From the NCBI GenBank assembly GCA_018334055.1, contig JAGXSS010000099.1:1-41356 (forward strand): a stretch of 41,356 nucleotides of DNA. Direction: 5' to 3'. The position numbers were made by a program, and so were the translations under genes. The notes below the pieces were generated by a model. The model had not been told where the DNA came from. It worked only from the letters and a program-made list of their open reading frames with translations, and made no database searches. This document shows positions 1 to 41,356 of the stretch, piece by piece (position 1 is the first letter of the stretch; every line of letters starts with the position of its first letter). The DNA comes from Peptococcaceae bacterium (GTDB lineage: Bacteria; Bacillota; UBA994).

Positions 1-390
1 GTAGTATCGTATCAAGTAGCTAAGCATAACAATCTAGATTTGGTCGTTGATGCTGTTAAAGGAGTCATTGCAACCCGCGATTGCTCTAATCTTATCCTGC
101 ACAGTGACCGAGGCCCCCAATATCGATCTTTCTTATACTCCGATCTTCTCGCGGATTACAACATAACCGTAAGTATGTCCGGTGCTGGCTGTCCGGGAGA
201 TAATGCTGTGGTAGAGTCCTTTTTTAGTCATCTAAAAACAGAGTGGTTTTACAACGACACCTTCGACACGGAGCAGGAGTTTTTGGAGAAACTTCAAACC
301 TACTTGATCTTCTATAACAACGAAAGATTTCAATCGAGGCTCCAGAATTTATCGCCCGTGGACTATCGACTAAAAATGGCTGGTAATTAA
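1..390 (+). CDS. IS3-family transposase, C-terminal part (cut by window edge)
   Basis: The reading frame is open from base 1, so the gene starts outside the window. The visible part is the second half of an rve (DDE) integrase core. HSDRG carries the second catalytic Asp, and AVVESFFSHLKTE carries the catalytic Glu with the conserved Lys/Glu spacing. The tail FYNNERFQSRLQNLSPVDYR is typical of OrfB of the IS3/IS150 group. The protein would cut and join the ends of its own element. The stretch is visibly more AT-rich than the neighbouring genes, in keeping with transfer. The first catalytic Asp and the OrfA part are not visible, so it cannot be said whether the element is intact. No right-end inverted repeat could be fixed with confidence, though GTGTCTAC occurs at 437-444 and again at 528-535. 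Confidence 0.9.
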   Translation, partial: VVSYQVAKHNNLDLVVDAVKGVIATRDCSNLILHSDRGPQYRSFLYSDLLADYNITVSMSGAGCPGDNAVVESFFSHLKTEWFYNDTFDTEQEFLEKLQTYLIFYNNERFQSRLQNLSPVDYRLKMAGN

Positions 391-453
391 AAGCATTTTC
401 ATTACGGGGAAAAGGGAGCGAGAATGTAGCCCAAAGTGTCTACCATTCTTTCC

Positions 454-489
454 ATTCTTTCCCTTCCCCCTAGGGGGAAGGGAAAGAAT
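454..489. repeat. Perfect 36-bp palindrome downstream of the transposase
   Basis: Two 17-base arms, the left beginning ATTCTTTCCC and ending CCCCC, flank a central TA. With that self-complementary centre the whole 36 bp is a perfect palindrome. It lies 64 bp after the transposase stop. As RNA it would form a long hairpin of polypyrimidine against polypurine. It could be a bidirectional terminator or part of the mobile element end; no T-run follows. Confidence 0.7.
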
Positions 490-583
490 CAGGATTCCCC
501 GAGCAACCTGGCTATGTTGCCACTAAGCGTGTCTACAAAGAAGGGTGCAGACCCGTTGCTACGGCGAAACACGATTTTCGTAG

Positions 584-604
584 CGACGGTGTATTACACC
601 GTCG
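584..604 (+). repeat. REP-like palindromic element, copy 1
   Basis: A perfect hairpin with 10-base arms CGACGGTGTA and TACACCGTCG around a single T, preceded by GTAG and followed by TCCTCGTGG. The wider unit starts near 554 with CGTTGCTACGGCGAAACACG, which can pair with the CGTAGCGAC that follows it. Related copies occur at 705-725, 7229-7249 and, inverted, 7311-7331. All are in intergenic DNA. Confidence 0.75.
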
Positions 605-660
605 TCCTCGTGGAACACCTTTTTCCTCGCGCTATTCCCGTTTGTTGGTCAAACATGGAC

Positions 661-679
661 AACGCACCAGTGGTGCGTT
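661..679. repeat. 19-bp perfect palindrome in the REP-like region
   Basis: The arms AACGCACCA and TGGTGCGTT surround a central G. It is followed directly by GCTACGG, as in the REP-like unit upstream. A related TGGTGCGTTGCT string occurs at about 2208. It is probably a second module of the same repeat family. Confidence 0.6.
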
Positions 680-704
680 GCTACGGGGGCCCCGTATTTC
701 GTAG

Positions 705-725
705 CGACGGTGTATTAGACCGTCG
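705..725 (+). repeat. REP-like palindromic element, copy 2
   Basis: Same layout as copy 1: GTAG, then CGACGGTGTA-T-TAGACCGTCG, then TCCTCGTGG. One arm position differs from copy 1 and weakens the pairing, so this copy is slightly decayed. The flanks on both sides match copy 1, which marks it as a duplicate of the same element. Confidence 0.7.
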
Positions 726-834
726 TCCTCGTGGCGGTACCTGGAGAAATCCGCTCCTTGGGCTTACTCAACACGCTCGGTGCGGCCTACCTAGGGGTTC
801 TGGTGGTCCAATTTGTATAGGGGGGGGGAAGTAA

Positions 835-2190
835 ATGGAAGACAAGCAGCTTGGTCTACGAAATTTCATCAACACCGGAGCTATCCTCATCGCCTTGTTG
901 CTCCTAGTCGGTGCGCTGACCTACTTAGTGCCAAGTGGGGTTTTTGATGTGAACACCAGAACATTTACCCCGGTTGACCAAGCTGGGATTGCGCTATGGG
1001 TGTGGCTCTTGTCGCCCTTGCTCGTCCTTCTTGGTGATGCCGGGGCGCTGATCATTGGCATTATCGTATTCTTGCTGCTGATTGGCGGAGCTTTGCATGT
1101 GCTTAAGGTGACAGGGCTGATCGAGGGGTCGATTGTGAGCATTGCCAGGCGGTTTGCCCGCCGCGAAGGCCTCTTGCTCGGCGCCTTGTTGCTAGCGTTT
1201 ATGTCGCTCGGGGCCTTTGTCGGGGTCTTTGAGGAGGTGGTGCCGCTTGTGCCTATGGTCGTCTTGCTGGCTCGGGGGATGGGGTGGGATACCTTGACGG
1301 GACTCGGGGTCAGTGTATTGGCGGCGGGTCTTGGCTTTGCCGCGGCCGTGACGAACCCCTTTACTGTCGGCGTGGCGCAGGAATTGGCAGGGGTGCCGCT
1401 GTTTTCTGGGGCGCTCCTCCGGTTCATTGTCTTTCTTTCCGTGTACGCGATGTTGATGTTCTATCTGCGAAGGCATATAGCCAGAACGCGGAGTGTAGAG
1501 CGGGTCTTGTCCTTAACCAACGAATCGGTGCTCCCGAAAGCAGCTTATGTTTATTTTGTGGCCTGTATGGCAGTCATGATGGTGGTAGTTGCCGCTTCTC
1601 CCGCCGTGCCGCTCCTTCGAGACCTGAGCCTCTTGGTGATTGCGCTCATCTTCTTGTTGGCGGCTGTGGGCGTGGGGCTACTTGCCGGCATGAAGTTGGC
1701 TTGGGTGGGCCGGCAGTACCTAATTGGTGCGTGGGGGATGGCACCGGCGATTGTCCTTATTTTGTTGGCTTCGAGTATCAGACACGTCATGACCGAGGGT
1801 CGCCTGCTGGACTGGATTCTCTACCGGGCCTGGGAAACTATCGGTCAGTTTGCGCCCTTTACGGCGCTCCTTGCCGTATTCTTGCTGGTGCTCTTCCTCA
1901 ATTTTTTTATCGGGTCGGGGTCGGCAAAGGCCTTTATCCTGATGCCCATCATTGTGCCGACCATGGATTTCTTAGGTATAGGTCGCCAGCTAGGCATTTT
2001 AGCCTTTCAGTTTGGCGATGGATTTTCTAACGTGCTCTACCCGACCAACGCCGTACTCCTCATTTCTCTAGGCCTGGCCGGGATTAGCTATGCCAAGTGG
2101 TTTCGCTTCATTTGGCCCCTGCAACTTGGGCTCCTCGCTTTGTCGATATTTTGGATGTGGATCGGTTATACCCTAGGCTATGGTCTGTAG
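835..2190 (+). CDS. DcuC/YfcC-family membrane carrier
   Basis: A 451-residue, strongly hydrophobic protein with about 12 predicted membrane segments. The N-terminal arrangement (a TM helix, then TYLVPSGVFD and a short periplasmic loop) is typical of the YfcC/DcuC anaerobic carrier family (Pfam DcuC). So are the later FVGVFEEVVPLVPMVVLLARGMGWD, AAVTNPFTVGVAQ and the C-terminal FQFGDGFSNVLYPTNAVLLI segments. Members move C4-dicarboxylates, basic amino acids or related anions; the substrate cannot be told from sequence. The ATG is preceded by a G-rich Shine-Dalgarno. The length fits the family. It seems to be a single gene, since the next gene is 94 bp away behind a repeat fragment. Confidence 0.85.
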   Translation: MEDKQLGLRNFINTGAILIALLLLVGALTYLVPSGVFDVNTRTFTPVDQAGIALWVWLLSPLLVLLGDAGALIIGIIVFLLLIGGALHVLKVTGLIEGSIVSIARRFARREGLLLGALLLAFMSLGAFVGVFEEVVPLVPMVVLLARGMGWDTLTGLGVSVLAAGLGFAAAVTNPFTVGVAQELAGVPLFSGALLRFIVFLSVYAMLMFYLRRHIARTRSVERVLSLTNESVLPKAAYVYFVACMAVMMVVVAASPAVPLLRDLSLLVIALIFLLAAVGVGLLAGMKLAWVGRQYLIGAWGMAPAIVLILLASSIRHVMTEGRLLDWILYRAWETIGQFAPFTALLAVFLLVLFLNFFIGSGSAKAFILMPIIVPTMDFLGIGRQLGILAFQFGDGFSNVLYPTNAVLLISLGLAGISYAKWFRFIWPLQLGLLALSIFWMWIGYTLGYGL

Positions 2191-2203
2191 CGCGTTTCCG
2201 GTG

Positions 2204-2230
2204 CCATTGGTGCGTTGCTGCGGCGAAACA
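2204..2230 (+). repeat. Degenerate fragment of the REP-like element
   Basis: CCATTGGTGCGTTGCTGCGG followed by CGAAACA resembles the CGTTGCTACGGCGAAACACG module at 554-573 and the TGGTGCGTTGCTACGG string at 671-686. The palindromic CGACGG module is absent. Similarity was judged by eye. Confidence 0.4.
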
Positions 2231-2284
2231 TCAGCCTAATTGCCATGGCGACCGGTTAACTAAAAAAAGAGGAGGGAGAAGGGC

Positions 2285-3262
2285 ATGGCAGAGCAATACA
2301 ACGAGAAAGACGAAAGCAAGGTCAGCGATGGCACGACCACAGCGGAAAAAATACTGGCCCTAGCTTTAACCGTATTCTTATTAATTGGGGGACTTTGGGC
2401 TGCTGAGAACATCACTCAATTCTTTCCGCCCCCTGATTGGGCGGCGATTCGTGCAGAGCATATTCCCGCGAGCGTGGAGGCCGAATTTAATCTTCTCGCA
2501 CAAGAGCAAAACGAGCTGGCGATGACTGTACAGCGTCATACTGAGGCTGTCGCTGCCGCGCAGTCGGCATATGAGAAAGCGCGCGAAGAATATCGCACCT
2601 TGCTCGACCGCGGTATCGACGACAGAGACAAGAGACTGAGGTGGGAAGAAACGCGGCTGCAACTCGAAACGCTGCAGAAAGAGATAGCAGTGGCGCGAGC
2701 CGCCCTAGACACCTTCACAACAGATGTCTTTGCTCCGCAAAAGACGGTTTTTCTCGCGGCACAACAGCGATACCACGACGAACTCGGTCGCCAAAATCGC
2801 GCCCGCAACCTGGTGGTTGGGGTTGCCTTGCTCACCTATGCCTTGGCGGTGTTTGCCCTGACCTTCTTGGTCTTTAATCTGTTTCGCACGCGACGCTCCT
2901 TGTCACGGTACGTGGTTGTGGGCAACAGCGTGCTCGGGTTTGGCGCATTACAGGCCCTGATTCTCTTCTATCGGGTAGTCTACCCCGCCTTGAGGGGACT
3001 GCTTCCGGTGGAATTAATTATTTCGGTCGGTGGCGCGGCCATCTCTATCGCCGGCATTGTTTTTCTCAAAAACAGGTTCTTCTCTAACGAGGCCATCAGA
3101 AATCGTCGCCTGTGGCGGAAGTCCTGCCCTAACTGCGGTTTCCCCCATCCGTCTCTGCACTGTGCCTGGTGTGGGGCAGGGCAGGTAGCACCATGCCCCC
3201 AATGTCACGCCCGCACCAACAACCATCTTCCCTATTGTGGCGAGTGCGGAGCTAAGCGATAG
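2285..3262 (+). CDS. Membrane protein with coiled coil and C-terminal double zinc ribbon
   Basis: 325 residues. Near residues 20-45 there is a hydrophobic segment (ILALALTVFLLIGGLWAA). Residues about 65-160 are charged and heptad-like, a probable coiled coil. Three further hydrophobic segments occupy about 173-262. The C-terminal 50 residues hold eight cysteines as four CXXC/CXXXC-type pairs (CPNCG, CAWCG, CPQC, CGECG), the pattern of a double zinc ribbon. The domain order suggests a membrane protein with an extracytoplasmic coiled coil and a cytoplasmic zinc-binding tail. The function is unknown. The start follows AGAGGAGGGAGAAGGGC, an excellent ribosome binding site. Confidence 0.75.
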   Translation: MAEQYNEKDESKVSDGTTTAEKILALALTVFLLIGGLWAAENITQFFPPPDWAAIRAEHIPASVEAEFNLLAQEQNELAMTVQRHTEAVAAAQSAYEKAREEYRTLLDRGIDDRDKRLRWEETRLQLETLQKEIAVARAALDTFTTDVFAPQKTVFLAAQQRYHDELGRQNRARNLVVGVALLTYALAVFALTFLVFNLFRTRRSLSRYVVVGNSVLGFGALQALILFYRVVYPALRGLLPVELIISVGGAAISIAGIVFLKNRFFSNEAIRNRRLWRKSCPNCGFPHPSLHCAWCGAGQVAPCPQCHARTNNHLPYCGECGAKR

Positions 3263-3338
3263 AAAAGGGAAATCGCCACCCGCCGCGAAAACAATACAGC
3301 ACGAAGGTCAAGGGGTAGCAGCGAAAGAGGGATGACTA

Positions 3339-5567
3339 TTGCAGAACCGTAAAATTAAACTTAGGGATTTTGCCGATGACTCTGCCTTGGGGAGCGCCGA
3401 GGTGCGCCAAATGGAGAGCACTCTGCGGCAAACTAAGCAGACCTTGGCGACGCTCATCAGCAATTTACCCGGCTTTGTGTACCGCTGCCACAATGACCCC
3501 GGTTGGACTATGATCTATGTCAGTGACGGCTGCTTGGAAGTGACGGGTTACACCCCCGAGGACCTTGTGCAGAACCAAAAGGTGTCATACGGGAGCCTCA
3601 TTCATCCCAGCGATCGCAACTGGGAGGCCTGGCAGGGTTGGCTTTCCGCCGAGGAATCTCTGGAGTCGGAGTATCGGATCACCCATGCCAACGGCGAGCA
3701 GCGCTGGGTGTGGGAGCGCGGGCGGGGTGTTTTTAGCGATGATGGTGTGCTCATGTACCTCGAGGGCTTTATCACTGACATCACCAATCGCAAAGAGGCC
3801 GAGGTCAGGCTCGCCACCCAGGAGGAGCAATACCGGCTACTTTTTGAGTTCTCACCGGTGCCCATCGCCATCATGGACTTGGCGGGCAATTTCTTGCAGG
3901 TCAATGCGGCGTACGAGCAGGGTATGTTGTATGATCGGCAAGAGTTAGAGGGCAAAAATGTGCGCATCTGTGTTCTCCCAGAAAATTACAGCACAATGGA
4001 AGAGCACCTTGTCGCCCTGCGCGGTGGTGAGACCCTCGAGCACGAGGCTGTATGCGTGCGCAAGGGGGGCGAACGGCGCATCAATATTTTGCGCGAGAAG
4101 GCCATTCCGCTCCCCGGCGGGCAAGAGGGGATTATTTCGCTGTCTAGAGACATCACGGAGGTTAAACTCGCGCAGGGCGCTTTGGTGCAAAGCGAGAAGA
4201 AGTATCGTTCTCTGGTGGAAACCATGCGGGAGGGCATGTTCATCATCGATTTTACCGGCAAGATTCGGTTTTGGAACCAAGCTGGCCTGAGTATGTTTGG
4301 GCTGGACCCCACAGATTTAGATGAGCTTTTGTCAGGGACCGCTCTTGACTATATCCACTCGGCATCCATGGCCATAGTGCAGAGGGACATGGCCTTAGTC
4401 ATGAAGGGCCATAACCTGACCGGCGAGTACCGTTACCTGCGCCATAGCGGGGAGTCAGGGTGGTTGGAGGCCAATGCCACCAAAATGGATTACAGTAACG
4501 AGCCCGCCATCTTGGTGCTGGCCCGCGACATCACCGAGCGCAAAAAAGAACAAGCGGAGATGGAGTTCCTCAGTTGGCATGACCCCTTAACCGGCGTCTA
4601 CAATAGGCGCTATTTTGAGAGCCGGCTTAGTGACAAGGCCCTAGCCAAGCCGGGCATCGTCGTTGTCGACCTTGACGGGCTTAAACTGGTCAACGACACC
4701 ATCGGTCATACTGCCGGGGACAGCCTGTTAAAAGAGGCCGCCGGCATCTTGAAGCGTTGCACCCCCAGTGGAGGGATGGCGGCCCGCATCGGAGGCGATG
4801 AGTTTGTCATCATTTTGTCCGATTCCACTCAAGCCCAGGCCGAGGCCGTGGTGGGCGCCATTCGCCGCCTGCAGGAGGAATATAACCGCCAACAACCACA
4901 GTTCCCGCTGAGTCTCTCTTTGGGTTATGAGGTAGCGGGGGACGAAACAACGAGTCTTTACGAAATTTTTAAGCGGGCGGACAACCTTATGTACAGGCAA
5001 AAACTGCTGCATCGCTTGAGCAGCCGCAGTGCCATCGTCCAGGCGCTCATGGCCGCCTTAGAGGCCAAGAATGTCGAGACGCGCGAGCATGTCGATAGAA
5101 TTGGCGAGCTGGCGTTACTTGTAGCGCGCCGCATGGGTTACCCGGAGGGCAGGATACTCGAGCTCGAGCTATTCGCCAAATTTCACGACATCGGCAAAGT
5201 GGGCGTCGCCGACAGCATTTTAAACAAGCCGGGGCGTTTGACTGATGAGGAAAGGAAAGAGATTGAGCGTCACGCCGAGATAGGTTACCATATTGCCAGC
5301 TCCACCCCGGAGCTCGCGCCCATCGCCCGCTTCATCTTGAAGCATCAGGAATGGTACGACGGCAACGGCTACCCCTTGGGGCTAAAGGGGGCCGATATCC
5401 CAGTCGAGTGCCGCATCGTGGCCATTGCCGACGCCTTTGACGCCATGACCAGCGACCGCCCCTACCGCAAGGCCATGTCCACCGACCAGGCCTTGGCCGA
5501 ACTAGACCGCTGTGCCGGCACGCAATTTGACCCAGAGCTCGTCCTGGTGTTTCGCAGCATTATCTAA
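3339..5567 (+). CDS. Sensor protein with PAS domains, GGDEF and HD-GYP (cyclic-di-GMP turnover)
   Basis: 742 residues with no membrane segment, so probably cytoplasmic. Three PAS-type sensor domains lie at about 30-155 (PAS_3-like, with a C-terminal PAC stretch FITDITNRKEAE), 160-275 and 285-402. A GGDEF domain at about 405-560 begins HDPLTGVYNRRYF and has an intact GGDEF signature at 485-489. No RxxD inhibitory site precedes the signature. An HD-GYP domain at about 565-742 has FHDIGKVGV, an HAEIGY stretch and WYDGNGYP. The first catalytic domain makes cyclic-di-GMP and the second degrades it; sequence alone does not say which activity dominates. The start is TTG after AGAGGGATG; the next in-frame Met is residue 25. 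Confidence 0.9.
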   Translation: MQNRKIKLRDFADDSALGSAEVRQMESTLRQTKQTLATLISNLPGFVYRCHNDPGWTMIYVSDGCLEVTGYTPEDLVQNQKVSYGSLIHPSDRNWEAWQGWLSAEESLESEYRITHANGEQRWVWERGRGVFSDDGVLMYLEGFITDITNRKEAEVRLATQEEQYRLLFEFSPVPIAIMDLAGNFLQVNAAYEQGMLYDRQELEGKNVRICVLPENYSTMEEHLVALRGGETLEHEAVCVRKGGERRINILREKAIPLPGGQEGIISLSRDITEVKLAQGALVQSEKKYRSLVETMREGMFIIDFTGKIRFWNQAGLSMFGLDPTDLDELLSGTALDYIHSASMAIVQRDMALVMKGHNLTGEYRYLRHSGESGWLEANATKMDYSNEPAILVLARDITERKKEQAEMEFLSWHDPLTGVYNRRYFESRLSDKALAKPGIVVVDLDGLKLVNDTIGHTAGDSLLKEAAGILKRCTPSGGMAARIGGDEFVIILSDSTQAQAEAVVGAIRRLQEEYNRQQPQFPLSLSLGYEVAGDETTSLYEIFKRADNLMYRQKLLHRLSSRSAIVQALMAALEAKNVETREHVDRIGELALLVARRMGYPEGRILELELFAKFHDIGKVGVADSILNKPGRLTDEERKEIERHAEIGYHIASSTPELAPIARFILKHQEWYDGNGYPLGLKGADIPVECRIVAIADAFDAMTSDRPYRKAMSTDQALAELDRCAGTQFDPELVLVFRSII

Positions 5568-5578
5568 CCCTCGCTTGC

Positions 5579-5609
5579 CAAGGGCGCCATGCATCCGCCT
5601 CGTTTTTTT
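5579..5609 (+). terminator. Possible weak terminator after the GGDEF/HD-GYP gene
   Basis: AGGGCG and CGCCT can pair with one bulged G across an 11-base loop. A run of T follows directly, 12 bp after the stop codon. The stem is short, so this is tentative. Confidence 0.4.
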
Positions 5610-5734
5610 AGTTAACAGAACGGTTAAAACGGCAACTAATCCGGTGAGATAGGCTTGTTGTCAGTGCAGGAATCGGAGCCCCGGTCGAGAATAAGAAGAC
5701 GGAAAAGACCATCTATGCGTTAGGAGTGTTCGGA

Positions 5735-6346
5735 ATGAGCGATGAGATGCAGCAAGCCATGCTTGGGCAGTTGGCCAGATTAGCAGATTCGGTTAAGGAA
5801 ATCGCCGACGGACAACAAGAATTGGTTGTGAAGGTCACGAATCTTGACCAGAAGGTCACGAATCTTGACCAGAAGGTCACGAATCTTGACCAGAAGGTCG
5901 CGAATCTCGACCAGAAGGTCGCGAATCTCGACCAGAAGGTCACGAATCTCGACCAGAAGGTCACGAATCTCGACCAGAAGGTCACGAATCTCGACCAGAA
6001 GGTCGCGAATCTCGACCAGAAGGTCACGAATCTCGAAGAAAACTTAGCCCTTCTTGATGATAAGGTTGGCGCATTAGGGGCCAGGGTCGGTAGTCTTGAT
6101 GAGAGGCTAGACCAAGTGGATGCGACCGTCAGCCGAGTCGAACAGGCTGTGGTTCGGGTCGAGATAGTGCATGGAGAGAAGATAGGGGCACTGTTTGACG
6201 CTTTTCAGCTCCGGGGGGACCAATTGGCTGAAGTCAAGGAGCATTTTGACACCAGGTTCGACTCGTTGCAGGCGACAATTAACTTCTTGCTTCATCGGTC
6301 CACCGACCACGACAACGAACTCATGCGGCTAAGAAGGGCCAGATGA
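5735..6346 (+). CDS. Coiled-coil protein with tandem seven-residue repeats
   Basis: 203 residues. After a 32-residue head (MSDEMQQAMLGQLARLADSV) come nine exact or one-substitution copies of the heptad VTNLDQK/VANLDQK and a tenth decayed copy. Further heptads follow (LALLDDK, VGALGAR, VGSLDER), then a C-terminal helix-rich region ending NELMRLRRAR. Hydrophobic residues at the first and fourth positions make a long parallel coiled coil almost certain. There is no signal peptide and no membrane segment. The ATG at 5735 follows TAGGAG at a good distance; a GTG nine bases upstream is less likely. Function is unknown: similar heptad proteins serve as scaffolds or tethers, but nothing nearby fixes a role. 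A terminator follows, so it is probably a single-gene unit. Confidence 0.8.
   Translation: MSDEMQQAMLGQLARLADSVKEIADGQQELVVKVTNLDQKVTNLDQKVTNLDQKVANLDQKVANLDQKVTNLDQKVTNLDQKVTNLDQKVANLDQKVTNLEENLALLDDKVGALGARVGSLDERLDQVDATVSRVEQAVVRVEIVHGEKIGALFDAFQLRGDQLAEVKEHFDTRFDSLQATINFLLHRSTDHDNELMRLRRAR
5831..6040 (+). repeat. Tandem 21-bp repeat array inside the coiled-coil gene (nine units plus one decayed)
   Basis: The units read AAGGTC(A/G)CGAATCT(T/C)GACCAG. Units 1-3 have ACG and CTT, 4-5 GCG and CTC, 6-8 ACG and CTC, 9 GCG and CTC; unit 10 keeps AAGGTCACGAATCTCGA then diverges. Apart from these two sites the units are identical even at synonymous positions, which points to recent expansion. Confidence 0.95.
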
Positions 6347-6374
6347 AGTACATGACCTAGGCCAAGGAATAATG

Positions 6375-6403
6375 CCGGGCCCATTTCTTAGGCTCGGTTT
6401 TTT
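6375..6403 (+). terminator. Rho-independent terminator
   Basis: CCGGGCC and GGCTCGG form a seven-pair stem with one G-U pair and a nine-base loop, followed by TTTTTT. It lies 28 bp after the coiled-coil gene. Confidence 0.8.
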
Positions 6404-6444
6404 GCATCCTCCGTAATAATATATCGGTTCTCGATAAAATGCTT

Positions 6445-6473
6445 TTGCTTATCGATAAACGATGTGCTAGAAT
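6445..6473 (+). promoter_or_regulatory. Promoter of the DUF2975-XRE operon with candidate operator
   Basis: TTGCTT (6445-6450) and TAGAAT (6468-6473) are separated by exactly 17 bp, 36 bp upstream of the DUF2975 start. The palindrome TTATCGATAA (6449-6458) overlaps the -35 edge. TCGATAAA occurs at 6431-6438 and again at 6452-6459, 21 bp apart, which is two helical turns. This is a plausible binding site for the XRE regulator encoded in the operon. Confidence 0.65.
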
Positions 6474-6509
6474 TTTCTTAAATCATCTCTAAGGTTAAGG
6501 AGGAACAGT

Positions 6510-6959
6510 ATGTGGAGTGATCGCAGTTCAGTCGTGCTCAGCCAGGCCTGTGTCATAGCGTTTGCCGCCATTCTATTGCTGGTTATGATTTTTGCCCCGG
6601 CCTTGGTGAGCTGGCTGCTCGACTTTTCGCGGGCTGATTTGCGGGGGACGGAGTCATACTTTTTCCTTACCATCTACGGCGGGAGTATGCCGGCTGTATT
6701 GCTCCTCTATAGTCTGTTCGGTCTGTTGCGAGGTTTAGCGGCCGAGGAAGTCTTTCGCCAGAAAAACGTGGAGCACCTACGCAGGATTTCGTGGAGTTGC
6801 TTTAGCGGGAGCGCTATCTGCCTGCTGTCGACTTTTTACTATATGCCATGGCTGGCAGTAGCGGTGGCGGCGGGGTTCATGGGGCTCATTGTCCGGGTGC
6901 TGAAAAATGTGGTGGAGAGGGCAGTCGCGCTTCAAGATGAAGTGGACTGTACCGTGTAG
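6510..6959 (+). CDS. DUF2975-family membrane protein
   Basis: 149 residues with four predicted membrane segments: about 11-34, 53-72, 94-112 and 113-130. The arrangement and the motif GLLRGLAAEEVFRQKNVEHLRRISW match the DUF2975 family. That family is nearly always found beside a small YozG-like XRE regulator, as here. The molecular role is not established. The ATG follows GGTTAAGGAGGAACAGT, a strong ribosome binding site. The regulator gene begins seven bases after the stop, so the two are almost certainly co-transcribed from the promoter at 6445-6473. Confidence 0.85.
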   Translation: MWSDRSSVVLSQACVIAFAAILLLVMIFAPALVSWLLDFSRADLRGTESYFFLTIYGGSMPAVLLLYSLFGLLRGLAAEEVFRQKNVEHLRRISWSCFSGSAICLLSTFYYMPWLAVAVAAGFMGLIVRVLKNVVERAVALQDEVDCTV

Positions 6960-6966
6960 GTGTGCG

Positions 6967-7173
6967 GTGAGCATAGTAATAAATTTAGACGTGATGATGG
7001 CTAGACGGAAAATTTCTAGCGGCGAGCTGGCCGAGCGAATTGGCCTGAGCCCGGCCAACCTTTCTATTTTAAAGACCGGCAAGGCCAAGGCCATCCGCTT
7101 TTCAACGCTAGAGGCCATCTGTCGAGCGCTAGAATGTCAGCCGGGCGATATTTTAGAGTTTAAACCGGATTAG
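6967..7173 (+). CDS. Small XRE/YozG-like transcriptional regulator
   Basis: 68 residues, almost entirely one helix-turn-helix domain (MMARRKISSGELAERIGLSP, then ANLSILKTGKAKAIRFSTL and EAICRALECQPGDILEF). This closely matches the compact Cro/CI-type regulators that accompany DUF2975 proteins. The GTG start gives the usual N-terminus SIVINLDVMMARRK; an earlier in-frame GTG would overlap the upstream gene for 50 bases and has no family support. It probably represses its own operon, perhaps through the TTATCGATAA/TCGATAAA sites in the promoter. The operator assignment is inference. Confidence 0.85.
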   Translation: MSIVINLDVMMARRKISSGELAERIGLSPANLSILKTGKAKAIRFSTLEAICRALECQPGDILEFKPD

Positions 7174-7228
7174 TCTTAAAGATACGGTCCCACGCCCTCC
7201 ATCGGCACCGCCCGTTCCCCCGTTGTAG

Positions 7229-7249
7229 CGACGCAGTACCACTGCGTCG
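7229..7249 (+). repeat. REP-like palindromic element, copy 3
   Basis: GTAG is followed by arms CGACGCAGT and ACTGCGTCG around ACC, then TCCTCG. The flanks match copies 1 and 2. Two adjacent arm positions (GT to CA) and their partners have changed together, so pairing is kept although the sequence differs. Confidence 0.75.
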
Positions 7250-7279
7250 TCCTCGTCGTCCTCGTCGTCATCCTCGTCC
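7250..7279 (+). repeat. Short TCCTCGTCG-type direct repeats
   Basis: TCCTCG occurs three times in a row with small changes (TCCTCGTCG, TCCTCGTCGTCA, TCCTCGTCC). It directly abuts REP-like copy 3 and seems to be an expansion of that element's TCCTCG flank. Confidence 0.6.
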
Positions 7280-7310
7280 ATCACGCCCAAAACCCTACCG
7301 CAATAAAGGA

Positions 7311-7331
7311 CGACGGTGCATTGCACCGCCG
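7311..7331 (-). repeat. REP-like palindromic element, copy 4 (inverted)
   Basis: Read on the minus strand it is GTAG, then CGGCGGTGCA-A-TGCACCGTCG, then TCC, the same layout as copy 1 with one G-U pair. It faces copy 3 across 61 bp, forming a head-to-head pair as in BIME-type REP arrangements. Confidence 0.75.
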
Positions 7332-7439
7332 CTACGGAATTACGAGGTTTCTTGTGATTTATCGCGACAGAGACGAACCTTTTGCAGTGACATCATTTAA
7401 GCGCAAGCAGAAAAAACAAATTGAGAGGAGCGACTTATC

Positions 7440-8183
7440 ATGAGTTTGCGACCCCTATGGCAGGATATTGTAGCCATCGCGACGCGGTTCTCAGCCACCA
7501 TTTGCGCCTCGCTAGCGCTAGCGGTGACCGTTACTGCCTGGATATGGTATCCATTCGGGTCGTGGGCGCAATTTGACCAGGCGATACCCCTGGCGTTGGG
7601 CAGGGCATCGTTAATTCTCCTGCTCGCCATACCGGTCTTTACTACCGTCCATCTCTATGGCGAGGGTGCGAGTGGGCACCAGCGGTTTGTCCGCTGGGGG
7701 CTGTTCAGCGGGGCTAGTTTGGCCTTGTTTTCGTATTGTTATTTCTTGCTGCCGAATCTTAATGTTGTTGCCATGCTGCACTACTTTGTGGTGATGGGCC
7801 TAGCGGCTACGGGGTTCTTGGTGGTGTCCCACTGGAGGCGTCCTTTATGGTTCGAAAGCTATGTCCTAAGACTCGGCCTGGCCTTAGCGGGCACAGCCCT
7901 CTACTCCGGCGTGCTGCTCGCAGGGGTGTTCTTTATCTACGTGGCGATTGCCACATTGTTTGGCGATAGAGTGCGCGGCGAGAGCTTCGCCACCATCTTT
8001 GCTTGGGTGGCCTGCGCCTTCTCGGTTGGTCATTTTTTGCGGCAAATCCCTCGCGCCGAGGAGCGTGACAGCGCTGAAGCCCAGTTCTGTCCACCGTTGC
8101 TGCCTCACTTGGTGGACTACCTCGTCAAACCCTTGCTTACCATTATATGGCCGTGCTCTATGCCTACTTTGGTTATATCTTAG
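7440..8183 (+). pseudogene. DUF4153-family membrane protein, 5' part before an apparent frameshift
   Basis: Reading starts at ATG 7440 after GAGAGGAGCG. It gives about seven membrane helices and then ...LLPHLVDYLVKPLLTI, the expected lead into the most conserved segment of DUF4153 proteins. From about 8144 this frame gives 13 unrelated residues and stops at 8183, while the expected continuation YMAVLYAYFGYILVTWAWPKG sits in the +2 frame. One missing base in ACCATTATATGGCC (ACC ATT TAT ATG GCC restored) would join the halves into a protein of about 563 residues, a normal family length. Either the gene is newly broken or there is a sequencing or assembly error. Function of the family is unknown. 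Confidence 0.8.
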
Positions 8184-9130
8184 TCACCTGGGCGTGGCCC
8201 AAGGGGGTTATCACCCACCTCGTGCTGTGGTTTGCCCTCCTGACGGTGACGGTGCTTCTCCTTAGCATCGCCTATCGCCGGGCTGGTGAGGGTCCTACTA
8301 AGTTTGAACGACTATTTCCCATGCTCATGCTCCCACCCTTGGCCATGCTCTTTGCGGCTCTAGCCATTCGAATAAACGCTTTCGGGGTGACAGAAGAAAG
8401 ATACTACGTGGGGCTCTTCGCCTTCTGGGCTGTCCTCGCCCTTAAATATCTCGCCTTGGTGCGGCGTCCTCTGGGGATTTTGTTGCCGGTGTCGCTAGCG
8501 GCTCTCCTCCTCATCTCTCTGCTTGGCCCCGTTGGGGCGGTTGCGGTGGCGGAGCATAGTCAAAATGCCCGCCTCACCGCCATGCTCGAAAGACAGGGCA
8601 TGCTCCAGGATGGGCAGGTGCGACCGGCAGAGCATGAACTCACACCTGCCGACAAGGTTGAAATTAGTAGCGTCGTAAAGTACTTTGCCCTACGGGAACG
8701 TTTGGCGGGGCTACGCTATGTGCCACCGCAATTTGCTGTGGAAGACATGCCGCAGGTCTTTGGCTTTGCGATGCAGCATGGTTACGCAGCCACTGCCAGA
8801 TGGTTTCGCCTCGCGCGCGTCGGTGCCGCTACCCAGGTGCTACCCATAGAGGGCTATGATTATTATTTTTCAAGTCAGGGGTTGCCGAAATTGCTGTCGC
8901 CCATAGGCGAAGGTATAAAGGCAGGATTTGATCTAGACAGCAGGGTGCTACACATGGTGATTGGGCCAAGCGATCACCTTGTGACCATCGCCTTTGCGGG
9001 GCCAGGGATGCGGGGCCTCATCGTCTTCGCCTCGCTAACAGGACATGGTGGCGCAGCTTCGCCTGAAGTAGCAGCTCTATTGCAGCTCGTCGCAGCAGAT
9101 TTTGGGGTCTTCATTGATATCGACAATTAA
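8144..9130 (+). pseudogene. DUF4153-family membrane protein, 3' part after the frameshift
   Basis: This frame carries the second half of the protein. It has about four more membrane helices (AVLYAYFGYILVTWAWPKGV, LVLWFALLTVTVLLLSIA, LAMLFAALAIRI, and the segment around LPVSLAALLLISLLGPVGAVAV). A soluble C-terminal domain of about 190 residues follows, with the DUF4153-like stretch AEHSQNARLTAMLERQGML. An ATG at 8147 could in principle start it, but no ribosome binding site precedes that codon. The residues on both sides of the break are conserved and in good order, so decay is recent if it is real. The gene ends 19 bp from the convergent helicase gene. Confidence 0.75.
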
Positions 9131-9149
9131 CATGAAGAACCGCCGTCGC

Positions 9150-12100
9150 CTATATTGCCCCCGCCTTTAAGGCGGCAGGCAGCAATGAAAGTGGCATGGG
9201 CTCTTCTAGCCGCCAGATAATGCTCACCGGACGGCTACCGGTATGGCTAACGTAGTTAGCCTTGCCGAGGTAGGTGTAGGGCTGGGCCTGGTTTTTTAGC
9301 ATTTTATGCTCGCGGACAAACAAAAGTACCTGGCTACCTAGGCGGCGGTGGTTGAAATAGCGCTGGGCAGTGGGGGACTGAGCCGAAGTCGTGGACTGTG
9401 TTTGCCAGTGAAACAGCGTTTCACTAATGGCATAGTCTTGGTACATGGTGGTTGGGGAAAAGTTCTTTTCATCCTTGTGGAGATTGACGAACAGGAGGTC
9501 GGCCCTTTGTTCGGGCAACCACTTGACCCCTTCGCGCACCTCGGGGCGAACATCATCGGTCCAAAGTCCCACTGCCGCGAGGATTTCATCGCGCGAGTAG
9601 GTGCAGTGTAAATCTAGTGGGCAGACAAAGGCGAGCGCAACCCTCTTGTCCACAAAATCGATGCGATCGTAGCAATAATCAAGCAGCTCGCCCAACTCGG
9701 CACGGAGCAACGTGTCTTGCTGCACGATTGAGAATCCTTGCCGAGCACTTGGTAGGTTCATCGCGGAAGGAACTTTCTGCCACACGGTGTAGTGGAACAT
9801 GCGAGTCATGCGCAGCTCCTCTTCGCTTAAGATTGAGGGGAGACCTCCTCGCAGGCAGTCGCGCAAGAAACAGATCCATCGGCGTGAGTCAATGCGGCTG
9901 AGTCGTAAAAAGGCCTTGCTCATAGTCTGCTCGTCTAGTTGATGCTCTCGAGTCCCTGGGGCGGCTTCGCTGCGCAAAGAAGTGAAAGTGCCTCGTTTGT
10001 AAATGTCCGCAGGACGGAGGTTCTCAAAAGCACGCAAAAATGAACCTAGGGTTGGTTGTTGGCCGGTATCCAGCATGAGATTGCGAATTTTGTCGATGAG
10101 ATTCGCGCGAGTGAGGATGCTCTCTTGAATGTTGGCTAGGATTATCTCTTGCGCCACCGCTTCTAGTAGGATGTGACATCCTCGCGGTAGGGAGGGGAAT
10201 CCATCGCTAATTTCTCTTGGCACCCCGCGCGCGGTGCGGCCTAGCAGGACTCTAAATTTAGCCTCAAAACTGTACTGGCGATGGGCGTGGCCAATGAAGT
10301 CTAGCACCGTGAGCAACTCCTTGCCCTCACAGAGCCGCAAACCGCGACCTAGTTGCTGCAAAAACACCGTGAGGCTCTCCGTGGGCCGGAGAAAGAGGAT
10401 GGTATTGACCTCCGGCAGGTCCACGCCTTCGTTGTAGAGGTCCACCGTAAAGATGAAGCACACCTCTCCTTTGGTTAGTCTGCTCTTGGCGGTTTCGCGC
10501 TCCTCTGGGGTCGAGTCGCCGTGAAGGGCCATGGCAGGCACCCCATGCTGCGTAAAGCGCGCAGCCATGTACTTGGCATGCGCCACGCTCACACAAAAAC
10601 CCAGACCAACTACCCGGTCGAGTCTGTCGACATAGCGACGCAAAGCGCGCAAGATGGCATCCGTGCGCAGGTCGTTGCCGGTGTAGACTTTTTCTAGTTG
10701 AGCAATATCATAACGGCCCCGCTCGAAGCGGATCTTGCTGATGTCGACAGCGTCACTGACCCCGAAATATTGAAAGGGAGCTAGCAACTGGCGGTTTATG
10801 GCCTCCGGCAGGCGAACTTCCGCTGCCAATCTGCCACCAAAGTACCTGCTGGCGATGTCTTGCCCGTCCAAGCGTTCGGGAGTGGCGGTTAACCCGAGCA
10901 AGATCTTAGGACGGCAGTGAGTGAGCAGGTCTTGATAACTGGGCGCAGCGGCGTGATGGAACTCGTCAACTACGATGTAATCATAGTAGTCCTTGGGGAT
11001 TAGCTTGGTGAAATCCTGCGAGTTGAAGCTTTGGATAGAAACGAAAAGATGATTCAGGGCTTCGGGCCGGTCCTGGCCAGAGAGCATAGCACCGAAGTTA
11101 TTGTCCCTGAGAATCGTGCGGAAACATTGTAGGCTCTGTTGCAGTATCTCCCGCCGGTGCGCCACAAAGAGCAGGCGATTTGGTAACTTCGGGTTCTGGC
11201 GACAAAAGCGTTGGTAATCAAATGCCGAGATGACGGTCTTACCGGTGCCGGTAGCGGCCACCACCAAGTTCCGATAGTTCCCATGAAGGTTGCGCTCGGC
11301 TTCGAGGCGCTCCAAAATCTCTTGCTGAAAAGGGTAGGGTACAATGCGGAAAAAGAGAGGGCTCGTTAAATCTCCCGACCGCTCTGTTCCCAAGGCGGCG
11401 CGCAACACGGGCTCGTCCTCGGCAGAGTAGTCTTGGAAGTCGCCATCGTTCCAGTAGGTCTCAAAAGTGGCTTCGAGATGGCGAAAGACATGCGGCATGT
11501 CCTTCGCCGTTACTTTCACGTTCCATTCGAGGCCGCCACCAATGGCCGCTCCGGATAGGTTGGACGACCCTACGTAGGCGGTTGAGAAGCCACTCTCGCG
11601 GATAAACATGTAAGATTTAGCATGGAGCCGCGTGGAGCGCGTATCGTAGGACACTTTAATCCTTGCGCCCGGCAGTTGCACCAGCTCCATAATGGCCTTA
11701 AGGTCCGTCGCGCCCATGTAGGAGGTGGTAATAACCCGGAGGGGTTTCGTCCTAGTGAATGTTTGCAGTTCCCCCAAAATGAGCCTGAGACCGCTCCATT
11801 TTATAAATGAGACCAGTAAGTCAATCCTGTCTGCGGTTAAAATCTCTTTCTTTAGCTCACTGAGCATGGATGGTTCGTGAGCAGAACCGGTAAGCAAAGT
11901 GCTGATGGAGAGAGTGGTGGCCGGACGAGGGAGTGATTGGTGTCTTGCGGGGGTGAGGGTCGGCGATAGGCTCTGCCTATCAAGAACGGCTAAAAGCAAC
12001 TGCCGTGCGGGACCGATGGTCCAATCAAGCAGATCGTCTTCGTCGGTGAGGTCGGCCATTAGTTTGATGAGGCGATTACAGGCGTCCACCTGCCGCCTGA

Positions 12101-12302
12101 GCACCTCATCCTCCCCAGATTTGTCATTCAAGTAGGCCAGGCCCTTGGTCAGGGCCTCGTTGAGGTAGCGAGCAAGCAGGGGCTCGGCCGCCGCGCCGTC
12201 AAGTGGCACCATCTCTGTTTCTGTGCCCTGCCCGAGAGTCTGCAGGCCATTCTGGGTAGCGAGATTGACGATTTGTTCGTAAATTCCTAGTGGAAGGTGC
12301 AT
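9150..12302 (-). CDS. PLD-nuclease / superfamily 2 helicase / DUF3427 protein
   Basis: 1050 residues. A phospholipase-D-like nuclease domain at about 145-290 has HAK (227-229) and GSSNLSGA (245-252), the HxK and GS-N elements of one HKD half-site. A superfamily 2 helicase follows, with Walker A TGTGKT (351-356), Walker B DEFHH (446-450), LTATPERLDG, and motif VI QQLGRGLRL at about 645. The C-terminal 250 residues match DUF3427. Such proteins are thought to remodel and cut DNA, and they occur as isolated genes and in defence islands; no precise role is established. The start is supported by GGGAGATGAGCC before the ATG. A small membrane protein gene lies 65 bp upstream on the same strand. Confidence 0.9.
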   Translation of the reverse strand: MHLPLGIYEQIVNLATQNGLQTLGQGTETEMVPLDGAAAEPLLARYLNEALTKGLAYLNDKSGEDEVLRRQVDACNRLIKLMADLTDEDDLLDWTIGPARQLLLAVLDRQSLSPTLTPARHQSLPRPATTLSISTLLTGSAHEPSMLSELKKEILTADRIDLLVSFIKWSGLRLILGELQTFTRTKPLRVITTSYMGATDLKAIMELVQLPGARIKVSYDTRSTRLHAKSYMFIRESGFSTAYVGSSNLSGAAIGGGLEWNVKVTAKDMPHVFRHLEATFETYWNDGDFQDYSAEDEPVLRAALGTERSGDLTSPLFFRIVPYPFQQEILERLEAERNLHGNYRNLVVAATGTGKTVISAFDYQRFCRQNPKLPNRLLFVAHRREILQQSLQCFRTILRDNNFGAMLSGQDRPEALNHLFVSIQSFNSQDFTKLIPKDYYDYIVVDEFHHAAAPSYQDLLTHCRPKILLGLTATPERLDGQDIASRYFGGRLAAEVRLPEAINRQLLAPFQYFGVSDAVDISKIRFERGRYDIAQLEKVYTGNDLRTDAILRALRRYVDRLDRVVGLGFCVSVAHAKYMAARFTQHGVPAMALHGDSTPEERETAKSRLTKGEVCFIFTVDLYNEGVDLPEVNTILFLRPTESLTVFLQQLGRGLRLCEGKELLTVLDFIGHAHRQYSFEAKFRVLLGRTARGVPREISDGFPSLPRGCHILLEAVAQEIILANIQESILTRANLIDKIRNLMLDTGQQPTLGSFLRAFENLRPADIYKRGTFTSLRSEAAPGTREHQLDEQTMSKAFLRLSRIDSRRWICFLRDCLRGGLPSILSEEELRMTRMFHYTVWQKVPSAMNLPSARQGFSIVQQDTLLRAELGELLDYCYDRIDFVDKRVALAFVCPLDLHCTYSRDEILAAVGLWTDDVRPEVREGVKWLPEQRADLLFVNLHKDEKNFSPTTMYQDYAISETLFHWQTQSTTSAQSPTAQRYFNHRRLGSQVLLFVREHKMLKNQAQPYTYLGKANYVSHTGSRPVSIIWRLEEPMPLSLLPAALKAGAI

Positions 12303-12367
12303 GGCTCATCTCCCTCAGGCATTTGCCCTCGACAATTTTATGTGCTTGGTCGTGCTTGGTCTCTCGA

Positions 12368-12604
12368 TTACCGAAATTGGAGCGTAAATATCAACACCAA
12401 CAGCATTAGCCCCACCACGAGACCCAGCACCTTCACCGCGATGTCCTTGGCGCGGTCATATTCCGCGGTCTTGCCGGCAACATGATAGTGGAGGGCCAGT
12501 GCGCAGGCCACCAGGAACATCACAACGGCCGCCCAAGCGATAAACATCACCAGCATGGTTAGCACTCCACCGAGATTAAATCCTAAGCTCATTCCCATCT
12601 TCAT
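12368..12604 (-). CDS. Small two-TM membrane protein
   Basis: 78 residues from the ATG at 12604 (MKMGMSLGFNLGGVLTMLVM), directly behind GGAGGGAGGG; the second ATG at 12598 is also well placed. A longer reading from 12658 has no ribosome binding site. There are two hydrophobic helices, about 10-35 and 52-75, joined by a charged loop (HYHVAGKTAEYDRAKDIAVK). I do not recognise a family. It is the only gene between a good promoter (12685-12713) and the PLD-helicase gene, so the two may form an operon. Whether they work together is open. Confidence 0.7.
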   Translation of the reverse strand: MKMGMSLGFNLGGVLTMLVMFIAWAAVVMFLVACALALHYHVAGKTAEYDRAKDIAVKVLGLVVGLMLLVLIFTLQFR

Positions 12605-12684
12605 CCCTCCCTCCGTTACTTTAAAAGCAGGGTCGATACAACCCATGAGTTCATCCAACTTATCTGCGCTACTACCATGATATT

Positions 12685-12713
12685 ATAATAGGCAGTGGTT
12701 CCCAGAAAGTCAA
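12685..12713 (-). promoter_or_regulatory. Promoter for the small membrane protein and helicase genes
   Basis: On the minus strand TTGACT (12713-12708) and TATTAT (12690-12685) are 17 bp apart. An overlapping TATAAT lies three bases further on. The leader to the small gene's start is about 75 bases. Confidence 0.7.
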
Positions 12714-12739
12714 TTAGGGGCGATTGCCTTGGCAAAATT

Positions 12740-12768
12740 TTGACCTGGCCTACAGTTTAGGGTACAAT
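12740..12768 (+). promoter_or_regulatory. deoD: Promoter of deoD
   Basis: TTGACC (12740-12745) and TACAAT (12763-12768) are 17 bp apart, 35 bp before the deoD start. It is back to back with the minus-strand promoter at 12685-12713. Confidence 0.7.
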
Positions 12769-12803
12769 TTAAGCAGAAAGTCAACCTATTTAGGAGGTCA
12801 AAG

Positions 12804-13511
12804 ATGATTCCAACACCACATATTGGGGTAATGGAGCAGGGGATAATTGCGGAGACCATATTGCTGCCTGGCGACCCCCTGCGCGCGAAGTTTATTGCGG
12901 ATAAATATCTTCCGGATGCCGTGCAGTTTAACACTGTGCGGAATATGTTCGGCTACACCGGTACATACTGTGGCAAGAAGATATCGGTCATGGGCACCGG
13001 CATGGGCATGCCCTCTATCGGCATATACTCACATGAGTTGATCCACCTTTATGGAGTAAAGAACTTGATCCGGGTAGGGTCCTGTGGCTCCTTCCAAGCG
13101 GAGGTCAAAGTGCGGGACATAGTTATCGGGATGGCCGCCTCTACCAACTCGAATTACGCCAGCCAGTACGGACTGCCGGGCACCTACGCCCCCACAGCCT
13201 CGTGGTCGCTTTTAAAGAAGGCGGTGGATGTCGCCGCCGGTAAAGGGATACCGGTCAAGGTGGGGAACATCCTCTCCTCCGACATCTTCTATGATGACAA
13301 CCCAGAAGCCTGGAAGAAATGGGCTCGTATGGGCATTATGGCGGTGGAAATGGAGGCGGCAGCCCTCTATATGAATGCCAATCGCGCTGGGGTTAATGCC
13401 TTGTGCTTGTTGACGGTTTCAGATTCTTTAGTCACGCACGAGTTGGTGTCAGCCGAGGAGCGGCAAAATACTTTTACCCAAATGATGGAAATCGCCTTAG
13501 AATTAGCATGA
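12804..13511 (+). CDS. deoD: Purine-nucleoside phosphorylase, DeoD type
   Basis: 235 residues, the usual length of the hexameric bacterial enzyme. It cleaves purine (deoxy)nucleosides with phosphate to free base and (deoxy)ribose-1-phosphate in the cytoplasm, serving purine salvage. Visible motifs are GDPLRAK (phosphate-binding Arg at 27), VRNMFGYTG (Arg 46), [21 protein letters not shown] (Arg 90), VEMEAAALY (sugar-binding Glu 184) and SDSLVT (base-binding Asp 207). All key residues are present. The start follows TAGGAGGTCAAAG. A 40-residue peptide gene follows 37 bp downstream and is probably co-transcribed up to the terminator near 13694-13726. Confidence 0.97.
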
Positions 13512-13548
13512 CCAAGAAGCGGTAAGTCACACAATGGGAGGGTTGAAC

Positions 13549-13671
13549 ATGTTGAAGGGAAACAATAAGTACCTTGTCATCGCCGTAGTTGTGGTAGTGC
13601 TGGTCGTTGCCGGAGTCTTTATTTGGCCCATGCTGGTGCCGGCCGCGCCGGCGGCTTGTCCGACCTGCTAG
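13549..13671 (+). CDS. 40-residue membrane peptide ending in CPTC
   Basis: A small gene with a good ribosome binding site (GGGAGGGTTGAAC before the ATG). The peptide begins MLKGNNKYLVIAVVVVVLVV. A single strongly hydrophobic helix spans about residues 8-31, then a short Pro/Ala stretch ends in ACPTC. The Lys-rich N-terminus and the helix indicate a membrane-anchored peptide with its CXXC outside the cytoplasm, or a signal-anchored redox or metal-binding tail. It lies between deoD and a terminator, so it is probably expressed with deoD. No family is recognised. Confidence 0.65.
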   Translation: MLKGNNKYLVIAVVVVVLVVAGVFIWPMLVPAAPAACPTC

Positions 13672-13693
13672 TCTCGCCGTAAACACATGGCCA

Positions 13694-13726
13694 AAAGATC
13701 GTCTCCCTCAGGGAAGGCGGTCTTTT
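13694..13726 (+). terminator. Terminator after deoD and the CPTC peptide gene
   Basis: AAAGATCGTCTCCCT pairs with AGGGAAGGCGGTCTTT through G-U pairs and one bulge, with a two-base loop, followed by T residues. It lies between converging genes and may serve both strands. Confidence 0.7.
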
Positions 13727-13740
13727 TCGTTGTTTGTTGC

Positions 13741-15351
13741 CTAGTAGCAGGCAATATGCCCATCCGTGCGCGATTCAGTGCCGCCGCAGAGTACGCCCGT
13801 GTGAGGGTCGCGCCAGATAATTTGACCGCGCCCAAAGCTCGTGCTTTCCAAAGTGCGTACCACCTGGTGCCCCTGCCTGTTCAGGGCCTGCGCCAGGTGG
13901 TTAGGGAAGGTAGGCTCGACATGCAGGGTGTTGCCACTAATCCACTGCCAGCGCGGTGCGTCCAGCGCGGCCTGGGGGTTGTGGTTAAAATCAAGGCAGT
14001 TCATGAGCACCTGCACATGTGCTTGGGGCTGCATAAAGCCACCCATCACCCCGAAGGGTCCCATAGCCTGTTTATGGTGCGTCAAAAAGCCGGGGATGAT
14101 GGTGTGGTAGGGCCTCTTGCCCCCGGCGAGGACGTTAATGTGCCCCTCGTCCAGCGTGAAGCTGTTGCCGCGATTTTGCAGCGCAATGCCCGTCCCGGGG
14201 ATGACGATGCGCGAGCCAAAGCCCATGTAGTTGCTCTGGATGTAGCTCACCATATTCCCTTCGCCATCGGCTGTCGCCAAGTAGACCGTGCCTCCCCTCT
14301 GGGGAATGAGGGGCTCCGGGATATTGGCCCGTGCGGTAATGCCGAGCCTACAGCGGCGGGCGAAATCGTCGCTTAGTAGTTCCGCGGTCGTGACCTGCAT
14401 GTAGTTGGGGTCGGTGATATGCTTGAACCCAATACTGAACGCGATTTTAATGGCTTCAATTTGTTGGTGGCAGGTTTCTAGCGTGAGGGCTCCACTAAAT
14501 GGCAATTCCTTAAGGATGTTGAGGGCGATTAGGCTAACCAACCCTTGCCCGTTGGGCGGCAATTGCCACACTTCGTAGCCGCGATAATCCACCGCGATGG
14601 GAGTAACCCACTCCGGCCGATAATTTTCGAGGTCAGTTTTCTCTAAGAAGCCCCCATGTTGCCTGGCGAAGGCGACCATTTTTTCGGCCAATTCCCCGCG
14701 ATAAAATGATTCCCCCTTAGTGGCGGCAATGCTCGCTAACGTGGCGGCATGCTCGGGCGAGCGCCATACTTCGCCGATTTCCGGCGGGTGACCATGGGGT
14801 GCAAACAGCGCAAAATACGGTTCATATTCCGCCCCCTTAAACTGCCCGCGGTCGGCCAGCAAAGCGCCTTTCCAGCTGCGACCCAAGGTGGGGGAGAGGG
14901 GGAAGCCGCCTTCAGCCAGTTCAATGGCCGGCGCGAGTACTGTGGTGAGCGGTAGCTTGCCCAGGCGCGCCGACATCTCCGCCCACCCTGCCGGAGCCCC
15001 CGGTACAGTCACCGGCAACCAGCCAAACTTAGGCATTTCGGTGTGACCTAAAGCTTTGAGGGCGGCCACCGAGATGCTTTGCGGCGCGGGGCCGCTGGCA
15101 TTTAATCCGTGGAGCCGGCCTTGGTGCCAGATTAAGGCAAAAGCGTCGCTCCCAATGCCATTGGCCGTAGGTTCTACCACCGTCAGGCAGGCCGCGGTGG
15201 CAATGGCGGCATCGACGGCATTGCCACCTTGACGCAAGATGCTTTGCCCGGCTTCGGCAGCTAAGGGTTGCGAGGCGGCCACCATGCCGCGGCTGGCATA
15301 AGTAGCCATGCGCTGGGCGGCATGGGGGTAGTAGAGCGGGTCAAATTTCAT
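13741..15351 (-). CDS. Gamma-glutamyltransferase-family Ntn hydrolase (YwrD-like)
   Basis: 536 residues, the full length of the family. These enzymes are made as one chain and cut themselves before a catalytic Thr. Here QRGGTVYLATADGEGNMVSY places that Thr at 355. The N-terminal GMVAASQPLAAEAGQSILRQ followed by GGNAVDAAIATAA, the LPPNGQG loop and the C-terminal FGVMGGFMQPQAHVQV are typical. There is no signal peptide, unlike secreted glutathione-cleaving members, so a cytoplasmic YwrD-like enzyme is more likely; its natural substrate is uncertain. The start follows GAGGAGGTTCGCC. It converges on the deoD unit and is divergent from the ribbon-helix-helix gene. Confidence 0.9.
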   Translation of the reverse strand: MKFDPLYYPHAAQRMATYASRGMVAASQPLAAEAGQSILRQGGNAVDAAIATAACLTVVEPTANGIGSDAFALIWHQGRLHGLNASGPAPQSISVAALKALGHTEMPKFGWLPVTVPGAPAGWAEMSARLGKLPLTTVLAPAIELAEGGFPLSPTLGRSWKGALLADRGQFKGAEYEPYFALFAPHGHPPEIGEVWRSPEHAATLASIAATKGESFYRGELAEKMVAFARQHGGFLEKTDLENYRPEWVTPIAVDYRGYEVWQLPPNGQGLVSLIALNILKELPFSGALTLETCHQQIEAIKIAFSIGFKHITDPNYMQVTTAELLSDDFARRCRLGITARANIPEPLIPQRGGTVYLATADGEGNMVSYIQSNYMGFGSRIVIPGTGIALQNRGNSFTLDEGHINVLAGGKRPYHTIIPGFLTHHKQAMGPFGVMGGFMQPQAHVQVLMNCLDFNHNPQAALDAPRWQWISGNTLHVEPTFPNHLAQALNRQGHQVVRTLESTSFGRGQIIWRDPHTGVLCGGTESRTDGHIACY

Positions 15352-15435
15352 GGCGAACCTCCTCGGTCAATTTCTATCGCTATGTTTCTACTACACAAAT
15401 ATTTGCTAACAATCGAAAAACTCCTGCTTACCCTC

Positions 15436-15464
15436 TTGACCTCCCCTATGTTTTGCGATATACT
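15436..15464 (+). promoter_or_regulatory. Promoter of the RHH-ABC operon
   Basis: TTGACC (15436-15441) and TATACT (15459-15464) are 17 bp apart, about 80 bp upstream of the regulator's start codon. The -10 overlaps the inverted repeat at 15460-15488. Confidence 0.75.
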
Positions 15465-15488
15465 CCACCTGGATGGCTAGTGGAGTAT
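15460..15488. promoter_or_regulatory. Perfect inverted-repeat operator, probably for the RHH regulator
   Basis: ATACTCCAC and GTGGAGTAT, 9-base perfect arms 11 bp apart, start inside the -10 box and cover the likely transcription start. Binding here would block transcription. The gene directly downstream encodes a ribbon-helix-helix protein, a class that binds such repeats as dimers of dimers, so autoregulation is the natural reading. Confidence 0.7.
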
Positions 15489-15545
15489 GAAACACACAAA
15501 ACAAAGGGAATGTCTTTTTGTTTCCCCAGTGAAAGGATTGAGCTT

Positions 15546-15980
15546 ATGCCTGACCAAGAAAAAGTTACCATCAACCTCAGCATTGTCGACCTAGGCAAGA
15601 TGGACTATTTAGTGGACCAAGGTTTCTACAGTAACCGCAGTGAGTTTGTGCGGACCGCCGTGCGTAACCAGCTGAAAGTACATGACCCCGTTGTTTCTGA
15701 CGAGTCGCTGCGCGGCAAGATGATTAGTATATCCACCGAGACCCCTGAGGTGCGGAGCGTCTGGGCCATTGGCGTTTTTAAACTCGACAAAGCGCTGGTG
15801 CAGCGGCACCTAAAGAGCGGCACCAAGATTAGCATCTTCGTTGTCGGCTCGCTCCTGGTGGACGAGGCAGTAACTTTGCCCATGCTCGAAGAGACGGTTC
15901 ACTCGGCGAAAGTTTATGGCTCCATCAGTGGACAGCCTGAGGTGGTCAAGTTCCTGAAGGAGGGCATGCACCATGATTGA
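15546..15980 (+). CDS. Ribbon-helix-helix (CopG/MetJ-type) transcriptional regulator
   Basis: 144 residues. The N-terminal 45 residues (KVTINLSIVDLGKMDYLVDQ, then GFYSNRSEFVRTAVRNQL) are a textbook ribbon-helix-helix domain: a beta strand that reads DNA and two helices that form the dimer. The remaining 95 residues form a separate domain (VWAIGVFKLDKALVQRHLKS onward) that may sense a ligand. It lacks the His/Cys set of nickel-binding NikR. The ATG at 15546 follows AAAGGA; an upstream in-frame extension has no support and would cover the promoter. Its stop overlaps the start of the first ABC gene (ATGATTGA), so it almost certainly controls that exporter. Confidence 0.88.
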   Translation: MPDQEKVTINLSIVDLGKMDYLVDQGFYSNRSEFVRTAVRNQLKVHDPVVSDESLRGKMISISTETPEVRSVWAIGVFKLDKALVQRHLKSGTKISIFVVGSLLVDEAVTLPMLEETVHSAKVYGSISGQPEVVKFLKEGMHHD

Positions 15981-17712
15981 GCAGGTGAAGCGACTCTGGC
16001 CACTGCTGCCGAGGAAGGATAGGTTATTCTTTGTGGTGGTCGCGGCCCTGCTCCGCGTGGGTTTTGCAATTTTTACGGCGCACTGGGCACGTCTGGTGCT
16101 AGACGCCCTTGTCGCGCGGGACAACAGCGCCATATACTACTTGCTGCGCTTGGCGGTTTTCGTCCTCCTAGGCGAGATGATTATTCGCTACCTGCAAATT
16201 AAGGTTGCGGGCACCTTCGCCGAAACGAGCATAGCGGCTTTACGTGAAAAAATTGCGACGCACCTTTTGCGGGTAAAAATGTCCGATTTCAACAAGCAAC
16301 ACAGCGGCGACTACATATCTAGACTGACGAACGACCTCGGTCGGGTGCAAGAGTTTGTGACGCAAACCTTGGGCAATATCATCTTTTTGCCCCTCGCCGC
16401 CGTGTTCGCCCTGGCCTATATGCTCTACGCCTCGTGGCAGCTGACCGCGATTGTTGTTTTGGGCGCCCCGCTCCTCTTGGTGACCGCCACCGTCCTCGGG
16501 GCGCCCATCGGGCGACTCAGCAAGGAGCTGCAGGAAAAGTTGGCGGTAGCCACCACGCTGACCCAGGAGTCCACACAGGGCATGGAGGTGGCGCGAGCCT
16601 TTGGGTTAAAAGAGCACCTCGTTCGGCAATTTGCCCGCGCGGTCGATGAAGCGCGAAGATGCCAGTGGGCCTTGGTTGGGCGCCGCATGGCGATGGGCGG
16701 GGTCAGCTTCTTGCTCATGATTTTTTCTTTCTTCCTCTGTTTTGGCGTGGGAGGCTGGTTTGTCATCCGGGGCGATATCTCTATCGGCGAACTCATGGCC
16801 TTTGTGCAGCTCATGACCCACCTGACCGACCCCATGAGCCGCATGCCCCAGCTCTTGGCGGCGATGCGCTCGGAGTTGGCGGCAGCCGAGCGCGCGGTCG
16901 CCCTCTTAGCCCTCGAACCAGAAAGCACTGCGGGAATCGCACCCCAGGCGGTGGGTCCTACGGCTATAGAATTTGCCGAGGTGGACTTTCAGTATGAAGG
17001 GCGCGAAGAAAAGGCACTCGCCGGCTTGAGTTTTGTCGTACCGGAGGGGCAATGCGTGGCCTTGGTGGGGGCCAGCGGCAGTGGTAAGTCCACTTTGCTG
17101 CGTCTGGTTACCCGCCTCTATGCCCCCCAAAACGGGCAGGTTAGCGTCTTTGGTTTGCCTGCCGAACGGTGGCACCTAGAACGGCTGCGGGAGCAAGTGG
17201 CCGTGGTATCGCAGGATAATTTCTTGTTCCCCATTTCGGTGCTCGAGAATATCCGCTATGGATGGCCCGCAGCAACGGAGGACGAAGTTGTCGCCGCGGC
17301 CCAGGCGGCCTATGCCCATGAGTTTATTTTGGCTCTGCCCGAAGGGTATGCCACTATGGTGGGGGAGATGGGGGCTCGCCTCTCCGGCGGGCAGAAGCAG
17401 CGCCTGGCCCTGGCTCGCGCCTTTCTCAAGAACTCCCCTATTTTGCTCCTCGATGAGGCCACCTCAGCCCTAGATGTGCAGTCAGAAGTCCTCGTGCAGG
17501 AAGCCCTCGACACATTCATGCGCCAGCGCACCGTGCTCGTGGTGGCCCATCGTCTGACGACTATCATCCGCGCCGACCGCGTCTTGGTGCTCGATCAGGG
17601 GCGCATCATTGAGAGCGGCAAGCATCACGAACTCATGGCCAAGGGCGGCGCCTATGCCGACCTATATGCGCGCCAGTGGCGCACCAACTCGCCGGGAAAG
17701 GAGGCGGTTTAG
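15973..17712 (+). CDS. ABC exporter half-transporter (fused membrane and ATPase domains), first subunit
   Basis: 579 residues. Six membrane helices lie in the first 310 residues. The ATPase domain has Walker A GASGSGKSTLL, Q-loop VVSQDNFLFP, signature LSGGQKQRLALARAF, Walker B with catalytic Glu ILLLDEATSALD, and the switch His in VVAHRLTTI. All catalytic residues are present. It is a type IV (multidrug/lipid exporter) half-transporter. The identical length of the next gene, a half-transporter in the same operon, suggests a heterodimer of the BmrCD or TM287/288 kind. The start overlaps the regulator's stop, so expression is coupled. The substrate is unknown. Confidence 0.93.
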   Translation: MIEQVKRLWPLLPRKDRLFFVVVAALLRVGFAIFTAHWARLVLDALVARDNSAIYYLLRLAVFVLLGEMIIRYLQIKVAGTFAETSIAALREKIATHLLRVKMSDFNKQHSGDYISRLTNDLGRVQEFVTQTLGNIIFLPLAAVFALAYMLYASWQLTAIVVLGAPLLLVTATVLGAPIGRLSKELQEKLAVATTLTQESTQGMEVARAFGLKEHLVRQFARAVDEARRCQWALVGRRMAMGGVSFLLMIFSFFLCFGVGGWFVIRGDISIGELMAFVQLMTHLTDPMSRMPQLLAAMRSELAAAERAVALLALEPESTAGIAPQAVGPTAIEFAEVDFQYEGREEKALAGLSFVVPEGQCVALVGASGSGKSTLLRLVTRLYAPQNGQVSVFGLPAERWHLERLREQVAVVSQDNFLFPISVLENIRYGWPAATEDEVVAAAQAAYAHEFILALPEGYATMVGEMGARLSGGQKQRLALARAFLKNSPILLLDEATSALDVQSEVLVQEALDTFMRQRTVLVVAHRLTTIIRADRVLVLDQGRIIESGKHHELMAKGGAYADLYARQWRTNSPGKEAV

Positions 17713-19452
17713 TTGCGGGGTAATCCCTTGTTACAGGTGCTAAAGTTGGCCGGCAACAGCTTCACGGGTTTTATTCTGGGCATAGTTATCCGGGCGGTGG
17801 GTGAGACGGGCATTCAACTGGTCTTTTTGTACTTGCTGCACGATGTCTTCGTCGCCATGGTTGAAATGAGCACATCCCTCCTCTTGCAGTCTCTCCAACA
17901 GGCCCTAGGGTACTTCGTCCTGTCCTTGACGGTGTTCATGGTGGGGTTTTTGCTCCTGCAGCGCCGGGTGGCGGATATTACGGCGGTCATTCGCCAACGC
18001 ATCTTCTTCAAGCTGCATTCTCTCCCCATAGGCTACTTCAAGGCGCATCACAGCGGCGAAACCTTGTCGCGCATGACTAACGATGTCAATGCGACCGTCG
18101 CCCTTCTCGGGGATATGCCCAGCCGGATGCTCTTTGAGGCGAGTTTCTGCCTAATCAGTGCCTTCATCATCTTCAGAGTGGATTACCGCCTAGGCTTGGT
18201 CGCCGTATTTTCGGGAACTATAGGGGTCTTGGCCAACACGCTGGCCTCCCGTAAGCTGCGCGAGATAAGCCGGGCCTGGCAAGCCAAACAAAGTGTGCTG
18301 ACCACGACCTTGACCGACTTATTCGCCGGCATTGCGGTGATAAAAAGCTTTTCTCTCTACCCCATCATGGAAAAGACTCTGGTGGCGAACAGCCAGAGCG
18401 TGCGGCGCCTCGGACTAGAGAGAGTGGGCACCCAAGCCTACTTAGAAGGCGCGAATTTTGTCACCTCGATGCTAAATTTTATGGGTTTACTCTTGGTCTC
18501 GGCCATTTTATCGATGCAGGGCGAGATAAGCGTGCCCGAAATCGTCATGGTGGTGCAGGCGCAAAATGGCGTGGAGCGTTTCTTTACCGGCATCGGCGCA
18601 CATATTACCGGCCTGCAGAGCTCCTGGGCGGCGGCGGAGAGGGTGGTCGCTTTGCAGAACGAACCCGACGAGCCAAGGAGTTTTACCGGCATGGATGCGT
18701 TGGTGTCCGCACCCGTCGCCTTCCGTGATGTTGAATTCGCCTATGCCGACGGCGAAAAAGTTATCGATGGCATCTCTCTCACGGCTAACAAGGGTGAAAT
18801 GATCGCGCTGGTTGGTCCCAGCGGCGGGGGCAAGAGTACCCTACTCAAGCTCATCATGGGTTTTTATGAGCCGCAGAAGGGTTCGATAATCATTAACGGC
18901 GCGACCCTCAGCGCGCAAAGTCTAGCCGAGGCCCGCGGGCACCTTAGCTATGTGCCGCAAGACGCGCATCTTTTTTCCGGCACCATCGCCGATAACATTC
19001 GCTGCGGCAGGTTAGAAGCCGGTAGTGAAGAGGTCGTTGATGCCGCCAAGGCAGCCAATGCCCATGATTTTATCATGGCCCTCGGCAGTGGTTATGAGAC
19101 CGAGGTAGGGGAGAAGGGTGCCGAGCTTTCCGGGGGGCAGAGGCAGCGCATCGCCATCGCCCGGGCCGTCATTCGCCGTGCCCCCATCTTGCTCCTAGAC
19201 GAGGCCACCGCCTCTCTCGACTCCGAATCTGAGGCTTTGGTACAAGAGGCCCTCAACCGGCTCATGCAGGAGCGCACGGTGGTCGTGGTCGCCCACCGCC
19301 TGTCCACCATCGAAAAGGCGCACAAAATCATCGTCGTAGCCGCAGGGCGTGTGGTAGAGGAAGGAACGCATGGCGAGCTTCTCGCCACCGATGGCATGTA
19401 CCGCAGTCTGCATGAGGCCCACTTGGCCGGGCAGAGCTTGGCGGCAGATTAA
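17713..19452 (+). CDS. ABC exporter half-transporter, second subunit
   Basis: 579 residues, starting with TTG right after the previous stop and behind AAAGGAGGCGG. Six membrane helices precede an ATPase domain with GPSGGGKSTLL, a Q-loop YVPQDAHLFSG, signature LSGGQRQRIAIARAV, ILLLDEATASLD and VVAHRLSTIEKA. Both subunits keep a catalytic Glu, whereas many heterodimeric exporters have one degenerate site. The pair could therefore be a heterodimer with two working sites, or two homodimers. It is translationally linked to the first subunit and under the same RHH control. Multidrug, peptide or lipid export are all possible. Confidence 0.93.
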   Translation: MRGNPLLQVLKLAGNSFTGFILGIVIRAVGETGIQLVFLYLLHDVFVAMVEMSTSLLLQSLQQALGYFVLSLTVFMVGFLLLQRRVADITAVIRQRIFFKLHSLPIGYFKAHHSGETLSRMTNDVNATVALLGDMPSRMLFEASFCLISAFIIFRVDYRLGLVAVFSGTIGVLANTLASRKLREISRAWQAKQSVLTTTLTDLFAGIAVIKSFSLYPIMEKTLVANSQSVRRLGLERVGTQAYLEGANFVTSMLNFMGLLLVSAILSMQGEISVPEIVMVVQAQNGVERFFTGIGAHITGLQSSWAAAERVVALQNEPDEPRSFTGMDALVSAPVAFRDVEFAYADGEKVIDGISLTANKGEMIALVGPSGGGKSTLLKLIMGFYEPQKGSIIINGATLSAQSLAEARGHLSYVPQDAHLFSGTIADNIRCGRLEAGSEEVVDAAKAANAHDFIMALGSGYETEVGEKGAELSGGQRQRIAIARAVIRRAPILLLDEATASLDSESEALVQEALNRLMQERTVVVVAHRLSTIEKAHKIIVVAAGRVVEEGTHGELLATDGMYRSLHEAHLAGQSLAAD

Positions 19453-19485
19453 CGCCCGGCGGCTTGCGGCAGATTTTTCGGTAAC

Positions 19486-19514
19486 CATAGCATTTATGCC
19501 GCGCACATGCTATG
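19486..19514. promoter_or_regulatory. Inverted repeat before the MATE gene
   Basis: CATAGCAT and ATGCTATG are perfect 8-base arms 13 bp apart, in the 95-bp gap between the second ABC gene and the MATE start. It could be an operator or an mRNA hairpin. No clear promoter accompanies it, so the role is open. Confidence 0.45.
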
Positions 19515-19547
19515 CTGAATAAAATCTGCGGTAAGGTGGTCGGGGCA

Positions 19548-20948
19548 ATGATTAGGGACATGACCCAAGGGTCGCCGGCGAAACTCATCTGGACTTTTAC
19601 GATACCTATGTTTATCGGCAATATTTTTCAACAGTTGTACAACATGGTCGATGCCATCGTCGTGGGACGCTTTATCGGCCCGCAGGCCTTAGCGGCGGTG
19701 GGCACCAGTTTCCCGGTCATTTTTTTGCTGGTAGCGGTGGTCCTCGGCCTGTCCATGGGCTCCGGCGTGGTCATTTCGCAGTATTTTGGCGCTAAGGACG
19801 AAGAAAAAACGCGGCGAGCAATTTCGACCGCGCTTACTTTTCAGATAGTGCTCGCCCTCGTCATGAGCGTGGTGGGTGTGGTGCTCAGCCGTCCCCTCTT
19901 GCTGCTCTTGGGCACACCGGAGGCGATACTGGGGGATGCTACTTCCTACATGCAAATCTTCTTCGGGGGCGTCGTCTTCATGTTCGCCTACAATGCCTTG
20001 GCCGGCATTTTGCGCTCCTTAGGAGATTCCAAGACGCCGCTATACTTCCTTATCGTGTCGACCCTAGTTAATGTGGTCCTCAATATCTACTTTGTGGTGG
20101 TCCTTAAGTGGGGCGTTCCCGGGGTGGCTTGGGCGACGGTCATATCGCAGGGAGTGTCCTCCCTGCTCTCTTTATTGTATATCTACTATAAAGTGCCCTA
20201 TCTAAAGTTTCTTGCCAAACAATGGGTTTTTGACCGCGCAATATTCGCTACCATGGTCAAAATCGGTATCCCTAGCTCTATTCAGCAAGGCATTGCCTCG
20301 GTGGGCATGATGTTTGTGCAGGCCTTGGTCAATTCCTTTGGTCCAACCACCATGGCCGCTTTCGCCGCCGCCGGACGCATGGACTCATTCGCTATGATGC
20401 CAATCATGAACTTAGGCATGGCAGTGGCCACCTATACGGGGCAAAACATCGGGGCGGGGCGTTTTGACCGCATTAGTCAGGGCGTGAGAGCCACGCTGGC
20501 CATGGTCATTGTCAGCACCGTGCTCATCACTCTGTTGGTGCTGACTGCCGGCCCCTACCTCATTCAGATTTTTGTCACCGACGCAGAGGTTGAGGTCATC
20601 GCACAGGGCGTCGACTACCTGCGCACCGTTTCCCTCTTTTATGTCATCTTTGGCGTCCTGATGGTCTTAAACGGCGTCCTCAGGGGCGCAGGCGATGCCC
20701 TCATCCCCCTCTTTACTTCGCTCGCCAGTTTAGTCGTGCGCGTGGGGGCGGCCTACTGGCTGACCACCACCGCGCTTGGGTATCGCGGCATATGGTGGTC
20801 CATTCCTATTGGGTGGAGCGTCGCCATGCTTGTGCCAACCCTGCGCTACCTTTCGGGAGCGTGGAAGGCCAAGTCAGTGGTGCGCCGGCAAATGTTTGCC
20901 ACCGTACCGGCCGTGGTTGTGCCTGAAACGGGCCCGGACCTAGATTGA
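19548..20948 (+). CDS. MATE-family multidrug exporter
   Basis: 466 residues from the ATG at 19548, giving the usual N-terminus MIRDMTQGSPAKLIWTFTIP. AAGGTGG precedes it at a good distance. An in-frame ATG at 19512 would fall inside the inverted repeat and has no ribosome binding site. Twelve membrane helices are predicted, in the two repeated halves of the MatE fold. Conserved stretches include PMFIGNIFQQLYNMVDAIVV and GRFIGPQALAAVG. It exports cationic drugs or metabolites using an ion gradient. It follows the ABC pair on the same strand, so the locus looks like an efflux cluster. Its end overlaps gltX tail to tail by nine bases. Confidence 0.92.
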   Translation: MIRDMTQGSPAKLIWTFTIPMFIGNIFQQLYNMVDAIVVGRFIGPQALAAVGTSFPVIFLLVAVVLGLSMGSGVVISQYFGAKDEEKTRRAISTALTFQIVLALVMSVVGVVLSRPLLLLLGTPEAILGDATSYMQIFFGGVVFMFAYNALAGILRSLGDSKTPLYFLIVSTLVNVVLNIYFVVVLKWGVPGVAWATVISQGVSSLLSLLYIYYKVPYLKFLAKQWVFDRAIFATMVKIGIPSSIQQGIASVGMMFVQALVNSFGPTTMAAFAAAGRMDSFAMMPIMNLGMAVATYTGQNIGAGRFDRISQGVRATLAMVIVSTVLITLLVLTAGPYLIQIFVTDAEVEVIAQGVDYLRTVSLFYVIFGVLMVLNGVLRGAGDALIPLFTSLASLVVRVGAAYWLTTTALGYRGIWWSIPIGWSVAMLVPTLRYLSGAWKAKSVVRRQMFATVPAVVVPETGPDLD

Positions 20949-22397
20949 GGCTAGGTTGGTCAAAACCCGCTCTAGACGGGCGATGACGCGTTCCTTACCT
21001 AGGACTTCCAGGCTGGCAAACAGGGGTGGCGACACCGCGCTGCCGAGGACCGAAAGGCGCAGCGTCATGAAGTATGCTTTGGTGGAGAGGCCAAGCGTTG
21101 GCTGCAGGGCCCGCAAGGCCTTTTCTATTTCACTCTCCACCCAAGGGGTGGGGATTAGGCTGCGTAGGACGGCGCTGAGCGCGGCCCGGCCATCCGCATC
21201 TCCGAGGGCCTTTTGTATCTCGGCGTAGGGGAGTTCCGGCTCGACAAAAAACAGCGTACAGATGGCGGGGGCTTCGTCGAGGCGTGTCATGCGCTCCTGA
21301 ACCAAGACTGCCAAGCGCGAGAGCCAGTTGATGTCGATGTCATTGCCGGTAAGCCCCGCTCTTTGCAGAAAGGGCAGCATGCGCACCGCGAGGTCGAGGG
21401 GGCTCAGGCGGCGAATCCATTTGGCATTAATCCAGTCGAGCTTCTTGGCGTCAAAAATTGCATTAGATGCGGTGCATTTTTCCAAAGAAAATTTGGCGAC
21501 TAGTTCATCTAAAGTGTAGATTTCATCGCCCGCATCGCCCGGGCTCCACCCCAAGAAGGCCAAGAAATTCAACATGGCTTCAGGTAGGTAGCCCATCTCG
21601 GCGTACTGCCCGATAAAGGTCGCCCCCTTGCGCTTACTCATCTTGCTGCGGTCCTCGTTGAGCATGGTGCTAAAGTGGGCAAATTTAGGCACCTCCCAGC
21701 CCAAGGCCCGGTAGATGAGGACTTGGGGGATGGTGTTAATGATGTGCTCCGCCGCCCTGGTGACATGGCTGATGGCCATGAGGTGGTCGTCGATGACGGT
21801 GGCAAAGTTGTAGACCGGAATGCCGCTGGATTTTAAGATAATGAAGTCGCCCATTAAGCTGGTGTCGGTCTCAATCCAGCCCCGCACCAGGTCTTGAAAG
21901 CCCACCACACCGCCGTTTACGGCGAGTCGCACCGTCGGCACACGACCCTCCGCGGCTAATCTATGCTTTTCGGCTTCACCAAGGTGACGGCACTTGCCGG
22001 TATACTTAGGATCCTCCTTGACCAAAAGCTGCGCCTCGCGCATGGACTCAAGCTCCTCCTGTGAGCAGTAGCAAAAGTAGGCCTTTCCTTGGGCAAGCAA
22101 TTCTTTGGCGTAAGTGGAGTAGGTATCCAGTCGCTCGCTCTGGCGGTAGGGGCCATAGTCGCCGTTTTTGTCGGGGCCTTCGTCCCAATCAAGGCCCAGC
22201 CACTGCAATCCTCTGATGACGCCCTCTTCGGAGGTCGCGGTGTTGCGGGCGGTATCGGTGTCGTCAATGCGTAAAATAAAGGTTCCCGCATTCTGTTTGA
22301 CTAATATATAGTCATAGAGCGCGGTGCGCGCGTGCCCGACATGGGCGTCCCCAGTGGGGCTTGGTGCAATGCGCACGCGGTATGATGGGTTTGTCAT
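20940..22397 (-). CDS. gltX: Glutamyl-tRNA synthetase
   Basis: 485 residues, the usual bacterial length. It charges tRNA(Glu) with glutamate in the cytoplasm, and in many Bacillota also tRNA(Gln) before amidation. The class I motifs are clear: HVGH (19-22) after APSPTGDA, and KMSKRKGATF near residue 250. FILRIDDTDTARN and the FCYCS segment also fit. The HVGH motif and GDAHVGHARTALYDY differ somewhat from the common HIGGARTALFN form, but catalytic positions are kept. The ATG is preceded by AAGGGGGGATTCTC, which is trapped in a hairpin (22406-22436). It overlaps the end of the MATE gene. Confidence 0.96.
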   Translation of the reverse strand: MTNPSYRVRIAPSPTGDAHVGHARTALYDYILVKQNAGTFILRIDDTDTARNTATSEEGVIRGLQWLGLDWDEGPDKNGDYGPYRQSERLDTYSTYAKELLAQGKAYFCYCSQEELESMREAQLLVKEDPKYTGKCRHLGEAEKHRLAAEGRVPTVRLAVNGGVVGFQDLVRGWIETDTSLMGDFIILKSSGIPVYNFATVIDDHLMAISHVTRAAEHIINTIPQVLIYRALGWEVPKFAHFSTMLNEDRSKMSKRKGATFIGQYAEMGYLPEAMLNFLAFLGWSPGDAGDEIYTLDELVAKFSLEKCTASNAIFDAKKLDWINAKWIRRLSPLDLAVRMLPFLQRAGLTGNDIDINWLSRLAVLVQERMTRLDEAPAICTLFFVEPELPYAEIQKALGDADGRAALSAVLRSLIPTPWVESEIEKALRALQPTLGLSTKAYFMTLRLSVLGSAVSPPLFASLEVLGKERVIARLERVLTNLASI

Positions 22398-22405
22398 GAG
22401 AATCC

Positions 22406-22436
22406 CCCCTTGGCAACAATCTACATTGCCAAGGGG
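22406..22436 (-). promoter_or_regulatory. gltX: Hairpin covering the gltX ribosome binding site
   Basis: In the gltX mRNA, CCCCUUGGCAA and UUGCCAAGGGG are perfect 11-base arms around a nine-base loop. The 3' arm is the Shine-Dalgarno itself (AAGGGG), eight bases from the AUG. When folded, the site should be hidden from the ribosome. It could be a translational control element or a thermosensitive switch. Confidence 0.65.
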
Positions 22437-22481
22437 CAGGTGTCAAGGCGAGGGTGCTTTCTAAGGCGAGGGTCCTATCTG

Positions 22482-22510
22482 TTGACAAGGGGAATGATTA
22501 TTGTTATCAT
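22482..22510 (+). promoter_or_regulatory. Promoter of the metal-exporter gene
   Basis: TTGACA (22482-22487) and TATCAT (22505-22510) are 17 bp apart. The leader of about 105 bases that follows contains a hairpin at 22544-22577 (CGC and GGTTTC pairing with GAAACC and GCG). Confidence 0.75.
22495..22509. promoter_or_regulatory. Fur-family-like operator within the promoter
   Basis: TGATTATTGTTATCA matches the 7-1-7 Fur-family consensus TGATAATNATTATCA at 12 of 14 defined positions. It fills the space between -35 and -10 and runs into the -10, so a bound metalloregulator (Fur, Mur, Zur or PerR type) would repress or tune transcription. Confidence 0.55.
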
Positions 22511-22621
22511 GTGGGCAACACGAAAGGAGCAGCATCACCAAGGCGCAGGGTTTCGGGCCAGAGGCAGAGAAACCGCGTTACCTATCAAAAAGCAAGGCTA
22601 TACTTAGAACGGGGGAATTCG

Positions 22622-23875
22622 ATGTTTGAGAAAATTTTACCAATAGTGCTAGATGCCATGGCGGGGGCCTTTATTGACGTAGGTGCCTTTGTAGGGGTGG
22701 TGCTTCTTCTCTTTGGGTACATCAATTATCGGCGGGCGGGCGCAATTTTAGGGGGCATCGAAAAATCTAAAGGCTGGCAACCGGTCCTTGGCGCAATGCT
22801 TGGGCTCATTCCCGGTTGCGGCGGGTCCATCCTCATCATGCCGCTCTTCATTAAAGGCACCGTTACCTATGGGGCGGTTATTGCGACGCTCATCGCCACC
22901 ACGGGTGATTCTGCTTTCGTCATGATTGCCACTATGCCGCGCCAATTCCTGATCATCAGTGCCATAATTTTCGGCTTGGCTGTCGTGGTGGGCACCTTGG
23001 TTGATAAAACTCCTTTGGGGGCAAGACTACTTACCTCTTACCAAGCTTCAAAGCAACAAAAGAAAGAGATTGCCAGGCTGCACAAGCAGCAGGGCAAGCA
23101 TACCTTTGCGCCCCATTTGGGCCATGCCGAGGGTGACGAAGTCGATATCGCCCTGCACCATAGGAGCGCCGGCCACCAAGCGCAGGGCACCTTGGCCTAC
23201 CGTTTGACCCACCAAGGGTACATATTCTACCTCGGTCTTCTGGCCATTGGCTTGGTCCTAGCCGTGCTTGGTGCCGCCCAATTTGATGTCGAGGCCATCT
23301 TTCCTCCGAATTTCATTCTAACCGTAGGGGTTGTGGGCGCGCTACTTTCCATGGTTTTGTTCGTGGCGAGCAAGAAGTTTCTGGCAGAGGAGACCCATGA
23401 GGAAGCAGAGATAAAGGCGGCTAGTCTAAAGGAGACCATTATTCACGCGGCGCAAGAGACCGCGTTCGTCGTCTCGTGGGTTTTTGTCGGCTTTCTGGTC
23501 TATGAGTTGACGGTGCTCCTCCTCGGTCGGGGCGACTATGCCAGTGGCGAGGCCCTCATCGAAACCTTCCTCATGACCACAGGGCTGGTGGCGGTCCTAG
23601 TGGGCGGTCTGATCGGACTAATACCCGGTTGTGGGCCACAAATTATGTTTGTCACCCTCTACTCGCGCGGCCTTTTGCCTTTCGCGGCTTTACTGACGAA
23701 CTCGATTTCTCAGGATGGTGATGCGATGTTCCCGCTCTTGGCGCTCCACAAGCGTTCGGCGTTCATGGCCTCGGTCATCACCACTGTGCTAGCGCTCGCC
23801 GTGGGTTTCTTGGTCTACTGGCTGGAGCTACACACTAACCTAGGCGCATTTTTCAACGCCGCCTTAGGGAACTAG
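22622..23875 (+). CDS. Putative manganese/heavy-metal exporter (ArsP_2-type, 10-TM)
   Basis: 417 residues from the ATG at 22622, behind GGGGGAATTCG; a longer in-frame reading begins upstream of the promoter and is not credible. About ten membrane helices are predicted in two halves, each with a signature loop: GLIPGCGGSILIMPLF near 61 and GLIPGCGPQIMFVTLY near 336. This duplicated PGCG motif is characteristic of the 10-TM putative heavy-metal/manganese transporter family (Pfam ArsP_2). A His-rich cytoplasmic loop at about 155-190 (HKQQGKH, HLGHAEGDE, HHRSAGH) could bind metal. Export of manganese or another divalent metal is likely but unproven. A Fur-like box in the promoter supports metal control. 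Confidence 0.82.
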   Translation: MFEKILPIVLDAMAGAFIDVGAFVGVVLLLFGYINYRRAGAILGGIEKSKGWQPVLGAMLGLIPGCGGSILIMPLFIKGTVTYGAVIATLIATTGDSAFVMIATMPRQFLIISAIIFGLAVVVGTLVDKTPLGARLLTSYQASKQQKKEIARLHKQQGKHTFAPHLGHAEGDEVDIALHHRSAGHQAQGTLAYRLTHQGYIFYLGLLAIGLVLAVLGAAQFDVEAIFPPNFILTVGVVGALLSMVLFVASKKFLAEETHEEAEIKAASLKETIIHAAQETAFVVSWVFVGFLVYELTVLLLGRGDYASGEALIETFLMTTGLVAVLVGGLIGLIPGCGPQIMFVTLYSRGLLPFAALLTNSISQDGDAMFPLLALHKRSAFMASVITTVLALAVGFLVYWLELHTNLGAFFNAALGN

Positions 23876-25183
23876 TGTCAACAGCGCCTCTTGTATGGCG
23901 CGGGGGAGCTCTTGGGGCAGGAGCTCCCCCTTTAAGAATGAGAGCCATAGTGGGGCAATGGTTTCGGCCCAAGGCATGGCGCGACTCCCCTTATTGGTCC
24001 CTAAGGTATAAGGACTGTCCGGCGCCGAGGCTAGGCGTGTAGCCGCTAGACTTGCAGCTAGTGGGTTACTCACCGCCCTGTCAGTTTGCTCAGGGTAGGG
24101 GAGCAGAAAGAGATGCTCGTTCTGGATAAGGCTTAGGAGCGGGGCAGCGAAATTGGCGAAGGCCACTATGGCCTCTGTCCGCCCTGTCCCTACGGTACCG
24201 CGTTGTCGAAAGGCCACCACGTTTATCGCCCTTAGGTCGGCAAAGGGCGTAGTCTGGCCGGTAGGTATCGGTAGCACGGCCAACGGCATCTTGCGCCTGG
24301 CCGCCTGTTCGCTGAGCCAGGTGGTTAGCATAGGGTTGAGCGGTCCGATGAGGGCCGCATCGCCATTTAAAAACTGCACTAAAGCCTGTTCGTTTACTGA
24401 GTTTATCCCCACGAGCCGCGGCGTCGCGATGAGACGCTGCATGACTGCGGCGATAGCACTAACTGTTGTCTCATGCCACCCTAGCTTTCCCTCGCGGTTA
24501 AAAGGCGCGGGCGCACCAAATGATGCGGCCATGGTTTGCAAGAGCGGCGGACCGATATCTGTTAAGGCTAGGCCGAGGGTGTTCCTTTGGGTGGAATGCG
24601 CCACACTCGCGGTAAATTGTGCCCATGTCCAGCCGTCGGCCATTACGGCATCTAGGGTCGTCCCCTGCGGGCGAAAAAGATTGGTATTAGCCAAGAAGAT
24701 GCGATATGAAAGGCCTACGGGCAGGCCAAGCATGGCCCCCCGCGCCGAGGCCTGGCCGATAACGTTCTTATGGTAGAGCGCTTTCTCGCTCTGCCCTAGA
24801 TATCGCCCGAGGGGAATTTGCAGCTCGCCGTAATCGACCTGTGAACTCCAGGCATCCAGGGCGATATCCGGTGGAGTGCCCGCGTCTAAAGCAGCGGACA
24901 AACGCTCCTGAAAGACAGCGGCGGGGATATAGACCGTCTCGATAGCAATGTGAACATGGGTCGCCGCAAAGGCACTTACCAGGTCGTCGATGTCTTGCCT
25001 GTAACCCGCTGCGGTCGCGATTATCGGTTGCGATATCCAAAACGTCAGGCGGCTGGTAGGCGCGGGAGCGGTGGTGGTTTTTTGTTTGGCGGCATGATCT
25101 ATTGGTTCGCTCGGGCGCACATGGTTTAGGCCTGCGCCCAGCACTACACTAAGCAAAAGGAGCAACAACGCTTGTTTAATCAT
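23864..25183 (-). CDS. Extracellular solute-binding protein, sugar type (SBP_bac_1)
   Basis: 439 residues. An N-terminal hydrophobic segment (ALLLLLLSVVLGAGLNHV) serves as signal peptide or anchor, but there is no lipobox Cys. That is unusual for a Gram-positive binding protein, which is normally a lipoprotein. The body fits family 1 binding proteins: LTFWISQP at the start of the fold, a PPDIALDAWSS loop, GLPVGLSYRIFLANTNLF, and a WTWAQFTA segment. No permease or ATPase gene is near. Its start lies six bases after the L,D-transpeptidase gene, so the two form an operon. A role tied to the cell wall, such as binding a muropeptide or sugar, is possible but is inference. Confidence 0.8.
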   Translation of the reverse strand: MIKQALLLLLLSVVLGAGLNHVRPSEPIDHAAKQKTTTAPAPTSRLTFWISQPIIATAAGYRQDIDDLVSAFAATHVHIAIETVYIPAAVFQERLSAALDAGTPPDIALDAWSSQVDYGELQIPLGRYLGQSEKALYHKNVIGQASARGAMLGLPVGLSYRIFLANTNLFRPQGTTLDAVMADGWTWAQFTASVAHSTQRNTLGLALTDIGPPLLQTMAASFGAPAPFNREGKLGWHETTVSAIAAVMQRLIATPRLVGINSVNEQALVQFLNGDAALIGPLNPMLTTWLSEQAARRKMPLAVLPIPTGQTTPFADLRAINVVAFRQRGTVGTGRTEAIVAFANFAAPLLSLIQNEHLFLLPYPEQTDRAVSNPLAASLAATRLASAPDSPYTLGTNKGSRAMPWAETIAPLWLSFLKGELLPQELPRAIQEALLTLVP

Positions 25184-25189
25184 GCCGCC

Positions 25190-25852
25190 TCAGCGCCTGA
25201 GGCCCAGCAGCAGGAGCACGTTGTGGTCAGCTCGACCGGTAGGGGTTAAACCGTACAGGGCTTGGAGGGATTTGACGGCGGCTGCCGTGGTCGCACCGAA
25301 GCGCCCATCGAGGAAGCCAGCATCAAAGCCTTGCCCACGCAGGGCAGCCTGCACCTGTTGGACGTCCTGGCTGCTCTGGCCGATCCGTTGTAGGGAACTG
25401 ACGTTCTTTTTCACAAATGGCCCGATAACCGCAACGCGAGTCCCGATCGGCACTAGACGGTAGAGTTCTTCGACATCGCGATTATGCATGCGGATGCACC
25501 CGGCGCTGGTCGCGCCGCCGATAGAGCCGGGCTTGTTGGTGCCATGAATGCCATAGATGCCCCAGGGCACGTTCAGGCCGAGCCAACGCGTGCCGAAGCC
25601 CCCACCCCAATCCGTGCCCTTTTGGATAATGGCCCATTCCCCGACCGGAGTAGGGGTAGACGACTTGCCAACGGCAGAGGGGTAGGTGCGCCACACCCGC
25701 CCATTGACCAACAAAACCAGGGTGCGGCTGGAGATGTTAACGGTAATACTTAACTCGCCGGGCGGCCTGGTGGGAGAGGCGAGCGCTATATAAGTTGTGC
25801 AGATGGTCAAGAAGAGGATCGTCAGCACCAAGAAGACCCGTCGGGATAGCAC
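25190..25852 (-). CDS. L,D-transpeptidase with C-terminal peptidoglycan-binding domain
   Basis: 220 residues. An N-terminal signal/anchor helix (VFLVLTILFLTICTTYIALA) is followed by a YkuD-type L,D-transpeptidase domain at about 33-145. The catalytic motif is intact: HGTNKPGSIGGATSAGCIRM with His 103 and nucleophile Cys 119. A PG_binding_1 domain lies at about 160-218 (DVQQVQAALRGQGFDAGFLD). The enzyme forms 3-3 or related cross-links, or anchors proteins, in the wall outside the membrane. The start is GTG behind GGAGGTGAGAAG. It leads an operon with the solute-binding protein and is divergent from the family-5 binding protein gene. Confidence 0.93.
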   Translation of the reverse strand: MLSRRVFLVLTILFLTICTTYIALASPTRPPGELSITVNISSRTLVLLVNGRVWRTYPSAVGKSSTPTPVGEWAIIQKGTDWGGGFGTRWLGLNVPWGIYGIHGTNKPGSIGGATSAGCIRMHNRDVEELYRLVPIGTRVAVIGPFVKKNVSSLQRIGQSSQDVQQVQAALRGQGFDAGFLDGRFGATTAAAVKSLQALYGLTPTGRADHNVLLLLGLRR

Positions 25853-25997
25853 CTTCTCACCTCCAAAGATACCACTAATTTATGTGGAGCAGGCAGATGT
25901 TAGCACCGCACCGACGGTGGTAGGCAGGACTTTGCTGAGCGGTGACGAATATTGCAGAAGCCCACTGTAGGCTAAATTAGAGGAAGGCGGGTGGACT

Positions 25998-27512
25998 TTG
26001 AAAAAGAGTGTGGCCTGGTTATTGTCATTCGCGCTATTGTTGGCTATCCCCACGGTTCTGGTACCCACGGTTCTGATGGGGCGTCAGGCCAAAGAAACCC
26101 CCTTGCTGGTGGCCATCGGCGGGGAGCCTGTTTCGCTCGATCCCTTTAATGTCGTCGACCATCTTTCTCCGGTTATCCAGCAAAACATCTTTGAGGGGCT
26201 GCTGGCCTTAGGGGACCGGAACCGGCTGCAGCCGCAGTTGGCGCGAGAGTATAGCATCAGCCCCGACGGGCGAGCAATCACCTTTCTATTGCGGGAGGGG
26301 GTCACCTTTCATGACGGGTCAAACTTCGACGCGGCAGCGGTCAAGGTCAATTTTGATTTCTTGCGCGACCCCCAAAACGAGATGGCGCGCCGTGACTTAT
26401 TCGACTTTGTTACCGACATAGTCATCAATTCGCGTTACTCCATCACCTTTAAGGTAGACCGCCCTCATTATGCCCTGGCCTATTTTTTTGCGCATCCCCA
26501 AGCCAGTCTTAAATCCGCTCGCGAGCTAGAAAAGCGCCTGCAGGACAGGACCTACAATCTTACCCATACCGCCGTCGGTACCGGGCCCTTTAAGCTAAGA
26601 CAGTGGTATGGTGGCCGGCGCCTAGAGCTGGTCGCCAATGAAGATTATTGGAACAAAGAGGCTATGCCGCGTGTCACGGGGATAACCTTCCTCTTTGTGC
26701 GTGAGGCCGCGGAGCGTCTAGCCATGCTCAGAAAAGGGGAGGTTGAGGTTGTTTATCATCTCACCGACCACGAGCGAGAGGAACTGCAGGACGACCAAGG
26801 CCATCAGCTGCTGGCGGTACCGCGACAGGGCCTGTACTACATAGGTTTAGACGTAAAACTGCCATATTTTCGCGACGTGCGCGTGCGTCAGGCTATGAAC
26901 TATGCGCTAGATAAAGAGCGCCTGCTGCGCGCTTTGGCCATAGCCGGGCGTCCCGCAGCCGGTCCCCTGTCGCCGGCCGTGTTTGGGCATTATCCCCTCG
27001 CCCCGCGGGACTTTGACCTCGCTCGGGCGCGGGAGCTCATGCGAGAAGCCGGGCGGGCGGGTGGTTTTGCGGTCACACTGCACACTAGGGATAGTTACAT
27101 CTACCGCGTTACCGCTCTAGAAGTGGCCCGTCAGCTGGCGGCCATCAACATAAAAGTCGAAGTGGTTACCCATAGTGCCGGCGCCCTCTTTACGCTGCTT
27201 GATTCTGAAAGCCCGGTGGATATGTGGGTGGGGTACTCGATACCCCATACCGGGGAAGCAGACGCACAGTTGCGGGCAGACTTTGCACCCCTCCGGCCGC
27301 TCCTCGATCAAGCGCGATCTATGACTGAACTTTCTCGGGCCCTCGATGCATACCGGCAGGTGCAGCAGGCAATCTATAATGATGCCCCTTGGCTCTTCCT
27401 CTTCTATCCCACCATCCAGGTAGCAGCCCATAACAATGTAAGGGGGCTGCGGAGTCATCCTTCGGGAGTGTTCATGGTACGCGGGGCCTACCGTGAGGTG
27501 GATAAAAGATAG
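25998..27512 (+). CDS. ABC transporter substrate-binding protein, peptide/nickel type (SBP_bac_5)
   Basis: 504 residues. A hydrophobic N-terminal segment of about 28 residues is followed by the mature fold. Recognisable parts are EPVSLDPFNVVDHLSPVIQQ, ISPDGRAITFLLREGVTFHD, VGTGPFKLRQWYGGRRLELV and VRQAMNYALDKERLL. These are the standard landmarks of the DppA/OppA/NikA family. No lipobox Cys is present, so the protein may stay attached by an uncleaved helix. No permease or ATPase genes adjoin it, making it an orphan that would need to share a transporter encoded elsewhere. The TTG start is preceded by AGGAAGG; no closer start is better. SelO follows 34 bp later. Confidence 0.88.
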   Translation: MKKSVAWLLSFALLLAIPTVLVPTVLMGRQAKETPLLVAIGGEPVSLDPFNVVDHLSPVIQQNIFEGLLALGDRNRLQPQLAREYSISPDGRAITFLLREGVTFHDGSNFDAAAVKVNFDFLRDPQNEMARRDLFDFVTDIVINSRYSITFKVDRPHYALAYFFAHPQASLKSARELEKRLQDRTYNLTHTAVGTGPFKLRQWYGGRRLELVANEDYWNKEAMPRVTGITFLFVREAAERLAMLRKGEVEVVYHLTDHEREELQDDQGHQLLAVPRQGLYYIGLDVKLPYFRDVRVRQAMNYALDKERLLRALAIAGRPAAGPLSPAVFGHYPLAPRDFDLARARELMREAGRAGGFAVTLHTRDSYIYRVTALEVARQLAAINIKVEVVTHSAGALFTLLDSESPVDMWVGYSIPHTGEADAQLRADFAPLRPLLDQARSMTELSRALDAYRQVQQAIYNDAPWLFLFYPTIQVAAHNNVRGLRSHPSGVFMVRGAYREVDKR

Positions 27513-27546
27513 CGGAGCGTAGTAATCGGTGAAGGATTGAAAAAAA

Positions 27547-29022
27547 ATGGCAAGTTGCGACCGCGCTCAAGGTGCCGCTTGGCATCTCGAAAACACATAT
27601 GCGAGCCTGCCGACGACTTTTTATTCTCATGTCAAGCCAACCCGGGTACGCGCCCCTCAAGTGGTCGTAAGAAACAATGCTTTAGGTGCCAGCCTCGGGC
27701 AAGACATGAACGACTTAGAGGGCGAGAGGGGTGCGGCTACTTTCGCCGGCAATCTTCTGCCGGAAGGCGCAAAGCCCCTGGCCCAGGCTTATGCAGGGCA
27801 CCAGTTCGGCCATTTCACTATGCTTGGGGATGGCAGAGCTGTGCTCCTTGGCGAGCTAGTGACGCCTCTGGGGTGCCGACTAGATATTCAGCTTAAAGGA
27901 GCGGGGCGAACTCCCTATTCCCGCGGGGGCGATGGCCGGGCCACACTGGGTCCGATGCTGAGGGAGTATATTATGAGCGAAGCCATGCAGGCCCTAGGCG
28001 TCCCCACCAGCCGTAGCTTAGCGGTGGTCACCACCGGGGAAACGGTCTTTAGAGATACCCCTTTGCCGGGGGCTATCCTCACTCGAGTCGCGGCCAGCCA
28101 TATCCGCGTGGGCACTTTTCAGTACGCCGCTCACTACTGTTCGCCGGCAGAATTAAAGAGCCTGGCAGACTATACTATCCGGCGTCATTTTGCAGAGATT
28201 GCTAAGACGGAGGGCAGCTATCTCTCTTTCCTGCAAGCGGTCATTAAGCGCCAGGCCGAGCTTATTGCCAAGTGGCAGTTAGTTGGCTTTGTTCACGGGG
28301 TCATGAACACGGACAATATGGCAGTTAGCGGCGAGACCATAGATTACGGCCCTTGCGCCTTTATGGACAACTATGATCCCGCCACGGTCTTTAGTTCCAT
28401 TGACCAAAATGGGCGCTATGCCTATGGTCATCAACCGCGCATAGCCGCGTGGAACCTTGCCCGCCTAGCGGAAACTTTCCTTCCTCTCTTGCACCACAGT
28501 GAAGAAGAAGCGGTGGGGATAGCGAACGACGTTATAGGTCATTTCCCCGTCCTGTACAAGCAGGCATGGCTCTCCGGCATGCGCGGGAAGCTCGGCATTT
28601 TTAATGAGGAAGAGGCCGACCTGCTTTTGGCGGAAGACTTGCTGGCCCTGATGCAGGAACAAAATGCTGATTATACCAATATCTTCTTGGCCTTGACCCT
28701 TGATGAGCGGTCCGAAATGGAGTTTTTTAGTAGCACTGTGTCTTTGGCGTGGCAGGCCAGGTGGCAGGAGCGACTGCGCCGGCAGCCACAATCAGGACCG
28801 AAGATAAAGCAGTTGATGCAGGCGTGTAACCCGGTAGTCATCCCGCGAAACCACCGCGTGGAAGAATCCCTCTTCGCGGCCGTGACTCATCAGGACTACA
28901 GCTTGTTCGAAAATCTCCTGGCAGCTCTATCCGCGCCCTTTACAGCTGACCCAAAGTACAGCCATTATCGGGCGGCACCCAGCCCATCGTCTCACCCCTA
29001 CAAGACCTTTTGTGGCACATAA
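27547..29022 (+). CDS. selO: Protein adenylyltransferase SelO (YdiU family)
   Basis: 491 residues, full family length. SelO is a pseudokinase fold that transfers AMP from ATP to Ser, Thr or Tyr of proteins, linked to redox stress in studied cases. Hallmarks: [80 protein letters not shown] with the metal-binding Asn/Asp, and the C-terminal YKTFCGT, whose Cys corresponds to the selenocysteine position of animal SelO. The start follows GAAGGATTGAAAAAA. It is on the same strand as the upstream binding protein, 34 bp away, and may share its transcript. Confidence 0.95.
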
Positions 29023-29027
29023 GAAAG

Positions 29028-29066
29028 AACCTCAGAGCGGGCCTTCCTTGGTCCCGCGCTGAGGTT
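29028..29066. terminator. Bidirectional terminator between selO and pepF
   Basis: AACCTCAGAGCGGG and CCCGCGCTGAGGTT form a 14-base stem with one mismatch and an 11-base loop. On the minus strand it is followed by TCTTTCTT. It lies between converging genes, so it can end both transcripts. Confidence 0.75.
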
Positions 29067-29079
29067 CGCAGTTCTAGCT

Positions 29080-30864
29080 TTAGGGTTGTTGTCCCTCTGT
29101 CAAGGCCAGGAATTCATCTAACTCGGATAGAGCTACGTCGATCGCCGCCTGCCAGAACCCTTGCTCTCCTAGATCGACCCCGAGGTGGCGCATGGCCAAG
29201 TCCTCGACCTTCATGCTACCCGTGTCGCGCAGCAGCGCGACATACTTAGGCGCGAAGGAGGGGCCTTCCTTGGCAGCTTGGGCATAAACCCCCGTGGCAA
29301 AGAGGTAGCCAAAAGTATAGGGGAAGTTGTAAAAGGGCACCCCGGTGTTGTAGAAGTGCAGCTTAGACGCCCAAAAATGCGGATGGTACTCGTCAAGGCT
29401 GTTGGCGAAGGCTTCTTTCTGGGCCTCGACCATGAGTTCGTTCAGGCGGGCCTTGCTCACCGGGCCCTTGCTGCGTTCGGCGTAGAAGCGTGTCTCGAAT
29501 AAGAAGCGGCAGGCAATGTTCATCAGCAAGGTGACCGCCCGCTGCAGCTTATCCTCGATGAGCAGGACCTTCTCTTTTTGGCTCTTGGCCTGAGATACGG
29601 CAGCATCGGCCACGATTACCTCGGCAAAAGTGGAGGCTGTCTCGGCTACGTTCATGGCGTACTGCTGGGCCATGGGGGGCAGGTCGTTCATTACCGATTG
29701 GTGGAAAGCATGCCCAAGCTCATGGGCGAGAGTGGCGACATTGTTCATGGTGCCCGAGAACGTCATAAAGACACGCGACTCCTGCTTTTCGGGGAAGGTA
29801 GTGCAAAAAGCGCCGGGACGTTTCCCTGGTCGGTCCTCGGCTTCTACCCAACGCTTGGCAAAGCAGGCCGCAGTGAAATCTGCCATGGGCGGGTCGATGC
29901 GGCGGAACTGCTCGATGATAAAGGTAGCCGCTTGGTCAAAAGACATCTTCCCGTCCCCCTCGGCGCTGGGGGCAGTGACATCATGCCAGCTGAGCAGTCC
30001 GGTGCCGAGGAGTTGCTTCTTGCGCTCTAAATATTTGACGAGTCGCGCCTTATTTTGGTCGATGGCCGACCACATGGCCGCGAGGGTTTTCGGTTCCATG
30101 CGGTTGTAGTCTAGCGGCTCATAGAGAACGTCGTCCCACTTACGGTGGCGATAGAGGCTAAGCCGGTAACCCGCCAGGTTGTTTAAGGCCAGCGCGCAGA
30201 AATCTGCCTCCTTCGCCCAAGCCTCTTCCCAGCGCGCGAAGACATGGCTGCGGAAGGCGCGGTCGGGGCTAGACATCATGTTGGCCGCTTGGCCGGGTGA
30301 AACAGAGGCAGTCCTGCCGTCCTGCAAAATGGGAATCGTCATGCGGCCGACCACGGTGTCGTAGAGGCTTGACCAGCCGTGGTAACCATCTACCGATAGG
30401 TCGTTGACTAGGGTCTCTTGGGCGGTGGGCATTTTTTCTTTGGCGCGCCGACGGCGCTCCTCTAAGTTAAATTGCAGAGCCTTGAGGTGCGGTGTGTTAA
30501 GCAACAGCGCCCACTCCTCGTCGCTTAAGTCTATGAGGTTTTGGTCAAGTTGGGTGAGGACGGAGGCGAAGCCTGCGCCGATGGCCCTGACCCTCCCCCC
30601 GAGCAATTTCGCTTGCTCATCTTTGACATTTTGGGCGGTCAGGCAGCCGACAAAGGCGCCGGCATGGCGCATCCGGCTGGCAATCTTCTGCACTTCGGTT
30701 AGTAAAGCAGCGCACTCGGTTACTCCGGCATTGGCCGGGTCAGAAACTTTGGTGAACAACGCTCGTACATCCGCTTGGAGGTTCTCGATGTAGGACGCGT
30801 AGGTTGTGGACTCACTGCCTCCGGCGAATATGGAATCAAGATCCCAGTTTTGTTCGTAAACCAT
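29080..30864 (-). CDS. pepF: Oligoendopeptidase F-type M3 metallopeptidase
   Basis: 594 residues, the usual PepF length. It is a cytoplasmic zinc peptidase that trims short peptides. The zinc site HELGHAFHQ is near residue 380, with the second ligand region NVAETASTFAEVIV about 25 residues on; both are intact. The C-terminal FYNFPYTFGYLFATGVYAQA is also typical of the M3B group. The start follows AAGGAGGGGAAAC. A promoter lies just upstream at 30903-30931 on the minus strand. It is a single gene, divergent from the histidine kinase pair. Confidence 0.95.
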   Translation of the reverse strand: MVYEQNWDLDSIFAGGSESTTYASYIENLQADVRALFTKVSDPANAGVTECAALLTEVQKIASRMRHAGAFVGCLTAQNVKDEQAKLLGGRVRAIGAGFASVLTQLDQNLIDLSDEEWALLLNTPHLKALQFNLEERRRRAKEKMPTAQETLVNDLSVDGYHGWSSLYDTVVGRMTIPILQDGRTASVSPGQAANMMSSPDRAFRSHVFARWEEAWAKEADFCALALNNLAGYRLSLYRHRKWDDVLYEPLDYNRMEPKTLAAMWSAIDQNKARLVKYLERKKQLLGTGLLSWHDVTAPSAEGDGKMSFDQAATFIIEQFRRIDPPMADFTAACFAKRWVEAEDRPGKRPGAFCTTFPEKQESRVFMTFSGTMNNVATLAHELGHAFHQSVMNDLPPMAQQYAMNVAETASTFAEVIVADAAVSQAKSQKEKVLLIEDKLQRAVTLLMNIACRFLFETRFYAERSKGPVSKARLNELMVEAQKEAFANSLDEYHPHFWASKLHFYNTGVPFYNFPYTFGYLFATGVYAQAAKEGPSFAPKYVALLRDTGSMKVEDLAMRHLGVDLGEQGFWQAAIDVALSELDEFLALTEGQQP

Positions 30865-30902
30865 GTTTCCCCTCCTTATCTTCTTGGTCAGTCTTCTCTG
30901 TA

Positions 30903-30931
30903 ATTGTACTTGAGGCCTCGGGTTGTGTAAA
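30903..30931 (-). promoter_or_regulatory. pepF: Promoter of pepF
   Basis: On the minus strand TTTACA (30931-30926) and TACAAT (30908-30903) are 17 bp apart, about 40 bp before the pepF start. Confidence 0.65.
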
Positions 30932-30951
30932 CCTCGCCGTGGAAAGAGGTG

Positions 30952-33561
30952 ATGGTCGTGGTAGCGTTAGCCCTCAATGCTCTATTGGCCCTCGGTAGCG
31001 CCGGCGTGGCCGGCATGCTGATGCTTTTTTCCTTTCGCCGGCATGCGGGGCTCACCAGAACTTTTGTGTTCGCTTTCTTCGCGGCCTTGGTCGCTTATGG
31101 CAGTCCGGCTGGGAATGGTATTGCCGTCTTTCCCCACTTCATCTACTATGTCGCCGCCTACTTTGGCGGTTGGTCTGCGCTGGTCTTGGCCGTCCTCTGC
31201 GGGCAAGGCGTGGCTACCTTCCTTGGTAACCCTGTGGTGGGGTTAGGTTTTGCCGCGCTGGTCGCAGGTTTGTGGGGTCTAACTAACCATACCGCTGTTG
31301 TCCCAAAAAAGTGGCAGGACGCTTTAGTCCGGCTCTGGCCGGCCCTCCTTTTCTTCGCGGCCCCGTCGCCGGAGACTCTCCCCGAGCGGTTTTTGTCCGT
31401 TTTGGGCATGGCCATCTCGGTCGGAATGTGTTGGTATTTTTCCTCCCGTGGCCACCGCATCTTGGGTATGTGGCGATTTCTCGACAGCGCGGGCTATGTC
31501 CTGCTCATCGACGAAAAACACTCCATCATTTTCGAGAGCAGCTCCTTGGCGCAAAATGAAACACTCGCCAAGTGCCTGCGATACGCTTTAATCAAGGAGA
31601 GAACTTTGGGGTTAGGGAATGACGGCTTTGGAGAGAAAGAGGTATATTTTAAAGAGGGTGGCGCAGAGCATTTCTTTTTGCTGAAACTATCAAGCACCAC
31701 TTTGCCGATGGGCGAGCGCGGCTATGTGGGAGTGTTTCAGGACATTACCACAGTAAAGTCCATGCAAAAACAGACACGGCAGTTCTTCGACCTGTCCCTG
31801 CATGGTTATGCCGTGCTCAGTTGCGCGGGAGAAATTTTACAAGTTAACCGCGCGCTCGCGCAATTACTGGGCAGTGAACCCAAGGCGATACTCGGCAGAA
31901 AATTTCAAGAATTTGTCGCGCCCACAGAGATTGAGGAAATCTTGCTCATTTGGCGAGCCCTAAAAGCTGGGTCCATTCGGCTGCAACATGGGAGGTGCAC
32001 TCTCCTGACCGCCGACCAAGAAGAAGTTTTTGTTTCCTGGTCGGGGAAATATATCCCTGGCGCGCGGGAAGTGCATGTGGTGGTGCAGGACATCGGGGCA
32101 GAAGTCCGGCGGCAGGGTCTTTTACGGCAACAGATTAATCAACTCGGCAAGCAAGTACAGCTGCTTGGGCTCGTGCAGGAAAACATCTTGGTGTATGACG
32201 ACGAGCAAAGGCTGGTCTATGGCAATGCGGCAGCGGCGCGCCTGTATGGGATTGATGTGGCTAATATTCGCGGCGTCAATGTCGATACGCTCCTTTTGAC
32301 GGACTACCCCAGGCCGCAGAGTGAAATCAAGGACGAGCTTTATAAGTCAGGTACATGGGAGGGCACCATCACCCGGGTAACACCAGAGGGTGCCCGGCTC
32401 ACCCTCGAAGTGCGTCTATCGCTCAGCCGCTTCGGCTACGGTTTTCCGGTGGAGGTCATCGAACTCAGCACGGATGTTACGGCCTCTATGGATGCTTCGC
32501 GGCAGCAGAGACTCCTCGCGGCCATTGTTGCGAGCACCGATGACGCGGTGCTAAGTACCGCGAGCGATGGTGCCATTGAGACGTGGAACAAGGGGGCCAG
32601 CCGTCTGTTTGGTTATGCACGGCACGAAGTCCTCGGCAAGCGCTTGGCAGAAATAGTTCGACCTGAAAAGCGTCAGGTGCTCGAAAGTGCTTTGCTGACG
32701 GCACTAGCGGGGAACATCACTGCAGACTGTCGAGACATAATACCGCACCAGACAGGCAAAGCAATCTATACTTCGGCAGTAATCGCGGGGCTGCGAAACG
32801 GCGATGGCCAGGCCAAAGGCATCTCCATTGTGGCGCGGGATGTGACAGCAGAACGACTGGTGGAGCGTGAGCTCCTTAAGATTGAAAAACTGAGGGTTAG
32901 TGGGCAGGTGGCTGCCGGCATAGGGCATGAACTGCGTAATTCCTTGACTACGGTGCGGGGGTTCATGCAACTGTTCAGCACCTATCCGGAATTTGCGGCG
33001 GTAAAAACATCCTTAGCGATAGTATTCGACGACCTTTCTTCCGCTCACAAAATCACCACGAACTTTTTAGCGCTGGCCAGCGGTAAAGACGAAGTCCAAG
33101 TGCGCGGATCACTGAATGCCATAGTCGAAAGAGCGGTCGCCCGCTTGGCTGCGGAAGGGCTATGGGGTCGGCAGGCTTTCCGCCTCGAGTTAGGCCCGGT
33201 AGAGCCATTTTGGTTGTATGCCGGTGCTATTGAACATCTGGTCATTAATCTGGCCCGCAATGGGTTGCAGGCCATGGACGCGGGCGGCGTGCTCACCATC
33301 CGGACCACAACAGCAGCCTCGGCAATCTTGCTGCAAGTCAGTGACATAGGCGAGGGCATTGCCGATAGTCTGGCCGACAAGGTGTGGACTCCCTTTTTTA
33401 CCACTCGTGAAGGTAGTGCCGGTCTGGGTCTCACGGTGTGCGAGAGCATTGCCGCTTTGCATAGCGCCAAAATAGGCTTTGTTTCTGATTCTTGGGGGAC
33501 CACCTTTACCGTCGCCTTCCCGCGGGAGCAAGTGAAGGAGGAGGAAGGGCGATGCGGCTGA
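30952..33561 (+). CDS. PAS-domain sensor histidine kinase, membrane-bound, first of a tandem pair
   Basis: About 869 residues. The first 170 residues hold five or so membrane helices resembling a degenerate 5TM-LYT input module. Several PAS domains follow between about 175 and 640 (one begins SLHGYAVLSCAGEILQVNRA, a later one IVASTDDAVLSTASDGAIET). The kinase core has the phospho-acceptor His in GIGHELRNSLTTVRGFMQLF near residue 657. Its ATPase boxes are NLARNGLQAMD, SDIGEGIAD and GSAGLGLTVC. The His motif is of the kind seen in sporulation kinases. Three starts are possible: GTG 30949, ATG 30952 and GTG 30958, the last best spaced from AAAGAGG. The next gene overlaps its end by ten bases. 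No response regulator is nearby. Confidence 0.9.
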   Translation: MVVVALALNALLALGSAGVAGMLMLFSFRRHAGLTRTFVFAFFAALVAYGSPAGNGIAVFPHFIYYVAAYFGGWSALVLAVLCGQGVATFLGNPVVGLGFAALVAGLWGLTNHTAVVPKKWQDALVRLWPALLFFAAPSPETLPERFLSVLGMAISVGMCWYFSSRGHRILGMWRFLDSAGYVLLIDEKHSIIFESSSLAQNETLAKCLRYALIKERTLGLGNDGFGEKEVYFKEGGAEHFFLLKLSSTTLPMGERGYVGVFQDITTVKSMQKQTRQFFDLSLHGYAVLSCAGEILQVNRALAQLLGSEPKAILGRKFQEFVAPTEIEEILLIWRALKAGSIRLQHGRCTLLTADQEEVFVSWSGKYIPGAREVHVVVQDIGAEVRRQGLLRQQINQLGKQVQLLGLVQENILVYDDEQRLVYGNAAAARLYGIDVANIRGVNVDTLLLTDYPRPQSEIKDELYKSGTWEGTITRVTPEGARLTLEVRLSLSRFGYGFPVEVIELSTDVTASMDASRQQRLLAAIVASTDDAVLSTASDGAIETWNKGASRLFGYARHEVLGKRLAEIVRPEKRQVLESALLTALAGNITADCRDIIPHQTGKAIYTSAVIAGLRNGDGQAKGISIVARDVTAERLVERELLKIEKLRVSGQVAAGIGHELRNSLTTVRGFMQLFSTYPEFAAVKTSLAIVFDDLSSAHKITTNFLALASGKDEVQVRGSLNAIVERAVARLAAEGLWGRQAFRLELGPVEPFWLYAGAIEHLVINLARNGLQAMDAGGVLTIRTTTAASAILLQVSDIGEGIADSLADKVWTPFFTTREGSAGLGLTVCESIAALHSAKIGFVSDSWGTTFTVAFPREQVKEEEGRCG

Positions 33562-36146
33562 TGCTCCCCCTGGCGGTGAATTTGCTCATTGTGATCGGGG
33601 TTTCGGTGATTGGCTCAAGCTTAGTCCTGGCCTCGCAGCGCAAGTCTTCCGACTGGCTTTGGGGGCTGGTGTTTGGGGCTGGGACGGTGCTCAGCATGGC
33701 CGCTGCCGTCATTACCTTTCAGGGTTGGGTGCTTGACTTTCGCAGCATCATCTTGGCCTTGGCCGGCTACACGGGTGGCTTGGTCACGGTTGCTCTGGCA
33801 ACTCTCATCAGCGTAGCCTTTCGCTTGTGGCAGGGTGGCGAGGCGTCTTGGGTCGGGGTGTTGACCATCGTCGCGTACGCCGCCGGTGGACTATACTTTC
33901 GCTGGCAAAGAAAGACACTTCATCCACCGAGCACTCGCGCCCTGCTAGGTCTTGGTTTGTACTTAAGCCTGGCCAAAATACTGAGTATTTTCATAGCCGC
34001 GATGTTTTTGCCTGGAGGCTGGGTGGTGCTGCGTTTCATTGATTTGTCCTCACTTCTGCTCACCCCCATCGGAGCACTGATTGTATTTAAATCATTTTTT
34101 GCCTTGCGTCGGCAGGTTACCCGTCTAGTGACCTTGGAGGCGGCCCTGGCGGCCCTACCCACTAGCTTGTTGGTTAGGGAAAACCCGCGTGAGTGGCTCT
34201 GCCTCAACCAAGAAGCCAGTGCCGACTTGTGGGTTGGCGAGGCAGTCTTGGAGTTAGAGGCCAGCCCCTGGGGCTTGGTAGGCGACAGGCAGGGCAACAG
34301 TACGACCTCGAGCGGTCAGGTGGAATATCATTGGCAGAGCATGGATTTCCATACCTCGCAGGGGAGGACAACCAAATTGCTCGCCCTTGATGATATTACG
34401 TCTGTCAAGTTGACCTCGCGCCAGTTAGATCACTTCTTTGAGCTATCGCCTGATGCCATGCTTATTATAACGGCAAGCGGGGCCGTGGAGAGGGCTAACA
34501 TAGTCTGGCAGGAGATGCTCGGGGCATGGCGGGTAGATAGGGTGCAGGCAACCCTCTGGGACCTGCTTGACCCGGAGGAGGCAGTTTTTGGACGGGATGA
34601 TTTGGCCAAGCTTGGGGAGCGCGGTGGTCAGCATGCTTGCCTGATAGACATCAAGAAGCCCGGTCTCCCCAGCCGTTCTTTCTCGGCTTCTTTTGTGGCG
34701 CAAGCGGGAGAGAAAAATGTCTACGCCACGCTACGGGACGTTACTCTTGCCAAGCAGGAAGAAGCCCAACTTTCGGTGCAGGCCAGAGAGTTGTTCGAAC
34801 AGGCAGAGCTGCTCGAGGCTGTCCACGATGCCATTGTGGTCTATGATCCACAAGGCAAAATAGAGTACTGGAATCGGGGGGCAGAGCGCATCTATGGTTG
34901 GCAGAGACATGAGGTCCTGCGGGTTCACCGGGGGACCATCTTTTCTCGCTCTGAGGATGGTCATTGGCGCGGGGATTTAATCCGCCAGAGACGCGACGGA
35001 ACTCCTATAGTGGTGGAGTGCGGCCGTGTAATTCATCGCGACGCCGCTTGGCAGGGGGCAGGCACCTTGGAAGTCAGCCGTGATGTTACTGTTCGCCGCG
35101 AGCATAGCTTGGCGGAAAGCAAGCTGGCCGCCCTCGTCGTGCAATCTAGCAATGCCATCGTCTCCACCACTCTCTCTGGGCAAATCCTCACCTGGAATAA
35201 GGCCGCCACCGAGATAATGGGGTATCAGGAGGGTGAAATAAAGGGGAAATCATTTATAGATATTTTGGGCGGTGATACCGAGGAGTGGGCCGCTATATAC
35301 TCCCAAGTTGCAATCGGGAAACATGTCGGCGCAGTGAAAACGGAATTGTTGCACCGTAATGGCTCTTGTTTGCGGGCCCTAGTGACGATTTCTCCCCTGG
35401 CGGAGACCGACAAAAGCCTTGATGGCGTGGTCCTAATCATTCGCGACCGGAGTATAGCCGAAAATTTAGCTAAAGACTTTGCCCGTCTGGATCGGCTCAA
35501 CCATGTCGCGCAACTCGCCCGGGGGATTGCTCACGAGCTGCGCAATCCCTTAACCACCGCGAGGGGTTTTTTGCAGCTCTATGCCGCGCGTCCCGAGTTA
35601 GCTATGCATGGCGCTCGGTTTAAGCTCCTTCTGTCGGAGATGGACCGCATGAATGACCTGCTAAATGAGGTCGTGACTCTATCTGGCACAAGACATGTGC
35701 AGTTAGAAAGTAGGCAGCTCAATAGTATTGTGGAAGCGGTGTGGCCGAGCCTGCAGGGGGAGGCCGAGACCGAAGGAAAGTCAGTTCTACTCGACTTAGG
35801 CGCTGTACCGGACATATTCCTGAGCGAGAAAGAGCTACGGGCCTTAGTGACCAACTTAGTTCGCAATGCGCTAGAGGCTTCGCCGCCGGGGGGGACCGTG
35901 GCAGTGCGCACCATTGCCGTCGCCGAGGGAGTGGTATTGTCGGTAGAGGACAGTGGGACAGGAATCAGCAAAGAAAATAGGGAGCACATCGGGACACCGT
36001 TTTTCACTACCAAGAAGTACGGCACCGGCATGGGGCTCGCGATTTGCTATGCCGTAGCGAAAGAGCACCGGGCGACTATCAGTTTTTCGAGTGACAGCAG
36101 CGGGACGGTGTTTCGCGTTGCTTTTCCCTTGTCTGGTTCACATTGA
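33552..36146 (+). CDS. PAS-domain sensor histidine kinase with 5TM-LYT input, second of a tandem pair
   Basis: 864 residues from the ATG at 33552, directly behind GGAGGAGGAAGGGCG; an in-frame extension to 33492 lies inside the previous gene. The first 190 residues are about six helices. They contain a 5TM-LYT-like signature (LDFRSIILALAGYTGGLVTV, then FRLWQGG). PAS domains follow, for example ALVVQSSNAIVSTTLSGQIL. The kinase core has GIAHELRNPLTTARGFLQLY near residue 657, NLVRNALEASP, EDSGTGISKEN and GTGMGLAIC. The order and spacing are almost the same as in the preceding kinase, so the pair arose by duplication. Both probably feed a response regulator encoded elsewhere. Confidence 0.92.
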   Translation: MRLMLPLAVNLLIVIGVSVIGSSLVLASQRKSSDWLWGLVFGAGTVLSMAAAVITFQGWVLDFRSIILALAGYTGGLVTVALATLISVAFRLWQGGEASWVGVLTIVAYAAGGLYFRWQRKTLHPPSTRALLGLGLYLSLAKILSIFIAAMFLPGGWVVLRFIDLSSLLLTPIGALIVFKSFFALRRQVTRLVTLEAALAALPTSLLVRENPREWLCLNQEASADLWVGEAVLELEASPWGLVGDRQGNSTTSSGQVEYHWQSMDFHTSQGRTTKLLALDDITSVKLTSRQLDHFFELSPDAMLIITASGAVERANIVWQEMLGAWRVDRVQATLWDLLDPEEAVFGRDDLAKLGERGGQHACLIDIKKPGLPSRSFSASFVAQAGEKNVYATLRDVTLAKQEEAQLSVQARELFEQAELLEAVHDAIVVYDPQGKIEYWNRGAERIYGWQRHEVLRVHRGTIFSRSEDGHWRGDLIRQRRDGTPIVVECGRVIHRDAAWQGAGTLEVSRDVTVRREHSLAESKLAALVVQSSNAIVSTTLSGQILTWNKAATEIMGYQEGEIKGKSFIDILGGDTEEWAAIYSQVAIGKHVGAVKTELLHRNGSCLRALVTISPLAETDKSLDGVVLIIRDRSIAENLAKDFARLDRLNHVAQLARGIAHELRNPLTTARGFLQLYAARPELAMHGARFKLLLSEMDRMNDLLNEVVTLSGTRHVQLESRQLNSIVEAVWPSLQGEAETEGKSVLLDLGAVPDIFLSEKELRALVTNLVRNALEASPPGGTVAVRTIAVAEGVVLSVEDSGTGISKENREHIGTPFFTTKKYGTGMGLAICYAVAKEHRATISFSSDSSGTVFRVAFPLSGSH

Positions 36147-36162
36147 CTTCATATTGGCGACT

Positions 36163-36168
36163 TATAAT
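36163..36168 (+). promoter_or_regulatory. Possible -10 element of the efflux operon
   Basis: A perfect TATAAT lies 32 bp before the adaptor gene. TTGACT at 36143-36148 is only 14 bp upstream, too close for a normal -35, so the -35 is weak or unassigned. Confidence 0.45.
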
Positions 36169-36200
36169 AGGGCTATCCATAAGGGAAAGGTGCGATTGAC

Positions 36201-37085
36201 ATGCAACAAGGGAACAAAAGCAGAAGTAGACTGTGGCGGAATTTGGGCGTCACCATAGTAATCATCGGGGCCCTCTTGGCGGCCTTTGGTGTTTGGCGGC
36301 AGAGCAATGTCAGACAGCAGGATTCACAAGCGCTACACACCCTAGTCCGGGGTAACCTGCAACGCTTTGTCACCGGTACGGGTCGAGTAGCGGCCATTAA
36401 CCGTGAAACGGTGGTCGCGCAAAGTGGCGGTCAGATAGGACAACTACCAGTCGCTGTCGGCACGGTGGTAGAGAAGGGCGAACTACTCATGCGCATGGCC
36501 GACGGTCGGGTGATAAATGCACCTAGGCAGGGCGAAGTGACCTCGCTCTTTGTCCGTGCCAATGAATGGGTCAACCCCGGCGCAAGATTGCTAGAGATAA
36601 CTGATTTTGACAATTTAGAAGTGGTCGCCCAGGTAGATGAGTTGGATATCGCCAAGTTGAGCCTAGGTCAAGAAGTCGCCGTCGATATTATTGCTTTGCA
36701 GGGCGAAAACGTCACCGGACAAATCACCTTTCTGGGACGCGAAGGAGTGGTCACCGGGGGCGTCACTGCCTTTGCGGTGAGGGTGTCCCTGCCTAACCCG
36801 GAAAACATTTTGGTGGGGATGTCGGCTGAAATACGCATCGAAACGGCGCGGGCCGTCGACGTCCTAATTGTGCCTGTGCAGGCGGTGTTTTTTGACGGCG
36901 ACCAAGCGCTCGTGTACCTGCAGGGCGATAACAACCTGCGCGAGAGGCAAAAAGTGGTGGTCGGGCTGAGTGACGGCATTTATGTCGAGATAAAGCAGGG
37001 TCTCGAGCAGGGTCAGGTGGTGGCCTATGAAAAGCCGATCGCCGTAAGAAGCCCCAATATGCCGGGTCCACTCGGCGGGAGATAG
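36201..37085 (+). CDS. HlyD/MacA-like membrane-fusion (adaptor) protein of an ABC export system
   Basis: 294 residues. One membrane helix lies at about 14-32. Next are a split biotinyl-lipoyl-like domain (VVAQSGGQIGQLPVAVGTVV and RVINAPRQGEVTSLFVRANE), a beta-barrel (LEVVAQVDELDIAKLSLGQE) and a membrane-proximal end (VLIVPVQAVFFDGDQALVYL). The two lipoyl halves are joined almost directly, so the long alpha-helical hairpin of Gram-negative adaptors is missing; this fits a Gram-positive protein that does not need to reach an outer-membrane pore. It is first in an operon with the ATPase (two bases to the next ATG) and permease. The exported substrate is unknown. Confidence 0.88.
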   Translation: MQQGNKSRSRLWRNLGVTIVIIGALLAAFGVWRQSNVRQQDSQALHTLVRGNLQRFVTGTGRVAAINRETVVAQSGGQIGQLPVAVGTVVEKGELLMRMADGRVINAPRQGEVTSLFVRANEWVNPGARLLEITDFDNLEVVAQVDELDIAKLSLGQEVAVDIIALQGENVTGQITFLGREGVVTGGVTAFAVRVSLPNPENILVGMSAEIRIETARAVDVLIVPVQAVFFDGDQALVYLQGDNNLRERQKVVVGLSDGIYVEIKQGLEQGQVVAYEKPIAVRSPNMPGPLGGR

Positions 37086-37087
37086 CG

Positions 37088-37786
37088 ATGTCTACCACGC
37101 CATTGATTTCTTTGGTCGAGGTAAGCAAGAGCTATTTTGTGGGGGGCGAGGAGCAAGAGGTCTTGCACCGGGTCAATCTGCAGGTGCAAAAAGGAGAGAT
37201 TGCGGCGATTCTTGGTCCTTCCGGTTCGGGCAAAACCACCCTGATGAATATCCTGGGATGCTTAGACGTACCTACGCGGGGGGAGTATCATCTCGACGGG
37301 GTCTTGGTCGCTAATTTAGGCGAAGCTGAGTTGGCGCGAGTTCGCAACCGCAAAGTAGGTTTTGTCTTTCAAAATTTTCAATTGCTGCCACGTTTGAATG
37401 CTTACGCGAATGTTGAACTGCCCCTGTTGTATAGCTCATGTCCGCCGCGCGAGCGGCGTGACCGCGTTTTTGGGGTGCTGGAAGCGGTTGGGATTTCCCA
37501 TAAGGCCGAGAGCCGCCCCAACCAACTATCAGGCGGACAACAACAAAGAGTAGCTATTGCCCGCGCCATGGTGACGGAACCTGCGGTTATTCTCGCTGAT
37601 GAGCCAACCGGAGCCCTCGACCAAAAGACCGGGCAGCAGGTGATGGAACTCTTTAGAGAGATAAATGCCGCAGGCAGGACTGTGCTCATGATCACCCATG
37701 ACCACAATGTGGCCAAATACGCGCGGCGTATTATTCATATCCTGGACGGGCAAGTAAGTGCCGACGGAGGGACCCCACATGCTTAA
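37088..37786 (+). CDS. ABC transporter ATP-binding protein, MacB/LolD type
   Basis: 232 residues. Walker A GPSGSGKTTLMNILG, Q-loop VFQNFQLLPRLNA, signature LSGGQQQRVAIARAM, Walker B VILADEPTGALD and switch His MITHDHNVA are all intact. The LPRLNAYANVELPL segment is typical of the type VII (MacB/LolD/FtsE) class that drives mechanotransmission rather than pumping through the membrane. It is translated together with the permease, whose ATG lies inside its last codons. Confidence 0.95.
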   Translation: MSTTPLISLVEVSKSYFVGGEEQEVLHRVNLQVQKGEIAAILGPSGSGKTTLMNILGCLDVPTRGEYHLDGVLVANLGEAELARVRNRKVGFVFQNFQLLPRLNAYANVELPLLYSSCPPRERRDRVFGVLEAVGISHKAESRPNQLSGGQQQRVAIARAMVTEPAVILADEPTGALDQKTGQQVMELFREINAAGRTVLMITHDHNVAKYARRIIHILDGQVSADGGTPHA

Positions 37787-38951
37787 ACAGATTATGGTCA
37801 TGGCCCTAGACAGCATTATCAGCAATAAAGTGCGCTCCGGTTTGACCGTCCTCGGCATAGTCATCGGTGTAGCCAGCATCATTGCGCTGATGCTCCTAGG
37901 TGCGGGGGCCACGGCGCAAATTCAAGGTGAGTTGGCCGGGCTGGGCGGCAACCGCCTGACGGTGAGCGTTACCGGCACCCCCGTAAAGCCGGCCCTGACC
38001 GAAGAAAACTTGCGCCTGCTCGAGGGGTTGAGCCAGGTTACTGCTGTCCTGCCCTCCACTAGTGCCAGGGTTCGCGTCGTCGCCGGGGATGTACAAAAAG
38101 CCAATGTGCGCGTCTTCGGCCGCAGCAGTGATTTCTTTACCACCCCAGGTACTGAGTTGGCCGGAGGGCGGGCCCTGCATCCCCTCGATATCGGCATGCG
38201 CCAGCATGTGGCGATCTTAGGAGCGGATTTGGCGGAGGAGCTCTACCCCAGGCGCAGCCCCATCGGAGAGAGGCTGTACCTTAGGGGACGAGAATTTATG
38301 GTGGTGGGGGTGATGGCCGCCAGCGAAGGTTTCACCATGAGCAATATCAACGCCGGGGTCATAGTGCCATACAATGTGGCGGAGCGCGTGCTAGCCGGAT
38401 CGCGGGTTAATACCGTGGATGTGTATTTCGCAATGGGCAGTGATGTCGGCGCAGTGGGCGACGAACTGCTGGCTGCCTTGACCGGCATCTTTGACGGCCG
38501 GAGCGACGTCTTCACCATTACCAACCAGCAGGGCATTTTAGACATGATGGCCACCATCATGAACACCCTGACCCTCTTGTTGTCAGGCATTGCCGCTATT
38601 TCTTTGTTGGTGGGCGGTATCGGCATCATGAACATGATGCTGGTGTCGGTCACCGAGCGCACTAATGAAATTGGTCTGCGCAAGGCCCTAGGGGCCGAGC
38701 CGCATTTGATCATGATGCAGTTTTTGATCGAGGCGGTCATGCTCTGCTTGCTAGGCGGGGCAATCGGTTTGGCACTGGGTATGGCCCTCGCCTATGTGGG
38801 CAGCCTTCTCATGGGCTTCGCGTTTGCCGTCACGCTATTCCCAATCGTCCTCGCAGTCGGCTTTTCTGTGGCGGTGGGGCTCATCTTTGGTCTGGTGCCT
38901 GCCCAGAAGGCCAGCCGCCTTAACCCCATTGATGCCTTGCGCCATGTCTAG
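37779..38951 (+). CDS. MacB-like ABC permease (FtsX fold)
   Basis: 390 residues from the ATG at 37779, overlapping the ATPase stop by eight bases; GGAGGG lies just upstream. A first membrane helix (VRSGLTVLGIVIGVASIIAL) is followed by a large extracytoplasmic MacB_PCD domain of about 220 residues. Three C-terminal helices make up the FtsX domain. The stretch ISLLVGGIGIMNMMLVSVTE, then RTNEIGLRKALGA, is a hallmark of this class. With the adaptor and ATPase it forms a tripartite-like exporter for peptides, antibiotics or lipids; the exact cargo is not visible. Confidence 0.93.
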   Translation: MLKQIMVMALDSIISNKVRSGLTVLGIVIGVASIIALMLLGAGATAQIQGELAGLGGNRLTVSVTGTPVKPALTEENLRLLEGLSQVTAVLPSTSARVRVVAGDVQKANVRVFGRSSDFFTTPGTELAGGRALHPLDIGMRQHVAILGADLAEELYPRRSPIGERLYLRGREFMVVGVMAASEGFTMSNINAGVIVPYNVAERVLAGSRVNTVDVYFAMGSDVGAVGDELLAALTGIFDGRSDVFTITNQQGILDMMATIMNTLTLLLSGIAAISLLVGGIGIMNMMLVSVTERTNEIGLRKALGAEPHLIMMQFLIEAVMLCLLGGAIGLALGMALAYVGSLLMGFAFAVTLFPIVLAVGFSVAVGLIFGLVPAQKASRLNPIDALRHV

Positions 38952-39021
38952 CTTACTGTAGGTGCGGGCAGTTGATGGCGATTAGCAAAACCAGGAGGGA
39001 AATCAGGGCGTGGTAGAGAAT

Positions 39022-39051
39022 ACATCCCCCAGTATGCTTAGGGGGGGATGT
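39022..39051 (+). promoter_or_regulatory. Hairpin enclosing the start codon of the 5'-nucleotidase gene
   Basis: ACATCCCCC and GGGGGATGT are perfect nine-base arms around a 12-base loop. The 3' arm contains the G-rich ribosome binding site and the ATG at 39048-39050. When folded, both would be hidden. It may be a translational switch, or the true start may lie further in. Confidence 0.6.
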
Positions 39052-40988
39052 TCTTGCTTAAACCTCGTGTGGCGCTTGCAATGCTTCTAATTTTAATGTT
39101 TGCAGTCGTCGGCGGTTCTTGGCCAACTGCTGCGGCACCCGTCGCTGGCCTCCATAAGTTTACCATCATCCATACCAACGACGAGCATTCATTTCTCTTG
39201 CCGAACCCGCTGAGTGAGGTGCGCCCCAGTGAGCAAGACGATTCTGTGGGGGGTTTTGCCCGTTTAGCTTCGTTGGTCGCCGACATTCGTCAGCGCAAGG
39301 CAGCCCAAAACGAACCGGTGCTGCTCATTTCGGCGGGTGATTTTCTTGGGGGGTCACCTTTTGCTTGGCTTTCGCTCATTGGCAAGGCCCCCGAGATGGG
39401 GCTCATGGCAGCCCTTGGCTATGACATCGTGGCCATCGGCAATCATGAATTTGACTACGGGCCGGTGGTGTTGGCGGAGTACTTGGCAGCCGCACGTTTA
39501 GCGGCCGGCGAGAGGATGCCCATTGTTTTGGCAACCAACGCCCAAATCCCAACCGGGCACGCACTAGGCAGGGCCGGCCTAGTGCGCACCACTATCAAAG
39601 AAATCGCCCCCGGTGTGCGTCTGGGGTTCTTTAGCGTGATGGGCGAAGGCGCGGCAGATTTTGCCCCTCTGGCAGTTCCTGTCACTTTTGCTGACCCTGT
39701 TGAAACAGCGCGCGCTGCGGTGGCAGAGCTTAGACAGCAAGGGGCCAATGTCATCATTGCCGTCAATCACGCCGGCTTAACCGAAGACCAAGAATTAGCT
39801 AAGGCTGTTGCCGGCATTCATGTCATTATCAGTGCCCACAGCCACACCGCTTTAAATGCCCCGCAATTAGTTGGGGAGACCATCATTGTTCAGGCTGGCT
39901 CCTACCTGCGGTACGCCGGGGTGCTAGAGCTAATCTTTGATAGCGCTACGGGCAAGGTAGCGGTGCGCAATCAGGCGGCCCAGCCATTTTTGGTTCCTCT
40001 TGACGATCGCGTGCCAGAGGATCCTTTGTTTGCCGCCAAGGTAAGCAACTACCAAGTAGAGTTAAACGATTACGTAGCGGCTCTCTCCGGTGGACGCTTT
40101 ACCGATATTGCCAAGACGGTCATCCACAGCGACTTCAAGGTCACTGATGGCCCAAGGATGCGCGAATCCCCCTTTGGCAACTTTGTCACCGATGCCATGC
40201 GTGCCATTGGCGAAGAAGCTACCGGAAGACCTGTAGATTTCGCCATCCAGGCCAACGGCAATATTCGCGGCAGCATCGTCCCCGCGAGTTCGACAGCAGT
40301 TAAAGGCAATGTCAGCTGGTATGACCTAGTGAGCCTCATCGGTCTTGGCTCGGGGCCGGACATGCGGCCCGGGTATCCCTTGGTCTCGGTTTTCTTGACG
40401 GGGGAGGAGGTGCGCCGCATCCTTGAGGTGGGAACCTTGCTGTCGCAGCTCATGGGCGACTCTTATTTCTTGCAGGTGTCCGGCCTCCGCTATACTTATG
40501 ACCCCGAGCGGGCCATTGTCGCTAGGGTCCCTTTTGCCAACATCCCCATTCCATCGACGCGGGCAGTCTTGCGCGCTTACCGTGTTGTTGGTGACGAAAT
40601 GGCCGGTCCGGTCACCCTTGTCCCACTCCCTAGGGGTGACACCACGCTCTATCATGTGGTCACCGACTACTACCTGGCGAAATTTTTGCCCATGGTCAGA
40701 GAACGTCTGCCCATGCTCGGCCTGGTGCTCAAAAATGAGGACGGTCAAGAAATTGGGCATATTGACGAGGCCATCGTCCGCCGCGATGGGCAGGAGCTTA
40801 AAGTCTGGCAGACCGTAGTGGAATTTGCCGTGTCCTTGGGCACAATGCCCGAGTTGTACCAGACTGCCGCCGGACGCATTGTCGAGGTTCAGACCGTTCC
40901 GCTCATAGTCTACCCTGTACTGCTCGTCGTCGGTGTGGTGGCGGGCGGGGTGGTGCTCGTGCGCCGCATCCGTCGCCGCCGCAGATAA
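39048..40988 (+). CDS. Membrane-anchored 5'-nucleotidase / UDP-sugar hydrolase family protein
   Basis: 646 residues. A signal peptide (about 1-30, ending PTAAAP) is followed by a calcineurin-like phosphoesterase domain: HTNDEH (42-47), GDFLGGS (97-103), GNHEFDYG (130-137), NHAG and SAHSHTAL. All metal ligands are present. A 5'-nucleotidase C-terminal substrate domain follows at about 345-560. The chain ends with one membrane helix (LIVYPVLLVVGVVAGGVVLV) and an Arg-rich tail, so the enzyme is held on the outer face of the membrane by its C-terminus. It likely removes phosphate from external nucleotides, supplying nucleosides that DeoD could use; that link is inference. The start codon lies in a hairpin. 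Confidence 0.92.
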   Translation: MFLLKPRVALAMLLILMFAVVGGSWPTAAAPVAGLHKFTIIHTNDEHSFLLPNPLSEVRPSEQDDSVGGFARLASLVADIRQRKAAQNEPVLLISAGDFLGGSPFAWLSLIGKAPEMGLMAALGYDIVAIGNHEFDYGPVVLAEYLAAARLAAGERMPIVLATNAQIPTGHALGRAGLVRTTIKEIAPGVRLGFFSVMGEGAADFAPLAVPVTFADPVETARAAVAELRQQGANVIIAVNHAGLTEDQELAKAVAGIHVIISAHSHTALNAPQLVGETIIVQAGSYLRYAGVLELIFDSATGKVAVRNQAAQPFLVPLDDRVPEDPLFAAKVSNYQVELNDYVAALSGGRFTDIAKTVIHSDFKVTDGPRMRESPFGNFVTDAMRAIGEEATGRPVDFAIQANGNIRGSIVPASSTAVKGNVSWYDLVSLIGLGSGPDMRPGYPLVSVFLTGEEVRRILEVGTLLSQLMGDSYFLQVSGLRYTYDPERAIVARVPFANIPIPSTRAVLRAYRVVGDEMAGPVTLVPLPRGDTTLYHVVTDYYLAKFLPMVRERLPMLGLVLKNEDGQEIGHIDEAIVRRDGQELKVWQTVVEFAVSLGTMPELYQTAAGRIVEVQTVPLIVYPVLLVVGVVAGGVVLVRRIRRRRR

Positions 40989-40998
40989 GATTGTGCAC

Positions 40999-41036
40999 AA
41001 AAAGGGGTTGCCCACTAATTAGTGAGCAACCCTTTT
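40999..41036. terminator. Bidirectional terminator
   Basis: A stem of about 17 pairs (AAAAGGGGTTGC with GCAACCCTTTT, then CACTAA with TTAGTG) has one bulged G and one mismatch. The minus strand has a CCCCTTTTT exit and the plus strand ACCCTTTT. It lies between converging genes. Confidence 0.85.
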
Positions 41037-41065
41037 GCAATGTAGTACTACCTATAGCGCTTAGT

Positions 41066-41356
41066 CTATTTATGGGGACGGAATTTCTCGTTGCGCACGG
41101 CGATGCCAAACTCATCCCCGATGCGGTACCACTGTACCCCATGGCACTCGGTGCATTCATCGCCGTGCACCGCAGCTTCTAAACCAGAGTCACTCTGGGT
41201 GATGGTCTTAGTCGCCGCTGCGGCGGTCGCTTTCTCGTCACCATCAACCGTCAGGGGCATGGATTGCACTTGCTGTATGGCCCATAGTTCTGTGCTTATC
41301 TCGGCAGAAGGGGCCATGCTCGCGGCAAAACCGTCGTCCATTTCTTTAACCAGACC
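41066..41356 (-). CDS. C-terminal part of a protein with a CXXCH motif (possible c-type heme protein)
   Basis: The frame is open to the window edge (codons GGT CTG GTT AAA GAA precede the first Met), and no ribosome binding site precedes that Met, so the gene probably begins outside. The visible 96 residues include a low-complexity Ala/Thr stretch (DEKATAAAATKTITQSD), then HGDECTECHGVQWYRIGDEF near the end. CTECH is a canonical covalent heme attachment site, and a single site at the C-terminus could be the last of several. Metal binding through the two Cys is an alternative. No known family could be assigned. It is followed by the terminator at 40999-41036. Confidence 0.6.
   Translation of the reverse strand, partial: GLVKEMDDGFAASMAPSAEISTELWAIQQVQSMPLTVDGDEKATAAAATKTITQSDSGLEAAVHGDECTECHGVQWYRIGDEFGIAVRNEKFRPHK

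Follow-up and report, generated by a model that had tools for sequence, protein, structure and literature searches.

A constrained small membrane protein gene ending in CPTC behind deoD in two related bacteria

The deoD locus and its small downstream gene

The window, by which we mean the whole stretch of 41,356 nucleotides analysed here, carries a purine-nucleoside phosphorylase gene, deoD, and, 37 bases after the deoD stop codon, an open reading frame of 40 amino acids plus stop, translated as MLKGNNKYLVIAVVVVVLVVAGVFIWPMLVPAAPAACPTC. The features of this locus are listed below, where G000 is the genome of the window and G001 that of a sister species in the same genus.

12740..12768, plus strand: sigma-70-like promoter, TTGACC, 17 nt, TACAAT (10/12); the two hexamers are identical in G001 and lie within a conserved block
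12804..13511, plus strand: deoD, purine-nucleoside phosphorylase, first gene of the probable operon; Pfam PF01048, NCBIfam NF004489/TIGR00107 over cut-off
13536..13542, plus strand: ribosome binding site, GGGAGGG, spaced 6 nt from the ATG; its GGAGGG core is conserved in G001
13549..13671, plus strand: gene for the small membrane protein (40 aa and a stop codon); frame kept under selection
13573..13626, plus strand: predicted membrane helix core, residues 9-26 (hydropathy, AlphaFold2)
13657..13668, plus strand: C-terminal CPTC, Cys37 and Cys40; identical in G001
13693..13726, plus strand: predicted intrinsic terminator hairpin (fold); identical in G001; minus-strand site at 13716-13703

The initial annotation had claimed a good ribosome binding site and a C-terminal cysteine pair for this frame. 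Both are present in the sequence, and the ribosome-site region of the G001 ortholog reads AAAGGAGGGG at the equivalent position. An in-frame ATG lies upstream at 13534 but is not kept in G001; 13549 is therefore the better start, and the longer form was discarded. The peptide gene is present as a single copy in G000.

The terminator which had been proposed after the gene was also recovered, as an intrinsic hairpin carrying a U run. The fold of 13672-13730 reaches -24 kcal/mol (z -4.88), and none of 200 shuffles was as good. The ggt gene lies on the opposite strand at 13741-15351, with its end beyond the hairpin. An A-run and a U-run flank this structure, which could serve the convergent deoD-peptide and ggt units alike, and it may also end ggt transcripts coming from the other strand. 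The gene order in G001 is the same (deoD and the peptide gene, the terminator, then ggt on the opposite strand). As the promoter hexamers and the terminator are conserved there, deoD and the peptide gene probably form a two-gene operon. A search of Rfam with 12300-14000 returned one row only, mir-130, far below the gathering score.

In both species the peptide gene is flanked immediately by deoD and ggt. Past ggt the window encodes, at 15453-15980, an RHH regulator and, at 15973-17712, an ABC half-transporter of exporter layout with ABC_membrane and ABC_tran fused; the G001 contig stops short of this region. In G004, from a related genus, an RHH regulator and a pair of ABC transporter genes lie close to deoD (locus L084) and look by eye like the ones past ggt here; the peptide gene and ggt may thus be flanked by genes that are adjacent elsewhere. 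On the other side, a membrane ORF of up to 96 aa (12371-12658, minus strand) is divergent from deoD and has no Pfam match above its cut-off.

Selection on the reading frame

The G001 ortholog (E = 1.6e-17, 90% identity) has kept the frame, both cysteines and the stop. Over 41 aligned codons, the stop codon among them, the two copies differ by 17 substitutions, and there is one indel of 6 nt. Codon positions 1, 2 and 3 have taken 3, 1 and 13 of the substitutions, respectively (p = 3.4e-4). The Nei-Gojobori method counts 13 differences as synonymous and 4 as non-synonymous (Fisher p = 2.8e-6), while sorting of the base changes by whole codons gives 12 and 5, because the AAC/ACT pair beside the indel differs at two bases. 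For the same genome pair omega is 0.076 in the peptide gene, 0.026 in its tail, 0.109 in deoD and 0.053 in ggt.

How is this constraint distributed along the peptide? Residues 26-40, the tail, have 7 synonymous and 1 non-synonymous differences, and the helix with the N terminus has 6 and 3. No part of the peptide is under tighter constraint than the tail, WPMLVPAAPxACPTC, a result that rests on eight changes because only two sequences exist. The Cys37 codon is TGT/TGC between the species, and the codons of Cys37 and Pro38 have both changed synonymously, leaving CPTC unchanged.

When the 17 substitutions were dealt at random, a mean of 10.9 codons changed versus 4 observed (P = 0.00015), and a stop codon would arise in 32% of the trials. 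Both cysteines survived in 52% of the simulated placements; their retention alone is therefore no evidence, and it is the overall pattern that counts. The values of pS/pN are 0.417/0.045 in the sense frame of the peptide, 0.105/0.158 and 0/0.193 in the other two sense frames, and 0.113/0.150, 0.364/0.074 and 0.032/0.187 in the antisense frames. The antisense frame sharing third positions with the peptide thus has pS above pN too, more weakly than the sense frame. A Thr-rich antisense frame over the peptide gene (13527-13631, minus strand) is open in G001 as well, and its excess of pS probably stems from the third positions that it has in common with the real gene.

Frame and tail are under constraint between the two species, with synonymous and non-synonymous changes clearly unequal, the opposite of the case that the initial annotation had named as its refutation. 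Judged by this pattern of substitution, selection has maintained 13549-13671 as a real small gene in both of these related bacteria, and the initial annotation of an easily missed small membrane gene is supported.

Distribution and resemblance to a binding-protein anchor

Full-length matches were found in two of the 15 genomes of the class, by profile search, and in two of 398 phylum genomes, the latter a sample from a larger group. The other 13 class genomes gave no peptide either in the profile search or on reading the DNA behind deoD. Together with G017 we read 16 loci downstream of deoD; the peptide was present in 2 and absent from 14, one of which (G013) offers only about 180 nt before the contig end. 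In G002, a third species of the genus, no peptide was found by these means: deoD is followed by a GNAT acetyltransferase gene, ggt lies on a different contig, and no CPTC gene with a helix was detected. Two class genomes, G002 and G003, match through the anchors of BMP proteins only.

Five of the 398 phylum genomes match at E <= 0.001; outside the orthologous pair, the G002 match is a BMP anchor, and those of G035 and G144 lie inside frames of 263 and 406 codons. Among 101 genomes searched, 48 had some match at E <= 1, strong besides G000 only in G001; the remaining 46 had weaker, partial matches, the frames of about a dozen of which were examined. The DNA pattern of CPTC followed by a stop occurs at 15 places in the 15 class genomes (five of them read TGG, not a stop), and only the two orthologs there have a membrane helix. 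Other frames with a terminal CxxC, sought in a subset of the fetched loci, added one row, L016, whose frame is broken by a stop. The 27 pattern matches in viral contigs included no relative, and tblastn against plasmids gave no match. The contigs of GTDB 220 gave two loci, namely the G001 ortholog and a Larkinella stretch with 48% identity over residues 8-36. No fitting family exists in Pfam or NCBIfam, and no paper on the peptide was found among the titles and abstract openings screened. Relatives of the shape foreseen in the initial annotation (Lys-rich N terminus, one helix, terminal CXXC) come down to one ortholog and are otherwise nearly absent. The peptide gene is young or lineage-bound.

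In its own genome the peptide has only one other match, the N terminus of a 363-aa BMP protein (PF02608; E = 3.5e-4). The BMP anchor, MLKGNTKLLVAAVVALVVIIALVVVPPMLQEPEPA with a GTG start, and the first 35 residues of the peptide are 54% identical from the start to the Pro stalk. The BMP gene comes first in an apparent operon, ahead of genes for an ABC ATPase and two BPD_transp_2 permeases, a layout which we take to be that of a nucleoside importer (PnrA/BmpA-type systems). This importer and deoD are on different contigs. The BMP orthologs in G001, G002, G003 and G007 have the same kind of Cys-less anchor.

The alignment of the peptide with the BMP anchor, a short and compositionally biased resemblance, scores 85, and the maximum of 20000 segment-wise shuffles was 82. 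The Gumbel p of 4e-4 is a value per comparison for a match found by search, and it would no longer hold once corrected for the several hundred N-terminal helices; whole shuffles give p 7e-7. In the reverse search the peptide came out at 24 bits, ahead of three places at 12-15; BMP-like paralogues account for two of the three, one by Pfam and one by eye. Against the BMP anchor, 33 other N-terminal helices, several of which had been fetched as peptide-like, scored 58 at best. A protein of another kind, encoded by a 263-codon frame of a distant genome, has an anchor that reaches 72 with the peptide, versus 85 for BMP. The G001 peptide fits less well, as 25 of 1000 segment shuffles reach its score with the G000 BMP protein and 5 of 1000 with that of G001. 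At the DNA level 62 of 105 nt are identical and the same codon is used for 7 of 19 shared residues; on these figures no recent duplication is visible, and a recent duplication of the BMP gene was rejected. The resemblance is suggestive only, and common descent of the two anchors is possible but doubtful.

Three BMP-like proteins of G000 (L002, at G000:C3:36318-37409 on the minus strand, L080 and L081; L080 assigned by eye, the other two by Pfam) start with a Val-rich, Cys-less, apparently uncleaved anchor and not with a lipoprotein signal. The L002 orthologs of four related genomes (L044, L004, L006 and L014) have such a Val-rich Cys-less anchor too. Two other secreted-looking proteins, L073 and L075, putatively of this family, have the lipobox-like TAC/VAC.

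Topology, possible role and known systems

The clean membrane helix of the initial annotation is borne out by prediction: hydropathy reaches 3.06 over the best 19 residues and AlphaFold2, run on the two-sequence alignment, predicts one helix (3-29) and a loose tail with a mean pLDDT of 74.6. Its Lys-rich N terminus is a generous description of two lysines in the first eight residues. Two lysines, Lys3 and Lys7, stand ahead of the helix, and the residues beyond it carry no charged side chains, so by the positive-inside rule the peptide would be oriented N-in/C-out, and the tail is likely exposed.

Two of the ligands envisaged earlier for the CPTC tail did not stand, which leaves metal binding and disulfide formation as candidates. 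A c-type heme peptide was rejected, as the chain ends at CPTC and no His follows to form CXXCH. A lipid anchor was rejected at both cysteines: Cys37 is preceded by Pro at -3 in both species (PAAC in G000, PPAC in G001), at odds with the lipobox, and Cys40 is preceded by Thr. The peptide was also rejected as a FeoB-associated Cys-rich membrane protein, a family with basic residues after the helix; it has none there, and no such Pfam match at E <= 1. The G000 genome contains one DsbD_TM (CcdA/DsbD-type) match and two cytochrome c assembly (PF01578) matches, and neither a DsbA nor a VKOR match at E <= 0.001 (DsbB lay outside this search). With this inventory, the outer cysteines are more likely to stay reduced as a dithiol than to form a stable disulfide.

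Our preferred reading, a tentative one that we put somewhat below even, is as follows. The two-gene operon would yield DeoD and also a bitopic membrane protein of 40 residues, translated from a ribosome site of its own, with the N terminus inside and the C terminus outside. The helix would insert uncleaved, and a 15-residue Pro/Ala stalk would bear the CPTC dithiol on the outer face. The peptide could then act as a small accessory or regulatory subunit whose helix docks on a larger membrane protein and whose dithiol tail makes or senses the contact through metal, thiol exchange or an inter-subunit disulfide. The predicted anatomy (bitopic, tiny, single-copy, with an outer Cys pair and encoded after a housekeeping enzyme) matches that of membrane peptides with accessory or regulatory functions, and we give an accessory role about an even chance. 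Of the possible partners we place the nucleoside-type ABC importer first: it shares a pathway with DeoD, which its product would feed, and its binding protein carries a similar anchor. Naming this partner is a guess, and an unlikely one. It is more speculative still, and very doubtful, that a BMP anchor became a separate gene of the deoD operon, swapped its binding domain for the CPTC tail, and now serves as a thiol-controlled importer subunit tying nucleoside uptake to phosphorolysis and to the outer redox or metal state.

Other explanations of the constrained tail can be offered. The peptide might be a free-standing exofacial dithiol which binds a metal or thiol compound, or is a redox partner of CcdA or cytochrome c maturation, the tie to nucleosides being the shared operon only. 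The CPTC kept in G001, the DsbD_TM and PF01578 matches, and the missing DsbA and VKOR matches, by which outer thiols may stay reduced, are consistent with this. However, no recognised metal or redox gene directly adjoins, two cysteines alone make a weak metal site unless dimerised, and the peptide was not found in the other 13 class genomes; we regard this role as rather unlikely. Somewhat less probable is a propeptide whose signal peptide is cut after VPA (residue 32), releasing a secreted 8-mer, APAACPTC or APPACPTC, as a signal or metal ligand. V-P-A at 30-32 suits the -3/-1 rule of signal peptidase I in G000 and G001 alike, constraint is strongest in the tail, and the exporter-layout half-transporter past ggt is not far away. 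But a cleaved signal would be expected to have a shorter hydrophobic core than the roughly 18 residues here, Pro stands at -2, and the direct neighbours in both species are deoD and ggt, the G001 contig ending before the transporter region.

The size, the single helix and the lysines near the N terminus would also suit a small hydrophobic toxin of type I kind or another membrane-perturbing peptide. The position behind deoD with a good ribosome site, the single copy, and the absence of a minus-strand promoter-like site over the gene and on to 14000 make this highly improbable. Non-coding or decaying sequence, open by chance, is scarcely credible: the occurrence in two species only would agree with it, but the weight of changes on third positions, the substitution shuffle and the frequency with which a stop would arise argue against it.

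In our preferred reading the peptide is an accessory or regulatory bitopic protein, and several known systems can be set beside it. Its first 35 residues resemble the N-terminal anchor of the BMP/PnrA proteins (PF02608) of the same genus, and it differs from them by having no substrate-binding domain, no PF02608 match and a CPTC tail. CydX (37 aa) and CcoM (36 aa) are likewise under 40 residues and accessory to a large complex; each is a single helix. In contrast to them, no oxidase gene stands beside the peptide gene, and we know of no Cys tail in either. The CutF-like/DUF2946 proteins are described (PMC8456105) as 118 aa long, with a putative signal peptide, a central CxxC or CxxxC and a Pro-rich end, and as encoded beside copper oxidase genes. 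The outer Cys pair and the Pro residues are a likeness to these, whereas the peptide has its Cys pair at the very end and is encoded between deoD and ggt. Control of a downstream gene in the manner of CutF was rejected, since what comes next is a terminator and not a gene.

The nearest system by shape is MgrB of E. coli, a bitopic N-in/C-out protein of 47 aa which inhibits the sensor kinase PhoQ. It has two Lys at the N terminus and a short outer region with two conserved cysteines, which its action requires and whose loss has the greatest effect, and it is affected by redox state (PMC8404706). The peptide is similar in its predicted topology, two N-terminal Lys and outer Cys pair, but the cysteines of MgrB are C28 and C39 and not a terminal CxxC. 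Membership in the MgrB family was ruled out by BLASTP against MgrB, which gave no alignment at E <= 100, and by the lack of such a Pfam match at E <= 1. The peptide is a new orphan, probably of a known kind, the small bitopic membrane proteins of under about 50 aa, and it adds to them a well-supported, lineage-restricted gene with a constrained, probably exposed dithiol. Should the resemblance of the anchors reflect homology, a transporter component's anchor would have given rise to a small protein whose gene came to lie in the operon of the enzyme that acts next in the pathway.
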